Of a stretch of 64,000 bases of DNA, positions 1-64,000 are shown piece after piece; position 1 is the first letter of the stretch, and each line of letters opens with the position of its first letter. The notes beneath the pieces were generated by a model. The model made no database searches. It saw nothing but the letters and a program-made list of their open reading frames with translations, and was not told the DNA's origin. The position numbers were made by a program, and so were the translations under genes. The stretch is from Streptomonospora mangrovi. GTDB taxonomy: Bacteria > Actinomycetota > Actinomycetes > Streptosporangiales > Streptosporangiaceae. Location: assembly GCF_027604915.1 (NCBI RefSeq), contig NZ_JAJAQC010000003.1:1-64000 (forward strand), written 5' to 3'.

Positions 1-6
1 GGTTGG

Positions 7-125
7 GTTTGCGGTGGTTATGGTGGGAGGGTCACACCCGGTCTCTTTCCGAACCCGGTCGTTAAGCCTCTTTGCGCTGATGGTACTGCCCTGTTGTGGG
101 GTGGGAGAGTAGGTTGCTGCCGCAA
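7..125 (+). rRNA. rrf: 5S ribosomal RNA
   Basis: The segment has the size and the conserved blocks of actinobacterial 5S rRNA, including a CCGAACCCGGTCGTTAAG-type stretch at about 51-67, GATGGTACTGC at about 79-89 and GTGGGAGAGTAGG near 102-114, with complementary ends. It forms the last part of an rRNA operon whose 16S and 23S genes would lie before the window. The ends are set by homology to known 5S genes and may be off by a few bases. Confidence 0.93.
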
Positions 126-135
126 TTCACTTAGT

Positions 136-171
136 GGGGGGATCCCGTTTCCGGGATCCCCCCTTTTTTTT
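136..171 (+). terminator. Intrinsic terminator of the rRNA operon
   Basis: A 12-bp perfect stem (136-147 with 152-163), a 4-nt loop and a run of eight T form a textbook rho-independent terminator about 10 nt after the 5S gene. It is the only hairpin in the window with a long T tract. Confidence 0.95.
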
Positions 172-548
172 GTGCCGTTTTCGGCGCTACGGGATCACCG
201 CATTCCACCGGCACCGGGGGAACCGCAGTTCTCTGGTCCGGGTTTTCGGGCGGCCGGAGGTGATGCGGTTGTTCGTCGGGCAGTTCCAGGCCGGCCCCAG
301 GGGTTGGTCCAGGATCCGGCTCCCGGCCACACAGGGTTATCCGGATCGTTGAATCGTCACTTTCTGTGGTGGATTGGCGACCCTTGTGATGCCGGCTGCA
401 CCATTCGCCGACTGTCCTCGTGGTAAGGCGGGCAGAGGGGGCGGGTATCGTGTTGAGCGGGCGTCAGCAACCTCCCCCGTAGCGCCGAACTTAACAAGTT
501 CGTGTTGAACGATTCGGCCTGTTCAGGCGTCTTATTCACGAGTGATGC
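172..548. other. Gene-free stretch between 5S terminator and PBP gene
   Basis: No convincing gene is present; the short open frames here lack coding-type third-position bias. GC content is lower than in the neighbouring genes, as expected for a promoter region. A perfect 15-bp inverted repeat (GAACTT-AAC-AAGTTC) lies at 487-501, about 48 bp before the PBP start, with a second GAAC...GTTC pair at about 507-524. Either could be a regulator site or part of a stress-type promoter. Confidence 0.5.
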
Positions 549-3500
549 ATGTCGGGCGATTCGAGAGTGCCAGGGGGCAGCCAACTGAGTGACAGCACCG
601 ACGGCGACGGTAAGAGCACACCGCGCCACCACACCGAAACGCCCGATGACGATGGTCGTACAACGGGGGAAGCCGCGCGCGGGCAAGGCCCCGCCGGGCG
701 CGATTCCGGCAAAGAGATCGACGACCGTGTGAGCAGACACGATGGTGCCTCGATGATGAACGAGAGTGACGACACCTCCCGGAAGAAGGACGACGACCTG
801 CCGCAGCAGCCCTCGGCCGACAAAGGGGAGGCCGCGGAGCGGCAGCGGGTCGACCGGCCGGTGGACGAGGCGGACGCCCAGGGGGCGACCGCCGGTTCGG
901 TGACCCCGGGAGAGCCCTCCGCATCCCCTGCGGCGGGTGAGCCCGCGGCCGGTCCCGCTTCCGGTTCCGCTGCTCGCGGCGACGGCGGCTCGCCTGCCGG
1001 GTCCGCCGACCCGGGGGAGCCCGCCGACCCGGCGGACCCCGCGAAGCCCGGGGAGCCCGCCGCCGGCGGCGACGAGGCCGCCGGTGCGGCCGCCGCCTCC
1101 GCTGCCGGGGCCAGCGCCTTCAAGGACAGCGGCAGCTTCTTCCGCGACCGGGTGGCCCGTAGTCTCGCCGAGCAGGGATTCGACCTGGGGACGGACCGCG
1201 GCGCCTGGAAGGCCCCCTCCGCCGACGACGACGCGGAGCAGCCCGCCGCCGGGCGGCAGGCGTCCCCCAACGCGGACGACGCCGCTGCCGGGACCGCCGC
1301 CTCCTCCTACGTCGAGGAGGAGCCCGGCGCGCGCAAGCCGTTCGCCGCCGGATCCGACGACGACGCCGGTTCGGCGAGCGAGCCCCGGCGGTCGGAGACC
1401 GGCCCGGCGGAGAAGGCCGGTACCGACAAGGGCGCCGAGACGGTCGAGGCCCCCCTCGCCCCCGAGCTGCCGGGCCCCAGCGCCTCGGCGCCGGGCGAGC
1501 CGGACGCGGCCTCCTCTTCCGCTTCCACCCCCACCGCCGACTCCGCCTCGGGCGCCCGGGGCCCCTCGGCCGCCGCCGCTGCGGCAGCCGGTGCCGCCGG
1601 GGGCGCCGCCGCCGGAGCCGCCGAGGCCCCCGCCTCCTCCACCTCCCCGGACGACTCGGCCGCCGCCTCGGCAGCGCGCTCCGAAGGCTTCGGCGCCGAC
1701 ACCCAGCCCCAGCGCCGCACCCCCTCCTTCCAGCCCCCGGAGGAGCCGGCGAGCGGGTCGCCGTACCTCACCGGCGGTGCCGGCGGTTCCGGCGGCGCGT
1801 CCGGCGAGGGCGCCGAGAAGCCCGCGGACGCCTCCGCCCCCACCGGTCCCTCCACCTCCTCCACTCCCTCCGGCGGAGCCCCGACCGAGCCGCCCAAGCG
1901 CTCCAGCGTCGCCGACGCCTTCAAGCCGTGGCCGGGCGCCCGCAACGCGGGCGGTGCGGCCGGTGCGGCGGGCGTCGCCGGTGCCGCGGCGGTCGGCGGT
2001 GCCGCCTCCGCAGGCCAGGGCGGCGGCGCGGGCCTGCCTCCCACCGGCGGTTCCGGCGGCGCAGGCACGCCCGGCGGCCCCGGTGACGGCCCCACGGGCG
2101 GCCCCGGCGGTGCCGACGGTCCCGGCGACCGCCCGCACTCCGCCCGCGCGGGCGCCCGCGGCGCGCCGCGCGGCCCCGGGCGCGGTCCGGGCCGGCCCAA
2201 GGGCGCCAAGAAGCGCGGCAACGAGCTGAAGCCCAAGAAGCCGCTGTGGTGGCGGATCACCCGCGCGGGCCTGGTGTCCGTCGGGCTGATGGCCCTGCTC
2301 GTGCTGGGCGGCTTCGGGATCGCCTACGCGACCATCCCGGTGCCTGACGTGGCCAAGCAGGAGGCCGTCGACCAGGGCTCGACGTTCTACTACGCCGACG
2401 GCGAGACCCAGTTCGCCGAGCGCGGCGTCGACCGCGACCCGGTGGACTACGACCAGATCCCCATGCACGTCCAGGACGCGGTCATCTCCGCCGAGGACCG
2501 CGACTACTGGACCTCGCCCGGCGTCTCCCTCACCGGCACCATCCGCGCCGTGTGGTTCACCGTCACCGGCCAGCAGGTGCAGGGCGGCTCCACCATCACC
2601 CAGCAGTTCGTCCGCAACTACTTCGAGGGCGTCAGCCGCGACCAGACGATCTCCCGCAAGCTCCAGGAGATCATCATCGCGCTGAAGGTCGACCAGTCCC
2701 CGGACATGGACAAGAAGTGGGTGATGGAGCAGTACCTCAACACCATCTACTACGGCCGCAACGCCTACGGCATCCAGTCCGCCGCCCAGGCGTACTACCA
2801 CAAGGACGTCGGCGAGCTGACCGCCGCCGAGGCCGCGTTCCTGGCGGCGGCGATCCAGCAGCCCACCCTCTACGGCCAGGCCGACAGCAACACCACGCCC
2901 GAGATGGAGGAGCGCTGGCAGTACGTCGTCGACGGGATGATCGAGACGGGCTCCATCAGCGCGGCCGAGGCCGAGGAGATGGAGTTCCCCGAGCCCAAGG
3001 CGCAGCGCCCCGCCAACAGCACCGACCTGAGCGGGTACAAGGGCTACATGCTCCAGCAGGCCATCAAGGAGCTGGAGGACCTGGGCTACACCGAGGACAA
3101 CATCAACCGCGGCGGCTACCGGATCGTCACGACGTTCGACCAGGACCTGATGGAGGCCGCGCAGGAGGCCGTGGAGCAGTCGGTCGACGTCGACTCGATG
3201 CCCGAGGGCGTCCAGGCCGGCCTGACCGCCATCGACCCCGCCACGGGTGAGGTCGTGGGGTTCTACGGCGGCAAGGACTACATGGAGAACCAGTACGACA
3301 GCGCGTTCAACGGCTCGGCGCAGGCCGGGTCGTCGTTCAAGCCCTACGTGCTGGCCACCGCCCTGGAGAACGGCTACAGCCTGAACAGCGTGGTGGACGG
3401 AAGCTCGCCGATCACGGTGGCGGGCAGCTCCATCGCCAACTACGGCGACGCCAGCTACGGCCCGATGACCCTGGTCGACGCCACCCGGGAGTCGCTGAAC

Positions 3501-4316
3501 ACCGGATACGTGCAGCTCGCGCAGGAGGTCGGGGTGGACAACGTCCGCCAGACCGCCTACGACCTCGGCATCCCCGAGAGCATGATCAAGGACGACCAGG
3601 TCGTGCCGACCATCGCGCTCGGTGTCACCAACGTGCGCCCGATCGACCAGGCCAGCGGGTTCGGCACCTTCGCCAACGGCGGGGAGCACATCGAGGCCCA
3701 CGTGGTGCGCGAGATCGTCAACAAGGACGGCGAGAACGAGCGGCCCGAGCCCGAGCGCACCCAGGCGGTGAGCGAGGAGACCGCCGCCAACGTCAGCTAC
3801 GCGCTCCAGCAGGTCGTCACCGGCGGCACCGGCACCTCGGCCGCGCTGCCCGACGGGCGGCCGGTGGCGGGCAAGACCGGCACCACCGACAACTACGTGG
3901 CCGCCTGGTTCGCGGGCTACACCCCGCAGTTGTCCACGGCGGTGGGCGTGTACAACGGCAACAACCAGCCGTTCTCGATGCCCGGCTGGGGGTCGCTGAC
4001 CGGTGGTTCGCTGCCGGCGACGATCTGGCGCAACTTCATGACCCAGGCCATGGAGGGCAAGGACGTCAAGGAGTTCCCGCCGCCCGACTACGGCGGCGAG
4101 GTCCACGACCTCGCGCCGGACGTGCCCACCCCGGACCCGGGGCAGTCGGCGCCGCCGTCCCCGGTGGAGCAGGAGGCCCGGCCCGAGGAGACCCAGCCGG
4201 TCGAGCCGCCGGCGCCCGAGGTGCCCGACACCTCGGAGCCGCCGCCGGACCCCGGGTTCACGCCGCCGTTCACCCCGCCGGCGGGGCCGAGCACGCAGGA
4301 ACCGCCGCCGGAGTAG
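549..4316 (+). CDS. Class A penicillin-binding protein (bifunctional transglycosylase/transpeptidase)
   Basis: This is a 1255-residue peptidoglycan synthase that polymerises lipid II and cross-links the strands outside the membrane. Residues 1 to about 565 are a low-complexity arm rich in Ala, Gly, Pro, Ser and Asp. One membrane segment follows at about 570-595. The GT51 domain has the catalytic Glu in AEDRDYW (E649) and GGSTITQQ near 679. The transpeptidase domain has SSFK (S928, K931), SLN and KTGTT (K1109). A Pro-rich tail ends the protein. Family members of this type are usually 700-850 residues, so the excess is almost all in the cytoplasmic arm. No strong ribosome site precedes ATG 549; an ATG pair near 753 is an alternative start. 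It is monocistronic and follows the rRNA operon. Confidence 0.93.
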   Translation: MSGDSRVPGGSQLSDSTDGDGKSTPRHHTETPDDDGRTTGEAARGQGPAGRDSGKEIDDRVSRHDGASMMNESDDTSRKKDDDLPQQPSADKGEAAERQRVDRPVDEADAQGATAGSVTPGEPSASPAAGEPAAGPASGSAARGDGGSPAGSADPGEPADPADPAKPGEPAAGGDEAAGAAAASAAGASAFKDSGSFFRDRVARSLAEQGFDLGTDRGAWKAPSADDDAEQPAAGRQASPNADDAAAGTAASSYVEEEPGARKPFAAGSDDDAGSASEPRRSETGPAEKAGTDKGAETVEAPLAPELPGPSASAPGEPDAASSSASTPTADSASGARGPSAAAAAAAGAAGGAAAGAAEAPASSTSPDDSAAASAARSEGFGADTQPQRRTPSFQPPEEPASGSPYLTGGAGGSGGASGEGAEKPADASAPTGPSTSSTPSGGAPTEPPKRSSVADAFKPWPGARNAGGAAGAAGVAGAAAVGGAASAGQGGGAGLPPTGGSGGAGTPGGPGDGPTGGPGGADGPGDRPHSARAGARGAPRGPGRGPGRPKGAKKRGNELKPKKPLWWRITRAGLVSVGLMALLVLGGFGIAYATIPVPDVAKQEAVDQGSTFYYADGETQFAERGVDRDPVDYDQIPMHVQDAVISAEDRDYWTSPGVSLTGTIRAVWFTVTGQQVQGGSTITQQFVRNYFEGVSRDQTISRKLQEIIIALKVDQSPDMDKKWVMEQYLNTIYYGRNAYGIQSAAQAYYHKDVGELTAAEAAFLAAAIQQPTLYGQADSNTTPEMEERWQYVVDGMIETGSISAAEAEEMEFPEPKAQRPANSTDLSGYKGYMLQQAIKELEDLGYTEDNINRGGYRIVTTFDQDLMEAAQEAVEQSVDVDSMPEGVQAGLTAIDPATGEVVGFYGGKDYMENQYDSAFNGSAQAGSSFKPYVLATALENGYSLNSVVDGSSPITVAGSSIANYGDASYGPMTLVDATRESLNTGYVQLAQEVGVDNVRQTAYDLGIPESMIKDDQVVPTIALGVTNVRPIDQASGFGTFANGGEHIEAHVVREIVNKDGENERPEPERTQAVSEETAANVSYALQQVVTGGTGTSAALPDGRPVAGKTGTTDNYVAAWFAGYTPQLSTAVGVYNGNNQPFSMPGWGSLTGGSLPATIWRNFMTQAMEGKDVKEFPPPDYGGEVHDLAPDVPTPDPGQSAPPSPVEQEARPEETQPVEPPAPEVPDTSEPPPDPGFTPPFTPPAGPSTQEPPPE

Positions 4317-4385
4317 CGCCGGCCCGGCCTGCCCGGCCCGGTGCGGCTCCGGCCGCGCGCGTGCCGGGCCCCGGTCCCGGACCGC

Positions 4386-4423
4386 CCGACGCCCGGTCCC
4401 CGTTCGCGGGGGCCGGGCGTCGG
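4386..4423 (+). terminator. GC-rich hairpin after the PBP gene
   Basis: A 16-bp stem (one G-T pair) with a 6-nt GTTCGC loop lies 70 nt after the PBP stop. There is no T run, only GTTTCC, as is common for terminators in high-GC actinobacteria. It sits between two convergent transcription units and may act in both directions. Confidence 0.65.
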
Positions 4424-4579
4424 CGTTTCCGGGGAGGGGGCCAGGGATAGGGGATCCGGGCCGATGGCGGCGTGGGGCGGCGGCGGCCGCGAGGGTAACG
4501 GGAAGCGCTTTCCGCCCGGCGGGGCGGACAGTGGGGGCGGACGGGGGCGCGCGACGGGGCGCGGTCCCCGCCAACCGGC

Positions 4580-5788
4580 CTAGCGGACCAGGGCCGTGCA
4601 GCCGCAGGTCGCGGGCGCGGAAAACGCGGGCGCGGCAGGCGCGGCGGCCTCCTCCGGCGGCGCGGTGAACACCTGGGCGCCGGGGGTGGAGCCGGACAGG
4701 GCGTCGGTGGCGAGGATGACGGCGGCCGAGGTCCAGGTACTGCGCTCCACCGGCCAGCGGACGTCCTCGGCGAACTGGTAGCCGGTCCAGTAGGCGCCGT
4801 CGTCCGCGTCGCGCAGGTGCTGCATGTCGGCGAGCAGCGCGGCGGCGCGGTCGGTGTCGCCGACGGCGGCCAGGGCCAGGACGAGTTCGCAGGTCTCGGC
4901 GCCGGTCACCCACGGCTGGTCGCTGACGCAGCGGATGCCCAGGCCCGGCACCACGAACGTGTCCCAGCGCTCGGCCAGGCGCCGCCGGGCGGCCTCGCCG
5001 CGCACCGCGCCGCCGATGATGGGGTAGTACCAGTCCATCGAGTAGCGGGAGCGGTCGGCGAAGACCGACTCGTGCTCGGCGACGAGGTGGCCCAGCCGGG
5101 CGGCGGCCAGCTCCCACTCCGGCTGCGGGTCGCCCAGGCGCTCGCCCAGCGCGGCGCCGCAGCGCAGGCCGTGCTGGATGCTGGCGCAGGCGGTGAGCAG
5201 GGCGTGGTCCCCGGCGCGGCCGGAGGCGTCGCGCGCCCAGCGGATCTCGCCGCGCTCGGTGCGCAGCCCCAGCGCGAACTCCATGCCGGCGCGCACGGTG
5301 GGCCACACGGCGGCGGCGAAGGCGTCGTCTCCGGTGACGAGCAGGTGGTGCCACAGGCCCACCGCCGGGTAGGCCGCGTGGTTGGCCTCGCGCAGCGGGC
5401 TGGCGGGGGCGTTCTGGCGGAGCTTGGCCGGCCAGGAGCCGTCGGGCAGTTGCACCGTGCCCAGCCAGGTGTAGGCGCGGCGGGCGGCGTCGGTGTGCCC
5501 GGTGGCGGTGAGCGCCATGGCGCACTCGACGTGGTCCCAGACGTCGGTGTGGCCGCCGGGGAACCACGGGATGGCGCCGTCGGGCCGCTGGGCGCTCAGC
5601 AGGTAGCCGGCCGAGGCCAGGACGTCGGCGGCGGTGAGCACCCCGGGCAGCTCGGGTACCGCGTGGGCACCGGAGCGGGCGCCGGAGCGGTCATGGGCGT
5701 GGTCGGGGGCACGGTCATGGGCGCGGTCGCGGTGCGCGGGCGGTGCGGGGGAGCCGGTCGGCTGCGGGTGCGGTCCGGTGCGGCTCAT
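4580..5788 (-). CDS. Prenyltransferase/terpene-cyclase-like alpha/alpha-toroid protein
   Basis: The 402-residue protein is built from helical repeats with motifs such as QRPDGAIPWFPGG, QLPDGSWPAKL and GVLTAADV. These resemble the alpha/alpha-toroid fold of squalene cyclases, prenyltransferase beta chains and some glucan hydrolases. No DxDD cyclase motif is obvious, so the substrate is unknown. The first ~45 residues are His/Asp/Arg-rich, and the protein ends in a short Cys-containing tail (TCGCTALVR). Its ATG shares an ATGA overlap with the stop of the upstream methyltransferase gene, so the two are translated in tandem. The operon of GT4 glycosyltransferase, methyltransferase and this protein suggests joint modification of a glycosylated or lipid-like molecule. 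This is inference. Confidence 0.8.
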   Translation of the reverse strand: MSRTGPHPQPTGSPAPPAHRDRAHDRAPDHAHDRSGARSGAHAVPELPGVLTAADVLASAGYLLSAQRPDGAIPWFPGGHTDVWDHVECAMALTATGHTDAARRAYTWLGTVQLPDGSWPAKLRQNAPASPLREANHAAYPAVGLWHHLLVTGDDAFAAAVWPTVRAGMEFALGLRTERGEIRWARDASGRAGDHALLTACASIQHGLRCGAALGERLGDPQPEWELAAARLGHLVAEHESVFADRSRYSMDWYYPIIGGAVRGEAARRRLAERWDTFVVPGLGIRCVSDQPWVTGAETCELVLALAAVGDTDRAAALLADMQHLRDADDGAYWTGYQFAEDVRWPVERSTWTSAAVILATDALSGSTPGAQVFTAPPEEAAAPAAPAFSAPATCGCTALVR

Positions 5789-6519
5789 CCGCGGCGCCCG
5801 GCGCCGGCGAGGGGCTTGCGCACGTAGACCACGACGCTCTTGCCGATGGCGGGGTTGAGGAGGCGCTCGGCGGTGCGGGTGAGCGCGGGCGCGCGCATCA
5901 TGTCCCAGACGAGCAGGCGGTGGTAGGCGACGGCCAGCGGGTGGTCGTCGTTGGAGGGCCCCACGGCGCACTTGATCCACCAGTAGGGGGCGTGCAGGGC
6001 GTGGGCGTGGTGGTGGGGGCCGACGGCGAACCCGGCGGCCTTGAGCTTGGCCTCCAGTTCGGCGCGGGTGTAGATGCGGATGTGGCCGCCCTCGTTGGTG
6101 TGGTACTCCTCCGACAGCGCCCAGCACAGCCGCTCGGGCAGCCAACTGGGCACGGTGACGGCGGCGATGCCGCCCGGGCGCAGCACCCGGTACAGCTCGG
6201 CCATGGCGGCGGTGTCGTGGGGGATGTGCTCGAAGATCTCGGCGGCGATGACGCGGTCGAAGGCGCCGTCGTCGAAGGGCATGGCCAGGGCGTCGCCCTT
6301 GACGGTCTCGGCGGTGGCGTCGGCGGGGGCCTCGCCCTCGGCGCGCATGGCCGCGAACATGTCGGCGACGGCGGCGAGGTCGTTCTCGTTCTGGTCGAAG
6401 GCCACGATGTCGGCGCCGCGCCGGTAGACCTCGAAGGCGTGCCGGCCGCCGCCGCAGCCGAGGTCGAGGACCCGGTGGCCGGGGCCGACGGGCAGCAGGG
6501 TGAAGTCGACGGTGATCAG
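5785..6519 (-). CDS. Class I SAM-dependent methyltransferase with a CTG start
   Basis: The 244-residue protein has motif I as LDLGCGGGRHAFE (about residues 18-30), an acidic residue after the next strand (VAFDQN), and DRVIAAEIFEHI and RVLRPGG, so it should bind S-adenosylmethionine. The acceptor is unknown. No ATG, GTG or TTG occurs in frame between the end of the preceding GT4 gene and motif I. A good ribosome site (AAGGAG, 6526-6531) stands 6 nt before CTG 6519-6517, and that CTG forms a CTGA overlap with the GT4 stop, mirroring the ATGA overlap at its own 3' end. I therefore choose CTG; ATC one codon later is the only near alternative. Second gene of a three-gene operon. Confidence 0.85.
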   Translation of the reverse strand: MITVDFTLLPVGPGHRVLDLGCGGGRHAFEVYRRGADIVAFDQNENDLAAVADMFAAMRAEGEAPADATAETVKGDALAMPFDDGAFDRVIAAEIFEHIPHDTAAMAELYRVLRPGGIAAVTVPSWLPERLCWALSEEYHTNEGGHIRIYTRAELEAKLKAAGFAVGPHHHAHALHAPYWWIKCAVGPSNDDHPLAVAYHRLLVWDMMRAPALTRTAERLLNPAIGKSVVVYVRKPLAGAGRRG

Positions 6520-7817
6520 TGCTGGCTCCTTGGGTTCGTGCCGGTCACGGTCGGGGTCCGCCGGCGCGGCGCGGCGGCGATGGCGGCGGCGTACTGGCGG
6601 GCGGTGGACTCGGCGACCGCGCGCCAGGTGAAGCGCTCCTGGACGCGGCGCCAGGCGGCCTCGCCCATGGCCGCGCGGCGGTCGGGGGAGTCGAGCAGGT
6701 CGGCGATGGTGGCGGCCAGCTCCTCGGGGTCGCCGGGGGTGGTGAGGCGGGCGGCCTCGCCGTCGGGGCCCACGACCTCGGGGATGGCGCCGGCGCGGCT
6801 GGCGACCAGGGGGGTGCCGCAGGCCATGGCCTCCACGGCGGGCAGGGAGAAGCCCTCGTAGAAGGACGGGACGACGGCGACCTCGGCCTCGGCGAGCAGA
6901 CGGGCCAGGGCGGTGTCGTCGATGCCGCTGACGAAGGTGACCCGGTCGCGCAGGCTCAGTTCGTCCACCAGGCGCTCGGTGGGGCCGCCGGGGGTGGGGC
7001 GGCTGACCACGGTCAGGGTGACGTCGCGCTCGGTGGCGAGCTTGGCGGTGGCGCGCAGCAGGGTGGCCACGCCCTTGAGTGGGCTGTCGGCGCTGGCGAC
7101 GCAGACGAGCCGGCCGGGCACGCGGGGGGTGTCGGCGTGGGGGCGGAAGTAGCGGGTGTCGACGCCCAGGGGGACGATCTCGACGGCGGAGCGGCGCACG
7201 CCGAACTCGCGGACGATGTCGTCGGCCGAGGAGCGCGAGGGCACCAGGATGGGCCGCACGCGGCGGGCGACGCGGCCCTGCATGCCCACGAAGCTGTACC
7301 AGCGGCGCTTGGAGATGCGCTGCCAGCCGGTGGCCTGCTCGACCTCGATGCGCCGGTCCACGGTGATGGGGTGGTGGATGGTGGTGACCAGGGGCAGGCC
7401 GGCGGCGGGGATGCCGAGTTGGCCGTAGCCCAGGGTCTGGTTGTCGTGGACGACGTCGAACTCGGCGGCGCGGCGGCGGAGTTCGCGCAGCGCCCGCAGC
7501 GAGAAGGTGAGGGGTTCGGGGAAGCCGGCGGTCCACATGGTGGCGACCTCCAGCGCGTCGATCCAGTCGCGCCACTGCCGCAGGGGCGGGGTGGTGAAGG
7601 GCGCCTCGTCGTTGTAGAGGTCGAGGCTGGGGACCTTGTCCAGGATCACGCCCGGGTCGAGTTCGGGGTAGGGCTGGCCGGAGAACACGGTGACGCGGTG
7701 GCCCAGCGCGGCCAGTTCGCGGGAGAGGTGGCGGACGTAGACGCCCTGGCCGCCGCAGTGCGGCTTGCTGCGGTAGGACAGGAGGGCGACGCGCAGGGGG
7801 CGGTCGGTGTGCGGCAT
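6516..7817 (-). CDS. GT4-family glycosyltransferase
   Basis: This 433-residue GT-B enzyme has the N-terminal acceptor domain start RVALLSYRSKPHCGGQGVY and the C-terminal donor-site motif EAMACGTPLVASRAGAIPEVVG that holds the conserved Glu of family GT4 retaining transferases. It probably transfers a sugar from a nucleotide- or lipid-linked donor in the cytosol; the acceptor cannot be told. It is the first gene of an operon with a methyltransferase and a toroid protein, and its stop TGA overlaps the next start. A -10-like TAACAT on the minus strand at 8023-8018 could be part of its promoter, about 200 bp upstream. Confidence 0.9.
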   Translation of the reverse strand: MPHTDRPLRVALLSYRSKPHCGGQGVYVRHLSRELAALGHRVTVFSGQPYPELDPGVILDKVPSLDLYNDEAPFTTPPLRQWRDWIDALEVATMWTAGFPEPLTFSLRALRELRRRAAEFDVVHDNQTLGYGQLGIPAAGLPLVTTIHHPITVDRRIEVEQATGWQRISKRRWYSFVGMQGRVARRVRPILVPSRSSADDIVREFGVRRSAVEIVPLGVDTRYFRPHADTPRVPGRLVCVASADSPLKGVATLLRATAKLATERDVTLTVVSRPTPGGPTERLVDELSLRDRVTFVSGIDDTALARLLAEAEVAVVPSFYEGFSLPAVEAMACGTPLVASRAGAIPEVVGPDGEAARLTTPGDPEELAATIADLLDSPDRRAAMGEAAWRRVQERFTWRAVAESTARQYAAAIAAAPRRRTPTVTGTNPRSQH

Positions 7818-8165
7818 GTATCTACCCCATCGGCTGCGGTGTGGCGGGTGGCTGCGAGGTGTGCGGCTGCCCGTGGGCGGGGAGGGCGGAGCGGGCGCGG
7901 TGAGGCGGGTCCCTCGGGCAGGGTCACGGATTCACCTCGTTCGTCGCTCGCGCGGTGGCCGCCGCTGGTCGCCGGGGGCGTGACCGCGCCGCCGAGCCGG
8001 GTGGTGTGCGCGCCCGCATGTTACCGCCCAGTCAGTTTAGTGCGTGACCTTTGCCCCGTGGTGTGTGCTTCCTTCCAGGATGGTCGGTGGCCGCCGCGCG
8101 GCGGGCGGCGGGGTGGGTGCGGGGCGCGGGCCGGGGTCGGGGCCGGGTCGGGGGGACGCGTGGGC
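7818..8165. other. Gene-free stretch between GT4 operon and MBL gene
   Basis: The interval holds the presumed promoter of the GT4 operon. A -10-like TAACAT lies at 8018-8023 (minus strand), next to an AT-richer segment with CAGTCAGTTTAG at 8029-8040 that could be a regulator site. The rest is GC-rich, and the open frames lack protein-like composition. Confidence 0.4.
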
Positions 8166-9194
8166 TCAGGGAGCGGGCGCCGGTCCGGGCGCCGGCGCGG
8201 GCGCGGTCCAGCCGGCCGCGCCGCCGGGCGCGGGCGTGCGGCGGGCGCGGCCCCGGCGCTCCAGGGTGCGCAGGTGGGCGGCGGTCTCGGCGGCGGCCAT
8301 GCGGCGGGCGGTCGCGCCCATGTCGGCCCACGGGCGCGCCCAGGGCAGGCGGGCGCTGAGGTCCCAGAGGGTGGCGGGGCGGGCGTTCAGGAGCGCGGCG
8401 AGCCGTTCGAGCTTGTCCTCGTGGTGGGCGGCGATCTCGCCGGCGCGGGCGGCCGGTCCGCTGAAGCGGTGCTCGTGCGCGGGCAGGGCACGGGTGGCGG
8501 GCACGGCGGCCAGCCCGGTGAGGGAGCCCAGGTAGGTCGTGAGCGGGTCCTCGTCGGTGTCGAGGGTGTAGAGGCCCAGGTGGGGGGTGATGCGGGGCAG
8601 CACGTGGTCGCCGGTGAAGAGCACGTCGGCGTCCTCCAGGTGCAGGCAGATGTGGCCGGGGCTGTGGCCCGGGGTCCACACGGCGCGCAGCTTGCGCCGG
8701 GCCAGGTCGAGGAGGTCGCCGTCGGCGAGTTCGCGGTCGGGCGGCTCGGGCGCCGCCATGCGGGGCGGGTCGGCGCGCAGGCGGGCGACCTCCTCGGGCG
8801 AGGCGCCGGCCTCGGCCAGTCGGTCGGCCTGGAGGTCGCGGTGCTCCTCGGGGGTGTGGGCGCGCAGGCGGCGCACGAGCGCCGCGTCGGCCTCGTGCAG
8901 GGCGACCCAGGCGCCCGAGGCTTCGCGCACCCGACCGGCCAGGCCGGAGTGGTCGGGGTGGAAGTGGGTGAGGACGACGCCGCGGACCTCGGCGACACCG
9001 GTGCCGATGGCGGCCAGCCCCTCGGTGAGGGCGCGCCAGGCGTCCTCGTGCGGCCAGCCGGCGTCGACCAGGACCGGGCCGCGGGGGTCCTCCACGACGT
9101 AGACGAGCGTGTAGCCCAGCGGGTTGCCCGGGATGGGCACCGGCACGCTCCACAGGCCCTCGCCCAGGTCCTCCACCGGTGGTGTCGCGCGCAC
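8166..9194 (-). CDS. MBL-fold metallo-hydrolase
   Basis: The 342-residue protein has the metallo-beta-lactamase metal motif THFHPDHSG (about residue 90) and further ligands in TPGHSPGH, FTGDHVLP and LPAHEH, so it should bind two metal ions. The closest functional types are glyoxalase II-like or lactonase-like hydrolases; the substrate is unknown. I place the start at GTG 9194, preceded by GAAAGGGG at a normal distance, rather than at upstream in-frame starts whose sequence is not protein-like. The C-terminus is Pro/Ala-rich. It is divergent from a TetR gene and may be its target, since a palindrome overlaps its promoter. Confidence 0.88.
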   Translation of the reverse strand: MRATPPVEDLGEGLWSVPVPIPGNPLGYTLVYVVEDPRGPVLVDAGWPHEDAWRALTEGLAAIGTGVAEVRGVVLTHFHPDHSGLAGRVREASGAWVALHEADAALVRRLRAHTPEEHRDLQADRLAEAGASPEEVARLRADPPRMAAPEPPDRELADGDLLDLARRKLRAVWTPGHSPGHICLHLEDADVLFTGDHVLPRITPHLGLYTLDTDEDPLTTYLGSLTGLAAVPATRALPAHEHRFSGPAARAGEIAAHHEDKLERLAALLNARPATLWDLSARLPWARPWADMGATARRMAAAETAAHLRTLERRGRARRTPAPGGAAGWTAPAPAPGPAPAP

Positions 9195-9589
9195 GGCAGC
9201 CCCTTTCCGTCGAAAACAGAATGGGATTCTAATAGGCGGCGCGGCGGCCGTCCGGGGCGGGGCGGCGCGGCGGGGGCGGCGGGGGAGTCCGGGCGGCCGG
9301 GCGGCGCCTCGGGGCGGGTCAAAGTAGAACACATTACAGCGGGGTGTCCGGCAGTCGGAAGGCACACCGCATATCGGCCCCCGCGCCGCCCTAACATCGT
9401 GTAATGAGGTCTTCTCCACAGTTGTCTCGGGCTCAACCGGTGAGCGATCCTTGGATAACGTGTTCTCGCACGGCGTTCAGGTCTGGACGCCGCACGCCCG
9501 CTCGCGTGCGGGACCGCGCCCACGGCTCCGCCGGAGCCCGCCGGCGGACACCGCGCGCGGGGCGGGCGACGGACGATGGGAGAGGCAGC
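9195..9589. other. Divergent control region between MBL and TetR genes
   Basis: Apart from the 9218-9230 palindrome, the 395-bp interval contains CATTACA (9332-9338) and its exact reverse complement TGTAATG (9400-9406), with TAGAACAC just before the first. TAACAT at 9392-9397 is a possible -10 for the TetR direction. I see no gene here. Confidence 0.45.
9218..9230 (-). promoter_or_regulatory. Palindromic operator overlapping the MBL -10 box
   Basis: AGAAT-GGG-ATTCT is a perfect inverted repeat 24 bp upstream of the MBL start. On the minus strand it includes TAGAAT, a good -10 hexamer (9231-9226), so a bound repressor would block the promoter. The adjacent divergent TetR protein is the obvious candidate. 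Confidence 0.55.
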
Positions 9590-10261
9590 GTGGCGGTCCA
9601 GGCGCCGATCGGAGTGCGGTCCCGAAGCCAGAACCAGCGCCGCAAGCGGATTGTGCAGACAGCGGCGGCCCTGGCGCTGCGCGGCGGCGTGGAGGCCATG
9701 CAGATGCGGGCCGTGGCCGAGCGCGCCGGTGTGGCGCTGGGCACCCTCTACCGCTACTTCCCCTCCAAGATGGACCTCGTGGTGGCCGTGGTCACCGAGG
9801 AGCTGGATTTGCTGGAGCGCAGCATCAGCCGCCGCCCGCCCGGCGCCGAGACCGCCGCCGGGCGCGCCGTGGACGTGCTGATGCGGGCCACGCGCGGGCT
9901 GATGCGCGAACCCGAACTCGCCGACGCCCTGGTGCGCTCGCTGATCATGGCCGAGGTCAAGACCGAGCTGGGGCCGCGCATCACCGACCTGCTCTGGCGG
10001 GTGGCCACCGAGACCCCGGTGCCCCTCCATGACGGCGACCCCGCCGAGCCCGCCGCCCACCCCGACCGCGAGGACCCCGCCTACGTGCGGGTGGCCTCCC
10101 TGTCCAGCATCTGGATCTTCGAGCTGCTGGAGGTCCTCAAGGGCGACCGCGACATCGAGCGGGTGCGCGAGCGGCTGGAGATCGCGGCCGGGCCGCTTCT
10201 GGCCGTCTGCGACGAGGCCCCCGTTCCGGAAGCCCGAAAGCCCGAGGAAACACAGAATTAA
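9590..10261 (+). CDS. TetR/AcrR-family transcriptional regulator
   Basis: This 223-residue protein has an N-terminal helix-turn-helix (RAVAERAGVALGTLYRYFPSKMDLV, about residues 40-65) typical of TetR repressors. The C-terminal helical domain should bind a ligand. The start GTG 9590 is chosen because GGGAGAGG stands 5-6 nt before it and the sequence upstream does not look coded. It is divergent from the MBL-fold hydrolase, and palindromes with AGAAT/AGAAC half sites flank the gene (9218-9230 and 10324-10335), consistent with local autoregulation. The ligand is unknown. Confidence 0.9.
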   Translation: MAVQAPIGVRSRSQNQRRKRIVQTAAALALRGGVEAMQMRAVAERAGVALGTLYRYFPSKMDLVVAVVTEELDLLERSISRRPPGAETAAGRAVDVLMRATRGLMREPELADALVRSLIMAEVKTELGPRITDLLWRVATETPVPLHDGDPAEPAAHPDREDPAYVRVASLSSIWIFELLEVLKGDRDIERVRERLEIAAGPLLAVCDEAPVPEARKPEETQN

Positions 10262-10323
10262 CGGCGGGCGGTGCGGCCGGATTTCGCGGTATTCGTGCTC
10301 CGCGCCGTTCCAGCGAATTCCGT

Positions 10324-10335
10324 AGAACGGGTTCT
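10324..10335. promoter_or_regulatory. AGAAC-GG-GTTCT inverted repeat
   Basis: A 12-bp perfect inverted repeat lies 63 bp after the TetR stop, between convergent genes. Its half sites resemble those of the 9218-9230 palindrome. It may be a second regulator site or a chance repeat; it has no T run and is too short for a convincing terminator. Confidence 0.3.
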
Positions 10336-10487
10336 TGGGAGCGGACGGCGGCGATGAACCGGCGACCCCGATCGCGTCCTGAGCCGCCGCGCCGGGCGCG
10401 CCGTGAGCCCGCGCGAGCGCGCTCCGACCGCGCCGCAAGCGGTGTCCGCGCAGGTGCGCGGGCGTCCCGGGCCGCGCCCGCCGGGCG

Positions 10488-12056
10488 TTACTCCGCCTCC
10501 GCCGCCGCGCCTCCGCCGCCGAGCAGGCCCAGCAGGCCGCCCACGAGTTCGGAGAGCGGCCCGCGCCGGCCCGGCTCCGACCCGCCGTCCGAATCGCCGT
10601 CCCCCTCGCCCTCGCCTCCGCCGCCGGGCCCCCCGGTGTCGCCGCCGCCCTCGGACCCGCCGCCGGCGTCCTCCTCGGGATCCTGGCCGTCCTCGGGCGC
10701 GTCGGCACCGGAGGACGGCGGGGCCTGCCCGGCCCCTCCGGCCGCGCCGGGTGCCTCGGCCGCGCCGCCGCCGTCCGCCGCCGGCGGAGCACCCTCAGCT
10801 GGGGGCGCGGCCGGGGTGGCGGGCGCCACCGTCTCGGCGGGCACGGGGGCGGCGGAGGCCGGCGGGCGCGGACCGGTGTCGGGCTCGGCGGAGGCGTCCG
10901 CGGCGCCGCCGGCGCCCTCCTGCCCGGGTGTGGTGGCGCCGGGCGGCGCGGGCAGCCGCGCGCCGGTCACCGCCTCGGTCTGGAACCCGCGCACGGCGGC
11001 CACCCCGCCCCACAGGCACAGCACCACGGCCACGGCCGCGGCGGTGGCGGTGAGGGCGCGCGGGCGGCGGCGCCGGGCCGAGGCGCGGGGGCGGGCCGGG
11101 TCCGCGCCGGGGGCCGGCGCGGCGACCGCCTCGGCGCCGGCGGTCGCGGGCACGTCGCGGGTCGTCACGCGGTCGCGGGGCAGCGCGGCGGACTCCCGCG
11201 CGCCGTCGTCGGCGCCGTCAAGACCGGCCGCCTCTGCGTCGGCTCCGGCGCCTTCGGCGCCGCCCCCCGCCGTGCGATCGCGGTGCAGCGGGAACCCGTC
11301 GGTGCCCACGGGGGCGAGCGCGTCGGCCGCCGCCCGGCGCTCCGCGCCCTTCAGCGGGGACGCGCAGTCGTGCAGCACCCGCTCGCGCAGCCCTCGGGGC
11401 GGCGCGGGCGGCTCCAGCAGGCCCAGGACCTCGCGCACCGCGCGGTCGGGGCCGCGCCCCCGGGTGTGCGCGGGCGCCAGTTCGTGGCGCGCCAGCAGGT
11501 CCGCGGCGTGCAGCACGGCGGTGCGGCACAGGTCGGCCGCGGTGTCGGGGCCCAGCCCGGCGACGCGCGCGATGTGGGCGGTGGGCACGTGGTGGCGCAG
11601 GTACAGCTCCAGCAGCTCGCGCCGGCTGGGCGGCAGCAGTTGCGACAGCTCCACCACCGCGCGCTCGCGCGGCATCACCGGCAGCCGGGCGTACGGCGAC
11701 TCGGCGCAGAACCCCCGGCGGCGGGCGGCGGCCCGGACCAGCGCGAACAGCCACGGCACGAGGTCGTCGTCATCGGCGAGAGCGTGGACGTGGTGGGTGG
11801 CGGCCAGGAACGCCTCGTGCACCGCCTCGGCGGCGGGGTCGGGCGCGCCGGGGTCCTCGGCGGGGCCCAGCAGCGACCAGCAGTAGCGGTACAGGCGCGT
11901 GGCCAGCAGGTCGTAGCACCGGTCGTGCCCGGTGCCCCGGCGCAGCGCCAAGGCCAGCTCGGCGGCGGGCACCGCGCTGTGGCGGCCCCCCGCGCGGCGG
12001 CCCGCGGAACGCTGGGCGGAATCCCCGGCGGGATCCCCGATGGAATGCGCGGTCAC
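10488..12056 (-). CDS. ECF-like sigma factor fused to a membrane-anchored Ala/Pro/Gly-rich tail
   Basis: The 522-residue protein starts with a sigma-70 region 2-like segment (about residues 33-105, CYDLLATRLYRYCWSLL...PWLFALVRAAARRRGF), followed by a region 4-like helix-turn-helix (LPPSRRELLELYLRHHVPTAHIARVAGL, about 130-165). After a linker comes one hydrophobic helix at about 331-355 (LTATAAAVAVVLCLWGGVAAV) and then ~165 residues rich in Ala, Pro, Gly and acidic residues that would lie outside the cell. GTG 12056 is preferred over GTG 12080 because GGGGAGGGG precedes it closely. There is no separate anti-sigma gene nearby. It could be a membrane-tethered sigma factor released by proteolysis, or a sigma-like domain used otherwise. 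Confidence 0.82.
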   Translation of the reverse strand: MTAHSIGDPAGDSAQRSAGRRAGGRHSAVPAAELALALRRGTGHDRCYDLLATRLYRYCWSLLGPAEDPGAPDPAAEAVHEAFLAATHHVHALADDDDLVPWLFALVRAAARRRGFCAESPYARLPVMPRERAVVELSQLLPPSRRELLELYLRHHVPTAHIARVAGLGPDTAADLCRTAVLHAADLLARHELAPAHTRGRGPDRAVREVLGLLEPPAPPRGLRERVLHDCASPLKGAERRAAADALAPVGTDGFPLHRDRTAGGGAEGAGADAEAAGLDGADDGARESAALPRDRVTTRDVPATAGAEAVAAPAPGADPARPRASARRRRPRALTATAAAVAVVLCLWGGVAAVRGFQTEAVTGARLPAPPGATTPGQEGAGGAADASAEPDTGPRPPASAAPVPAETVAPATPAAPPAEGAPPAADGGGAAEAPGAAGGAGQAPPSSGADAPEDGQDPEEDAGGGSEGGGDTGGPGGGGEGEGDGDSDGGSEPGRRGPLSELVGGLLGLLGGGGAAAEAE

Positions 12057-12401
12057 GGCCCCTCCCCAAAAGCGCGACACGCACCAACCAATCTGCCCGC
12101 AACGGGCGGATAGGTCGGAGTTGTCCGGTAACGCTAGCGAGCGGCGCCTGCCGTTGTCCGGTACACGGGACAGTTGCCGCGTGAAGGTAAGGGTTTTGTT
12201 ACCCCCGAGCGGGGTTCCGTACCCCGGAACGTACCGGAGGAGGGGAGACGCGCGCGGCCGGATGCGGCCGAAAACCGGTCGGCCGCCGACCGCGCCGCGT
12301 CGCGCGGGGCGGGGGAGAGGACCGGCGGGGAGAGGCGTGGGGGGGGGCGGGCGCCGGCCGGGGCCGGCGCGGGGAGGGCGGGGGGGGGCCCGGGCGGGCG
12401 G
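12057..12401. other. Gene-free stretch between sigma-fusion gene and nadA
   Basis: An AT-richer part (12080-12230) is the likely promoter region of the sigma-fusion gene. It includes TTGTCCGGTA repeats at about 12121 and 12154. A perfect 9-bp GC stem with a 2-nt gap at 12351-12370 follows the nadA stop and may end nadA transcription. Confidence 0.4.
12351..12370 (-). terminator. GC hairpin downstream of nadA
   Basis: GCGCCGGCC pairs with GGCCGGCGC, separated by GG, 31 bp beyond the nadA stop. It has no T tract and a minimal loop, so it is only a moderate candidate. Confidence 0.4.
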
Positions 12402-13400
12402 CTACTCGCCGCCGCGCGAGGGCGAGCCGATGGCGACCATCCGCTCCACCGAGCGGCGCGCGCGGGCGGCCGTGGCGGCGTCCACGGTGATCTCGCCGGT
12501 GCCCTCGCGCAGGGTCGCCAGCAGCTTGTCGGCGGTGATCATCTTCATGTAGTGGCACTCGGCGCGCGGGTTGACCGGCTCGAAGGCGGTCGCCGGGTTG
12601 GCCGCGCGCAACTGGTGCAGCATGCCGGTCTCGGTGGCGATCAGCACCTTGCTCGCCGAGGACTTCTCGGCGGCGCTGAGCATGCCGCCGGTGGAGAGGA
12701 CCTTCACCCGCTCCTGGGGCACCGCACCCGAGCCCACCAGGTACAGCGCCGAGGTGGCGCACCCGCACTCGGGGTGGACGTACAGCTCCGCCTCGGGCTC
12801 GGCCGCCACCCGCTCGCGCAGGGTGTGGCCGTCGATCCCGGCGTGCACGTGGCACTCGCCCATCCACACGTGGATGTTGTCGCGCCCGGTCACCCGCTTG
12901 ACGTGGGCGCCGAGGAACTGGTCGGGCAGGAAGAGGATCTCCTGGTCCTCGGGCACCGACCGGATGACGTCGGCGGCGTTGGAGGAGGTGCAGCAGATGT
13001 CGGACTCCGCCTTCACGGCCGCCGAGGTGTTGACGTAGGCCACGACGACCGCGCCGGGGTGCTCGGCGCGCCAGGCGCGCACGTCCTCGGCGGTGATGGT
13101 GTCGGCCAGGGAGCACCCGGCCGCCAGGTCGGGCAGCAGGACCGTCTTCTCCGGGGAGAGGATCTTGGCGGTCTCGGCCATGAAGTGGACGCCGCAGAAC
13201 ACGATCGTGCCCGCGTCGACCTCGGCCGCCAGGCGCGACAGCGCCAGGGAGTCGCCGGTGTGGTGGGCGACGTCCTGGATCTCGGGCCGCTGGTAGTTGT
13301 GGGCCAGGATGACGGCGTCGCGCTCGCGGGCGAGGCGGTGCACCTCTTCGGCCCACTCCTGCCTGCTCATGGTGTCGGCGACGGCGGTGGGAGCTGACAT
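12402..13400 (-). CDS. nadA: Quinolinate synthase
   Basis: NadA condenses iminoaspartate with dihydroxyacetone phosphate to quinolinate, the first dedicated precursor of NAD. The 332-residue protein has [19 protein letters not shown] and the three cysteines of the [4Fe-4S] cluster ([17 protein letters not shown] and AECHYMKM). The start ATG 13400 has GGAAGGAAG about 9 nt upstream. nadB and nadC are not adjacent, unlike in many actinobacteria. A divergent NrtR-type regulator and a palindromic promoter region suggest repression when NAD metabolites are plentiful. Confidence 0.96.
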
Positions 13401-13504
13401 GACCGTGTTCTTCCTTCCAGAGAGACGTCCGGTGATCCGGTGTCCGGGGTCCGGACGCCCTGCGCGGGAGGCGGGAATCCGCCCGCATCCGGTTTTGGTC
13501 TTGC

Positions 13505-13531
13505 AGGCTAAAACTGGATCCAGCCTAACAT
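13505..13531. promoter_or_regulatory. Overlapping divergent promoters and operator between nadA and nrtR
   Basis: An inverted repeat with AGGCT (13505-13509) and AGCCT (13522-13526) arms encloses a perfect CTGGATCCAG palindrome (13514-13523). It overlaps -10-like hexamers on both strands: TAGCCT for nadA (13510-13505) and TAACAT for the rightward transcript (13526-13531). It is the natural binding place for the adjacent NrtR-like regulator. Confidence 0.55.
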
Positions 13532-13539
13532 GGGGTGTC

Positions 13540-13710
13540 ATGGAGGGGACAGGGGCAGCCGGCGTCGACCGGGCCCGCCGCACCGACCGCGGCGGCTTCG
13601 CCGGCCGTGCCGCGGCGGCCGCCGCGCACGCGGACACGGGCACGGACGCCTACACCACGACCAGGAAGACGGGGACCCCATCGGCACCGGGCGCGAAGGC
13701 ACGCGGGTGA
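13540..13710 (+). CDS. Possible 56-residue leader peptide upstream of nrtR
   Basis: An ATG at 13540 lies 8 nt after the -10-like TAACAT, the spacing expected for a leaderless mRNA. The frame runs 56 codons with fairly GC-rich third positions and stops in a GTGA overlap with the nrtR start. This arrangement could give translational coupling. The peptide is Ala/Gly/Thr/Arg-rich with no recognisable domain, and it could equally be untranslated leader. Confidence 0.35.
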
Positions 13711-14444
13711 ACGCACACGACACCACCGTCGAGGGGGCCGCCGCGCTGCGCGACCCCCGCCCGGCCCCGGCGGGCGCCGCGCACGAGGTGCTCGCGGTGG
13801 TCTTCCAGATCCGCCAGGAGCGGCTGAGCGTGCTGCTGTGGCGGCGGGCGCGGCCCCCGTTCGAGGGCCGCTGGTCGCTGCCGGGCGGGCGGCTGGGCGC
13901 CGACGAAGGGCTGGACGACTCCATCCGCCGCCAGCTCGCGCAAAAGGTCGACGTGCGCGACCTCACGCACCTGGAGCAGTTGGAGACCCGGGGCGACCCC
14001 TGCCGCCATCCGCAGGGCCGCATCCTGGCCACCGCCTACCTGGGACTGGTGCCCGCCGACATCGACCCGCTGGTGCCCGAGGACACCCGGTGGCACCCGG
14101 CCGCCGACCTCCCGCCGATGGGCTTCGACCACGCCGCCATCGTCCACTCGGGCCGCCGGCGCCTGCGCGCCAAGCTGTCCTACACCAACGTGGGCTTCGC
14201 GCTGGCCCCGCCGGAGTTCACCATGTCGGAGCTGTCGCGCTACTACCGCGCGGCCCTGGGCCACGACGTCGCGGCCACCAACCTGCGCCGCGTGCTGCTG
14301 CGGCGCGGCCAGATCGAGGAGACCGGCCGCTTCGTACCCTCGGGCCGCTCGGGCGGCCGCCCGGCCGCCCTGTTCCGCTTCCGCGCCCGCCGCCTGGAGA
14401 TCACCGACGCGTTCGCGGTCCTGCGCCCCCCGAGCGGCGGCTGA
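13707..14444 (+). CDS. nrtR: NrtR-type transcriptional regulator (degenerate Nudix plus winged helix)
   Basis: Residues about 25-160 form a Nudix domain. Its box (GGRLGADEGLDDSIRRQLAQ) has the catalytic REUxEE changed to RQLAQK, so it should bind but not hydrolyse its ligand. The C-terminal ~80 residues (FTMSELSRYYRAALGHDVAATNLRRVLLRRGQI) fit the winged helix of NrtR, a family that controls NAD synthesis and in most cases senses ADP-ribose or related NAD metabolites. Its position divergent to nadA supports this. GTG 13707 is chosen for its upstream GAAGG and the GTGA overlap with a small upstream frame. It converges on the CYTH gene with 11 nt between stops. Confidence 0.88.
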   Translation: MNAHDTTVEGAAALRDPRPAPAGAAHEVLAVVFQIRQERLSVLLWRRARPPFEGRWSLPGGRLGADEGLDDSIRRQLAQKVDVRDLTHLEQLETRGDPCRHPQGRILATAYLGLVPADIDPLVPEDTRWHPAADLPPMGFDHAAIVHSGRRRLRAKLSYTNVGFALAPPEFTMSELSRYYRAALGHDVAATNLRRVLLRRGQIEETGRFVPSGRSGGRPAALFRFRARRLEITDAFAVLRPPSGG

Positions 14445-14455
14445 CCCCCGCCTCC

Positions 14456-15043
14456 TCACTCCTCGGCGGCCCGCTCGGCGGCTCCCGCGCCCGGCTCGGC
14501 CTCCGCGAACAGCAGGACGGGCTCGGCGAGGATGTCGCGGGACGCCTCGGTGCGGTAGATCTCGTCGACGCTGCCGAACCGCGCCCGGGTGTAGTCGAGG
14601 CCGAGCAGGGCGGCGGCGCGGCGGACGGCCTCCTCGTCGGGGCCCTCCACCTCCAGGAAGGTGGGCAGGCCGGGCCAGGTGTCGATGTCGAAGACGACCT
14701 CGCCCAGGCGCCACTCCTCCCGGTCGTTCTCCTGGTAGCGCACCTGGCGCAGCCCGACGCCGGTCAGGATCTCGGCCGCCGCGTCGGGGTCGGCCACCTC
14801 GGTCTCGACCTCGGTCGTGCCGTCGATGGCGGTGGGGTCGGTGACCCGCTTGAGCGTGAGGGTGGACCGGCCGCCCTCGTCGCGCAGGCGCAGCCAGGCT
14901 CCGGCGGGCAGTGCGCCGCCCTCGAAGATGCGGCGGGTGAACCGGGTACGCGGGAACACCTGGACGGCGCCGAGCCCGGCCAGCCGGGTCCGCAGGTCGG
15001 CGACGTCGATGGCCAGGAACGTCGCCTCGTACTCGTGCTGCAT
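14456..15043 (-). CDS. CYTH domain protein
   Basis: The 195-residue protein begins QHEYEATF and carries alternating charged beta-strand motifs (WLRLRDEG, TLTLKRV, EVETEV, FDIDTWPGLPTFLEVEG) of the CYTH/triphosphate-tunnel fold. Members include class IV adenylate cyclases and thiamine or inorganic triphosphatases. The usual opening signature ExExK is altered here (E-Y-E-A-T), so activity is uncertain. A GGGAGG ribosome site precedes the ATG. The acidic C-terminal end (AEPGAGAAERAAEE) looks like an addition. Confidence 0.85.
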   Translation of the reverse strand: MQHEYEATFLAIDVADLRTRLAGLGAVQVFPRTRFTRRIFEGGALPAGAWLRLRDEGGRSTLTLKRVTDPTAIDGTTEVETEVADPDAAAEILTGVGLRQVRYQENDREEWRLGEVVFDIDTWPGLPTFLEVEGPDEEAVRRAAALLGLDYTRARFGSVDEIYRTEASRDILAEPVLLFAEAEPGAGAAERAAEE

Positions 15044-15184
15044 GCGTTGCCTCCCGGGGTGGCGATGGTGATGGCGGCGGAACCGCGCGGGCGCGGCGGT
15101 GGGAACGATGATGGCGGGTCCGCTGCGCCCTCCGCTCCGCCCGCATCACACGGCGCGGGCCGCCGGTTCGTCGGAGCCCCGTGT

Positions 15185-15200
15185 TAGCGTCCCATTTGTG
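15185..15200 (+). promoter_or_regulatory. -10 box giving a leaderless start for the HAD gene
   Basis: TAGCGT (15185-15190) ends 7 nt before GTG 15198, and no ribosome site is present. This spacing places the transcription start at or next to the start codon, as in actinobacterial leaderless mRNAs. Confidence 0.6.
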
Positions 15201-15854
15201 ACGATTCACAGCGTGGTGTTCGACGTCGGTGAGACGCTGATCAACGAGAACCGCATCTTCGAGCGGTGGGCGGACCGCCTCGGGGTGCCCCGGCTGGCCT
15301 TCTTCGGGCTGATGGGCGGTGTCCTCGCCGAGGGCCGCCAGTTGATCGAGGCGTTCCGCCTCGTCAAGCCCGACTTCGAACTGGACCCGGAGTGCGCCGC
15401 CTGGGCGGCCGAGGAGCCCGAGTCCCTGCGGGAGAACTTCGACGCCGACGACCTCTACCCCGACGTGCGCCCCGCCCTCGGCGCGCTGCGCGACATGGGC
15501 CTCCAGGTCGTCATCGCGGGCAACCAGCCCGCCGCCGCCGCCGACGCGCTGGCGGCCATGGGCCTGCCCGCCGACCAGATCCATGTCTCCGACGACTGGG
15601 GGGTGGCAAAGCCCGACCCCGCGTTCTTCGTCCGCGTCGGCGAGGTCGCCGGGTGTCCGCCCGCCGAGATCCTCTACGTCGGCGACCGCCTGGACAACGA
15701 CGTGTTCCCCGCCAAGGAGGCCGGGATGCGCGCGGCCCTGCTGCGCCGGGGCATGCTCGGCTACCTGCACGCCGGTCGCGCCGAGGCCAAGCGCGCCGAC
15801 GTCGTGCTGGACGGGCTCGACCAGTTGCCCGGGTGGATCGCCGAGCAGGGCTGA
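15198..15854 (+). CDS. HAD-superfamily hydrolase
   Basis: The 218-residue protein has HAD motif I in modified form (FDVGETL: Asp nucleophile kept, second position G rather than D), motif III Lys in WGVAKPDPAFF and motif IV in YVGDRLDND. It probably acts on a small phosphorylated compound, but the replaced acid/base Asp in DxD makes ordinary phosphatase activity less sure; a dehalogenase-like or REG-2-like role is possible. The GTG start follows a -10 box by 7 nt and suggests a leaderless message. It is an isolated gene. Confidence 0.86.
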   Translation: MTIHSVVFDVGETLINENRIFERWADRLGVPRLAFFGLMGGVLAEGRQLIEAFRLVKPDFELDPECAAWAAEEPESLRENFDADDLYPDVRPALGALRDMGLQVVIAGNQPAAAADALAAMGLPADQIHVSDDWGVAKPDPAFFVRVGEVAGCPPAEILYVGDRLDNDVFPAKEAGMRAALLRRGMLGYLHAGRAEAKRADVVLDGLDQLPGWIAEQG

Positions 15855-16176
15855 CCCGCACGCCCCGCCCGCACGCCGCGGCGCGCGGCGCGGTTTGGCG
15901 GCCGGGCTGCGCGGGTACCGCATACCGGCGCGACAGACCTGCACATTCGCCCGCCTACCAGGCGACGACCCGCCATATCAGACCATCACCGGACCAGCGA
16001 AGCACCGGACGGCAGACCACCGGACCGACCCGTCGCACCGGACCGGACCACCGGACCCACCGCCGACGCCGCCACGGCACCGCGCCGCCGCCGGCCCGCC
16101 CGCCGTCCGCACCGCCGCAGCCGGGAACGCACGCCGACCACCGCGCGGGTCGCCCGAGGAGAGACACCAGCACGAC
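15855..16176. other. Gene-free region upstream of osmoprotectant transporter, with ACCGGACC repeats
   Basis: The 322-bp interval holds six copies of ACCGGAC(C), starting at 15988, 16004, 16019, 16037, 16042 and 16050, in front of the ABC transporter operon. An AT-richer segment near 15945-15980 may hold the promoter. No gene is visible. Confidence 0.5.
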
Positions 16177-17346
16177 ATGATCACCTTCGAGGGTGTAACC
16201 AAGCAGTACCCCGATGGCACGGTCGCCGTGGACGACCTCCACCTCACCGTGCCCACCGGCAACACCACCGTCCTGGTGGGGTCCTCGGGCAGCGGCAAGA
16301 CCACCGCGCTGCGGATGATCAACCGGATGGTCGAGCCCACCGGCGGCCGGATCACCATCGACGGCCAGGACGTGCGCGGCCAGGACCCGCCCGTGCTGCG
16401 CCGCTCCATCGGCTACGTCATCCAGCAGGCCGGCCTGTTCCCGCACCGCACGGTCGCCGACAACATCGCCACCGTGCCCCGGCTGCTGGGCTGGTCGAAG
16501 TCGCGCGCCCGCACGCGCGCCCACGAGCTGCTGGAGCTGGTCGGCCTGGAGCCCGAGCACGCCCGCCGCTACCCCCACCAGCTCTCCGGCGGCCAGCAGC
16601 AGCGCGTGGGCGTGGCCCGCGCGCTGGCGGCCGACCCGCCCGTGCTGCTCATGGACGAGCCCTTCAGCGCCGTGGACCCCGTGGTGCGCGCCGGCCTCCA
16701 GGACGAGCTGCTGCGGCTCCAGGCCGAACTCCACAAGACGATCGTGTTCGTCACCCACGACATCGACGAGGCGGTCAAGCTCGGCGACAGCATCGCCGTG
16801 CTGCGCCCCGGCGGCCGGCTCGCTCAGGTCGCCACGCCCGAGCGGCTGCTGGCCGAGCCCGCCGACGACTTCGTGGAGTCCTTCGTGGGCTATGACCGGG
16901 GCGTGCGGCGGCTGTCGTTCTTCCCGGCCCGCCACCTGCGGCTGCGCACCGACGTCATCGTCACCGCCGACCAGACCGCCGGTGAGGCCGGCGCGCTGGC
17001 CCGGCGCCTGGGCGAGCCCTGGCTGCTGGTGGTCGACGCCGGGCGCCGCCCGCTGGGCTGGGTCTCGGCCGACGCGCTGGACGCCGCCGAGGGCCGCCGT
17101 CGCCTGGACTCCTTGGAACTGGTCGGCTACGGCCACGTCTTCACCGTCTCCACCGACTCCCTGCGCGCCGCGCTGGACGCCGCCGTGCTCTCCCCGGCCG
17201 GGCGCGCGGTGGGGGTGGCCGACGACGGCACCGTGCGCGGGGCCGTGGCCCAGACCGAGCTGGGCGCGGCGATCTGGTCGGTGGGCGGCGACGACGAGCC
17301 GCCGGCCCGCGACCGCGCCGCGGCGGCGGGCGGCGCCCATGAGTGA
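16177..17346 (+). CDS. Osmoprotectant (glycine betaine/choline-type) ABC transporter ATPase with CBS-like tail
   Basis: The 389-residue ATPase has Walker A (GSSGSGKTT), signature LSGGQQQRVGVARAL, Walker B (VLLMDEPFSAVDP) and H-loop (FVTHDIDEA), in the QAT/OpuCA subgroup of quaternary-ammonium importers. Residues after about 240 carry a CBS-like region (PWLLVVDAGRRPLGWVSADAL) which in this family can sense ionic strength. It energises import of an osmoprotectant through the two permeases encoded next. A GAGGAGAGA ribosome site precedes ATG 16177. The stop overlaps the next gene by 8 nt (ATGAGTGA), so the genes form one operon. Confidence 0.93.
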   Translation: MITFEGVTKQYPDGTVAVDDLHLTVPTGNTTVLVGSSGSGKTTALRMINRMVEPTGGRITIDGQDVRGQDPPVLRRSIGYVIQQAGLFPHRTVADNIATVPRLLGWSKSRARTRAHELLELVGLEPEHARRYPHQLSGGQQQRVGVARALAADPPVLLMDEPFSAVDPVVRAGLQDELLRLQAELHKTIVFVTHDIDEAVKLGDSIAVLRPGGRLAQVATPERLLAEPADDFVESFVGYDRGVRRLSFFPARHLRLRTDVIVTADQTAGEAGALARRLGEPWLLVVDAGRRPLGWVSADALDAAEGRRRLDSLELVGYGHVFTVSTDSLRAALDAAVLSPAGRAVGVADDGTVRGAVAQTELGAAIWSVGGDDEPPARDRAAAAGGAHE

Positions 17347-18124
17347 GGCGGCCGCCGGAGCGGCGGACCACCCCCTGTGGGGCTGGGCGGTGGAGAGCTG
17401 GACCTGGGGCTGGGCCAACCTGGACGACCCGGTCGGCCCGCTGCTGGGCGAGCACCTGCTGCTGTCGCTGGCCTCGATCGCCATCGGCCTGGCCGCGGCC
17501 GTGCCGCTGGGCCTGCTCAGCGTGCGCTACCGGTTCCTCTACCCGCCGGTGCTGACCGGCGTGAACACGCTCTACGCGGTGCCCTCGCTGGCGCTGTTCT
17601 TCCTGCTGCTGCCCTACACCGCGTTCTCGCCGTGGACGGCCATTCTGCCGCTGGCGCTCTACACCCTGGCGATCCTGGTGCCCAACGTGGTCGACGGCCT
17701 CACCCAGGTGCCCGACCACGTGCGCCAGGCCGCCGTCGCCATGGGGTTCGGCCCGCTGCGCCGGCTGCTGCTGGTGGAGCTGCCGGTGGCGCTGCCGGTG
17801 ATCATCGCCGGGCTGCGGGTGGCCTCGGTGGCCACCATCAGCATGGTCAGCGTGGCCTCGCTGGTGGGCCTGGGCGGTCTCGGCGGGCTCATCACCGACG
17901 GCTTCAACCGCGACTTCGCGGCGCCGGTGGTGGTGGGCATCGTGCTGTCGGTGCTGCTGGCCTTCGCCGCCGACGGCGGGCTGGTGCTGCTCCAGCGCGC
18001 GCTCACCCCCTGGGCGCGCCGCGACGCCCGCCCCGGCCGCCGGCGGCGGCGCGCCGCCGACCGGGCGGCCCGCGCCGCCACCGCGCCCCGACCCGCCGGC
18101 CCGCAGCCTGAGGAGTCCCCGTGA
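17339..18124 (+). CDS. Osmoprotectant ABC transporter permease
   Basis: This 261-residue membrane protein has about six hydrophobic segments and the EAA-type loop VRQAAVAMGFGPLRRLLLVELPVALPVI, typical of the OpuCB/ProW permeases. It forms the channel with the next gene's product. A charged Arg/Ala-rich C-terminal tail (about 35 residues) follows the last helix. The start overlaps the ATPase gene and the stop shares GTGA with the next start. Confidence 0.92.
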   Translation: MSEAAAGAADHPLWGWAVESWTWGWANLDDPVGPLLGEHLLLSLASIAIGLAAAVPLGLLSVRYRFLYPPVLTGVNTLYAVPSLALFFLLLPYTAFSPWTAILPLALYTLAILVPNVVDGLTQVPDHVRQAAVAMGFGPLRRLLLVELPVALPVIIAGLRVASVATISMVSVASLVGLGGLGGLITDGFNRDFAAPVVVGIVLSVLLAFAADGGLVLLQRALTPWARRDARPGRRRRRAADRAARAATAPRPAGPQPEESP

Positions 18125-18804
18125 ACGTCGTCGCCGCCGTCGCCGAGTGGTTCGCCCAACCCGAGCACTGGCAGGGCTCGGCCGGGATCCCCGCGCGCCT
18201 GGCCGAGCACGTCTACTACTCCGGCCTGGCGCTGGCGCTGTCGGCGCTGCTGGCGGTCCCGCTGGGGCTGCTCACCGGCCACACCGGGCGCGGCGGGTTC
18301 CTCGCCATCAGCCTGGCCAACTTCGCCCGCGCGCTGCCCACCATCGGCGTGCTGACCCTGGTGGTGCTGGGCCTGGGACTGGGCGTGGTGCCGGTGCTGG
18401 TGGCGCTGGTCGCCCTGGCCGTGCCACCGATCCTGGTCAACACCTACGAGGGGGTGCGCGGCGTGGACCCCCGCCTCAAGGACGCCGCCCAGGGCATGGG
18501 CATGCGCGGGGGCGAGGTGCTGTGGCGGGTGGAGGTGCCGCTGGCCATGCCGCTGATCCTGCTGGGCCTGCGCACCGCCGCCATCCAGGTGGTGGCCACC
18601 GCCACCATCGCCGCCTACGTGGGGATCGGCGGCCTGGGCCGGTTCATCGTCGACGGCCAGCGCCAGCAGCTCATCGAGCAGATCCTGGGCGGCGCCGTGC
18701 TGGTGGTGGCGCTGGCGCTGGCGGTGACCGCGCTGTTCGCGCTGCTGCGCCGGCTGGTGGTGGCCCGGGGCCTGCGCGTCCCGCCGGCCGGGGCCGCCCG
18801 CTGA
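18121..18804 (+). CDS. Osmoprotectant ABC transporter permease
   Basis: The 227-residue second permease has five to six membrane helices and the EAA loop LKDAAQGMGMRGGEVLWRVEVPLAMPLIL. With the preceding gene it makes a heterodimeric transmembrane channel, as in the OpuC/OpuB type systems. GTG 18121 overlaps the previous stop, with GAGGAG upstream. Confidence 0.92.
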   Translation: MNVVAAVAEWFAQPEHWQGSAGIPARLAEHVYYSGLALALSALLAVPLGLLTGHTGRGGFLAISLANFARALPTIGVLTLVVLGLGLGVVPVLVALVALAVPPILVNTYEGVRGVDPRLKDAAQGMGMRGGEVLWRVEVPLAMPLILLGLRTAAIQVVATATIAAYVGIGGLGRFIVDGQRQQLIEQILGGAVLVVALALAVTALFALLRRLVVARGLRVPPAGAAR

Positions 18805-18903
18805 GCCGCGCCGACCCCCGCCCCGCCCCGACCCGCCCCCCGCCCGACCTCCCCGCACCGACCCGTCACCACGCTGACGAACGTACACACAAGAAGGTGG
18901 ATC

Positions 18904-19818
18904 ATGCGCAACCCGACGCGTCTGGCGATCGCCGGAGTACCCCTAGTCCTGCTCCTGGCCGCCTGCGGCGGCGGCGAGGACCCCTACGCGCCCTCCGGCG
19001 GCGGCGAGGGCGGCGGCGGGGGCGGCCCCATCGTGGTGGGCTCGGCCAACTTCCCCGAGAGCACCCTGCTGGCCCAGATCTACGCCCAGGCGCTGGAGGC
19101 CGAGGGCATCGAGGTCGAGACCCAGCTCGACATCGGCAGCCGCGAGGTCTACTACGACCAGGTAGCCGAGGGCAACCTGTCGGTGTTCCCCGAGTACAAC
19201 GGCGCCCTGCTGTTCCACCTGGACCCCGAGGCCACCTCCGGCGACACCGAGGCCACCAACGAGGCCGTGCGCGCGGCCCTGCCCGAGGGGCTGGAGATCC
19301 TGGAGTCCTCGCCCGCCGAGAACAAGGACTCCATCACCGTCACCCAGGAGACCGCCGAGCAGGAGGACCTGGAGACCATCGCCGACCTCGCCGACGTCGC
19401 CGGGGACATGACCCTGGGCGCGCCCGCCGAGTTCGAGACCCGCACCCAGGGCGTGCCGGGCCTGGCCGACGTCTACGGCGTGGAGTTCGGCGAGTTCCGC
19501 CCGCTGGAGGGCAACCTGCTGGTGGAGGGCCTGCGCGGCGGCGACGTCCAGGCCGCCAACATGTTCACCACCGACCCGGCGTTCACCTCCGGCGAGTTCG
19601 TCGCCCTGGAGGACCCCGAGAACCTGTTCGGCGCGCAGAACGTCACGCCGCTGATCAACGCCGAGGCGGTCGACCAGGAGGCGCGCGACGTGCTCAACGC
19701 GGTCTCGGCCGAGCTGACCACCGAGATCCTGACCGAACTGGACTCCCGGGTGCAGGTGGACCACGAGGAGGCCGACGAGGTGGCCGCCGACTGGCTGGCC
19801 GAGGCCGGCCTGGCCTGA
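18904..19818 (+). CDS. Osmoprotectant ABC transporter substrate-binding lipoprotein
   Basis: The 304-residue protein has a signal sequence with lipobox LLAAC (Cys at about 21), so it is anchored outside the membrane. A Gly-rich linker is followed by the OpuAC-type fold (VVGSANFPESTLLAQIYAQAL, VFPEYNGALLFHL, LRGGDVQAANMFTTDPA). It should capture glycine betaine, choline, carnitine or a similar compound; the exact ligand cannot be told. It is the fourth gene of the operon, 99 nt after the second permease, with AGAAGGTGG before the ATG. Confidence 0.93.
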   Translation: MRNPTRLAIAGVPLVLLLAACGGGEDPYAPSGGGEGGGGGGPIVVGSANFPESTLLAQIYAQALEAEGIEVETQLDIGSREVYYDQVAEGNLSVFPEYNGALLFHLDPEATSGDTEATNEAVRAALPEGLEILESSPAENKDSITVTQETAEQEDLETIADLADVAGDMTLGAPAEFETRTQGVPGLADVYGVEFGEFRPLEGNLLVEGLRGGDVQAANMFTTDPAFTSGEFVALEDPENLFGAQNVTPLINAEAVDQEARDVLNAVSAELTTEILTELDSRVQVDHEEADEVAADWLAEAGLA

Positions 19819-19860
19819 CCGGCCGCCCGCACCGGCGGGCCGCCGAGGGTGAACGACGCT

Positions 19861-19906
19861 GACGGCGCCGTACCGGACCCCCGAGGGGGTCGGGTACGGC
19901 GCCGTC
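19861..19906. terminator. Strong hairpin ending the osmoprotectant operon
   Basis: A 14-bp outer stem and a further 6-7-bp inner stem, separated by one G-G mismatch, form a 46-nt hairpin 42 nt after the lipoprotein stop. It has no T run. Because it is symmetric it may also stop transcripts arriving from the minus strand. Confidence 0.75.
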
Positions 19907-20001
19907 GTACGTACTACGTGCGGTACTCGGTTCCGGTTCGGTGTCGTGGCGAACGCGGCCGTGGCCGCGATCGAGGGCGGGTCGCCGGCGGCCGGGGAAC
20001 C

Positions 20002-20076
20002 TCAGAGGATCATGGCAAGGACGAGCCCGACCACCAGAATCCCCAGCGCCGTGTAGAAGCCATCCATGCCCTCCAT
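20002..20076 (-). CDS. Possible 24-residue single-pass membrane peptide
   Basis: The frame starts MEGMDGFYTALG and continues with an unbroken hydrophobic stretch (ILVVGLVLAMIL) ending in TGA. Third positions are 22 of 25 G/C, matching coding style, and the composition is that of a single membrane helix. It lies 94 nt beyond the flavin reductase stop, on the same strand as the sppA operon. No good ribosome site is visible before the first ATG; GGAGGG lies too close to the second. I do not recognise a family. Confidence 0.45.
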   Translation of the reverse strand: MEGMDGFYTALGILVVGLVLAMIL

Positions 20077-20170
20077 TGGACGACGCCCGCCCGCCCGCGC
20101 GGAACTAGCCCGCACGCACAGATTGACGTTACGGCCGAACGCGAAGGGTTATCTCTAGAGAAAGTTTGAG

Positions 20171-20689
20171 CTAGGCCAAAGTGCGGTATCGCCCGCCGAA
20201 CCGCAGCAGCGGACCGGGTCCCTCGGCCCCCGCCCGGCCGACCTCGGGCAGCCCCGCCACCTGGGCGATGTAGAGCACGTGGTCGCCCGCCGGCACCCGC
20301 TGCTCCACCACGCACTCCAGCGCCGCCACCGCGTCGGCCAGCACCAGCGCGCCGGTGCGCTCGCCGCGCCGGTGCGGCTCCTCGGCCAGCAGCAGCCGCG
20401 CGCTGGGCCGCCCCTCGGCGGCGAACCGCCCGGCCAGCGCCCGCTGGTCGGCGGCCAGCACGCTCACCGCGAACGCGCCCTGGGCGTCGACCACCTCGGC
20501 CAGGTAGCCGTGCGCCGACAGCCCCACCAGCACGCTCGGGGGGTCGGCCGAGACCGACGTGAACGCGCTGACGGTGGCGCCGATGTCGTCGCGGTCGTCG
20601 CGCACGGTCAGCACGGTCACCCCGGTGGCGAAGCGCGCCATGGTCTCGGTGTAGGCGGCCGGGGCCACCCCGGGGGCCGCGCCGCTCAC
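20171..20689 (-). CDS. Flavin reductase-like FMN-binding protein
   Basis: The 172-residue protein has the flavin-reductase fold signature FATGVTVLTVRDDRDDIGATVSAF...DPPSVLVGL found in the small NAD(P)H:flavin reductase components of two-component monooxygenases. No partner oxygenase is adjacent, so its role is open. The GTG start overlaps the sppA stop (GTGA) with GGGAGG 4 nt upstream, so it is co-translated with sppA. Confidence 0.9.
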   Translation of the reverse strand: MSGAAPGVAPAAYTETMARFATGVTVLTVRDDRDDIGATVSAFTSVSADPPSVLVGLSAHGYLAEVVDAQGAFAVSVLAADQRALAGRFAAEGRPSARLLLAEEPHRRGERTGALVLADAVAALECVVEQRVPAGDHVLYIAQVAGLPEVGRAGAEGPGPLLRFGGRYRTLA

Positions 20690-22479
20690 CGGACCTCCCA
20701 GGTCTCGGGCATCACCAGCGGCGCCCCCTGCGGCCAGCCCGCCAGCACCGCCAGTTCGCCCAGCAGCCCGCCGGCGCCCGGCAGGGCGGCCGCCGAGGCG
20801 GCCGCGCGGTCCTCGCTGGACTCGGCGGGCACCAGCCGGTCCAGCGGGCCGCCCGTGGACAGGGCCCGCAGCCGCCCGCCGGGCAGGCCGGCCTTCTCGC
20901 GGGCGATGCGCACCGCCGCCGGGAGCCCGCCCAGGTCGTCGACCAGGCCGTGCTCCAGGGCGTCGCGGCCGGTCCACACCCGGCCGCGCGCCACCCGGTC
21001 GACCTGCTCGGGGGTCAGCCCGCGCGCGGCGGCGACCTTGCCGGTGAAGTCGGCGTAGACGTCGTCCAGCAGGGCGTTGACCCGCTCCCACTCCGACTCG
21101 CTGAACCCCCGGTCGGAGCCGAACATGGCGGCGTGCGGACCGCCGTCCACCCGCTCCACGGCCACCCCCAGCCGCTCCAGCAGGCCGGTGAGCACCGGCT
21201 TGCCGCTGTAGACGCCGATGGACCCGGTGATGGTGCCGGGGCGGGCCACGACGGCGTCGGCGCCCAGCGTGACGTAGTAGCCGCCGGAGCCGGCGACGTC
21301 GCCCATCGAGGCGACCACGGGGGTGCCCGCCTCGCTGGTGAGCTGGACCTCGCGGCGGATCAGGTCGGAGGCCACCGCCGAGCCGCCCGGGCTGTCGACG
21401 CGGAACACCACGGCGCGCACGTGGGGGTCGCGGCGGGCGGCGCGCAGGGCGGCGGCGACGGTGTCGGCGCCCATGGTGCTGCCGCTGAGCGGCGAGCGGC
21501 GGCTGCGCCCGGAGGTGATCATGCCGGTGGCGGTGATCAGCGCGATGTAGGGGGCGGGGCGGGCGGCGGGCACCCGCCCGGCGGCGGCGCGCTGCCGGTA
21601 GCGCCCGACGTAGAGCAGGCGGGCGCCGCCGTCGCGGTCGGAAGAGCCGGTGGAGCCGGTGCCGCCGGAGTCCTCGCCGCCCTGTGCGCCCGCGCCGTCC
21701 TCGGCGGCCGCGCCGCCACCGCCCGCACCGCCGTGGCGGCGGCGCAGGTCGGCGTAGACCTCGTCGCGGTAGGCCAGCCGGTCGACCAGCCCGGCCTCCA
21801 GCGCCTCACCCGCCAGGAACGGGCCGCGCCCGATCAGCTCGCGCACCCGCTCGGGCGACATGCCCCGGCCCTGGGCGATCCCCTCGACCACCTGGTCGGT
21901 CAGGGAGTGCACGATCCGCTCGACCACCTCGCGGTGGGGCTCGGTGAAGGACCGCTCGGTGAACCGGTTGGGCGCGGTCTTGTACTCGTGGCGGGCGCCG
22001 CCCTCGAAGCGCACGCCCAGCCGCTCGGCGGCGCCGCCGTAGAAGGTCTGGCCCAGGCTCACCCCGGTCAGCCCCACCGACCCGGTGGGCACCAGGGCGA
22101 TCGTTTCGAAGGCGGCGGCCAGGTAGTAGTTCACGGTGCCGGGGCCGAGTTCGCCGATGGACTCGCTCCAGGCCACGGCCTCCTTGCCGGCGGCGCGGAA
22201 GTCCTCGACGGCCGCGCGGACCTCCTGCACCTTGGCCACGCCCAGGGGGCGGCCGTCGATCCGGGCGACCAGCGCCGCCACGCGGGGGTCGCGGGCGCCG
22301 CGCCGGATGCCCTCGACGACGTCGAGGAGCTGCTGGCGGCGGCGGGCCGCGACCTCGCCGAGCGGGCCGACGGGCGCCTCCTCGAACAGCCCCTCGGTGA
22401 GGTCGAGTTCGAGGATGAGCGGGCCGCCGCGCCGGCGGAGCTGGGACACGGGTGGGAGCAGCTTCGCGAGGTCGACCAT
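20686..22479 (-). CDS. sppA: Signal peptide peptidase SppA-like serine protease (S49, double-domain)
   Basis: The 597-residue protein has two tandem S49 domains as in the long SppA type. The general-base Lys sits in YKTAPNRFTE in the first half and the nucleophile Ser in AGSGGYYVTLGAD in the second. It should degrade cleaved signal peptides or other membrane peptides. No N-terminal membrane anchor is seen, unlike E. coli SppA. ATG 22479 is chosen because TAGCCT (22491-22486) lies 6 nt before it, suggesting a leaderless message; GTG 22485 is an alternative. A Gly/Ser-rich insert (about residues 255-300) divides the halves. Confidence 0.92.
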   Translation of the reverse strand: MVDLAKLLPPVSQLRRRGGPLILELDLTEGLFEEAPVGPLGEVAARRRQQLLDVVEGIRRGARDPRVAALVARIDGRPLGVAKVQEVRAAVEDFRAAGKEAVAWSESIGELGPGTVNYYLAAAFETIALVPTGSVGLTGVSLGQTFYGGAAERLGVRFEGGARHEYKTAPNRFTERSFTEPHREVVERIVHSLTDQVVEGIAQGRGMSPERVRELIGRGPFLAGEALEAGLVDRLAYRDEVYADLRRRHGGAGGGGAAAEDGAGAQGGEDSGGTGSTGSSDRDGGARLLYVGRYRQRAAAGRVPAARPAPYIALITATGMITSGRSRRSPLSGSTMGADTVAAALRAARRDPHVRAVVFRVDSPGGSAVASDLIRREVQLTSEAGTPVVASMGDVAGSGGYYVTLGADAVVARPGTITGSIGVYSGKPVLTGLLERLGVAVERVDGGPHAAMFGSDRGFSESEWERVNALLDDVYADFTGKVAAARGLTPEQVDRVARGRVWTGRDALEHGLVDDLGGLPAAVRIAREKAGLPGGRLRALSTGGPLDRLVPAESSEDRAAASAAALPGAGGLLGELAVLAGWPQGAPLVMPETWEVR

Positions 22480-22485
22480 GCCCAC

Positions 22486-22491
22486 AGGCTA
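22486..22491 (-). promoter_or_regulatory. -10 box of leaderless sppA message
   Basis: TAGCCT on the minus strand ends 6 nt before ATG 22479, with no ribosome site between. This supports ATG 22479 as the true start. Confidence 0.55.
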
Positions 22492-22584
22492 ACGGGTGCG
22501 GGCGGGACGCGCCGGATGGCGCGAAGGCCGCGTTTGCCCGCTATCGTCGGGGTGGTCATCCCCCCGCAGCGAGAAGGGAAGCCC

Positions 22585-23262
22585 ATGTCCGGCACGTCGG
22601 GTTCGGTGCGGTCCTCGGCCGCCGCGGCCGGCGCCGCGGTGGCGGCGCTGGTCCTGCTCACCGCCTGCGGCGGCGGCTCGGACGGCTCCGGCGGCGGCCC
22701 CGAGCCGGAGTCCTCCTACAGCGCCGTCGTCGCCGCGGCCGAGCCCCCGCCGGCCGAGGGCTTCACCCCGGTCGAGGTCGAGGGCGTCAAGATCAACGCG
22801 CCCAAGAACTGGAGCGTCGACAACACCGGCGGCACCCTGTGCATGCGCCCGCCCGGCCAGGACGGCTGCGGCTACGGCGCGATCCAGGTGCTGCCGCACG
22901 TGGCCAAGAACGACCCCAACAAGTGGCCGAGCAAGCAGTACGACGCCGCCAACGGGTGGGCCTCCAAGCCCGACACCTGCCGCAGCCTCACCACGGCCGC
23001 GGCCGGCGACGTGGGGATCTCCGGCGCCGAGAAGGTGCCGGTGGACGACCCCCAGGGCCTGGCCCAGCACGCCGACGGCCTGAAGTCCCACCACCGCGTG
23101 TGGGAGGTCACCTGCGAGAACGACGACACCTTCGAGGTGCGCCTGTGGTTCCTGCCGCAGAGCGACGTCGCGGTGTACGTGTGGTCGGCCGACGCGCAGT
23201 ACTCCACGCTGTACGACGAGGTGGCCGCCTCGATGGACGTCACCGCCTACAACGACCGCTGA
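22585..23262 (+). CDS. Secreted lipoprotein of unknown function
   Basis: The 225-residue protein has a signal peptide with lipobox LLTAC followed by a Gly/Ser-rich linker, so it should be exported and lipid-anchored. The mature part (about residues 55-225) contains four cysteines (LCMRPPGQDGCGYG, DTCRSL, VTCEND) that could form disulfides. I do not recognise a family. A GAGAAGGGA ribosome site precedes ATG 22585. It is divergent from sppA and converges on glgB. Confidence 0.8.
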   Translation: MSGTSGSVRSSAAAAGAAVAALVLLTACGGGSDGSGGGPEPESSYSAVVAAAEPPPAEGFTPVEVEGVKINAPKNWSVDNTGGTLCMRPPGQDGCGYGAIQVLPHVAKNDPNKWPSKQYDAANGWASKPDTCRSLTTAAAGDVGISGAEKVPVDDPQGLAQHADGLKSHHRVWEVTCENDDTFEVRLWFLPQSDVAVYVWSADAQYSTLYDEVAASMDVTAYNDR

Positions 23263-23268
23263 GGGCGC

Positions 23269-23292
23269 GCGGCGGCCCGCCCGGGCCGCCGC
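23269..23292. terminator. Hairpin between lipoprotein gene and glgB
   Basis: A perfect 10-bp stem with a GCCC loop begins 7 nt after the lipoprotein stop and lies 86 nt beyond the glgB stop on the other strand. It probably acts as a terminator for one or both convergent units. Confidence 0.65.
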
Positions 23293-23377
23293 ACCCCCGC
23301 CGTACCTTCCCTACCCTCGCCGCGCGCCGACCGAGCCCCTGCCGAGGCTGCGGCCGCGCCCGCGCCGGCCCGAACGG

Positions 23378-25582
23378 CTACCGCGGCTCCACGGGCGCCA
23401 GCCACACCGCCGCCAGCGGCGGGAACACCACCTCGGCCGAGGCGGGCTGGCCGTGGGCGGGCCGGTCCTCGGCCGCCACCACGCCCTCGCCGGCCTCGGC
23501 GCCCGGCGCCGCGCTGACCCCGCCGCCGCCGTAGGCGCGCGCGTCGGAGTTGACCACCTCGCGCCAGGCCCCGGCGCGCGGCAGCCCCAGGCGCCGGCCG
23601 GTGCGCGGCTCGGGCGAGAAGTTCACCAGGCAGGCCAGCACCGACCCGTCGTCGCCGTGGCGCAGGAACGACAGCGTGTTGCCGGCGGCATCGCCGCCGT
23701 CCAGCCAGGTGAACCCGGCCGGGTCGGTGTCCAGCGACCACAGCGCCGGACTGGCCTGGTAGACCCGGTTGAGGTCGGCCACCAGCGCCTTGACGCCCCG
23801 GTGGTAGGCGTGGTCCAGCAGCCACCACTGCACGCCGGCCTCGTGCGACCACTCCTCGCCGTGGCCGATCTCGCCGCCCATGAACAGCAGTTGCTTGCCG
23901 GGGTGGGACCACATGTAGCCCAGCAGGCCGCGCAGCCCGGCGAAGCGCCGCCACTCGTCGCCCGGCATCTTGTACAGCAGCGAGGACTTGCCGTGCACGA
24001 CCTCGTCGTGGGACAGCGGCAGCACGTAGTTCTCGCTGTAGGCGTAGACCATCGAGAACGTGATCTCGCCGTGGTGGTACTGGCGGTGCACCGGGTCGCG
24101 CTTGAGGTACTCCAGGGTGTCGTGCATCCACCCCATGTTCCACTTGAACCCGAACCCCAGGCCGCCGGTGTCGGTGGACTCGGTGACCCCCGGCCAGGCG
24201 GTGGACTCCTCGGCGATCATCATGATCCCCGGGTTGCGCCGGTAGGCGGTGGCGTTCAGCTCCTTGAGGAAGTCCAGCGCCTCCAGGTTCTCGCGCCCCC
24301 CGTGGACGTTGGGGGTCCACTCGCCCTCGTTGCGCGAGTAGTCCAGGTAGAGCATGGAGGCCACGGCGTCGACCCGCAGGCCGTCGATGTGGAACTCCTC
24401 CAGCCAGAACAGCGCGTTGGCCACCAGGAAGTTGCGGACCTCGCGGCGGCCGTAGTCGAAGATCAGGGTGTCCCAGTCGGGGTGGTGGCCGCGCTGGGGG
24501 TCGGGGTGCTCGTAGGTGGGCGAGCCGTCGAAGCGCGCCAGCGCCCACTCGTCGCTGGGGAAGTGCGCCGGCACCCAGTCCACCAGCACGCCGATCCCGG
24601 CGCGGTGCAGCTCGTCCACCAGGGCGCGGAAGTCGTCGGGCGAGCCGAACCGGGAGGACGGCGCGTAGTAGGAGGTCACCTGGTAGCCCCACGACCCGCC
24701 GAAGGGGTGCTCGGCCACCGGCAGGAACTCCACGTGGGTGAAGCCCATCTCGCGGACGTGGGCCACCAGCTCGGTCGCCAGCTCCAGGTAGGACAGGCCG
24801 GGCCGCCACGAGCCCAGGTGGACCTCGTAGACGCTCATGGGCCGGCGGGTCCACTCCTGGGTCTTGCGCTCCGACAGCCAGGCGTCGTCGCGCCACTGGT
24901 GGCGGGAGGTGAACACCACCGACGCGGTCTCGGGCGGGCGCTGGGCGGCGAACGCCATCGGGTCGGCCTTGTCGCGCCACACGCCGTCGCGGCCCAGGAT
25001 CTGGTACTTGTACAGCGCGCCGTCGCCCAGGCCGGGCACGAACAGCTCCCACACCCCGCTGGACCCCAGCGAGCGCATGGGGTGGGCGGTGCCGTCCCAG
25101 TGGTTGAAGTCGCCGACCACCCGCACGCCCTGGGCGCCGGGCGCCCACACCGCGAACCCCACCCCGGTGACCTCGCCCATGGGCGAGGGGTGGCGCCGGG
25201 TGTGGGCGCCCAGGGCGCGCCACAGCTCCTCGTGGCGGCCTTCGCCGATCAGGTGGAGGTCGAGGTCGCCCAGCGTGGGCAGGTGGCGGTAGGGGTCGTC
25301 GCCGACCGCCTCGCCGGCGCCGTCGTAGGCCACGGCCAGGCGGTAGTCGGGCACCGCCGCCCCCGGCAGCACGCCGGAGAACACCCCCCGGTGCTCGTGG
25401 CGCAGCTCGACCCGGGTGCCGTCGGCCAGCACCGCGTGCACCGACCGGGCCAGCGGGCGCAGCGCGCGCACCACCGTCCCGTCGGGGCCGGGGTGCGCGC
25501 CCAGCAGGCTGTGCGGGTCGTGGTGGCGGCCCTCGACCAGGCGGTCGATCTCGGTCGTGGGAACGGGCGTGGGGACGTTCAT
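23378..25582 (-). CDS. glgB: 1,4-alpha-glucan branching enzyme
   Basis: GlgB cuts an alpha-1,4 chain and rejoins it as an alpha-1,6 branch. The 734-residue protein has an N-terminal CBM48-type region, then the GH13 barrel with the nucleophile Asp in [15 protein letters not shown] (about 403), acid Glu in IAEESTAW (about 456) and Asp in LSHDEVVHG (about 525). Length is normal for the family. It is the last gene of the glgE-treS-mak-glgB operon, 168 nt after mak, and works on the linear glucan made by GlgE. Confidence 0.96.
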
Positions 25583-25750
25583 GGGAATCGTCGCAATCCT
25601 GGGATGGCTGGGCGGGTACGGGCGGGTGGGGGGTGGCGGGCCGGGGCGGACGGGCGGTCGGGACCCGGACAGCGGGGCGGCGGGGCTGGGCGGCGGTTGC
25701 GCGGCGCGCCGGGCGCCTCGGGCGGGTCCCGACAGCCGGCCCCCGCGCCG

Positions 25751-27160
25751 CTAGGCGGCCAGGGCCGCGATGGAGTCCAGCGGGATGCGCAGCCACGATG
25801 GCCGGTGGTGGGCCTCGTACAGCACCTCGTAGACCGCCTTGTCGTACTCGAAGGCGCGCAGCACGGTCTGGTGCTTCTCGGGGTCGACCCCGCCGCCGAA
25901 GGCGTAGCCCGCGCTGAACGCCTCGCGGTTGCGCTGCGCCCAGGCGCGGGCGGCCGGGGCGAGTTCGGGCGCCCGCGAGGAGCCCACCAGTTGGTAGCGG
26001 GCGGCGTAGTCGAAGCTGCGCAGCATCCCGGCGACGTCGCGCAGCGGGCTGGAGGGCCGCCGGCGGTCGGCCACCGGCACGGCGGGCTCGCCCTCGAAGT
26101 CCAGCAGCACCCACCCGGCGTCGGTGCGCACGACCTGGCCCAGGTGGTAGTCGCCGTGCACGCGCTGGATGGGCAGCGGCTCGTCGACGCGCGCGAACGC
26201 CTCGTAGGCGGTGCGCAGCACCCCCACGTAGGGGTGGAGTTCGGGGACCTCGGAGGTGGCCAGGTGCAGCCGGTCCATCATCGCCCCGGCGAGGTCGCGC
26301 AGGTCGGCCGGGGTGAGGACGTCGGTGGGCAGTTCGCGGGCCAGCGCCCGGTGCACGGCGGCGGTAGCCGCGCCCAGCCGCTCGGCCTCGCCGGCGAAGT
26401 CGCCGCCGGCGTCGCCGGGCGCGATCTCGGGGGTGGCGTAGAGGTCGCGCACGCTGGTGGCGGCCAGCACCCAGCCGTCGGTGGCGCTGCGCATGTACTC
26501 CTGGAGCATGGCCAGGGTGGTGCGCGTGCGCCCGCCGGCGGCACCGGCCGCGCCGTCGTCGGTGATGTCGGTCTCGATCCAGGCGTAGGGCCGCGCCACG
26601 TAGGGGGAGCCGGCCAGGGCGGCGGTCAGCTCCAGGTCGGGGTTGAGGCCGGGCCACAGCCGCCGGAACGACTTGAGGACGTAGTCCTCGCCGAATACCA
26701 GCGAGGTGTTGGACTGCTCGCCCTTGAGCACCAGGCTGCGCAGGCCGGTGCGCACGGCGGCGCCGGGCAGGCGGGCGAACCGCACGGGGCCGCCGCCGCC
26801 GGAGGCGGGCCGCGCGGCGGGCGCCTGGGCCAGGCGCTCCAGCAGGAGTCCGGTGAGTTCGGGGTCGTGCGCGGCGTCGTAGACCGCGCAGGGGTCGCCG
26901 GAGCCGAGGTCGCACACCCCTATGGCGGCGTGCGCCAGCTCCTCGCGCAGGGTCCCCGCGGGGCGGAGCCCGAGGAGCACCTGGTAGCGGGACACGGTGC
27001 CGCGCTGGCCGATGGCGACGACCAGGACGCGCAGTCCGGGTTCGCCGGTGAGCAGGGGGTGGTCGGAATCGACACGCAGGGTGTCGATCGGCGCCCCCTT
27101 GCCGGCGAACCACCGCTGCCGTGGGATCCAGTCAGCCAGGAGCTCCTCAAGCTGCGTCAT
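25751..27160 (-). CDS. mak: Maltokinase
   Basis: This 469-residue kinase phosphorylates maltose to maltose-1-phosphate with ATP, supplying GlgE. It has the maltokinase opening WIPRQRWFAGKG, the catalytic HGDYHLGQV and the metal-binding LLDFEGEP of the aminoglycoside-phosphotransferase-like fold. In many actinobacteria it is next to or fused with treS; here it is separate, starting 22 nt after the treS stop, so they are surely cotranscribed. Confidence 0.95.
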   Translation of the reverse strand: MTQLEELLADWIPRQRWFAGKGAPIDTLRVDSDHPLLTGEPGLRVLVVAIGQRGTVSRYQVLLGLRPAGTLREELAHAAIGVCDLGSGDPCAVYDAAHDPELTGLLLERLAQAPAARPASGGGGPVRFARLPGAAVRTGLRSLVLKGEQSNTSLVFGEDYVLKSFRRLWPGLNPDLELTAALAGSPYVARPYAWIETDITDDGAAGAAGGRTRTTLAMLQEYMRSATDGWVLAATSVRDLYATPEIAPGDAGGDFAGEAERLGAATAAVHRALARELPTDVLTPADLRDLAGAMMDRLHLATSEVPELHPYVGVLRTAYEAFARVDEPLPIQRVHGDYHLGQVVRTDAGWVLLDFEGEPAVPVADRRRPSSPLRDVAGMLRSFDYAARYQLVGSSRAPELAPAARAWAQRNREAFSAGYAFGGGVDPEKHQTVLRAFEYDKAVYEVLYEAHHRPSWLRIPLDSIAALAA

Positions 27161-27182
27161 GTCTCCAAGACCTCTTCCGCTC

Positions 27183-29105
<1,923 letters not shown>

Positions 29106-29204
29106 GAGGCTACTCCACCAGTTGGGCGTTCCAGCGCCTGCCGCTGCAATGGCTCGCGAAGGGAGCAGGTGGCCTCGATAAGGCGGCGCTCCGTTGCGAA
29201 TGCC

Positions 29205-31178
<1,974 letters not shown>

Positions 31179-31716
31179 AGGTGCACCATCGATGTCCAGA
31201 TAGCCGAATATGTCGGATTCGTCAGTATGTGGCGCTCGCGAAAGCGGCGAGTGGGCAGCGCGGCGCAGCCGAATAGCCATACACCGCGGCTTTCGGTCAT
31301 TCAGGTCAAGCGTGCTCCCCTGTCTATCGTCAGGCCGGAACCGGGGCGGAGCCGACAGTCCGAGGGAGGATATTTTTGTGATTGTCGTCACAGTGCTGCG
31401 GGGATCCCCTGTGCTGCGGCGATGTGTGTCGGCGGCACGTTCGCGGCAAAGAGGGTGGATCGGACGGATGCTCTCCTGAACATCCTGTGTCACGCGGGTT
31501 TCGGCTCGACATATAACGGAAACACAAGACGGATTAAGTGCGGCCGGCGGTTGACGGGGAGTGAAAACCGGGTGCGGAGAGTGCCCGTTGGCACGCTTTA
31601 TCCGGAATTTAGGGCCCGGTGTGAAACACCGCTGGAACACGGTATTTCCAACGATCTGGTGGAAATCGGCGCGGAAGGGTCGCGCCGGGGCCGCGCATTG
31701 ACTAGCCTCACGCTGC
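31179..31716. other. Divergent control region between glgE and glgP
   Basis: This 538-bp interval is the most AT-rich long stretch in the window and has no convincing gene. It contains a consensus CRP-type site at 31377-31392, a TTATAT element on the minus strand (revcomp of 31513-31518) and, at the right end, the leaderless promoter of glgP. Confidence 0.6.
31377..31392. promoter_or_regulatory. CRP/FNR-family binding site
   Basis: TGTGA-N6-TCACA is a perfect 16-bp match to the CRP (GlxR-like) consensus. It lies about 200 bp before glgE and 325 bp before glgP in their shared control region. A cyclic-AMP-type regulator would be a sensible controller of storage glucan, but the regulator gene is not in the window. 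Confidence 0.65.
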
Positions 31717-31719
31717 GTG
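31703..31719 (+). promoter_or_regulatory. -10 box of leaderless glgP
   Basis: TAGCCT (31703-31708) ends 8 nt before GTG 31717, and no ribosome site exists, so the message probably starts at or near the start codon. Confidence 0.6.
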
Positions 31720-34344
31720 AAGGCGATTCGCAGGTTCACCGTCCGTACCGTCCTCCCTGAGGCGCTGGCGCCCCTGGAGCGGCTTGCCGCCAACCTCCGC
31801 TGGGCCTGGCACGCGCCCACCCGGGAGGTCTTCGCCGCCGTCGACCCCGCCGTCTGGCGCGACTGCGGCCACGACCCCTTCCGCATGCTCGGCGAGGTCG
31901 ACCGCGAGCGGTTCGACCGGCTCGGCCGCGACGAGGACTTCCTCGCCCGGCTGCGCGCCGCCGACGACGACCTCGACACCTACCTCGCCGAACCCCGCTG
32001 GTACCAGGACTACGCGGCCCGGCGGCCGGCGCCCGCCGCCGTCGCCTACTTCTCGGCCGAGTACGGCCTGACCGCCGCCCTGCCGCAGTACTCCGGCGGC
32101 CTGGGGATCCTGGCCGGCGACCACCTCAAGAGCGCCAGCGACCTCGGCGCGCCCGTCATCGGCGTCGGCCTGCTCTACCAGCACGGCTACTTCACCCAGG
32201 CGCTCTCGCCCGAGGGCTGGCAGTTGGAGGACTACCCCGAGGTCGACCCCCGCAGCCTGCCGCTCACCCAGTTGCGCGCCGGCGACGGCACGCCCGTCGA
32301 CATCGTGCTCGACCTGCCCGGCGGGCGCCGGCTCAGCGCCCACGTGTGGGTGGTGCGGGTGGGCCGGGTGCCGCTGCTGCTGCTCGACGCCGGCCACGAG
32401 GGCAACCCCGCCGAGATGCGCGGGGTCACCGACCGCCTCTACGGCGGCGGCAATGAGCACCGGCTGCGCCAGGAGCTGCTGCTGGGCGTGGGCGGCGTGC
32501 GCGCCGTGCGCGCCTACTGCCGCGTGACCGGCCACCCCGAGCCCGAGGTCTTCCACATGAACGAGGGCCACGCCGGGTTCCTGGGCGTGGAGCGGGTGCG
32601 CGAGTACATCAGCGCCGGCCTGTCCTTCGCCGAGGCGGTGGAGGCCGCCCGCGCCGGCACGGTCTTCACCACCCACACCCCCGTGCCCGCCGGCATCGAC
32701 CGGTTCCCCCGCGACCTGGTCGAGTCCCACTTCGGCGACGGCGACTCCGTGGCGGCGGGCGTGCCCTCCCACGAGGTCATGGCGCTGGGCGCCGAGGACT
32801 TCGCCGGGGGCGACCCCGGGGTGTTCAACATGGCGGTCATGGGCATGCGCCTGGCCCAGCGGGTCAACGGGGTCAGCCGGCTCCACGGCGCCGTCAGCCG
32901 GGGGATGTTCCAGGGGCTGTGGCCGGGCTTCGACACCGCCGAGGTGCCCATCACCTCCATCACCAACGGCGTGCACGCGCGCACGTGGGTGGCCGAGGAG
33001 GCCCAGGAGCTGGCGCACCGCATCGTGCCCGACACCGGCGAGTTCAGCGGCGTGGAGGGCTGGGAGAAGGTCACCGGTGCCGCCGAGGCCGAGCTGTGGG
33101 AGATGCGCCGCACGCTGCGCGCCCGCCTGGTCGAGGACGCCCGCCGGCGGCTGCGCGCCTCCTGGCGGCGGCGCGGCGCCAGCGAGGCCGAGCTGGGCTG
33201 GGTGGACGACGTCCTCGACCCCGACGTGCTGACCATCGGGTTCGCCCGCCGGGTGCCCTCCTACAAGCGGCTCACGCTGATGCTGCGCGACCGCGAGCGG
33301 CTGGCGTCGCTGCTGCTCGACCCCGAGCGCCCGCTCCAGATCGTGATCGCGGGTAAGGCCCACCCGGCCGACGAGGGCGGCAAGCGCCTCATCCAGGAGA
33401 TCGTCCGCTTCACCGACGACCCGCGCGTGCGCCACCGCATCGTGTTCCTGCCCGACTACGACATGGACCTCGCCCGGTCCCTGGTGCAGGGCTGCGACGT
33501 GTGGCTGAACAACCCGCTGCGCCCGCTGGAGGCGTGCGGGACCTCCGGCATGAAGGCCGCGCTCAATGGCGGGCTCAACCTGTCGGTGCGCGACGGCTGG
33601 TGGGACGAGTGGTACGACGGCTCCAACGGCTGGGCCATCCCCACCGCCGACGGTGTGGAGGACCCCGACCGCCGCGACGCCCTGGAGGCGGCGGCGCTCT
33701 ACGACCTGATCGAGCAGCAGGTCGTGCCGCTGTTCTACGACCACGACGACGCCGGGCTGCCCAAGCGGTGGCTGGAGATGGTCAAGCACACGCTGGTGTC
33801 GCTGGGCCCCAAGGTGCTGGCCACCCGGATGGTGCAGGACTACGTGGCGCTGCTCTACCAGGGCGCGGCCGACTCCTCGCGGCTGCTGGGCGCCGAGGAC
33901 ATGCGCGGCGCGCGCGAGCTGGCGGCCTGGAAGCAGCGGGTGCGCGGCGCCTGGCCGGGCGTGCGGGTGGAGCAGGTGGAGGTCATGGGCATGGAGGGGC
34001 CGCCGCTCGTGGGCCGCGACCTGGTGGTCCGGGCGTCGGTGGCGCTCAACGGGCTCGACCCCGCCGACGTGCGGGTGGAGGTCGCCGTGGGGCGGGTCTC
34101 GGAGTCCGAGCAGTTGGTCGACCCGGAGTTCGCGGAGCTGGCGCCCGACCCCGACGCCCCGGCCAACGGCGGACCGGGCGCGGTGCGGTTCACCGGCGCG
34201 GTGCCGCTGGAGCGGGCGGGCAACTGCGGGTTCACCGTGCGGGCGCTGCCCCGCCACCCGCTGCTGAGCGACCGCGCCGAGCTGGGCCTGGTGGCGGTGC
34301 CGGAGGCGCCGGCGGTGGCGGGCGACGGGATGGTGCTGCGCTAG
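31717..34344 (+). CDS. glgP: Alpha-glucan phosphorylase
   Basis: This 875-residue enzyme releases glucose-1-phosphate from alpha-1,4-glucan using pyridoxal phosphate. It has the N-terminal DUF3417 region of the actinobacterial/archaeal branch, AEYGLTAALPQYSGGLGILAGDHLK and the PLP-binding Lys in ACGTSGMKAALNG (about residue 613). A C-terminal beta-rich extension (about residues 760-875) is typical of this branch. It is divergent from the synthesis operon, so the control region balances synthesis and breakdown. Confidence 0.95.
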   Translation: MKAIRRFTVRTVLPEALAPLERLAANLRWAWHAPTREVFAAVDPAVWRDCGHDPFRMLGEVDRERFDRLGRDEDFLARLRAADDDLDTYLAEPRWYQDYAARRPAPAAVAYFSAEYGLTAALPQYSGGLGILAGDHLKSASDLGAPVIGVGLLYQHGYFTQALSPEGWQLEDYPEVDPRSLPLTQLRAGDGTPVDIVLDLPGGRRLSAHVWVVRVGRVPLLLLDAGHEGNPAEMRGVTDRLYGGGNEHRLRQELLLGVGGVRAVRAYCRVTGHPEPEVFHMNEGHAGFLGVERVREYISAGLSFAEAVEAARAGTVFTTHTPVPAGIDRFPRDLVESHFGDGDSVAAGVPSHEVMALGAEDFAGGDPGVFNMAVMGMRLAQRVNGVSRLHGAVSRGMFQGLWPGFDTAEVPITSITNGVHARTWVAEEAQELAHRIVPDTGEFSGVEGWEKVTGAAEAELWEMRRTLRARLVEDARRRLRASWRRRGASEAELGWVDDVLDPDVLTIGFARRVPSYKRLTLMLRDRERLASLLLDPERPLQIVIAGKAHPADEGGKRLIQEIVRFTDDPRVRHRIVFLPDYDMDLARSLVQGCDVWLNNPLRPLEACGTSGMKAALNGGLNLSVRDGWWDEWYDGSNGWAIPTADGVEDPDRRDALEAAALYDLIEQQVVPLFYDHDDAGLPKRWLEMVKHTLVSLGPKVLATRMVQDYVALLYQGAADSSRLLGAEDMRGARELAAWKQRVRGAWPGVRVEQVEVMGMEGPPLVGRDLVVRASVALNGLDPADVRVEVAVGRVSESEQLVDPEFAELAPDPDAPANGGPGAVRFTGAVPLERAGNCGFTVRALPRHPLLSDRAELGLVAVPEAPAVAGDGMVLR

Positions 34345-34372
34345 CCGCGATATCCGCGTTGGCGGTGGTGGC

Positions 34373-34414
34373 CGCGCGGGCGGCCGGGTCCAAAGGGAGC
34401 CGGCCGCCCGCGCG
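34373..34414. terminator. Hairpin after glgP (first of two)
   Basis: A perfect 15-bp GC stem with a 12-nt loop starts 29 nt after the glgP stop. It is followed directly by a second hairpin at 34423-34445 between convergent genes. Confidence 0.7.
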
Positions 34415-34422
34415 TGCCGCCT

Positions 34423-34445
34423 GAGGGCGCCCACCGGGCGCCCTC
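34423..34445. terminator. Hairpin between glgP and marR-type gene (second of two)
   Basis: GAGGGCGCCC and GGGCGCCCTC form a perfect 10-bp stem with a 3-nt loop. Together with the preceding hairpin it probably stops transcripts from both convergent genes. Confidence 0.65.
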
Positions 34446-34517
34446 GCGGCCGGCCGGGGGAGTGAGCGGCGGGGCGCGGCCGCCACGGAGCGGGTCCTCA
34501 GCGGCCGGCGCACCCTG

Positions 34518-35006
34518 TCAGTGGCTCTTGACCGGCGGCGGGTGCTCCTCCAGCAGCCGACCGGCGACGTCGTGCAGCAGGGCGCGCTCCTCGGTCGAGA
34601 GGCCGCCGAACACCCGGCCCTCGACCTCCTCCACCACGCGCGCGCTCTCGCGCAGCAGCTCCCGGCCGCGCTCGGTGGGCGCCACGATGTAGCGGCGGCG
34701 GTCGGCGGGGTTGCGGCGCCGCTCCACGACGCCCTGGCGCTCCAGTTCGTCGATCACGCCGACCATGACGTTGGGGTCGATGCCCAGGCGGCGGCTCAGC
34801 TCCTGCTGCGAGGGGGAGTTCAGCGAGGCGGCGGTGGCCAGGACGTTGTACTGGCGCGGGCTCATGCCCAGCGGAGCGAAGGCGGCCTCGGTGAGGGCGA
34901 GGACCACCTCGCCGAGCTTGATCAGCCGGAACCCCGTGTTGCCCCACAGCGTGCTGCCCGGAACCGTGCTGCCCGGAGCCGCGGGGGCCTCCTCTGCGCC
35001 GCTCAT
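34518..35006 (-). CDS. MarR-family transcriptional regulator
   Basis: The 162-residue protein has a central winged helix-turn-helix (PSQQELSRRLGIDPNVMVGVIDELERQGVVERRRNPADRRRYIV), standard for MarR dimers. A minus-strand TAGCAT (35018-35013) ends 6 nt before ATG 35006, so the message is probably leaderless. It is divergent from an NAD-dependent epimerase-like gene across a perfect operator at 35057-35075, and may also influence the DHA2 exporter that follows. Confidence 0.93.
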   Translation of the reverse strand: MSGAEEAPAAPGSTVPGSTLWGNTGFRLIKLGEVVLALTEAAFAPLGMSPRQYNVLATAASLNSPSQQELSRRLGIDPNVMVGVIDELERQGVVERRRNPADRRRYIVAPTERGRELLRESARVVEEVEGRVFGGLSTEERALLHDVAGRLLEEHPPPVKSH

Positions 35007-35056
35007 GGACTCATGCTAGTTCCGGCCCGGGGGGAGTGGTCGGCCGACCGGGGGTA

Positions 35057-35075
35057 TCGTATGCTCGCCATACGA
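35057..35075. promoter_or_regulatory. MarR-type operator overlapping the SDR-gene promoter
   Basis: TCGTATG-N5-CATACGA is a perfect inverted repeat with 7-bp arms. It includes TATGCT (35060-35065), a good -10 box for the rightward gene, so a bound MarR protein would block that promoter. It is also about 40 bp upstream of the -10 of the marR-type gene. Confidence 0.7.
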
Positions 35076-35120
35076 AAAGCAGTGCGTGCCACTATCGGTT
35101 TCCACTGGATTGGAGTCACC

Positions 35121-36194
35121 GTGGCCGACACCGACCCCTCCGGCGCCCCCCGGCGGTCCCTCGTCACCGGCGCCACCGGGCTGCTGGGCGGCAACATCGT
35201 CGCCCACCTGCTCGACGCGGGCGGCGAGGTGGTCGCGCTGGTGCGCGACCCCGAACGCGCCCGCCGCCTGCTGCCCGCCCACGACCGCCTCACCGTCGCC
35301 GCCGGGGACATCACCGACCCCGCCGCCTACAGCCCCCTGCTCCCCGGGTGCGACGCGGTCTTCCACACCGCCGCCTACTTCCGTGAGTTCTACCAGCCCG
35401 GAGCCGACCTGGAGCGGATGGAGCGGGTCAACGTCACCGCCGTGGGCGACCTGCTGCGCGCGGCCGAGGCCGCCGGCGTGCCCGTCTTCGTCCACACCAG
35501 CTCCATCAACGTCCTGGCCGCCACCGGTGCCCAGCGGGCCGCCGACGAGGACACCGGCGTGCCCGAGCCCTACCGCGACCTCGACCGGTCGGTCGACTAC
35601 GCCTCCAGCAAGGTCCGCGCCGAGCGGGTGGTCCGCGACTACGCCGCCACCAGCGCCATGCGGGTGCCGATCGTCCTGCCGGGCTGGATGTGGGGACCCG
35701 GCGACGCCGGGCCCACCTCGGCGGGCCGGCTGCTCCAGTCCCTGGCCACCGGGCGGATGCGGGCGGTCCCGGCGCTGAGCAACTACGCCGTGGACGCCCG
35801 CGACGTCGCCGCCGCCTGCGTGCGCGCCGCCGTGCTGCCGGTCACCGGGCGGTTCGTGGTGGCCGGCGCCAAGCACACCATCCGCGAGATCGCCGAGGCG
35901 GTCGCCAAGGAGACCGGCACCCCGGTGCCCCGCGCGGTGCCCGCGTGGGCGGCCATGGCGGTGGTGACGCTGATGGAGCTGTCGGCGCGGCTGCGGGGCA
36001 CCGAGCCCACGGCCACCCGCACGGGTGTGGCGGTGCTGCGCGACGCGGCGGGCCGCAACATCTCCTCGGCCCGCGCCCAGCGCGAGCTGGGGATCGTCTT
36101 CCGCCCGATCGAGCGCACCATCGCCGACGAGGTCGCCTGGTACCGCGCCCAGGGCGTCCTCCCCGAGCGCGATGCGGCCTCGGCGCCGAAGTAG
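35121..36194 (+). CDS. NAD(P)-dependent epimerase/dehydratase-like (extended SDR) protein
   Basis: The 357-residue protein has the extended-SDR nucleotide motif VTGATGLLGGNIVAHLL at about residue 15 and the catalytic Tyr/Lys in VDYASSKVRAERVV. It resembles dihydroflavonol reductase-like oxidoreductases rather than sugar epimerases; the substrate is unknown. GTG 35121 has TTGGAG 5 nt upstream. It is divergent from the MarR regulator and likely its target. The exporter downstream begins 162 bp after it. Confidence 0.9.
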   Translation: MADTDPSGAPRRSLVTGATGLLGGNIVAHLLDAGGEVVALVRDPERARRLLPAHDRLTVAAGDITDPAAYSPLLPGCDAVFHTAAYFREFYQPGADLERMERVNVTAVGDLLRAAEAAGVPVFVHTSSINVLAATGAQRAADEDTGVPEPYRDLDRSVDYASSKVRAERVVRDYAATSAMRVPIVLPGWMWGPGDAGPTSAGRLLQSLATGRMRAVPALSNYAVDARDVAAACVRAAVLPVTGRFVVAGAKHTIREIAEAVAKETGTPVPRAVPAWAAMAVVTLMELSARLRGTEPTATRTGVAVLRDAAGRNISSARAQRELGIVFRPIERTIADEVAWYRAQGVLPERDAASAPK

Positions 36195-36356
36195 CGCGCA
36201 CGGCTGCCGGGCGCGTCCGCAGGTCCGTCGCGCCTGCCGGTCGGACGCGGGCGCTGCCGGGGGCGGCTTCCAACCGGCTTCCATCGGGGCTCGACGGCGG
36301 TCGCCGAGACTGGTCGCGGCGGAAGGGGGGAGCGGCGGCGCCCACGGCGGCGCGCC

Positions 36357-37955
36357 GTGGAGGCGATGACCGAGACCGAAAGGCCGCACGGAACGCGGGG
36401 CGACGCGGCGCCACCGCCCATCCGGCGGGGCCGGGACCGGCCCGGTCCCGGCGAGCGGACCGGGCCGGGCGACGCGCGGCGGATGCGGGCGGCCTTCGCG
36501 GGGCTGCTGCTCGGGGTGATGCTGGGTTCGCTGGACCAGACGATCGTGGCCACCGCCCTGCCGGTGATCGCGGGCGACCTCGGCGAGCTGTCCCGGCTGT
36601 CGTGGGTGGTGACCTCCTACATCCTCGCGGCCACCGTCGTGATGCCCCTCTACGGCAAGGCCGGTGACCTGTTCGGGCGCAAGGCCGCGCTGGCCGGGTC
36701 GCTGGTGCTGTTCCTCGTCGGCTCCGGGCTGGCCGGGGCCGCGACGGACATGGTGTGGCTCGTGGTCTTCCGCGCCGTGCAGGGCCTGGGCGGCGGCGGG
36801 CTGCTGATCGGCGCACAGGCGCTGGTGGGCGAGGCGTTCCCCGCCGCCGAGCGCGGGCGGCGACTGGGGGCCGTCGGCGCCGTCATCGGGCTGTCGGCGT
36901 TCGCCGGGCCGCTGGTCGGCGGGCTGCTCACCGACGTCCTGGGCTGGCGGTCGATCTTCTACATCAACCTGCCGGTGGGCGCCGTGGCGCTGTGGCTGGT
37001 ACTGCTGGCCCCCCGGCTGCGGCGCGCCCGGGAGGCGCCACCGCCGCGCGTGGACTACCTCGGCGCCGTCCTCATCGTGGCCGCCAGCGGCGCGGCCGTC
37101 CTCCTGGCGACCCTGGCGGGCGGCGCGCGCGGCCCGCTGGACCCCGCGCTGCTCGCGGCGGCCGCCGCCATGGCCGTGGCCCTCGCGCTGTTCGTGGCGG
37201 CCGAGCGGCGCGCCGCCGACCCGCTGCTGCCGCTGCGGCTGTTTCGCGTCCGCGACTTCACCGTGGTGGCGCTGGTGGCGGTGACCGTCGGCGCGGTCAT
37301 GTTCGGCACCGCCGCCTACCTGCCGGTGTTCATCCAGATGGTCGGGGAGGACTCCGCGACGGCCTCGGGCGTGCGGCTGCTGCCCCTGGTGGGCGGGCTG
37401 CTGGTCGGGTCGGTGGGCGCCGGGCGCGCGACCGCGCGGCCCGGGCGCGCCCGCTGGGTGCTGGTGGCCGGAACGGCGTGCTCGCTGGCCGGGGTGGCGG
37501 TGATGGCGACCATGAGCAAGGACAGCCCTTACCCGCTGCTCGCGGCGGGCATGCTGGCGGTGGGGCTGGGCGTGGGCTCGGGCATCCAGACGCTGGTGCT
37601 GATCGCGCAGAACACCGTGGCCGCCGCCGACCTCGGCGTGGCCACCTCCACCGTGAACTACTTCCGGCAGATGGGCGCCTGCGTGGGCACCGCCGCGATG
37701 GGCGCGGTCTTCGCCGGGCACCTGCGCGCCGGGCTCGGCGGCGCCGCCGGTGCGCACGCGGTGTCGGTGGACGAACTGACACCCCAGGGCCTGGCGCGGT
37801 TCCCCGAGGACGTGCGCGCCGCCCTGATCGCCGCGTTCGCCGACGCCGTGCCGCTGGCCTTCCTGCTGCTGGTGCCGGCGGCGGTGGCGGGTCTGGTGCT
37901 GGCGCTGTTCGTGCGTGATCGGGCGGGGGTCCCGGGTGCCCCTTCCGGTGCGTAG
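36357..37955 (+). CDS. DHA2-type MFS drug exporter (EmrB/QacA family)
   Basis: The 532-residue protein has about 14 membrane helices. MFS motif A is seen as GKAGDLFGRKAA after helix 2 and the antiporter motif C as GLSAFAGPLVGGLLTD in helix 5, with LDQTIVATALPVI in helix 1 (motif D1 type). It should export drugs or metabolites in exchange for protons. The first ~45 residues are Arg/Pro-rich. GTG 36357 and ATG 36366 are both possible starts; GGAGG lies between them, too close to the second. Confidence 0.92.
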   Translation: MEAMTETERPHGTRGDAAPPPIRRGRDRPGPGERTGPGDARRMRAAFAGLLLGVMLGSLDQTIVATALPVIAGDLGELSRLSWVVTSYILAATVVMPLYGKAGDLFGRKAALAGSLVLFLVGSGLAGAATDMVWLVVFRAVQGLGGGGLLIGAQALVGEAFPAAERGRRLGAVGAVIGLSAFAGPLVGGLLTDVLGWRSIFYINLPVGAVALWLVLLAPRLRRAREAPPPRVDYLGAVLIVAASGAAVLLATLAGGARGPLDPALLAAAAAMAVALALFVAAERRAADPLLPLRLFRVRDFTVVALVAVTVGAVMFGTAAYLPVFIQMVGEDSATASGVRLLPLVGGLLVGSVGAGRATARPGRARWVLVAGTACSLAGVAVMATMSKDSPYPLLAAGMLAVGLGVGSGIQTLVLIAQNTVAAADLGVATSTVNYFRQMGACVGTAAMGAVFAGHLRAGLGGAAGAHAVSVDELTPQGLARFPEDVRAALIAAFADAVPLAFLLLVPAAVAGLVLALFVRDRAGVPGAPSGA

Positions 37956-38154
37956 GCCCCGGCGTCCTCCTCCGCGCGGGGGTCCGCGGCCGCCGACTGA
38001 CGGCCGCGTGCGCTGGTGCCGGTGGGCGTGGTGGTGGCGTTCTCCGGTGCCTCTGCCGCCGCGCCTTCCACCGCGCGGGGGCCGCGGCCGCCGACTGGGC
38101 GGCGCGCGGGAAACCGGTGGACCGCCGCGCGGGCGCGCTGGAAGGATCGGGCGC

Positions 38155-39147
38155 ATGGCTGCGAGGAGCGGAGACCCACAGCGGGCGACCGGCACGGGGC
38201 AGGGGCGCGGCGCGGCCCCCTCCGGCGCTTCGGACTCCGGGGCCGCCGCCCCCGGCCTCGCCGCTGCTGAGCCCCGAACGGCCGGCTCCGCTGCGGCGGA
38301 CTTCGCCGCGCTCGTCGCCGAGGCGGCGGCCGCGCCCGTCGAGGGGTGGGACTTCTCCTGGCTCGCGGGCCGCGCCACCGAGGAGCGACCCTCGTGGGGC
38401 TACGCCCGCCTGATCGCCGACCGCCTGGCGCGCGCCGACACCGCCCTGGACCTCGACACCGGCGGCGGCGAGGTGCTGGCCGAGGCGCCCGCGCTGCCGC
38501 CGCGCATGGCCGCCACCGAGTCCTGGCCGCCCAACCTCGCCCGCGCCGCCGCGCGGCTGGGCCCGCGCGGGGTCGCCGTCGTGGCCACCGGTGAGGGGGC
38601 GCCCCTGCCCTTCGCCGACGCGGTGTTCGACCTGGTGGTCAGCCGCCACCCCGTCGCCACGCCCTGGGAGGAGGTCGCGCGCGTGCTGCGGCCCGGCGGC
38701 GCCTTCCTCTCCCAGCAGGTCGGTCCGGCCAGCGTGTTCGAGCTGACCGAGTTCTTCCTCGGCCCCCAGCCGCCGGAGACCCGCGCCCGGCGCCACCCCG
38801 ACCACGCCCGCGCCGCCGCCGAGGCCACCGGGCTGGAGGTGGTGGACCTGCGCATGGAGCGCCTGCGCATGCGCTTTCACGACGTCGGCGCCGTCGTCTA
38901 CTTCCTGCGCAAGGTGATCTGGATCGTCCCGGGGTTCGACGCCGACCGGTACCGCGACCGGCTGCGGGAGCTGCACGAGCGCATCCGCGCCGAGGGGGCG
39001 TTCACCGCGCACTCCACCCGGTTCCTGATCGAGGCCCGCCGCCCCCGCTCAGCGGCGCCGCACCCGCCGACCGGGGGCCGCCTTGACCGCGACCGCCCGC
39101 AGGTCCCCATAATGGGAGAAACCGACAGGGGAGCGCTTCGGCGCTGA
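38155..39147 (+). CDS. SAM-dependent methyltransferase-like protein
   Basis: The 330-residue protein has a class I methyltransferase core with a slightly unusual motif I (ALDLDTGGGEVLAEA), a later VFDLVVSRHPVATPWEEVARVLRPGGAF and FLIEARRP at the end. The target is unknown. GGAAGGA stands 8 nt before ATG 38155. About 60 N-terminal residues are low-complexity. Its 3' end carries a -35/-10 pair and overlaps the start of a TPP riboswitch by about 25 nt, so the last codons are under double constraint. Confidence 0.86.
   Translation: MAARSGDPQRATGTGQGRGAAPSGASDSGAAAPGLAAAEPRTAGSAAADFAALVAEAAAAPVEGWDFSWLAGRATEERPSWGYARLIADRLARADTALDLDTGGGEVLAEAPALPPRMAATESWPPNLARAAARLGPRGVAVVATGEGAPLPFADAVFDLVVSRHPVATPWEEVARVLRPGGAFLSQQVGPASVFELTEFFLGPQPPETRARRHPDHARAAAEATGLEVVDLRMERLRMRFHDVGAVVYFLRKVIWIVPGFDADRYRDRLRELHERIRAEGAFTAHSTRFLIEARRPRSAAPHPPTGGRLDRDRPQVPIMGETDRGALRR
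39083..39113 (+). promoter_or_regulatory. Promoter for ykoEDC inside the methyltransferase gene
   Basis: TTGACC (39083-39088) and CATAAT (39108-39113), 19 nt apart, lie just before the riboswitch, giving a predicted transcription start near 39120. The spacing is slightly long. Confidence 0.5.
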
Positions 39148-39210
39148 GAGTGCGGTCCCACGACCGCAGACCCTCACACACCTGACCTGGGTAATGCCAG
39201 CGTAGGGAGT
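39123..39210 (+). promoter_or_regulatory. TPP (THI-box) riboswitch
   Basis: The segment holds the conserved THI elements in order: ACAGGGGAGC, CTGAGAGT (from 39144), ACCCTC (about 39170), and ACCTGACCTGGGTAATGCC followed by GCGTAGGGAG (39180-39209), with complementary ends. It binds thiamine pyrophosphate and should reduce expression of the downstream ykoEDC operon. There is about 120 nt between it and the ykoE ATG. Its 5' part overlaps the end of the methyltransferase gene. Confidence 0.96.
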
Positions 39211-39332
39211 CGTGAACCCGTCCGCCGCGGACCCCGCCGCGCGCCCTCCCGCGCGCCGCCGTGCCCGCCCGGCCGACGCTCTTTGCCGTACCGGCACCCC
39301 CTCTCGCCCACCCGCGTGAAGGGACCGCCCCG

Positions 39333-39971
39333 ATGAAGGAACCGGCACCGCACAGCCGGCCCGACCAGCCCGTCCAGTCCGGCCGGCCCGCCCCGGACGG
39401 CGTCCGCACCCCGCTGCGCTACCGCACGGTCGACATCGTCGTGCCCGCCGTGCTCGGCGTGGCCATCGGCGTCGTCTTCTGGCTGTGGAACATGGTGTGG
39501 ACCGTCACCACCCCCGTCTTCGCGTTCTTCCCGCCCGCCCAGGCCCTCATCTACGGCGTGTGGCTGCTGCCCGGCGTGCTCGGCGGGCTCATCGTGCGCA
39601 AGCCCGGCGTCGCCGTGCTGACCTCCACCGCCGCCGCGGCGGTCTCCATGGTCCTCGGCGGGCCGTGGGGCGTGGAGATCGTGCTGGCCGGGTTCGTCCA
39701 GGGACTGCTCTCGGAGCTGGTGTTCGCCGCCGCCCGCTACCGGCGCTGGGGCCTGCCCACCGCCGTGCTCGCCGCGGCCGCCGGCGGCCTGGCCCCCGCC
39801 GTCTGGGACAACGTCCGCTACTACGTCACCTGGCCGCTGTCCTACCAGCTCGCCTTCGGGGTCATCGTCGTGCTCAGCGCCGCGCTGATCGGCGGCGTCG
39901 GCGCCCGGCTGCTGACCTCCGCGCTGGCGCGCGCCGGGGCGCTGGCACCCTTCCCCTCGGCGCGCGGATGA
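39333..39971 (+). CDS. ykoE: ECF transporter substrate-binding (S) component, hydroxymethylpyrimidine/thiamine type
   Basis: The 212-residue membrane protein has about six helices and the YkoE pattern GVVFWLWNMVWTVTTPVFAFFPPAQALIYGVWLLPGVLG. It is the specificity subunit of an energy-coupling-factor importer for a thiamine precursor or thiamine, supported by the TPP riboswitch in front. GAAGGGA precedes ATG 39333. Its stop overlaps the next start (ATGA), so the three ykoEDC genes are co-translated. Confidence 0.94.
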   Translation: MKEPAPHSRPDQPVQSGRPAPDGVRTPLRYRTVDIVVPAVLGVAIGVVFWLWNMVWTVTTPVFAFFPPAQALIYGVWLLPGVLGGLIVRKPGVAVLTSTAAAAVSMVLGGPWGVEIVLAGFVQGLLSELVFAAARYRRWGLPTAVLAAAAGGLAPAVWDNVRYYVTWPLSYQLAFGVIVVLSAALIGGVGARLLTSALARAGALAPFPSARG

Positions 39972-41788
39972 GCGGCGCGGGCGCGGCCGCCGGCGGCGCC
40001 CGGGTGGAGCTGTCGGGCTGGGGATGGCGGCACACCGGCCGCGCCTCCTGGGCGCTGCGCGGCGTGGACCTGGTGGTGGAGCCGGGCGAGCGCGTGCTGC
40101 TGCTGGGGCCGTCGGGAGCGGGCAAGAGCACCCTGCTGCACGCCATGGCCGGGCTCACCGGCGACCAGGGCGCCATCGGCGGCGACGAGGAGGGGCGGCT
40201 GCGCGTCGACGGCCGCCCCGCCGCCGCGGCGCGCGGCGTCTCGGCCCTGGTCGGGCAGGACCCCGAGAGCCAGTTGGTGATGGCGCGCGCCGGCGACGAC
40301 GTCGCCTTCGGCCCGGAGAACCTGGGCCTGGCGCGCGCCGAGATCTGGGCGCGCGTGCGCGCCACGCTCGACGCGGTCGGGTTCGCCCACGGCCTCGACC
40401 GCCCCACGGCCGCGCTGTCGGGCGGGGAGAAGCAGCGGTTGGTGCTGGCCGGGGCGCTGGCCATGCGCCCGCGCCTGCTGCTGCTGGACGAGCCGACCGC
40501 CAACCTCGACCGCGCCGGGGCCGCCCTGGTGCGCGGTGTGCTCGCCGACCTGCTGGAGCGCACCGGCGCCACGATGGTGCTGGTGGAGCACCGGGTGGCC
40601 GAGGTCACCGGCGGCACCGCCGGCGCCGCCGACCTGGTGGACCGCGTGGTGGTGGTCGAGCCCGGCGGCGGCGTGGTCGCCGACGGCTCCCCGGCCGCCG
40701 TCTTCGCCCGGCACGGCCGCGCGCTGGCCGAGCGGGGCGTGTGGATCCCCGGCCGCGAGCCGCGCCCCCGCCTGCCCGCCGCCGCCCCGGGCGGCGTCCT
40801 GGTCGAGGCGGCGGCGTGCACCGCCCGCGCGCCCGCGCCGCTGGGCGTGCTCGGCGGCCGGCCGGCGACCGTGCTGCGCGACGCCGACGCCGTGGTGCGG
40901 TCCGGGTGCGCCACGGCCCTCACCGGACCCAACGGCGCGGGAAAGTCCACCCTGCTGGGCCTGCTGGCCGGGCTGGCGCGCCCCGCGTCGGGCACGGTGG
41001 CCCCGCGCGGGCGGCTGGCCGAGGTGAGCGCGCGCCCGCTGGCGCGCTGGCCCGCCCGCCGCCTGGCCCGCCACGTCGGCACGGTGTTCCAGCACGCCGA
41101 GGACCAGTTCGTCACGGGCACCGTGCGCGACGAGCTCGCCTTCGGCCCGCGCCGCGCCGGCCTGGGCGCGACCGAGACCGCCCGGCGCGTGGCCGACCTG
41201 CTGGAGCGACTGCGCCTCACCGGCCTCGCCGACGCCCACCCCTTCACCCTCTCGGGTGGGGAGAAGCGCCGGCTGTCGGTGGCGACCGCGCTCAGCGCGG
41301 GCCCCGAGGCGGCGCCCGACGTGCTGCTGCTGGACGAGCCCACGTTCGGCCAGGACACCCGCACCTGGACGGAGCTGGTGGAACTGCTGGCCGACCTGCG
41401 CGCCGCCGACCGGGCGGTGGTGATGGCCACCCACGACGACCTGCTGCTGGACCGCCTGGCCGACACCGAGGTCGTGGTCGAGGGCGGCCGCACCCGTGCG
41501 GCCCGCGCCCCGGGCGGCGCCGCGCCCGCCGCCGGCCCGGCCGCCGAGGCGACCGCGACCGATTCCGCCACGCGGACCCCGCCCGCTCCCGCCGGCGGTC
41601 CGGCCGCCGAGCGGCCCGGACCGCAACCGCCCGCGCCCGACGCGCCCGCGCCTGACGCGACCGCGTCCGACGGGCTCACCCCCGACGCGCCCGCGCACCG
41701 CGCCGAGCCGACCGCCGCCGCCCCCGCCCCCGGCGCCGGCCGTGCCGACCGTGGCGCCCGCCGCGCCTCCCGCGAGGAGGACCGGTGA
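39968..41788 (+). CDS. ykoD: ECF transporter duplicated ATPase
   Basis: The 606-residue protein contains two ABC ATPase domains in one chain: Walker A GPSGAGKST and GPNGAGKST, signatures LSGGEKQRL and LSGGEKRRL, Walker B LLLLDEPTANLD and VLLLDEPTFGQD. The linker carries ~50 residues between the halves and the last ~95 residues are an Ala/Pro-rich tail not seen in most YkoD proteins. It drives uptake through YkoC and YkoE. ATG 39968 overlaps the ykoE stop and its TGA overlaps the ykoC GTG. Confidence 0.94.
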   Translation: MSGAGAAAGGARVELSGWGWRHTGRASWALRGVDLVVEPGERVLLLGPSGAGKSTLLHAMAGLTGDQGAIGGDEEGRLRVDGRPAAAARGVSALVGQDPESQLVMARAGDDVAFGPENLGLARAEIWARVRATLDAVGFAHGLDRPTAALSGGEKQRLVLAGALAMRPRLLLLDEPTANLDRAGAALVRGVLADLLERTGATMVLVEHRVAEVTGGTAGAADLVDRVVVVEPGGGVVADGSPAAVFARHGRALAERGVWIPGREPRPRLPAAAPGGVLVEAAACTARAPAPLGVLGGRPATVLRDADAVVRSGCATALTGPNGAGKSTLLGLLAGLARPASGTVAPRGRLAEVSARPLARWPARRLARHVGTVFQHAEDQFVTGTVRDELAFGPRRAGLGATETARRVADLLERLRLTGLADAHPFTLSGGEKRRLSVATALSAGPEAAPDVLLLDEPTFGQDTRTWTELVELLADLRAADRAVVMATHDDLLLDRLADTEVVVEGGRTRAARAPGGAAPAAGPAAEATATDSATRTPPAPAGGPAAERPGPQPPAPDAPAPDATASDGLTPDAPAHRAEPTAAAPAPGAGRADRGARRASREEDR

Positions 41789-42588
41789 CCGCGCCCCCCG
41801 GCACCCCGCCGCCCGCAGACCCCGGCACCGGCCCGGACCCCGGCCCCGCCGCCGCGCCGCCCCCGCGCGCCTGGCTCGCCCGCGCCAACCCGGCGGCCAA
41901 GCTGCTGGCCGCCGTGCTCGTCGCCGCCGGGCTGGTGCCCGTGGTCGACCCCGTCACCAGCGGGCTGGTGCTCGCCGCGGCCCTGCCCCTGGCGGCGTTC
42001 TCCGGGCTGCGCGGCGCGCGCCTGGCCGCCCTCGGCCTGCCGCTGCCGGCCATGGCCGCCGCCGTGGGCCTGGTCAACCTGGTCTTCGGCCAGGACGGCC
42101 CGGCGGGCGCGCTGGGCGCCGCCGTGCGGCTGCTGGCCATCGCCGTGCCCAGCGTCCTCGCCGCCGCCACCAGCGACCCCACCGACACCGCCGACGCGCT
42201 GGTGCAGCGGCTCAGGGTGCCCGAGCGCCCGGCCGTCGCGGTGCTGGCGGCGCTGCGGCTGGTGCCGCTGCTGGCCGCGCAGTGGCGCACCCTCGGGGCG
42301 GCGCGCCGCGCGCGCGGCCTGGAGGCCGGCGCCAACCCGGCGCGCGCCCTGGGCGTCCTGCTGGGCAAGGTGTTCGCGCTCCTGGTGCGGGCGGTGCGCA
42401 CCGGCACCTCCCTGGCCATGGCCATGGACACCCGCGCCTTCGGCACCGGACCCCGAAGCCACGCCCGCCCCAGCCGCTGGCGCCCCGCCGACACCGCGCT
42501 GGTGGCGGGCACGGCCGCCGTGCTGTGCGCGGCGCACCTGGTGTCGCTGGCGGCCGGCACCTGGCAGCCGCTGGGGTTCGGCGGCTGA
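41785..42588 (+). CDS. ykoC: ECF transporter transmembrane (T) component
   Basis: The 267-residue protein has several membrane helices and the T-component coupling motifs ARRARGLEAG and a similar later region (MAMDTRAFGTG), which touch the ATPases. It completes the thiamine-precursor ECF importer. GTG 41785 overlaps the ykoD stop. The first ~30 residues are Pro/Ala-rich. Confidence 0.93.
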   Translation: MTAPPGTPPPADPGTGPDPGPAAAPPPRAWLARANPAAKLLAAVLVAAGLVPVVDPVTSGLVLAAALPLAAFSGLRGARLAALGLPLPAMAAAVGLVNLVFGQDGPAGALGAAVRLLAIAVPSVLAAATSDPTDTADALVQRLRVPERPAVAVLAALRLVPLLAAQWRTLGAARRARGLEAGANPARALGVLLGKVFALLVRAVRTGTSLAMAMDTRAFGTGPRSHARPSRWRPADTALVAGTAAVLCAAHLVSLAAGTWQPLGFGG

Positions 42589-42670
42589 CCGCGGCGCGCC
42601 GCCAGTGGTAGGTATGGAGGCGCGCCCGCCGCGTGCGGGGCCGGACTGACGCGATGCGAAGGAGTGCCGG

Positions 42671-43480
42671 GTGAGTGGTGTGGACGAGACCTCGGGCGAG
42701 TTCGTCGGTGTGGAGCGGGACCCGGAGACCCCGGCCGTGGCGGTCGTCCGCCTCAACCGACCCAAGATGAACGCCCTCAACGGCCGGATGCAGCGCGAAC
42801 TGGCCGAGGCCGCCCGCCGGGTGGCCGACGACGACTCCGTGCGCGCCGTCGTGCTCTACGGCGGCGAGCGCGTCTTCGCGGCCGGCGCCGACGTCAAGGA
42901 GATGGCCGAGATGGGCTACGCCGATATGGCCGCCCACTCCCGGGTCCTCCAGGGGGCGTGCACGGCCGTGGCGCGGATCCCCAAGCCCGTGGTCGCCGCC
43001 ATCACCGGCTACGCCCTGGGCGGCGGCCTGGAGGTCGCGCTGTGCGCCGACTTCCGCGTGGCCGCCGAGGACGCCAAGCTGGGCCAGCCCGAGATCCAGT
43101 TGGGCGTGATCCCCGGCGCCGGCGGCACCCAGCGGCTGCCCCGCCTGGTGGGGCCGGCCCGCGCCAAGGATTTGATCTTCACCGGCCGCCACGTCGGCGC
43201 GGCCGAGGCGCTGGCCATGGGCCTGATCGACGCCATCGTGCCGGCGGGCGACGTCTACGCCCACGCCGTCGCCATGGCGGCCAGCTACGCCAACGGCCCG
43301 GCGCTGGCGCTGCGCGCCGCCAAGCAGGCCATCGACGACGGCCTGGAGACCGACCTGGACACCGGTCTGGAGATCGAGCGGCTGCACTTCGCGGGGCTGT
43401 TCGCCACCGAGGACCAGAAGACCGGCATGCGCGGCTTCGTGGAGCACGGCCCAGGCAAGGCGCGCTTCTCGGGCCGCTGA
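42671..43480 (+). CDS. Enoyl-CoA hydratase/isomerase family protein
   Basis: The 269-residue crotonase-fold enzyme has the oxyanion-hole segments AAGADVKEM and GYALGGGLEVALCADFRVAAEDAKLGQPEIQLGVIPGAGGTQRLPRLVG, with both Glu positions of true hydratases kept (GGLE, PEI). It should hydrate trans-2-enoyl-CoA in fatty-acid or related degradation. GTG 42671 has GAAGGAG 7 nt upstream. etfBA lies further downstream, which fits beta-oxidation, though not in the same operon. Confidence 0.94.
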   Translation: MSGVDETSGEFVGVERDPETPAVAVVRLNRPKMNALNGRMQRELAEAARRVADDDSVRAVVLYGGERVFAAGADVKEMAEMGYADMAAHSRVLQGACTAVARIPKPVVAAITGYALGGGLEVALCADFRVAAEDAKLGQPEIQLGVIPGAGGTQRLPRLVGPARAKDLIFTGRHVGAAEALAMGLIDAIVPAGDVYAHAVAMAASYANGPALALRAAKQAIDDGLETDLDTGLEIERLHFAGLFATEDQKTGMRGFVEHGPGKARFSGR

Positions 43481-43595
43481 CCGCACCACCGGCGCGCCCG
43501 CCTCCGGCAGTCCGCGCGACCCGTGCGGCCCGCGCGGGCGCGCTCCCGCCGCCCCTGGGCGGCACAGCCAACCACCGACGAGAGAGACGACAGCC

Positions 43596-44132
43596 ATGTG
43601 GGGATTGAAGACCGAGCCTGCGCTGGAGCGCGAGGACCTGGTGGCGGCGCCGGTCGCGGCCGCCCTGCGCGAGTGGGCGCCGGCCGACCGGGTGCTGGTC
43701 GCGCCCATCGACCCCGACCTCGCCGACACCGCCAACTGCGCGGCGGCCTACGGCATCCCGATGGGCGCCTCGGCCAACTGCGTCGTCATCGCCGCCAAGC
43801 GCGCCGGGCAGGTGCGCATGGCCGCCTGCGTGGTGCTGGCCACCACCCGCGCCGACGTCAACGGGGTGGCCCGCCGCCACCTGGAGGCGCGCAAGGCGTC
43901 GTTCGCCCCGCAGGACGACGCGGTGGCCGCCACGGGCATGGAGTACGGCGGCATCACCCCCATCGGCCTGCCCGCCGAGTGGCCGGTTCTGGTCGACGAG
44001 GCCGTGCTGGAGGCCGGGCACGTGGTCGTGGGCAGCGGCCTGCGCGGCTCCAAGCTGGTGCTGCCCGGCGCCGACCTGGCCGAACTGCCCGGCGCCCAGC
44101 CGCTCGCCGGGCTCGGCGTGCGCACCGACTGA
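43596..44132 (+). CDS. YbaK/EbsC-family aminoacyl-tRNA deacylase-like protein
   Basis: The 178-residue protein matches the YbaK fold (SANCVVIAAKRAGQVRMAACVVLATTRADVNGVARRHL, MEYGGITPIGLP, VVGSGLRGSKLVLPGADL). Family members remove wrongly attached amino acids from tRNA in trans. The exact substrate cannot be told. An AGAGAGACGACAG stretch before ATG 43596 includes a GAGAG ribosome-like site. Confidence 0.9.
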   Translation: MWGLKTEPALEREDLVAAPVAAALREWAPADRVLVAPIDPDLADTANCAAAYGIPMGASANCVVIAAKRAGQVRMAACVVLATTRADVNGVARRHLEARKASFAPQDDAVAATGMEYGGITPIGLPAEWPVLVDEAVLEAGHVVVGSGLRGSKLVLPGADLAELPGAQPLAGLGVRTD

Positions 44133-44223
44133 GCCCGCGCGGCGCCGCCGCGCACCTCGGCGCACCCCGGCGAGCCCGGGCGAGCGTTGCCGCACCGTCG
44201 CGCCGCCGCCGCGCCCCGGCCGC

Positions 44224-44255
44224 GCGCCCCGGCGGGTGAGCCCCCGCCGGGGCGC
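44224..44255 (+). terminator. Hairpin after ybaK-like gene
   Basis: A perfect 13-bp GC stem with a 6-nt loop lies about 90 nt after the stop codon. It has no T run but is strong. Confidence 0.55.
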
Positions 44256-44648
44256 CCGCCCCACCGCCCGCTCCCGCCGGGCGCCCCGTACCGCCGGGCG
44301 CCCGGCGCGTGACCGAGTCCGCCGCCGCCAACCCCGGCCGCGGCGCGGATCCGGAACCAGCGCCGGTTTATCTGCGTCATACTCATGTGGTCGCCCGAAC
44401 GCCGTGCAGAGCGGTCTGGGCCGCGGCCGGCCGTGCGCGGCCGAGCGGTCCGGCCGGTGCGCGCCGGCCAGGGCGCCCGCCCTGGGGCGGGAACCCCGTC
44501 CGGCGGCGCCGGACGACGTGGTGCTTGTTGAGCGTGAGCGGTGGCGGAGCCGACCCCCCGGGGCCCGGCCTCCGGCCTCCGGCCCGGCCATCCCGCAGCG
44601 GATAGGCTGGAAGTCGTGGTGTGCCAGGTTTGAGGGGATGAATTCGCA
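44256..44648. other. Gene-free stretch before the kinase gene
   Basis: I see no convincing gene. A GTG-started frame at 44309-44605 has an early protein-like section but becomes Arg/Pro/Gly-rich without domain character. An AT-rich spot (44367-44391) may be a promoter. TAGGCT at 44603-44608 is a good -10 box for the kinase gene, predicting a ~35-nt leader. Confidence 0.4.
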
Positions 44649-46772
44649 ATGGCAATGTCGGCAGGTTTCCCCGAGAGCGAGGAGCTGCCGGAACGCGTCG
44701 GCCCGTACCTGATCCGCCGCCGTATCGGCCAGGGCGGCATGGGCGTCGTGTACCAAGCCGTCGACCCCCGGCAGGACCGGCTCGTCGCGATCAAGGTGCT
44801 GCGCTCCGAGGTCGCCGGCGACCACATCGCCCGCGCGCGCCTGGCCCGCGAGGTCGCCACGATGCGCCGCGTGCACAGCCGCAACGTCGCCGAGGTGATC
44901 GACGCCGACACCGACGCCGAGCTGCCGTGGGTCGTCACCGAGTACATCCCCGGCCCCACCCTCGACTCCACCGTGACCGACCACGGGCCGCTGCGGGGCC
45001 GCGCGCTCACCCGGTTCGTCAGCGGCCTGGCGCGGGCGATCGACGACATCCACGCCGTCGAGGTCATCCACCGCGACCTCAAACCGGGCAACGTCATCAT
45101 CTCCAACGGCGAGCCCATCGTCATCGACTTCGGGATCGCCCACGCCGTCGACGGCGCCAAGCTCACCCAGACCGGCACGTTCGTGGGCACGCCCAGCTAC
45201 CTGTCGCCCGAGGTGATCGAGGGCACCGACCTCGGCCCGGCCACCGACATCCACGCCTGGGGCGCCACCGTGGCCTTCGCCGCCACCGGCCACCCCCCCT
45301 ACGGCGCGGGGTCCTTCGAGGTGATCTTCTTCCGGATCCTCAACGGCGAGATCAACCTCGACGGCATGCCCTCGGCGCTCCAGCCGCTGGTCGAGGCCGC
45401 CGTCTCGCGCGACATGTCGGCCCGGCCCACCGCCGCCCAGCTCGTCGCCCAGACCGGCCGCCTCAACCTCGACCTCCCCTGGACCGAGGACGCCGCCTAC
45501 ACCGGCAGCGGCCTGACCGGCAACCACACCGTGCAGGCGCCCCACCACTCCGCCGGCGGGCGCACCGCCGACCACGGCGGGGGCGGCGCCACCGGTTGGG
45601 GCGCGGCCGCCGCCGGCGCGGCCGGGGCCGCCGCGGGCGCCGGCGCCGGAGCGCTCGCCGGGTCGGCCATGGGCGCCGACACCCCCGGCACCGACCTTCC
45701 CGGCGGTGCCGACCGCACGATGGCCGCCGGATCGGGTGGCGCCGACCGCACGATGGCGGCCGGGCCGGGCGGTGCGGACCGCACGATGGCGGCCGGGCCG
45801 GGCGGTGCGGACCGCACGATGGCGGCCGGATCGGGTGGCGCCGACCGCACGATGGCCGCCGGATCGGGCGGCGCCGAGCACACCATGCGCGCCGACCCCG
45901 ACGACCTGGTGCAGCGCGAAACCGGCCAGGCCGGCCCCTACACCGCCGACGACGCCGACGACGACCAGATGGCGCCGCGCACCCAGTTCTTCAACTCCAC
46001 GCTGCGCCCCGAGGAGTTCCGCGACATCCTCACCCCCGTCGAGGAGCGCCGCGCCGGCCAGGTCGGCCGCTACGGCGACGAGGACGACGACGAAGAGGAC
46101 CGCGGCGGGTTCCTCACCCGCTTCCGCCGGGGCGGCGGCGACCGCCTCAGCGACTACATCGACACCGACGACGACGCCGAGGACGACGACTACGAGGATG
46201 AGCCGCGCCACCTGCCGTGGCTGCTGATCATCCCCGTGCTCGCCTTCCTCACCGGGTTCACCCTGGCCATCCCCGACATCGGCGTGCTGGTCGGCGTGCT
46301 CGCCGCCTCGGTGCTGGGCGCGCTCGACACCGTCAAGGTCGAGCACGCCCGCCGGCTCCAGACCCGGGGCCCGCGCAGCTCCGACCACATGGTGATCGCG
46401 CTGAGCATGCCGTGGGCGGTGCTGCGCACCCTGGGCCGCACCCTGCTCTACGGGCTGGGCTACCTGCTCGCCGGGATCGTGGTGGGGATCGTCATCGGCC
46501 TGATGACCGGCACCAACAACCCCAACAACGTCACCGCCTACGCCCTGGGCCTGGTGGTGCTGCTCAGCTTCGTGGGGCCCAACGGCCGGGGCGCCATGCG
46601 CCAGGCCCGCTCCACCATCGAGGGCATCGCGGTGCGCAACACCTACGTCTACTGGGGCGCGATCGTGGTGCCGGTGCTGCTGGCCCTGCTGGTGCTGTCC
46701 TACGGCCTGGGCGCGCACTCCTACTGGCTGATCCCCGGCGGCCCCTCCAACTGGGCGCTGTTCGGCGGCTGA
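44649..46772 (+). CDS. Transmembrane Ser/Thr protein kinase with an 11-residue tandem repeat
   Basis: The 707-residue protein begins with a Hanks-type kinase: GQGGMG loop (about 28), ATP-binding Lys in AIKVL (about 47), catalytic HRDLKPGN (about 140-147), DFG (as VIDFGIAH), GTPSYLSPE. Residues ~352-413 hold five near-identical copies and one worn copy of GGADRTMAAG(S/P). An acidic linker (DDDDEED, DTDDDAEDDDYEDE) follows, then about four to five membrane helices from ~521 to the end. The kinase domain is cytoplasmic. No extracellular PASTA domains are present. The repeated Thr residues are possible phosphorylation sites. Confidence 0.93.
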   Translation: MAMSAGFPESEELPERVGPYLIRRRIGQGGMGVVYQAVDPRQDRLVAIKVLRSEVAGDHIARARLAREVATMRRVHSRNVAEVIDADTDAELPWVVTEYIPGPTLDSTVTDHGPLRGRALTRFVSGLARAIDDIHAVEVIHRDLKPGNVIISNGEPIVIDFGIAHAVDGAKLTQTGTFVGTPSYLSPEVIEGTDLGPATDIHAWGATVAFAATGHPPYGAGSFEVIFFRILNGEINLDGMPSALQPLVEAAVSRDMSARPTAAQLVAQTGRLNLDLPWTEDAAYTGSGLTGNHTVQAPHHSAGGRTADHGGGGATGWGAAAAGAAGAAAGAGAGALAGSAMGADTPGTDLPGGADRTMAAGSGGADRTMAAGPGGADRTMAAGPGGADRTMAAGSGGADRTMAAGSGGAEHTMRADPDDLVQRETGQAGPYTADDADDDQMAPRTQFFNSTLRPEEFRDILTPVEERRAGQVGRYGDEDDDEEDRGGFLTRFRRGGGDRLSDYIDTDDDAEDDDYEDEPRHLPWLLIIPVLAFLTGFTLAIPDIGVLVGVLAASVLGALDTVKVEHARRLQTRGPRSSDHMVIALSMPWAVLRTLGRTLLYGLGYLLAGIVVGIVIGLMTGTNNPNNVTAYALGLVVLLSFVGPNGRGAMRQARSTIEGIAVRNTYVYWGAIVVPVLLALLVLSYGLGAHSYWLIPGGPSNWALFGG
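45702..45887 (+). repeat. 33-bp tandem repeat inside the kinase gene
   Basis: Five good copies and a degenerate sixth of a 33-bp unit encode GGADRTMAAG plus Ser or Pro. Copies differ mainly at third positions, so the array is not brand-new and the protein sequence is kept. Confidence 0.9.
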
Positions 46773-46783
46773 GCCCCGCCCGC

Positions 46784-46812
46784 GCGGCGCCGACCGGGCT
46801 CGGCGGCGCCGC
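46784..46812 (+). terminator. Hairpin after the kinase gene
   Basis: A perfect 9-bp GC stem with an 11-nt loop starts 11 nt after the kinase stop; there is no T run. Confidence 0.5.
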
Positions 46813-47031
46813 CTGCGCCGCTGGGGCGGGGGCGGGTTCGCCCCGGGGGCTACCAGCCAGTAACATCGGGGTGGAAGGCAGAGTACGCAGGCGGGAGGCG
46901 TGACGTGAACGCCGCCCCGCCACCCGATGGCATCGATTGCATTTGGCACCCTTAGGGGCCACGGACGCGCCAGGCGTCCGCGCCGTCCGAGTGGGCGACG
47001 CATGGAGTGCAGGGGAGGTCGGCCACCGGCC

Positions 47032-47811
47032 ATGAATATTGTCGTTTTGGTCAAGCAGGTCCCGGACACGGCGACCGAGCGCAAGCTCTCGTCCGATGAC
47101 AACACGCTGGACCGCGCGGCGTCCGACGGCGTCATCAACGAGCTGGACGAGTACGCCATCGAGGAGGCGCTGCTCCTCAAGGAGAAGCACGGCGGCGAGG
47201 TCACCATCCTGACGATGGGACCCGACCAGGCCACCGACTCCATCCGCAAGGCCCTGTCCATGGGCGCCGACAAGGCCGTCCACCTCGTGGACGACGCCCT
47301 GCACGGCTCCGACGCCCTCCAGACCGCCTACGCCCTGTCCAAGGCGCTGGGCACCCTGGAGTTCGACCTCGTCGTGCTGGGCTCGGAGTCCACCGACGCG
47401 CGCACCGGCATCGTCGGCGCGGCGCTGGCCGAGTACCTCGGCCTGCCGCAGCTCACCCTCGCCGGCAAGGTCGACGTCGACGGCCAGGCCATCCGCATCC
47501 AGCGCGCCACCGACTACGGCCACGACGTGGTCGAGGCGCAGCTCCCGGCGGTGGTGTCGGTCGTCGAGAAGATCAACGAGCCGCGCTACCCGTCGTTCAA
47601 GCTCATCATGCAGGCCAAGAAGAAGCCGGTCGCCAAGCTGAGCGCCGCCGACGCCGGCATCGACACCGCCCTGGTCGGCCTGGGCAACGCGGCCACCGAG
47701 ACCGTCGACTTCGCGCCGGCCCCGCCCCGCGCCGCCGGCACCGTCATCAAGGACGAGGGCGACGGCGGCGTGAAGGCCGCCGACTTCCTCGCCGAGAAGA
47801 AGTTCGTGTAG
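47032..47811 (+). CDS. etfB: Electron transfer flavoprotein beta subunit
   Basis: The 259-residue EtfB (NIVVLVKQVPDTATERKL, GPDQATDSIRKALSMGADKAVHL, GSESTDARTGIVGAALAEYLGLP) pairs with EtfA, binds AMP and carries electrons from acyl-CoA dehydrogenases to the quinone pool. GGGGAGG lies a rather long 13 nt before ATG 47032. A -10-like TAACAT at 46861-46866 may start the operon, leaving a ~160-nt leader. etfA follows 29 nt later. Confidence 0.96.
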   Translation: MNIVVLVKQVPDTATERKLSSDDNTLDRAASDGVINELDEYAIEEALLLKEKHGGEVTILTMGPDQATDSIRKALSMGADKAVHLVDDALHGSDALQTAYALSKALGTLEFDLVVLGSESTDARTGIVGAALAEYLGLPQLTLAGKVDVDGQAIRIQRATDYGHDVVEAQLPAVVSVVEKINEPRYPSFKLIMQAKKKPVAKLSAADAGIDTALVGLGNAATETVDFAPAPPRAAGTVIKDEGDGGVKAADFLAEKKFV

Positions 47812-47840
47812 GTCCGGCGAGACAGGAAGGATTGACTGAC

Positions 47841-48785
47841 ATGGCTGAAGTCCTCGTCCTCGTCGACCACGTCGACGGTGAGGTCAAGAAGGTCACCACC
47901 GAGCTGCTGACGGCCGCCCGCCGTGTCGGCGAGCCCTCGGCGGTGTGGATCGGCGACGGCGCCGAGGCGGCCCAGGCCCGCCTCGCCGAGTTCGGCGCGG
48001 TGAAGGTCTACGCCGCCTCCGCCGAGCTGAACGACTACGTGGTGGCCCCCAAGGCCGAACTGCTGGCCCACCTCGCCCGCGAGAAGTCCGCCGCCGCCGT
48101 CCTGGTCTCGGCCACCCCCGAGAACAAGGAGGTCGCCGGGCGCGCCGCCGTGAAGCTCGGCTCGGGCGTGCTGACCGACGTGGTCGACCTCACGGCCGAC
48201 CTCGTGGCCGAGCACAGCGTCTTCGGCGGTGCCGTGGTCACCCACGCCCGGGTGCGCACCGGCGTGCCCGTCGTGGCGGTGCGGCCCAACTCCGTGCCCG
48301 CCGAGCCCGCCCCGGCCCAGGCCGAGGTGGAGCAGGTGTCGGTGGAGCTGTCCGCCGCCGCCACCGCCGCCCGCGTGGTCGAGCGCGTGGTGCAGGAGAA
48401 GGGCGCGCGCCCGGAGCTGACCGAGGCCGCGATCGTGGTCTCGGGCGGGCGCGGTGTGGGCTCCGACGACTTCACCGTCGTGGAGAACCTGGCCGACGCC
48501 CTCGGCGCGGCCGTGGGCGCCTCGCGCGCGGCGGTCGACTCCGGCTGGTACCCCAACCAGTTCCAGGTCGGCCAGACCGGCAAGACCGTCAGCCCCAACC
48601 TGTACGTCGCCCTGGGGATCTCCGGCGCGATCCAGCACCGGGCCGGCATGCAGACCTCGAAGAACATCGTCGCGGTCAACAAGGACCCCGAGGCCCCCAT
48701 CTTCGAGCTGGCCGACTTCGGCGTGGTCGGCGACCTCCACACGGTGGCGCCGCAGCTCACCGAGGAGATCAACAAGCGCAGGTGA
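47841..48785 (+). CDS. etfA: Electron transfer flavoprotein alpha subunit
   Basis: The 314-residue EtfA has the C-terminal FAD-binding region (SGGRGVGS, DSGWYPNQFQVGQTGKTV, YVALGISGAIQHRAGMQTSK, VAVNKDPEAPIF). It forms the FAD-containing half of the ETF dimer. ATG 47841 is preferred over an in-frame TTG 9 nt earlier because AGGAAGGA then lies at a good distance. Confidence 0.96.
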   Translation: MAEVLVLVDHVDGEVKKVTTELLTAARRVGEPSAVWIGDGAEAAQARLAEFGAVKVYAASAELNDYVVAPKAELLAHLAREKSAAAVLVSATPENKEVAGRAAVKLGSGVLTDVVDLTADLVAEHSVFGGAVVTHARVRTGVPVVAVRPNSVPAEPAPAQAEVEQVSVELSAAATAARVVERVVQEKGARPELTEAAIVVSGGRGVGSDDFTVVENLADALGAAVGASRAAVDSGWYPNQFQVGQTGKTVSPNLYVALGISGAIQHRAGMQTSKNIVAVNKDPEAPIFELADFGVVGDLHTVAPQLTEEINKRR

Positions 48786-48850
48786 GCGCCGCACGGCGCC
48801 GGCGCGGTGCGTCCGCGCGGCGCCGGCAGGGCGCCCGCGGGCGTCCGCAC

Positions 48851-48880
48851 GGCCCCGGGAGGCAGCCGCCGCCCGGGGCC
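48851..48880 (+). terminator. Hairpin after etfBA
   Basis: A 9-10-bp GC stem (GGCCCCGGG with CCCGGGGCC) and 12-nt loop lie 66 nt after the etfA stop. A second imperfect hairpin precedes it at about 48795-48828. Confidence 0.55.
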
Positions 48881-49004
48881 GCGGCGTGTCCGGGGGAGGG
48901 GCGCGTGCGGGGGAGGGCGGGCGGGCCGGGGCGGTCGGGGCGCGGGCTCCCCGGGGTGAGGCGCGAAGGCCGGGGCGCGGCCGAGGCCACCCGGTGCGCC
49001 GCCG

Positions 49005-49023
49005 TATGCTGGACACCGCCATG
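49005..49023 (+). promoter_or_regulatory. -10 box just before the cysteine desulfurase gene
   Basis: TATGCT (49005-49010) ends 10 nt before ATG 49021, with no ribosome site between; the message would have a leader of only a few bases. Confidence 0.5.
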
Positions 49024-50196
49024 GTGTACCTGGATCACGCCGCCACCACCGCCGTCCGTCCCGAGGCAGTCGCGGACATGACGGAGGAGTTCGGCCACCT
49101 CGGAAACCCCTCCTCGCTGCACGGCGCCGGCCGCCGCGCCCGCCGCGCCGTCGAGGAGGCGCGCGAGAGCGTCGCCGACTCCCTCGACTGCACCCCCAAC
49201 GAGGTGGTGTTCACCTCCGGCGGCACCGAGGCCGACAACCTCGCCGTCAAGGGCCTCTACTGGTGGCGCCACCAGTCCTCGCCGCGCCGCCGGCGCATCC
49301 TCGTCAGCGCGGTGGAGCACCACGCGGCGCTGGACCCCGCCCGGTGGATGGCCGACCACCAGGGGGCCGTCTACGAGGAGATCCCGGTCGACCGCCACGG
49401 CCGCGTGGCGCCCGAGGCGCTGCGCGCCGCCGTGGAGCGCGATCCCGACGACGTCGCGCTGGTGTCGGTGATGTGGGCCAACAACGAGGTCGGCACCGTC
49501 CAGCCGGTGGCCGAGCTGGCGGCGGTGGCCCGCGAGTACCAGATCCCCTTCCACACCGACGCCGTGCAGGCGGTGGGCTCCCAGCCGGTGTCCTTCGCCG
49601 AGTCCGGGGTCTCCGCGCTGACCGTCAGCGCGCACAAGATCGGCGGCCCGGTGGGCGCGGGCGCCCTGCTGCTGGCGCGCGGCGTGGAGCCGGCCCCGGT
49701 GCTGCACGGCGGCGGCCAGGAGCGCGAGATCCGCTCGGGCACCCTCATGACCCCGCTGCTGCGCGGGTTCGCCACCGCGCTGCGGCTGGCGGTCGCCGAA
49801 CGCGCCGCCCACGCCCGCCACCTGGCCGAGTTGCGCGACTCCCTGGTGGCGGCGGTGCGGGAGCGGGTGCCCGACGCCGTCCTCAACGGCCACCCGACCG
49901 AGCGCCTCCCCGGGATCGCGCACCTGTCCTTCCCCGGCTGCGAGGGCGACGCCCTGCTGATGCTGCTGGACGCGCGCGGCATCGCGTGCTCCACCGGGTC
50001 GGCGTGCTCGGCGGGGGTGGCCCAGGCCAGCCACGTGCTGCTGGCCATGGGCGCCGACCCCGAGACCGCGCGCAGCTCGCTGCGGTTCTCGCTGGGGCGC
50101 GACTCCGGCGCGGCCGACGTGGCGGCGCTGGGCGAGGCCATCGGCCCGGTGGTCGAGCGCGCGCGGGCCGCCCGCCGCAAGCGCCGCGCCGCCTGA
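49021..50196 (+). CDS. Cysteine desulfurase (IscS/NifS family)
   Basis: The 391-residue PLP enzyme takes sulfur from cysteine to a persulfide. It starts MVYLDHAATTAVRPEAV, has the PLP Lys in TVSAHKIGGPVGAG and the active-site Cys in STGSACSAG. The start at ATG 49021 matches the family N-terminus. mnmA follows downstream on the same strand after an oppositely oriented gene, so it probably provides sulfur for tRNA 2-thiolation as in many actinobacteria. Confidence 0.95.
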   Translation: MVYLDHAATTAVRPEAVADMTEEFGHLGNPSSLHGAGRRARRAVEEARESVADSLDCTPNEVVFTSGGTEADNLAVKGLYWWRHQSSPRRRRILVSAVEHHAALDPARWMADHQGAVYEEIPVDRHGRVAPEALRAAVERDPDDVALVSVMWANNEVGTVQPVAELAAVAREYQIPFHTDAVQAVGSQPVSFAESGVSALTVSAHKIGGPVGAGALLLARGVEPAPVLHGGGQEREIRSGTLMTPLLRGFATALRLAVAERAAHARHLAELRDSLVAAVRERVPDAVLNGHPTERLPGIAHLSFPGCEGDALLMLLDARGIACSTGSACSAGVAQASHVLLAMGADPETARSSLRFSLGRDSGAADVAALGEAIGPVVERARAARRKRRAA

Positions 50197-50289
50197 GGCG
50201 GGCGGCTGAGGCCAACCGGGGGCTGAGGCCCGCAGCGAGGGCTGAGGGGCCGCCCCGGGGACCGGGTACCGGGGACGGGGTACGGGGGC

Positions 50290-50311
50290 GCCGGGCGGGT
50301 GCCCGCCCGGC
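50290..50311. terminator. Hairpin between cysteine desulfurase and DUF695-like gene
   Basis: A perfect 9-bp stem with a GTGC loop sits between two convergent genes. Confidence 0.55.
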
Positions 50312-50323
50312 TCAGCCGCCCGC

Positions 50324-51493
50324 TCAGCGCTCCAACTGCCCCCGGATGGGCCGCAGCAGTTGCTCGATGGTCTGCCACTCGGGGTCGAGCCGGCTCTGCA
50401 CCACCGCCCGGCCCTCGCCCCAGTCGCGCACGGCCGCCTCGAAGTCGGCCATCACCCCGGAGTCGGGGTCGATGTAGAAGTAGAACTGCCGCTGGCCGCC
50501 CGCCGTCTGCTGGGCCAGCAGCGCGCCGTTGTCGCCCAGCAGCGTGCGCAGCCCGGTGGCGAACTCCTCCAGCGCGGTGGTGGAGGGCTCGGTGGGCAGC
50601 CGGTCGCCGTCGCTGGCGGCGTAGGGCAGCACCACGTGGGCGTAGAGGGTGAGCGCCGGGAAGTCGCGGCGGTGCAGGGGGTGGCGCACCGCGATCTCGA
50701 TGACGCCGCGCAGCGGCACCCGGCCCTGGAGGGTCACCCAGCCGCCCAGCGCCCCGGAGAGCTGGCGCACCACGGAGGGGATGGAGGAGGGCGGCAGCGG
50801 GTCCAGCGGCTTCTCCACCAGCGGCTCGACCTTGCCCACCCAGCGCACGTAGTCGTCCTCGCCCAGCGCCAGCATCACGACGTGGTCGGCCAGGCCGGAG
50901 CGGGTGTCCTCGGACACGAACATGAAGTCGGGGTGGTAGACCCCCACCTCGACCTTGCTGCGCCGCTGGTCCACGCGCATGGAAACGCTGCTGTGCGCGA
51001 GGTCGAACTCGTGGTCGTCCCAGGTCAGGGGTCGCGCCAGGCGCCCGGGGTCGGCCGGGAGCGCGGGGAAGAACCGCCAGCCGGGCTCCTCGGGGGCCGC
51101 CCGCGCCCAGCGCTCGGTCAGCACCCGCGCCTGGTCGTCGGGGCCGGCGGTGAGCACCAGCGCGTGCGCCGACCCGCTCTCCAGCGAGGCCAGGGGGTCG
51201 TCCAGCGCCGCCATGCGCGCCATCAGCCGCCCGGGGTCGGTGTCGTCGTCGAGGCCGAGGTCGCCGAGGTCGGAGTCGGCGTCGCGCGGGGCCGCCGAGA
51301 CCTCCCAGTTGAGGTCGGGGTGGATCCGGGCCACCGCCTGGGACACCCGCTCGGCGACGTCCTCGGGCGGCGGGGTGCCGTTGTCGAGGGAGGCCGCCAG
51401 GGCGGTCCGGAACTCCGGCCACTGGCGCCAGAACTCGTCCACGGCGACGGCGGATTCGGACTGCTGCGAGCGGCGGCGACGGAACAGAGCCAT
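50324..51493 (-). CDS. Conserved protein of unknown function (DUF695-like)
   Basis: The 389-residue acidic, soluble protein starts MALFRRRRSQQSES and contains DEFWRQWPEF, PDLNWEVSAAP and near the end RQFYFYIDPDSGVMADF. This pattern resembles DUF695-type proteins, whose role is unknown; the family assignment is tentative. No signal peptide or membrane helix is seen. It lies on the opposite strand between the cysteine desulfurase and mnmA genes. Confidence 0.8.
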   Translation of the reverse strand: MALFRRRRSQQSESAVAVDEFWRQWPEFRTALAASLDNGTPPPEDVAERVSQAVARIHPDLNWEVSAAPRDADSDLGDLGLDDDTDPGRLMARMAALDDPLASLESGSAHALVLTAGPDDQARVLTERWARAAPEEPGWRFFPALPADPGRLARPLTWDDHEFDLAHSSVSMRVDQRRSKVEVGVYHPDFMFVSEDTRSGLADHVVMLALGEDDYVRWVGKVEPLVEKPLDPLPPSSIPSVVRQLSGALGGWVTLQGRVPLRGVIEIAVRHPLHRRDFPALTLYAHVVLPYAASDGDRLPTEPSTTALEEFATGLRTLLGDNGALLAQQTAGGQRQFYFYIDPDSGVMADFEAAVRDWGEGRAVVQSRLDPEWQTIEQLLRPIRGQLER

Positions 51494-51696
51494 GGCCCTG
51501 ATTTTCGCAGAACGCCACGGCGGGCGCGCCAGAAGGTCCCCGCGCGGCGCGGGGGCGGGCCGGATGGGACGGGCGCCGGTCCGGGCGGGCGGCGGTTTTG
51601 GGTGCGTGGGGGTTCGGGCGCACGCGGTTCGGGGGCGCGCCCGTCCGCGCGCGCCGGTCCGGCGGGCACCCCGTCGAGGCGGTCCCCGCCAGGACA

Positions 51697-51714
51697 TAGG
51701 CTGGAGGCGCTATG
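51697..51714 (+). promoter_or_regulatory. -10 box just before mnmA
   Basis: TAGGCT (51697-51702) ends 9 nt before ATG 51712. GGAGG directly follows it and may still serve as a very short leader's ribosome site. Confidence 0.5.
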
Positions 51715-52794
51715 ACTCTGCGCGTACTGGCCGCCATGTCCGGCGGCGTCGACTCCGCCGTGGCCGCCGCCCGGGCCGCCGAGGCCGGCCACGACGTCAC
51801 AGGCGTCCACCTGGCCCTTTCCAAGAACCCGCAGTCCTACCGCAGCGGCGCGCGCGGGTGCTGCACGGTCGAGGACTCCCGCGACGCCCGCCGCGCCGCC
51901 GACGTCATCGGCATCCCCTTCTACGTGTGGGACATGGCCGAGGAGTTCGACCGCGACGTGGTGAGCGACTTCGTCGCCGAGTACGCGGCGGGCCGCACCC
52001 CCAACCCGTGCCTGCGCTGCAACGAGAAGATCAAGTTCGCGGCGGTGCTGGACCGCGCGATCGCGCTGGGCTTTGACGCGGTGTGCACCGGCCACCACGT
52101 CCGCAAGGTCGACGGCCGCCTGCGGCGCAGCGTCGACCTCGACAAGGACCAGTCCTACGTGCTGGGCGTGCTCACCCGCGAGCAGGTGGCCCACGCCATG
52201 TTCCCGCTGGGCGACTGCACCAAGGCCGAGGTCCGGGCCGAGGCGGAGCGGCGCGGGCTGGCGGTGGCCGACAAGCCCGACAGCCACGACATCTGCTTCA
52301 TCGCCGACGGCGACACCGCCGGGTTCCTCAACGACCGGCTGGGCGGCGAGCCCGGCCCGATCAAGGACGAGTCCGGCGCGGTGCTGGGCACCCACCAGGG
52401 CGCGCACACGTTCACGGTGGGCCAGCGCAAGGGCCTCAACCTGGGGGGCGCCGTGGAGCGCCGCTACGTGCTGTCCATCGAGCCGGTGAACAACACGGTC
52501 ACGGTGGGGCCGCGCGACTCCCTGAAGGTGGACGAGATCACCGCCGAGCGCCCGGTGTGGAGCGGCTGCGCGCCGCTGACCGAGCCCACCGCCTGCCAGG
52601 TGCAGTTGCGCGCCCACGGCGAGGTGTACGGCTGCCGCGCGGTGGAGCGCGACGGCCGCCTGGTGATCGAACTGGACGAGCCCGCGACGGGCGTCGCGGC
52701 AGGCCAGGCCGCCGTGCTCTACGACGGCGACACGGTGTTGGGATCGGGCACCATCGCCGCCACCGCCCGCCGCGAACACGGCACCCGGGTCTAG
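51712..52794 (+). CDS. mnmA: tRNA-specific 2-thiouridylase
   Basis: MnmA activates U34 of Lys, Glu and Gln tRNAs with ATP and inserts sulfur. The 360-residue protein has the PP-loop [11 protein letters not shown], the catalytic Cys pair in [12 protein letters not shown] and [12 protein letters not shown], and a C-terminal beta domain. Length is normal. The sulfur donor is likely the cysteine desulfurase encoded upstream. Confidence 0.96.
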
Positions 52795-52799
52795 CCGCC

Positions 52800-53095
52800 G
52801 GGTGAAGCGATCACCGGCCCGCGCCTCAGTGGTTGGTGAAGGGGACGGGGCGCCGAGGGCGGCGGATGGCTCGGGTGCGCGGTGATCGGTTCCCGGGGCG
52901 GATGGCTTAGGTCGCAGCGGGGCAGCGAAGGCGGCAGTGCCTTGGGCGCGCGGTCAACGGGTCTCGGAGCGGGTGGCCGGTGGTGGTGACGGGGCGGCGA
53001 CGGCGGCGGGTGGTCCGGGGCCTGCGGTGATCGGTTCGCGCGGCCGGTGGCTGATGTCGGCGACGGTGCGCCGAGGGTGCCGGGCGCCCGGGGGC
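52800..53095. repeat. Degenerate ~72-bp tandem repeats
   Basis: Four loosely similar units begin near 52805, 52878, 52949 and 53023. The best pair shares GCGGTGATCGGTTC (52881 and 53027) followed by alternating similar blocks (GG-GGC-GG-TGGCT, GTCG, CGG). The block has no convincing gene and looks like an old, decayed minisatellite. Confidence 0.5.
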
Positions 53096-53179
53096 GGGCG
53101 GCGTTGCCGCCATTCCAACCGCGAGCGCACGATGATCCGCAGCGGCCCGCTTCTCCAACCGGACAAAGGGGCCTTGGTG

Positions 53180-53335
53180 TCAATGGGTTGTTGCGACTAG
53201 CAGTTCGTCCAGCTTCTCGGCCGGGGTGCGATACCCCAGCGTCTTGCGCGGGCGGGTGTTGAGCAGCCCCTCCACCCGGTCCAACTCAGCCCTCTCCACC
53301 CGGGTGAAGTCGGTGACCCCCTTGGGGAACGGTGG
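53180..53335 (-). pseudogene. IS30-family transposase C-terminal remnant
   Basis: The frame ending at 53180 reads PFPKGVTDFTRVERAELDR followed by VEGLLNTRPRKTLGYRTPAE, the end of IS30-family integrase-type transposases (PKGTDF... NxRPRKTLGxxTPAE). Only about 50 C-terminal residues remain; the sequence further upstream no longer matches, and the DDE catalytic residues are mostly gone. No inverted repeats were found. It marks an old insertion between mnmA and the DedA gene. Confidence 0.78.
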
Positions 53336-53598
53336 CCTGGCCACCCGCTCTGAGTACCGACCGTCGCGGACCCGGGTCTGCGCCTTCCCCTGGTGCCCCG
53401 TCGCCACCCTCGCCCCACAGCGGGGCTGAGCGGTGTCGTCGCGCCCCGGCCTGCCGGTCTCTCCTTCTCTCTCCTTCTCCCTCCCTCGGCCGCCTCGCCT
53501 GCCTCGGCGTCGGGTCGGCCACAATCGGACGACGTCGACCTCCGTACAGGTTAGGTAAGGCATAGCATGGTTTCCTGATCCGGGTACGGAGGGGTGCG
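53336..53598. other. Gene-free stretch upstream of the DedA gene
   Basis: The left part is probably decayed insertion sequence. The right end (53541-53570) is AT-richer and holds TTAGGTAAGGC (53551-53561), similar to half an IdeR/DtxR iron box, and TAGCAT (53563-53568), a possible -10 for the DedA gene. Confidence 0.4.
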
Positions 53599-54135
53599 AT
53601 GGAGTACGAGTTCCTGAACGGCCAGCCCTTCTGGATCGTCTACGCCGCGCTCTTCGTCATCGTCTTCGCCCGCACCCAGGCCACGTACTGGATCGGCCGG
53701 GGGCTGGGCGCGGGGCTGCACCGCTCGCGCGCCGGGCGGCGGCTCGGCGACCGCCTCGCGCGCGCCGAGGCGCTGATCAACCGGTTCGGCCCGCCCGTGG
53801 TCACCGTCTCCTATGCCACCGTGGGTTTCCAGACCGCCATCCACCTGGCGGCCGGTGCCATGCGCATGTCGTTCGTGCGCTACCTGGTGGCCATGCTGCC
53901 CGGCTGCGCGGGCTGGGCGGCCATCTACAGCCTCGGCGGCCTGGCCGTCCTCGCGGTGTGGTGGGACCTCTTCCTGCGCTCGCCCGAACTGGCGGTGGCC
54001 GCCGGTGCGGTGCTGGTCGTCGCGGTGGTCGCGGGGGTACTGGTGGCGCGGCGCCGCCGCGCCCGGGCCGGGGCCGCGTCCGCCGAGGACTCGACGGACC
54101 AGGCCGACACGCCTTCGGCGTCCTCCGCCGCCTGA
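53599..54135 (+). CDS. DedA-family membrane protein
   Basis: The 178-residue protein has about four membrane helices and the DedA (VTT) signature FARTQATYWIGRGLG and RRLGDRLARAEALINRFGPPVVTVSYATVGFQTAIHLAAGAMRM. DedA proteins act as lipid scramblases/transporters, for example of undecaprenyl phosphate or phospholipids; which lipid is unknown here. It is shorter than most (usually ~200-220). The C-terminal 35 residues are charged/Ser-rich. A weak ribosome site (GGAGGGG) precedes the ATG. Confidence 0.88.
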   Translation: MEYEFLNGQPFWIVYAALFVIVFARTQATYWIGRGLGAGLHRSRAGRRLGDRLARAEALINRFGPPVVTVSYATVGFQTAIHLAAGAMRMSFVRYLVAMLPGCAGWAAIYSLGGLAVLAVWWDLFLRSPELAVAAGAVLVVAVVAGVLVARRRRARAGAASAEDSTDQADTPSASSAA

Positions 54136-54451
54136 CCCACGGCTCGCCCGTATCCGGCTGCCCGGTCGCCCCTCTGCGGCACGGGCCTGACCTGCGGCCT
54201 CCCGCGCCGCCACCCGAGCCCCCGCTCCGTGCCCCGTTCCCGCACGGCCCCACCGCCACCCCCTTTGCCGCCGATTCCGCTTTCCCGGGGCGGTCCCTGT
54301 CCACAGATAATGGGTAATACATACGATATTGACTCACTATCATCCGCTGTATATACAGTAGCTGCGCCCGGGACACCCCGGCCGCGCCCCTCTCGTGCCC
54401 TCGGGTCTCGCGCCCTCGGGTCGTCCCACTCCGGAAGGCAGCGCAGCAGAC
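54136..54451. other. Promoter region of the MMPL transporter gene
   Basis: The 316-bp interval contains an AT-rich island (54301-54362) with TTGACT at 54329-54334 and TATACA at 54352-54357, 17 nt apart, a near-perfect vegetative promoter that overlaps a CTGTATATACAG palindrome. The leader to the gene is about 85-90 nt. No gene is seen. Confidence 0.6.
54329..54358 (+). promoter_or_regulatory. Vegetative promoter overlapped by a 12-bp palindrome
   Basis: TTGACT-N17-TATACA lies inside the AT-rich island. The perfect palindrome CTGTATATACAG (54347-54358) covers the -10 box, the ideal position for a repressor. No regulator gene is adjacent. Confidence 0.65.
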
Positions 54452-56713
54452 GTGTCCACCACCCGACCCCCCGTCACCACCGACCGCCCCCCGCCCGGCC
54501 CTCCGCCCAGCCCCCCGTCCGGCCTGCGGCCCTCCGCGCTGCGGCGGCTGGGCCGGTTCACCGCACGCCGATCCGGGACCGTGCTGCTGGCCTCGGCGGT
54601 GCTCACGCTCGTCGCCCTGGTCGCGGCCGCCGGGATCCTCGACCGGCTCGTGCTCAGCCGGTTCGTCAGCCCCGGCTCGGAGTCGCTGCGCGCCGCCGAG
54701 GTCCTGGAGGAGGAGTTCGGCACCGGCACCCAGGGCGTGCTGCTGCTGGTCACCGCCGCCGAGGGCACCGTCGACTCCCCGGATGTACGCGAGGCCGGGC
54801 TCGCCGTGGAGCGCGCGTTCGCCGCCGAGGAGGGCGTGGCCGAGACCGCCTCCTACTGGTCGCGCGGGGAGTCGCCGTCGATGCGCGGCGCCGACGGCAC
54901 CCAGGCGCTGATCGTCGCCCGGCTTTCGGGCGACGTCACCGAGGCGCGCGCCCGGCTGGCCGGGCTGTCCGCCGAGTACACCCTGGAGCGGGCCGACATC
55001 CGGGTGGCCGTGGGCGGCGGAGACGAGGTCTTCCGCCAGGCCGCCGAGCAGGCGCGGGCCGACTTCCTCACCGCCGAGGCGATCGTGCTGCCGATGGTCC
55101 TGGTCCTTCTGTGGGTGATCTACCGCCGCCTGCCCGCCGCCGCGCTCACCCTGGGCATGGGCCTGTTCTCCGTGGTGGCCACCCTGGCGCTGCTGCGGGG
55201 GGTCGCCGCCGCCACCGAGGTCTCCACCTTCGCCGCCAACCTCGCGCTGGTGATGGGCCTGGGCCTGGGCGTGGACTACTGCCTGTTCGTCATCAACCGC
55301 TTCCGCGAGGAACTCGACGCGGGCCGCACCGTGCCCGAGGCGGTGGAGCAGGCGGTGGCCACCGCCGGGCGCACCGTCGCCTTCAGCGGCGTGACCGTGG
55401 CGGTGTCGCTGCTGTGCATGCTGCTGTTCCCCTTCCCGTTCCTGCGCTCCTTCGGCTACGCCGGCGCGGCGGTCGTGGCCACCTCCGTCTTCGCCGCGCT
55501 GGTGATCATGCCCGCCGCCCTGGCACGGCTGGGCGCCCGCGTGCGGGCACGCAGCCTGGACGGCCGGGGGAGCGGGGCGCGGTGGTGGCACTCCACCGCC
55601 GTGCGGATGATGCGCCGCCCCCTCCTCTACGGGATCCCCGCGCTGGCGGTGCTGCTGGTGCTGGCCGCGCCCGTCCTCAACCTGTCCTTCGGCCTGCCCG
55701 ACGACCGCGTGCTGCCGCCGGGCACCTCCAGCCGCGAGGTGCAGGACCAGATCCGCGCCAACTTCCCCCAGGAGGAGATGGACGCCGTCCAGATCGTCGC
55801 CGAGGACCTGCCCGGCACCGCCGCCAACGCCGAGGCCATCGCCGGCTACGCCGCCGAGCTGTCGCGGATCGAGGGGATCGCCCAGGTCGACGCGCTCACC
55901 GGCGTCTACGTCGAGGGCGAGCGGGTGGGCGAGCCCGGCGCCGCCGCGCGGCGGTTCGCCTCTCCTGAGGCCACCTGGTTCTCGGCGGTCCCGGCCACCG
56001 CCGCGCTGGAGGGCGTGGGCTCGGTCGACGCGCTGCTGGCCGAGGTGCGCGCGGTCGACCCGCCCGGCCCCGGCCCCGTCCTGGTGGGCGGCTACCCCGC
56101 CGAGCTGAACGACTTCCGCACCGGGCTGGTCGAGGCCGTCCCGCTGGTGTTCGGCCTGATCCTCGCCGTCACCTTCGCCGTCCTGTTCCTGATGACCGGC
56201 AGCCTGCTGCTGCCGCTCAAGGCCATCGCGCTCAACGTGCTGAGCATGGCGGTCATGTTCGGCGCCCTGGTGTGGGTGTTCCAGGAGGGCAACCTCGCCG
56301 GCGCGCTGGGGATCACCGCCATCGGCACCCTGGAGCCCACCTTCCCGCTGCTGATGTTCTGCGTCGCCTTCGGGCTGTCCATGGACTACGAGGTGTTCAT
56401 GCTGGCCCGCATCAAGGAGGAGTACGACCGCACCGGCGACAACACCGCCGCCGTGGCCGCCGGGCTGGAGCGCAGCGGCCCGCTGATCACCGCCGCCGCC
56501 GTCATCCTGGCCGCGTCCTTCGCCGCCTACGCCACCTCGGGGGTGATGTACCTGGTCATGCTGGGCCTGGGCATGGCGCTGGTCATCGTGGTCGACGCCA
56601 CCCTGATCCGGGCCGTACTGGTGCCGGTGCTGATGCGCCTGGCCGGGCGCGCCAACTGGTGGGCGCCGCGCCCGCTGCGGCGCCTGCACGCACGGTTCGG
56701 CATCGCCGAGTGA
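54452..56713 (+). CDS. MMPL-family (RND superfamily) membrane transporter
   Basis: The 753-residue protein has the MMPL plan: one helix, an extracellular domain, five helices, a second extracellular domain and five more helices. Conserved spots include GLGLGVDYCLFVINRFREEL and its C-terminal counterpart CVAFGLSMDYEVFMLARIKEEY, which carry the proton-relay Asp residues. It may export a lipid or drug. GTG 54452 follows GGAAGG at a somewhat long distance. A Pro-rich start of ~30 residues precedes helix 1. Confidence 0.93.
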   Translation: MSTTRPPVTTDRPPPGPPPSPPSGLRPSALRRLGRFTARRSGTVLLASAVLTLVALVAAAGILDRLVLSRFVSPGSESLRAAEVLEEEFGTGTQGVLLLVTAAEGTVDSPDVREAGLAVERAFAAEEGVAETASYWSRGESPSMRGADGTQALIVARLSGDVTEARARLAGLSAEYTLERADIRVAVGGGDEVFRQAAEQARADFLTAEAIVLPMVLVLLWVIYRRLPAAALTLGMGLFSVVATLALLRGVAAATEVSTFAANLALVMGLGLGVDYCLFVINRFREELDAGRTVPEAVEQAVATAGRTVAFSGVTVAVSLLCMLLFPFPFLRSFGYAGAAVVATSVFAALVIMPAALARLGARVRARSLDGRGSGARWWHSTAVRMMRRPLLYGIPALAVLLVLAAPVLNLSFGLPDDRVLPPGTSSREVQDQIRANFPQEEMDAVQIVAEDLPGTAANAEAIAGYAAELSRIEGIAQVDALTGVYVEGERVGEPGAAARRFASPEATWFSAVPATAALEGVGSVDALLAEVRAVDPPGPGPVLVGGYPAELNDFRTGLVEAVPLVFGLILAVTFAVLFLMTGSLLLPLKAIALNVLSMAVMFGALVWVFQEGNLAGALGITAIGTLEPTFPLLMFCVAFGLSMDYEVFMLARIKEEYDRTGDNTAAVAAGLERSGPLITAAAVILAASFAAYATSGVMYLVMLGLGMALVIVVDATLIRAVLVPVLMRLAGRANWWAPRPLRRLHARFGIAE

Positions 56714-56715
56714 GC

Positions 56716-56752
56716 GCGCGCGGCCCCGCCGGCGTGCGGCGGGGCCGCGCGC
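56716..56752 (+). terminator. Strong hairpin after the MMPL gene
   Basis: A perfect 15-bp GC stem with a 7-nt loop starts 3 nt after the stop codon. Confidence 0.72.
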
Positions 56753-56792
56753 CCGCCCGCCTCGGCGGTGCGCGGCCGGGCGCCGCGCCCTC

Positions 56793-56806
56793 TAACCTGG
56801 TGACCC

Positions 56807-56809
<3 letters not shown>
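56793..56809 (+). promoter_or_regulatory. -10 box of leaderless MetE-like gene
   Basis: TAACCT (56793-56798) ends 8 nt before GTG 56807; no ribosome site is present, so the message is probably leaderless. Confidence 0.58.
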
Positions 56810-60027
<3,218 letters not shown>

Positions 60028-60388
60028 GTGTGCTCAGAGGGGATGCGGCCGGGCGCGGCCGACCGTGCCACCGAATGTTGTTCGCGCAGGCAGTAGCGTC
60101 TACGATGCGCGATCACTAGGCTACCTGTCGCAGTATTTCAGGTCGAATGGGGCGATCGGCCCAGGTGATGTCCGCTTCACCGAAAGTCCCCGTTCGGCGA
60201 CACCTGGTGATGAAGCGTCGTAAGCTGAAACGGTAGTCGGTCGGTCGTCCGCCCCTTCGCGGAGCCATCCACACCGGTCTTGGGGGTGACCGCAGCAGTG
60301 AACGTCAACGACCGCCCCGCCGCAGGCGCCCACCCTCACGGCGGCACCGGGACCGGTCGGGGCACCATGAAACCCCCAGAGGACGTCT
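60028..60388. other. Long structured leader region before the GGDEF-EAL gene
   Basis: Possible promoters are TTGTTC-N17-TACGAT (60078-60106) and TAGGCT (60117-60122). The predicted transcripts would have 260-280-nt leaders containing an RNA element with crossing 7-bp helices at 60161-60217. A short GTG frame (60298-60402) overlaps the gene start and could be an upstream reading frame. Confidence 0.5.
60161..60217 (+). ncRNA. Candidate structured RNA element (pseudoknot or switch)
   Basis: CCAGGTG (60161-60167) pairs with CACCTGG (60201-60207), and CGCTTCA (60173-60179) pairs with TGAAGCG (60211-60217). These helices cross, so they form a pseudoknot or exclude one another. A small CCGAA/TTCGG stem (60180-60184 with 60193-60197) sits between. 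No known riboswitch class is recognised. Confidence 0.4.
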
Positions 60389-62467
60389 ATGTTGGATCCC
60401 ACTAGCACCCGGGACCTCGGTCCCCGGGTCGGGACGCCGCTGTGGCTCTACCTCGCCGGCATCACCGTGGCCGGGGGCGCGCTCCTCGGCGTCGCGCTCT
60501 TCGTCTACGGCGTGGACCGGTTGCAGGTCCTCGGCGCCTCGCCGCTGATCTGGCTCATGCTGTGCATGGTCGTCATCGGCGAACTCCGGCCGATCGCCTC
60601 GCCCAGCACCCCCGCCGACAACGGCGCGCCCACCTCGCTGCCGTTCTCCTTCGCGCTGCTGCTGTCCTTCGGCCTGCCGGTGGCCGGCCTGGTGCAGGCC
60701 ACCGCCACCGCCATCGCGGGCGTGGCCCGCGGCCACGCCCCCCACCGCGTCCTGTTCAACATCGCCCAGTACGCCCTCAGCTTCGGCGCGGCCGACGCCG
60801 TGCTGCGCCTCATCGTCCCCGGCAGCGCGGTCCACCCCTGGGTGGCCAAGGGCCCCGACCTCGCCGCGGTCGCCGCCGCCGGCGCCGTCTACTACGTCTG
60901 CAACCTCGTGCTGGTGGAGTCGGCGGTGGCCATGCACGAGCGCTCCCCGCTGGGCGCCGTGTTGCGCAAGGACCTCGGCCAGCGGCTGTTCGTCCACGGG
61001 GTGCTGCTCAGCCTGGCCCCGCTGGTGTCGGTGGCCATGGTCCACGAGGTCTGGCTGGTGCCGCTGTTCTTCTTCCCGCTGGCCGCGCTCTACACCAGCG
61101 CCACCCTGTCGATGAAGCGCGAGCACCAGGCCAACCACGACGAGCTGACCGGCCTGGCCAACCGCAAGCTGCTCATCCTGCGCACCCAGGAGGCCCTCAG
61201 CGAGGCCCAGTTGCGCAAGCACCGCGTGGGGCTGCTGCTGCTCGACCTCGACCGGTTCAAGGAGGTCAACGACACCCTGGGCCACCCCACCGGCGACCGC
61301 CTCCTCCAGACCGTGGCCCGCCGCCTCACCCACAGCGTGCGCCCCGGCGACCTCGTGGCCCGCCTGGGCGGCGACGAGTTCGCCGTGCTGCTGCCCCAGG
61401 TCCGCGACCCCGCCTCGGCCCGCGAGGTCGCCACCCGCCTGCGGGTCTCCCTGGCCGAGCCCATGCGCCTGGACGGCATGGACTTCGACCTTGAGGCCAG
61501 CGTGGGCATCGCCCTCTACCCCAACCACGCCCCCGACTTCGAGCTGCTGATGCAGCGCGCCGACGTCGCCATGTACGTCGCCAAGGAGCACCGCACCGGG
61601 GTGGAGCTGTACGAGCAGCACAAGGACCGCAACTCCACCGCCCGGCTCAGCCTGTTCGGCGAGCTGCGCCGCGCCCTGGTCGAGGACGAGCTGGAGATGT
61701 TCTACCAGCCCAAGGTCCGCCTGGCCGACCACCGCACCGTAGGCCTGGAGGCGCTGGTGCGCTGGCGCCACCCCCAGCGCGGCGTGCTGCCGCCCGAGGA
61801 CTTCGTGCCGCTGGTCGAGCAGTCCTACCTGATGCGCAGCTTCACCCACGAGGTCCTGGAGCGCACCCTGCCCCAGGTCGCCCGCTGGTGGGCCGAGGGC
61901 ATCGAACTCCCCGTGGCCGTGAACCTCTCCGCCCGCGAACTCCTCGACCCCACCCTGCCCGACATCGTCGCCGCCGCGCTGCGCCGCCACGGGGTGGCGC
62001 CCCAGGCGCTGCGGCTGGACATCAGCGAGCGCGTCATGGTCGCCGAGGCCGACGGTGTCACCCCCACCATCCTCGCGCTGGCCGACCTCGGGATCGCCCT
62101 GGCCCTGGACGACTTCGGCACCGGCTACTTCACCCTGGCCCGGCTGGGCGGGCTGCCCGTCGAGGAGATCAAGATCGACGAGTCGTTCGTGCGGCGCAGC
62201 CTCGCCGACCCCGACGGCCACCTGATCGTCCGCTCGGCCGTCGACCTCGTGGGCACCCTGGGCATGCGCGCCGTCGCCGAGGGCGTGGAGTCCGAGCGCG
62301 TGGCCGAGGACATGCGCGCCATGGGCTGCTACGCCGCCCAGGGCCGCCACTTCGCCTCGCCCCTGGAGGCCCACCAGGTCGCCCCCTGGCTCGCCGAGCA
62401 CGGCGGCCCCTACACCACCCTGGGCGGGGCCTCCGGCGAACCCACCGAGCACAGCCGCACCCGGTAA
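60389..62467 (+). CDS. Membrane-bound cyclic di-GMP enzyme with GGDEF and EAL domains
   Basis: The 692-residue protein starts with about six membrane helices (residues ~18-245). The GGDEF domain has an intact GGDEF motif and an RPGD inhibitory site five residues before it. The EAL domain has LEALVRW, KPKVRL-type loops, DDFGTGYF, IKID and AVAEGVES, so the metal- and substrate-binding residues appear complete. It could both make and degrade c-di-GMP, a second messenger that controls development in actinobacteria. AGAGGA stands 5 nt before ATG 60389. Confidence 0.94.
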   Translation: MLDPTSTRDLGPRVGTPLWLYLAGITVAGGALLGVALFVYGVDRLQVLGASPLIWLMLCMVVIGELRPIASPSTPADNGAPTSLPFSFALLLSFGLPVAGLVQATATAIAGVARGHAPHRVLFNIAQYALSFGAADAVLRLIVPGSAVHPWVAKGPDLAAVAAAGAVYYVCNLVLVESAVAMHERSPLGAVLRKDLGQRLFVHGVLLSLAPLVSVAMVHEVWLVPLFFFPLAALYTSATLSMKREHQANHDELTGLANRKLLILRTQEALSEAQLRKHRVGLLLLDLDRFKEVNDTLGHPTGDRLLQTVARRLTHSVRPGDLVARLGGDEFAVLLPQVRDPASAREVATRLRVSLAEPMRLDGMDFDLEASVGIALYPNHAPDFELLMQRADVAMYVAKEHRTGVELYEQHKDRNSTARLSLFGELRRALVEDELEMFYQPKVRLADHRTVGLEALVRWRHPQRGVLPPEDFVPLVEQSYLMRSFTHEVLERTLPQVARWWAEGIELPVAVNLSARELLDPTLPDIVAAALRRHGVAPQALRLDISERVMVAEADGVTPTILALADLGIALALDDFGTGYFTLARLGGLPVEEIKIDESFVRRSLADPDGHLIVRSAVDLVGTLGMRAVAEGVESERVAEDMRAMGCYAAQGRHFASPLEAHQVAPWLAEHGGPYTTLGGASGEPTEHSRTR

Positions 62468-62513
62468 GCCCGCCCGCCGCCGCCGACCGCCCCAGCCGCC
62501 GCCCGCGCGGCAA

Positions 62514-62519
62514 TAGGAT
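62514..62519 (+). promoter_or_regulatory. -10 box of gatC operon
   Basis: TAGGAT lies 108 nt before the gatC ATG in the only AT-richer spot of the intergenic region. No clear -35 is seen. Confidence 0.45.
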
Positions 62520-62627
62520 TGAGCTGTCCCGATCCGCCGAGCCGCCGCCCGCGCGGCGCCGCCGCCCCAGGCGGGTGCCTTGGCGGGGCGGGCACGTCCG
62601 ATTCCGCCGAAGAAACGGTTGCCATTC

Positions 62628-62927
62628 ATGTCCGCCATCACCCGCGATGAGGTCGCGCACCTCGCCCGGTTGTCGCGGCTGGCGCTGCACGAGGACGAGC
62701 TGGACCAGCTCGCCGCCCAGCTTGACGAGATCATCTCGGCTGTGGCCAAGGTGCAGGAGGTCGCCCAGGGCGACATCCCGCCCACCTCGCACGCCCTTCC
62801 GCTGACCAACGTCTACCGCCCCGACGAGACGCACCAGGGGCTCACCCCCGACCAGGCGCTGGCGGGCGCGCCCGCGGTGGAGGACCAGCGCTTCCGCGTG
62901 CCGCAGATCCTGGGGGAGGAAGAGTGA
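62628..62927 (+). CDS. gatC: Asp-tRNA(Asn)/Glu-tRNA(Gln) amidotransferase subunit C
   Basis: The 99-residue GatC ([39 protein letters not shown]) stabilises the GatCAB complex that converts Glu-tRNA(Gln) and Asp-tRNA(Asn) to their amides. The stop overlaps the gatA GTG (GTGA), so the two are co-translated. Confidence 0.96.
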
Positions 62928-64000
62928 CCGCGAGCGAGATCGTGCGGATGACCGCGGCCGAGCTGGGCGCGGCCGTGCGCTCCGGCCAGACCTCCGCCGA
63001 AGAGGCCACCGGCGCCTACCTCGACCGGGTGGCCGAGGTCGACGGCCAGGTCAACGCGTTCCTGCACGTGGACCGCGACACCGCCCTGGCGCAGGCCCGC
63101 GCGGTCGACGCCCGGCTGGCCGCCGGCGAGGACCCCGGCCCGCTGGCGGGCGTGCCGGTGGCGCACAAGGACGTCTTCACCACCGCCGACATGCCCACCA
63201 CCGCCGCCTCCAGGATCCTGGAGGGCTGGCGCCCGCCCTACGACGCCACCGTCACCGCGCGGCTGCGCCAGGCCGGCATGGTGGTGCTGGGCAAGACCAA
63301 CATGGACGAGTTCGCCATGGGCTCCTCCACCGAGAACTCCGCCTACGGCGTCACCCGCAACCCCTGGGACCTCGACCGCATCCCCGGCGGGTCCTCCGGC
63401 GGGTCCTCGGCGGCCGTCGCCGCGTTCGAGGCGCCGCTGGCCACCGGCACCGACACCGGCGGGTCCATCCGCCAGCCGGCGGCCGTGTGCGGTCTGGTGG
63501 GCGCCAAGCCCACCTACGGCGGGTCCTCCCGCTACGGGCTGATCGCCTTCGCGTCGTCGCTGGACACCCCCGGCCCGCTGGCCCGCAACGTGCTCGACGC
63601 CGCGCTGCTGCACGAGGCGTTCTCCGGCCACGACCCCCGCGACTCCACCTCCGTCGACGCGCCCGTGCCGCCGGTGGTCGAGGCCGCCCGGCGCGCCGAC
63701 GTCGAGGGCCTGCGCGTGGGCGTGGTCAAGGAGCTGGGCGGCGAGGGCTACCAGCCCGGCGTGCTGCGCCGGTTCACCGAGGCGGTGGAGCTGCTGGAGT
63801 CGCTGGGCGCCAAGGTGGTCGAGGTCTCCTGCCCCAGCTTCGACGCCGCGCTGGCCGCCTACTACCTGATCGCGCCCAGCGAGTGCTCCTCCAACCTCGC
63901 CCGGTTCGACGCCATGCGCTACGGCCTGCGGGTGGGCGACGACGGCACCCGCAGCGCCGAGGAGGTCATGTCGCTGACCCGCGCCGAGGGCTTCGGCCCC
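62924..64000 (+). CDS. gatA: Asp-tRNA(Asn)/Glu-tRNA(Gln) amidotransferase subunit A (partial, cut by window end)
   Basis: The first 359 residues of GatA are visible and the frame is still open at the window end. The amidase signature is present: catalytic Lys in [20 protein letters not shown] and the nucleophile Ser region [10 protein letters not shown]. It releases ammonia from glutamine for transfer to mischarged tRNA. gatB would be expected next. Confidence 0.96.

Follow-up and report, generated by a model that had tools for sequence, protein, structure and literature searches.

Putative promoter with BldD-box-like sites and a covarying leader RNA upstream of an rmdB-like gene in Streptomonospora mangrovi and its relatives

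In Streptomonospora mangrovi, the gene for a GGDEF-EAL protein resembling RmdB is probably preceded by two layers of control, a promoter with tandem operators and a structured 5′ untranslated region (5′ UTR). Both are located in a stretch of 64,000 nucleotides (contig NZ_JAJAQC010000003.1, positions 1 to 64,000 of the forward strand), referred to here as the window. The first layer is a 52-bp block that, judged from its sequence elements, reads as a promoter. For the second layer, the comparison of ortholog leaders supports the presence of a conserved and covarying RNA in the 5′ UTR of rmdB (46 of 69 leaders), and we propose that this leader may serve as a translation-control element of rmdB. 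The features discussed are compiled in Table 1.

Table 1. Features upstream of and at the rmdB-like gene; positions refer to the window
Feature	Position	Strand	Remarks
5′ block	60101..60165	+	conservation limited to 19 close genomes; TAC-N5-GC repeated directly at 60101 and 60122
Putative promoter block, 52 bp	60176..60227	+	conserved, gap-free in 69 orthologs; no fold; frames interrupted by stops
BldD-box-like site A, TCACCGAAAGTCC	60177..60189	+	5 of 6 defined positions
-35-like element GCGACA	60197..60202	+	identical in 61/69; 18 bp before the -10 element
BldD-box-like site B, CGACACCTGGTGA	60198..60210	+	5 of 6 in 69/69; overlaps the -35-like element
Putative -10 element TAAGCT	60221..60226	+	TAnnnT in 69/69
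RNA hairpin P1	60275..60292	+	CGGTC 60275-60279, loop TTGGGGGT 60280-60287, GACCG 60288-60292
RNA hairpin P2	60314..60363	+	base GCCCC/GGGGC, from the predicted fold of the window
C-run ACCCCCA	60372..60378	+	immediate 5′ neighbor of the Shine-Dalgarno sequence; partner of TGGGGGT 60281-60287 in the P1 loop
Shine-Dalgarno sequence GAGGA	60379..60383	+	Shine-Dalgarno-like sequence in 62/65 orthologs with placed start (ATG)
GGDEF-EAL gene, rmdB ortholog-like	60389..62467	+	692 aa; Pfam EAL 211 bits, GGDEF 164 bits

The rmdB Locus and Its Orthologs

The genes flanking rmdB, named from their translations, are what we take to be ligA upstream and gatC and gatA downstream. An upstream ligA is present at 68 of the 69 loci that carry the 52-bp block (core loci), and at the remaining locus no match to ligA was found in the stretch that had been fetched. 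The gene for RmdB itself is also present in 29 of the 30 genomes without the block that were examined. In five genomes of family f20, which by inference are Streptomyces-like, RmdB shares 41-44% identity with the protein from the window and ligA is the neighbor at four of the five loci, as it is in the window, whereas the rmdB leaders differ, a BldD-box-like site with 5 of 6 positions being absent from four of them and occurring once in the fifth. RmdB from Streptomyces (vnz25525/SCO5495) is described as a membrane c-di-GMP phosphodiesterase with 6TM-GGDEF-EAL organization (PMC6205966) that is required for timely development (PMC6205966, PMC13232838); in Streptomyces, sporulation on time depends on it.

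With start codons placed by alignment, the 52-bp block lies 36 to 186 nt from the start of rmdB, one outlier being 785 nt away (the start of L047 is misplaced). The distance of 785 nt between promoter block and rmdB is seen at locus L067 (genome G023) and is far above that of every other ortholog.

A Conserved Putative Promoter Block Precedes rmdB

The 52-bp block occurs between ligA and the GGDEF-EAL gene in 69 of 341 genomes of the family, where it comprises 62 distinct sequences with 17 invariant columns. A 70th genome, G089, was excluded from this count, as its match is only weak and lies away from rmdB. When 394 genomes from across the class were sampled, matches outside the family were weak and partial. 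A coding function of the block was rejected, because internal in-frame stops interrupt the three frames in 25, 28, and 68 of the 69 sequences.

The 3′ end of the block has the form CGTAnGnTG, and the inner bases of its TAnnnT vary, as they do in a -10 element: among the 69 sequences TAAGCT is found 43 times, TAAGGT 16 times, TAAGAT five times, TACGCT three times, and TAGGGT twice. The upstream GCGACA agrees with TTGACA at four of six positions, the spacer being 18 bp long. A generic promoter scan reported no promoter at this place. If the block acts as a promoter, as its elements suggest, transcripts of rmdB are predicted to start near position 60233.

Part of this arrangement seems to extend beyond the genomes that carry the block. 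At 21 of 29 rmdB loci without it, a TNAC-N5-GT is kept whose distance from the end of TAnnnT is fixed at 51 nt, and all 21 are among the 23 loci without the block that belong to the GTDB family of the window. In the sister genera, 10 of 23 loci have their aligned ATG 38 nt downstream of the base with which the -10 element begins, and 4 more of the 23 have an in-frame ATG at this position; little besides a promoter and a Shine-Dalgarno sequence can be accommodated at such a distance.

BldD-Box-Like Sites and Their Candidate Regulator

The BldD box is given as TNAC(N5)GTNA (PMC4151990), and its binding by BldD is aided by c-di-GMP. Two sites in the 52-bp block resemble this box. Site A matches 5 of the 6 defined positions in 67 of the 69 genomes and 4 of 6 in the other two, and the AC-N5-GT dyads of sites A and B are 21 bp apart. 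Neither site reaches 6 of 6 in any of the 69 genomes, one outer position being off at each site in every genome (column 14 is never A and column 23 is never T). Among 256 dyads, AC-N5-GT is the only one that occurs twice on invariant columns. When letters were permuted, it did so in 4 of 20,000 trials, and when letters and positions were permuted, in 0 of 20,000, figures that are optimistic as the tests followed the inspection of several motif families.

A gene for BldD is present in 31 of 31 genomes, as judged by matches to PF21179 in the genome of the window (129.6 bits) and in 30 of 30 relatives. RGD and RQED in the translation of the former presumably constitute the c-di-GMP-binding motif. 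An exact box is encountered upstream of bldD itself in 31 of 31 genomes. At these loci (L131, positions 1097-1109, and 30 others) the exact box, TCACTGTnnGTAA, is located just after a -10-like sequence, and in 22 of the 31 a second site with 5 of 6 positions precedes it by about 74 bp.

From the sequences, BldD control of the rmdB promoter is plausible. In EMSA, BldD failed to bind the rmdB promoter of Streptomyces ghanaensis (PMC7026642), which speaks against BldD acting at rmdB in general. This negative result also fits the Streptomyces-like leaders, four out of five of which lack such sites, so that BldD control in the lineage of the window, if real, would be a lineage-specific rewiring. 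A literature search yielded no account of BldD controlling rmdB in the lineage of the window. Site B is absent from the sister genera. At their loci (L134-L154), a conserved palindrome, TTTCGCGAAG or a near-match to it, replaces site B in the promoter block and is possibly the site of another regulator.

Conserved Hairpins in the Leader RNA

The longer ortholog leaders share a hairpin whose loop is rich in G, together with a C-run just before the Shine-Dalgarno sequence. For a closer comparison, 46 of the 69 leaders were aligned by sequence only (alignment A7), and 23 were omitted as short, odd, or misplaced. The latter comprise L047, in which the rmdB start is misplaced, L054 and L059 with leaders of about 37 nt, 12 leaders of about 61-115 nt (L060, L063, L068-L071, L074, L075, L111, L115, L125, and L128), L055, L057, and L067 with 786 nt, and five regarded as odd (L110, L114, L118, L126, and L127). 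As a scripted scan found no G-loop hairpin in 11 of the 23 omitted leaders, the leader RNA is not universal even in genomes that carry the 52-bp block.

Across the 46 aligned leaders, the six pairs of P1 and the five pairs of the P2 base are standard pairs in 89.5% of cells. A two-sided change is found in 8 of these 11 pairs, whereas shuffling leaves 2.7 such pairs (0 of 500). The covariation score amounts to 0.231, compared to 0.148 after shuffling and at most 0.103 when the structure was slid along the alignment. P1 alone is paired in 94.2% of cells, with a two-sided change in four of its six pairs. On the rmdB tree, both hairpins together account for 15 two-sided changes, 19 one-sided changes, and 20 breaks, 7 of the breaks being in P1 and 13 in P2. 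When the 3′ columns were re-partnered, the mean was 1.7 two-sided changes and the maximum 10, and 0 of 500 trials reached 15. The structure was picked by eye from the same sequences in which changes were then counted, which flatters the result somewhat; the independent compensations far exceed what choosing a structure by eye can yield. RNAalifold recovers almost nothing (-1.4) from the alignment of the whole 5′ UTR because the middle of the UTR is too variable.

The window's P1 has five of the six pairs counted in its relatives. The P2 base in other genera is GGAGC/GCTCC and covaries. The window's own P2 columns are unpaired in the alignment, and its P2, which comes from the predicted fold, would be homologous to that of the other genera by position only. 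In the 5′ UTR of L053, an unrelated hairpin, TTTTCCGG...CCGGAAAA, replaces P1, and the C-run before the Shine-Dalgarno sequence is kept.

Pairing of the P1 Loop With the C-Run Beside the Shine-Dalgarno Sequence

The G-rich loop of P1 and the C-run occur in several matching versions, i.e., TGGGGGT/ACCCCCA in the window and GGGGTGA/TCACCCC, GGGATGGT/ACCATCCC, and TGAGGGG/CCCCTCA elsewhere. The mean pairing score of loop and C-run is 17.64, compared to 16.24 when partners are exchanged (0 of 3000 trials as high; 33 distinct pairs, relatedness being ignored), and an earlier run with a narrower Shine-Dalgarno pattern and 22 distinct pairs gave 38 of 2000. For 33 of 45 leaders, this pairing is unmatched by any other 11-mer within the leader. 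In some lineages only the loop takes part, and the pairing can coexist with P1 in a true pseudoknot; in other lineages, the pairing borrows bases of the 3′ arm of P1 and competes with P1. When the window is folded from 60263 to 60391 in nested fashion, the long-range pairing is selected, with GGAC of the Shine-Dalgarno region covered as well, and among 45 leaders folded in this way the long-range pairing is favored in 26 and P1 in 8.

Distribution of the Leader RNA and Comparison With Known Systems

Searches against Rfam returned only a meaningless microRNA match elsewhere (E 4.9) for positions 50000-64000 of the window at E up to 5, and no match for 20 relatives at E up to 1; no c-di-GMP riboswitch family was matched in either scan. 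A model of the leader, R3, finds one strong copy of 68.1 bits in the genome of the window, the next match having 21.2 bits (E 0.87). In 10 chosen genomes, it finds one copy in each of six, all of the lineage with the 52-bp block, and none in the four from outside that lineage, and in the 11 genomes searched it is found only before rmdB. Applied to 12 of the omitted leaders, R3 matches L047 (92.6 bits), L057, L069, L110, L118, and L126 at E 0.01, and gives no match for L055, L060, L063, L068, L114, and L127. It also matches 10 of 19 named relatives and 0 of 4 sister-genus loci. As R3 includes the -10 element and the Shine-Dalgarno sequence, a match to R3 alone is no proof of the hairpins. In a literature search at the level of listings, covering orphan leader RNAs and rmdB leaders, nothing was recognized as this element.

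The expression platforms of preQ1-II and SAM-II riboswitches employ loop pairing at or near the Shine-Dalgarno sequence. The rmdB leader resembles such leader pseudoknots in that a hairpin loop pairs at or beside the Shine-Dalgarno sequence, but the partner is the flanking C-run and not the Shine-Dalgarno sequence itself, a second hairpin lies in between, and there is no known aptamer. The riboswitches c-di-GMP-I and c-di-GMP-II accompany c-di-GMP genes in other bacteria; the association with a c-di-GMP gene is similar in the rmdB leader, which, however, has no Rfam match to them. With regard to the promoter, BldD-box-like sites before a c-di-GMP enzyme gene are likewise described for the BldD-controlled cdgA, cdgB, cdgC, and cdgE promoters of Streptomyces (PMC7374567, PMC7911125). 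In contrast to these, the gene in the window is the phosphodiesterase gene rmdB and not a cyclase gene, and its two sites, each matching 5 of 6 positions, are 21 bp apart.

Proposed Mechanism and Alternative Explanations

In the mechanism that we infer, the tandem AC-N5-GT operators would most likely be bound by BldD together with c-di-GMP and, as site B overlaps the -35-like element, repression would be the simplest outcome. Low phosphodiesterase levels might then keep c-di-GMP high until development begins. Transcripts starting at about 60233 would carry a 5′ UTR with P1, P2, and the C-run that touches the Shine-Dalgarno sequence. The G-rich loop of P1 would pair with the C-run, either in a pseudoknot or, as predicted for the window, in an alternative to P1 that covers part of the Shine-Dalgarno region. 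This pairing would be expected to lower translation, and release of the G-strand to raise it. A second actinomycete lineage appears to have rewired the production of RmdB, with BldD-like sites in the promoter and a leader RNA at the ribosome-binding site; the RNA part, if true, would be a new RNA family.

One alternative accepts the 52-bp block as a promoter and assigns both AC-N5-GT sites to a regulator other than BldD, a possibility to be taken seriously, if tentatively. The outer position that deviates in every genome would fit it, since the box upstream of bldD shows no such deviation, and so would the WhiA-type GACAC in 31 and GACAG in 32 of the 69 genomes, counts on which a WhiA site as the sole cause was itself rejected. 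On the other hand, the dyad with its N5 spacing is the very core of the BldD box, and a primary BldD site of a Streptomyces cyclase promoter, TCTACGCTCCGTAAC, which was tested by EMSA, departs from the box just as site B does, with C in place of T (PMC7374567).

The remaining alternatives concern the RNA. It might be that pairing of the G-run with the C-run merely tunes basal translation or RNA stability and that no switch exists, which we regard as somewhat unlikely. The simple architecture would suit such a role, as would the nested foldings, by which the balance between long-range pairing and P1 differs from species to species, but both alternative pairings are kept with compensation, and this exceeds the needs of a fixed brake. 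More ambitious, and unlikely on present evidence, is the idea of a new rmdB-specific family of translational leaders, in actinomycetes of the Streptomonospora/Nocardiopsis type, that flips between P1 and the loop-to-Shine-Dalgarno pairing on a cellular signal, while the promoter is read by BldD-c-di-GMP. If true, a c-di-GMP phosphodiesterase would be under the control of its own substrate, or of a related signal, at two levels, and such a circuit seems to be missing from rmdB of Streptomyces. A ligand-binding riboswitch made up of P1, P2, and the G/C pairing, with c-di-GMP, for example, as its ligand, is in our view very doubtful. The position ahead of a c-di-GMP enzyme gene and the two partly exclusive pairings, both of which are kept, would be in line with a riboswitch; however, the leader matches none of the c-di-GMP families in Rfam, few invariant unpaired bases suggest a binding pocket, and the element precedes only rmdB in the genomes searched with R3.

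Crossing Helices Upstream of the Predicted Transcript Start

The initial annotation of this region had drawn attention to two interleaved 7-bp complementary pairs between 60161 and 60217, which might form a pseudoknot or an alternating switch in a long regulatory leader. The pairs exist as described (CCAGGTG 60161-60167 with CACCTGG 60201-60207, and CGCTTCA 60173-60179 with TGAAGCG 60211-60217), together with the small stem CCGAA/TTCGG between them, and no other 7-bp Watson-Crick helices with a span of up to 60 cross one another in the whole leader. Dinucleotide shuffling of the leader yields at least one such crossing pair in 98 of 3000 trials; among stretches of 288 nt taken from the 64 kb, 87 of 443 contain one or more. 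The crossing pairs are real, yet unremarkable and unconserved as RNA. Folding of the leader gives a z of -1.55 relative to shuffles, 14 of 200 of which fold equally well or better. For a conserved stretch of 136 nt, z is -4.06 in the window and on average -1.0 over 19 relatives; of the 13 relatives from other genera, 8 have a z of at least -0.03.

Compensatory changes in 19 relatives do not bear the helices out. Their cells are paired in 74.1% of cases, compared to 73.6% after shuffling (73.1% and 72.8%, respectively, if the small stem is included), and their covariation measures are equalled by 84 to 333 of 500 shuffles, the number of cells with two-sided change by 39 of 500. With L047 left out, the tree of the close genomes (18 of 19) has one two-sided change, 13 one-sided changes, 18 breaks, and 18 restorations. 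A pseudoknot made of these helices was rejected, as there is no excess of pairing over shuffles and a single two-sided change is set against 18 breaks. The energy of the consensus fold weakens as sequences are added, from -18.1 kcal/mol (11 sequences) to -6.1 kcal/mol (19 sequences), and the 3′ core alone has a consensus of -2.2 kcal/mol in 26 sequences, with zero two-sided pairs. In a DNA search of 60 relatives, about the first 130 bases of 60101-60388 are conserved and the remainder much less so; a model of the conserved stretch matches once in each of 48 genomes out of the 341 of the family, in all 48 between ligA and the GGDEF-EAL gene. With the -10 element where it is, the predicted transcript start falls downstream of 60217, and the 3′ arms of the helices read as promoter-like DNA within the 52-bp block. 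What stands of the proposed regulatory leader is a conserved structured RNA further 3′ (60275-60391), whereas the helices originally named are not conserved. A pseudoknot that looks perfect in a single sequence can be promoter DNA, with the real RNA about 60 bases away.

It is highly improbable that transcription from a promoter further upstream (TACGAT 60101-60106) yields a long leader in which the crossing helices are nonetheless conserved as a pseudoknot or switch. In support of this explanation, the arms are perfect in the window, the letters CAGG and GGTGA are largely conserved, a -10-like TACnAT is present in 18 of 19 close genomes, and an end-to-end helix, 60101-60108/60215-60222, has a covariation score that beats column shuffles (0 of 500). 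In the same helix, however, the pairs with two-sided change are equalled by 273 of 500 shuffles and three changes from G-C to C-G are confined to three species of one genus; moreover, the first 5′ arm, in a set of 29 sequences inspected by eye, is unrecognizable beyond the 19 close ones, and the pairing frequencies, the breaks, the loss of consensus energy, and the folding z outside the genus argue against it as well. The long rod of the minimum-energy fold of the window was likewise discarded, its support on testing being weak.

A short frame upstream of rmdB, also annotated initially, exists from the ATG at 60367 to a stop at 60405, and sits within a 41-codon TTG frame (60280-60405) that overlaps the ATG of the gene at 60389. 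It is not conserved: an overlapping ATG or GTG frame within 30 nt was found in 7 of 65 orthologs, on which count a conserved upstream frame was rejected, and in the nearest relative of the window its ATG is CTG.

Within the 5′ block, the direct repeat TAC-N5-GC (60101-60131) has a spacing of 21 bp, equal to that of sites A and B, and occupies near-invariant columns of the 19 close genomes; when letters were permuted, AC-N5-G occurred twice at 21 bp in 7 of 20,000 trials. A hairpin at 60127-60156 (GTCGC...GCGAT, with inner ATTY/GAAT) pairs in 16 to 19 of the 19 genomes and shows one compensatory change (L044); 50 of 500 shuffles do as well as this hairpin, which could be an operator or a piece of a longer minor transcript.
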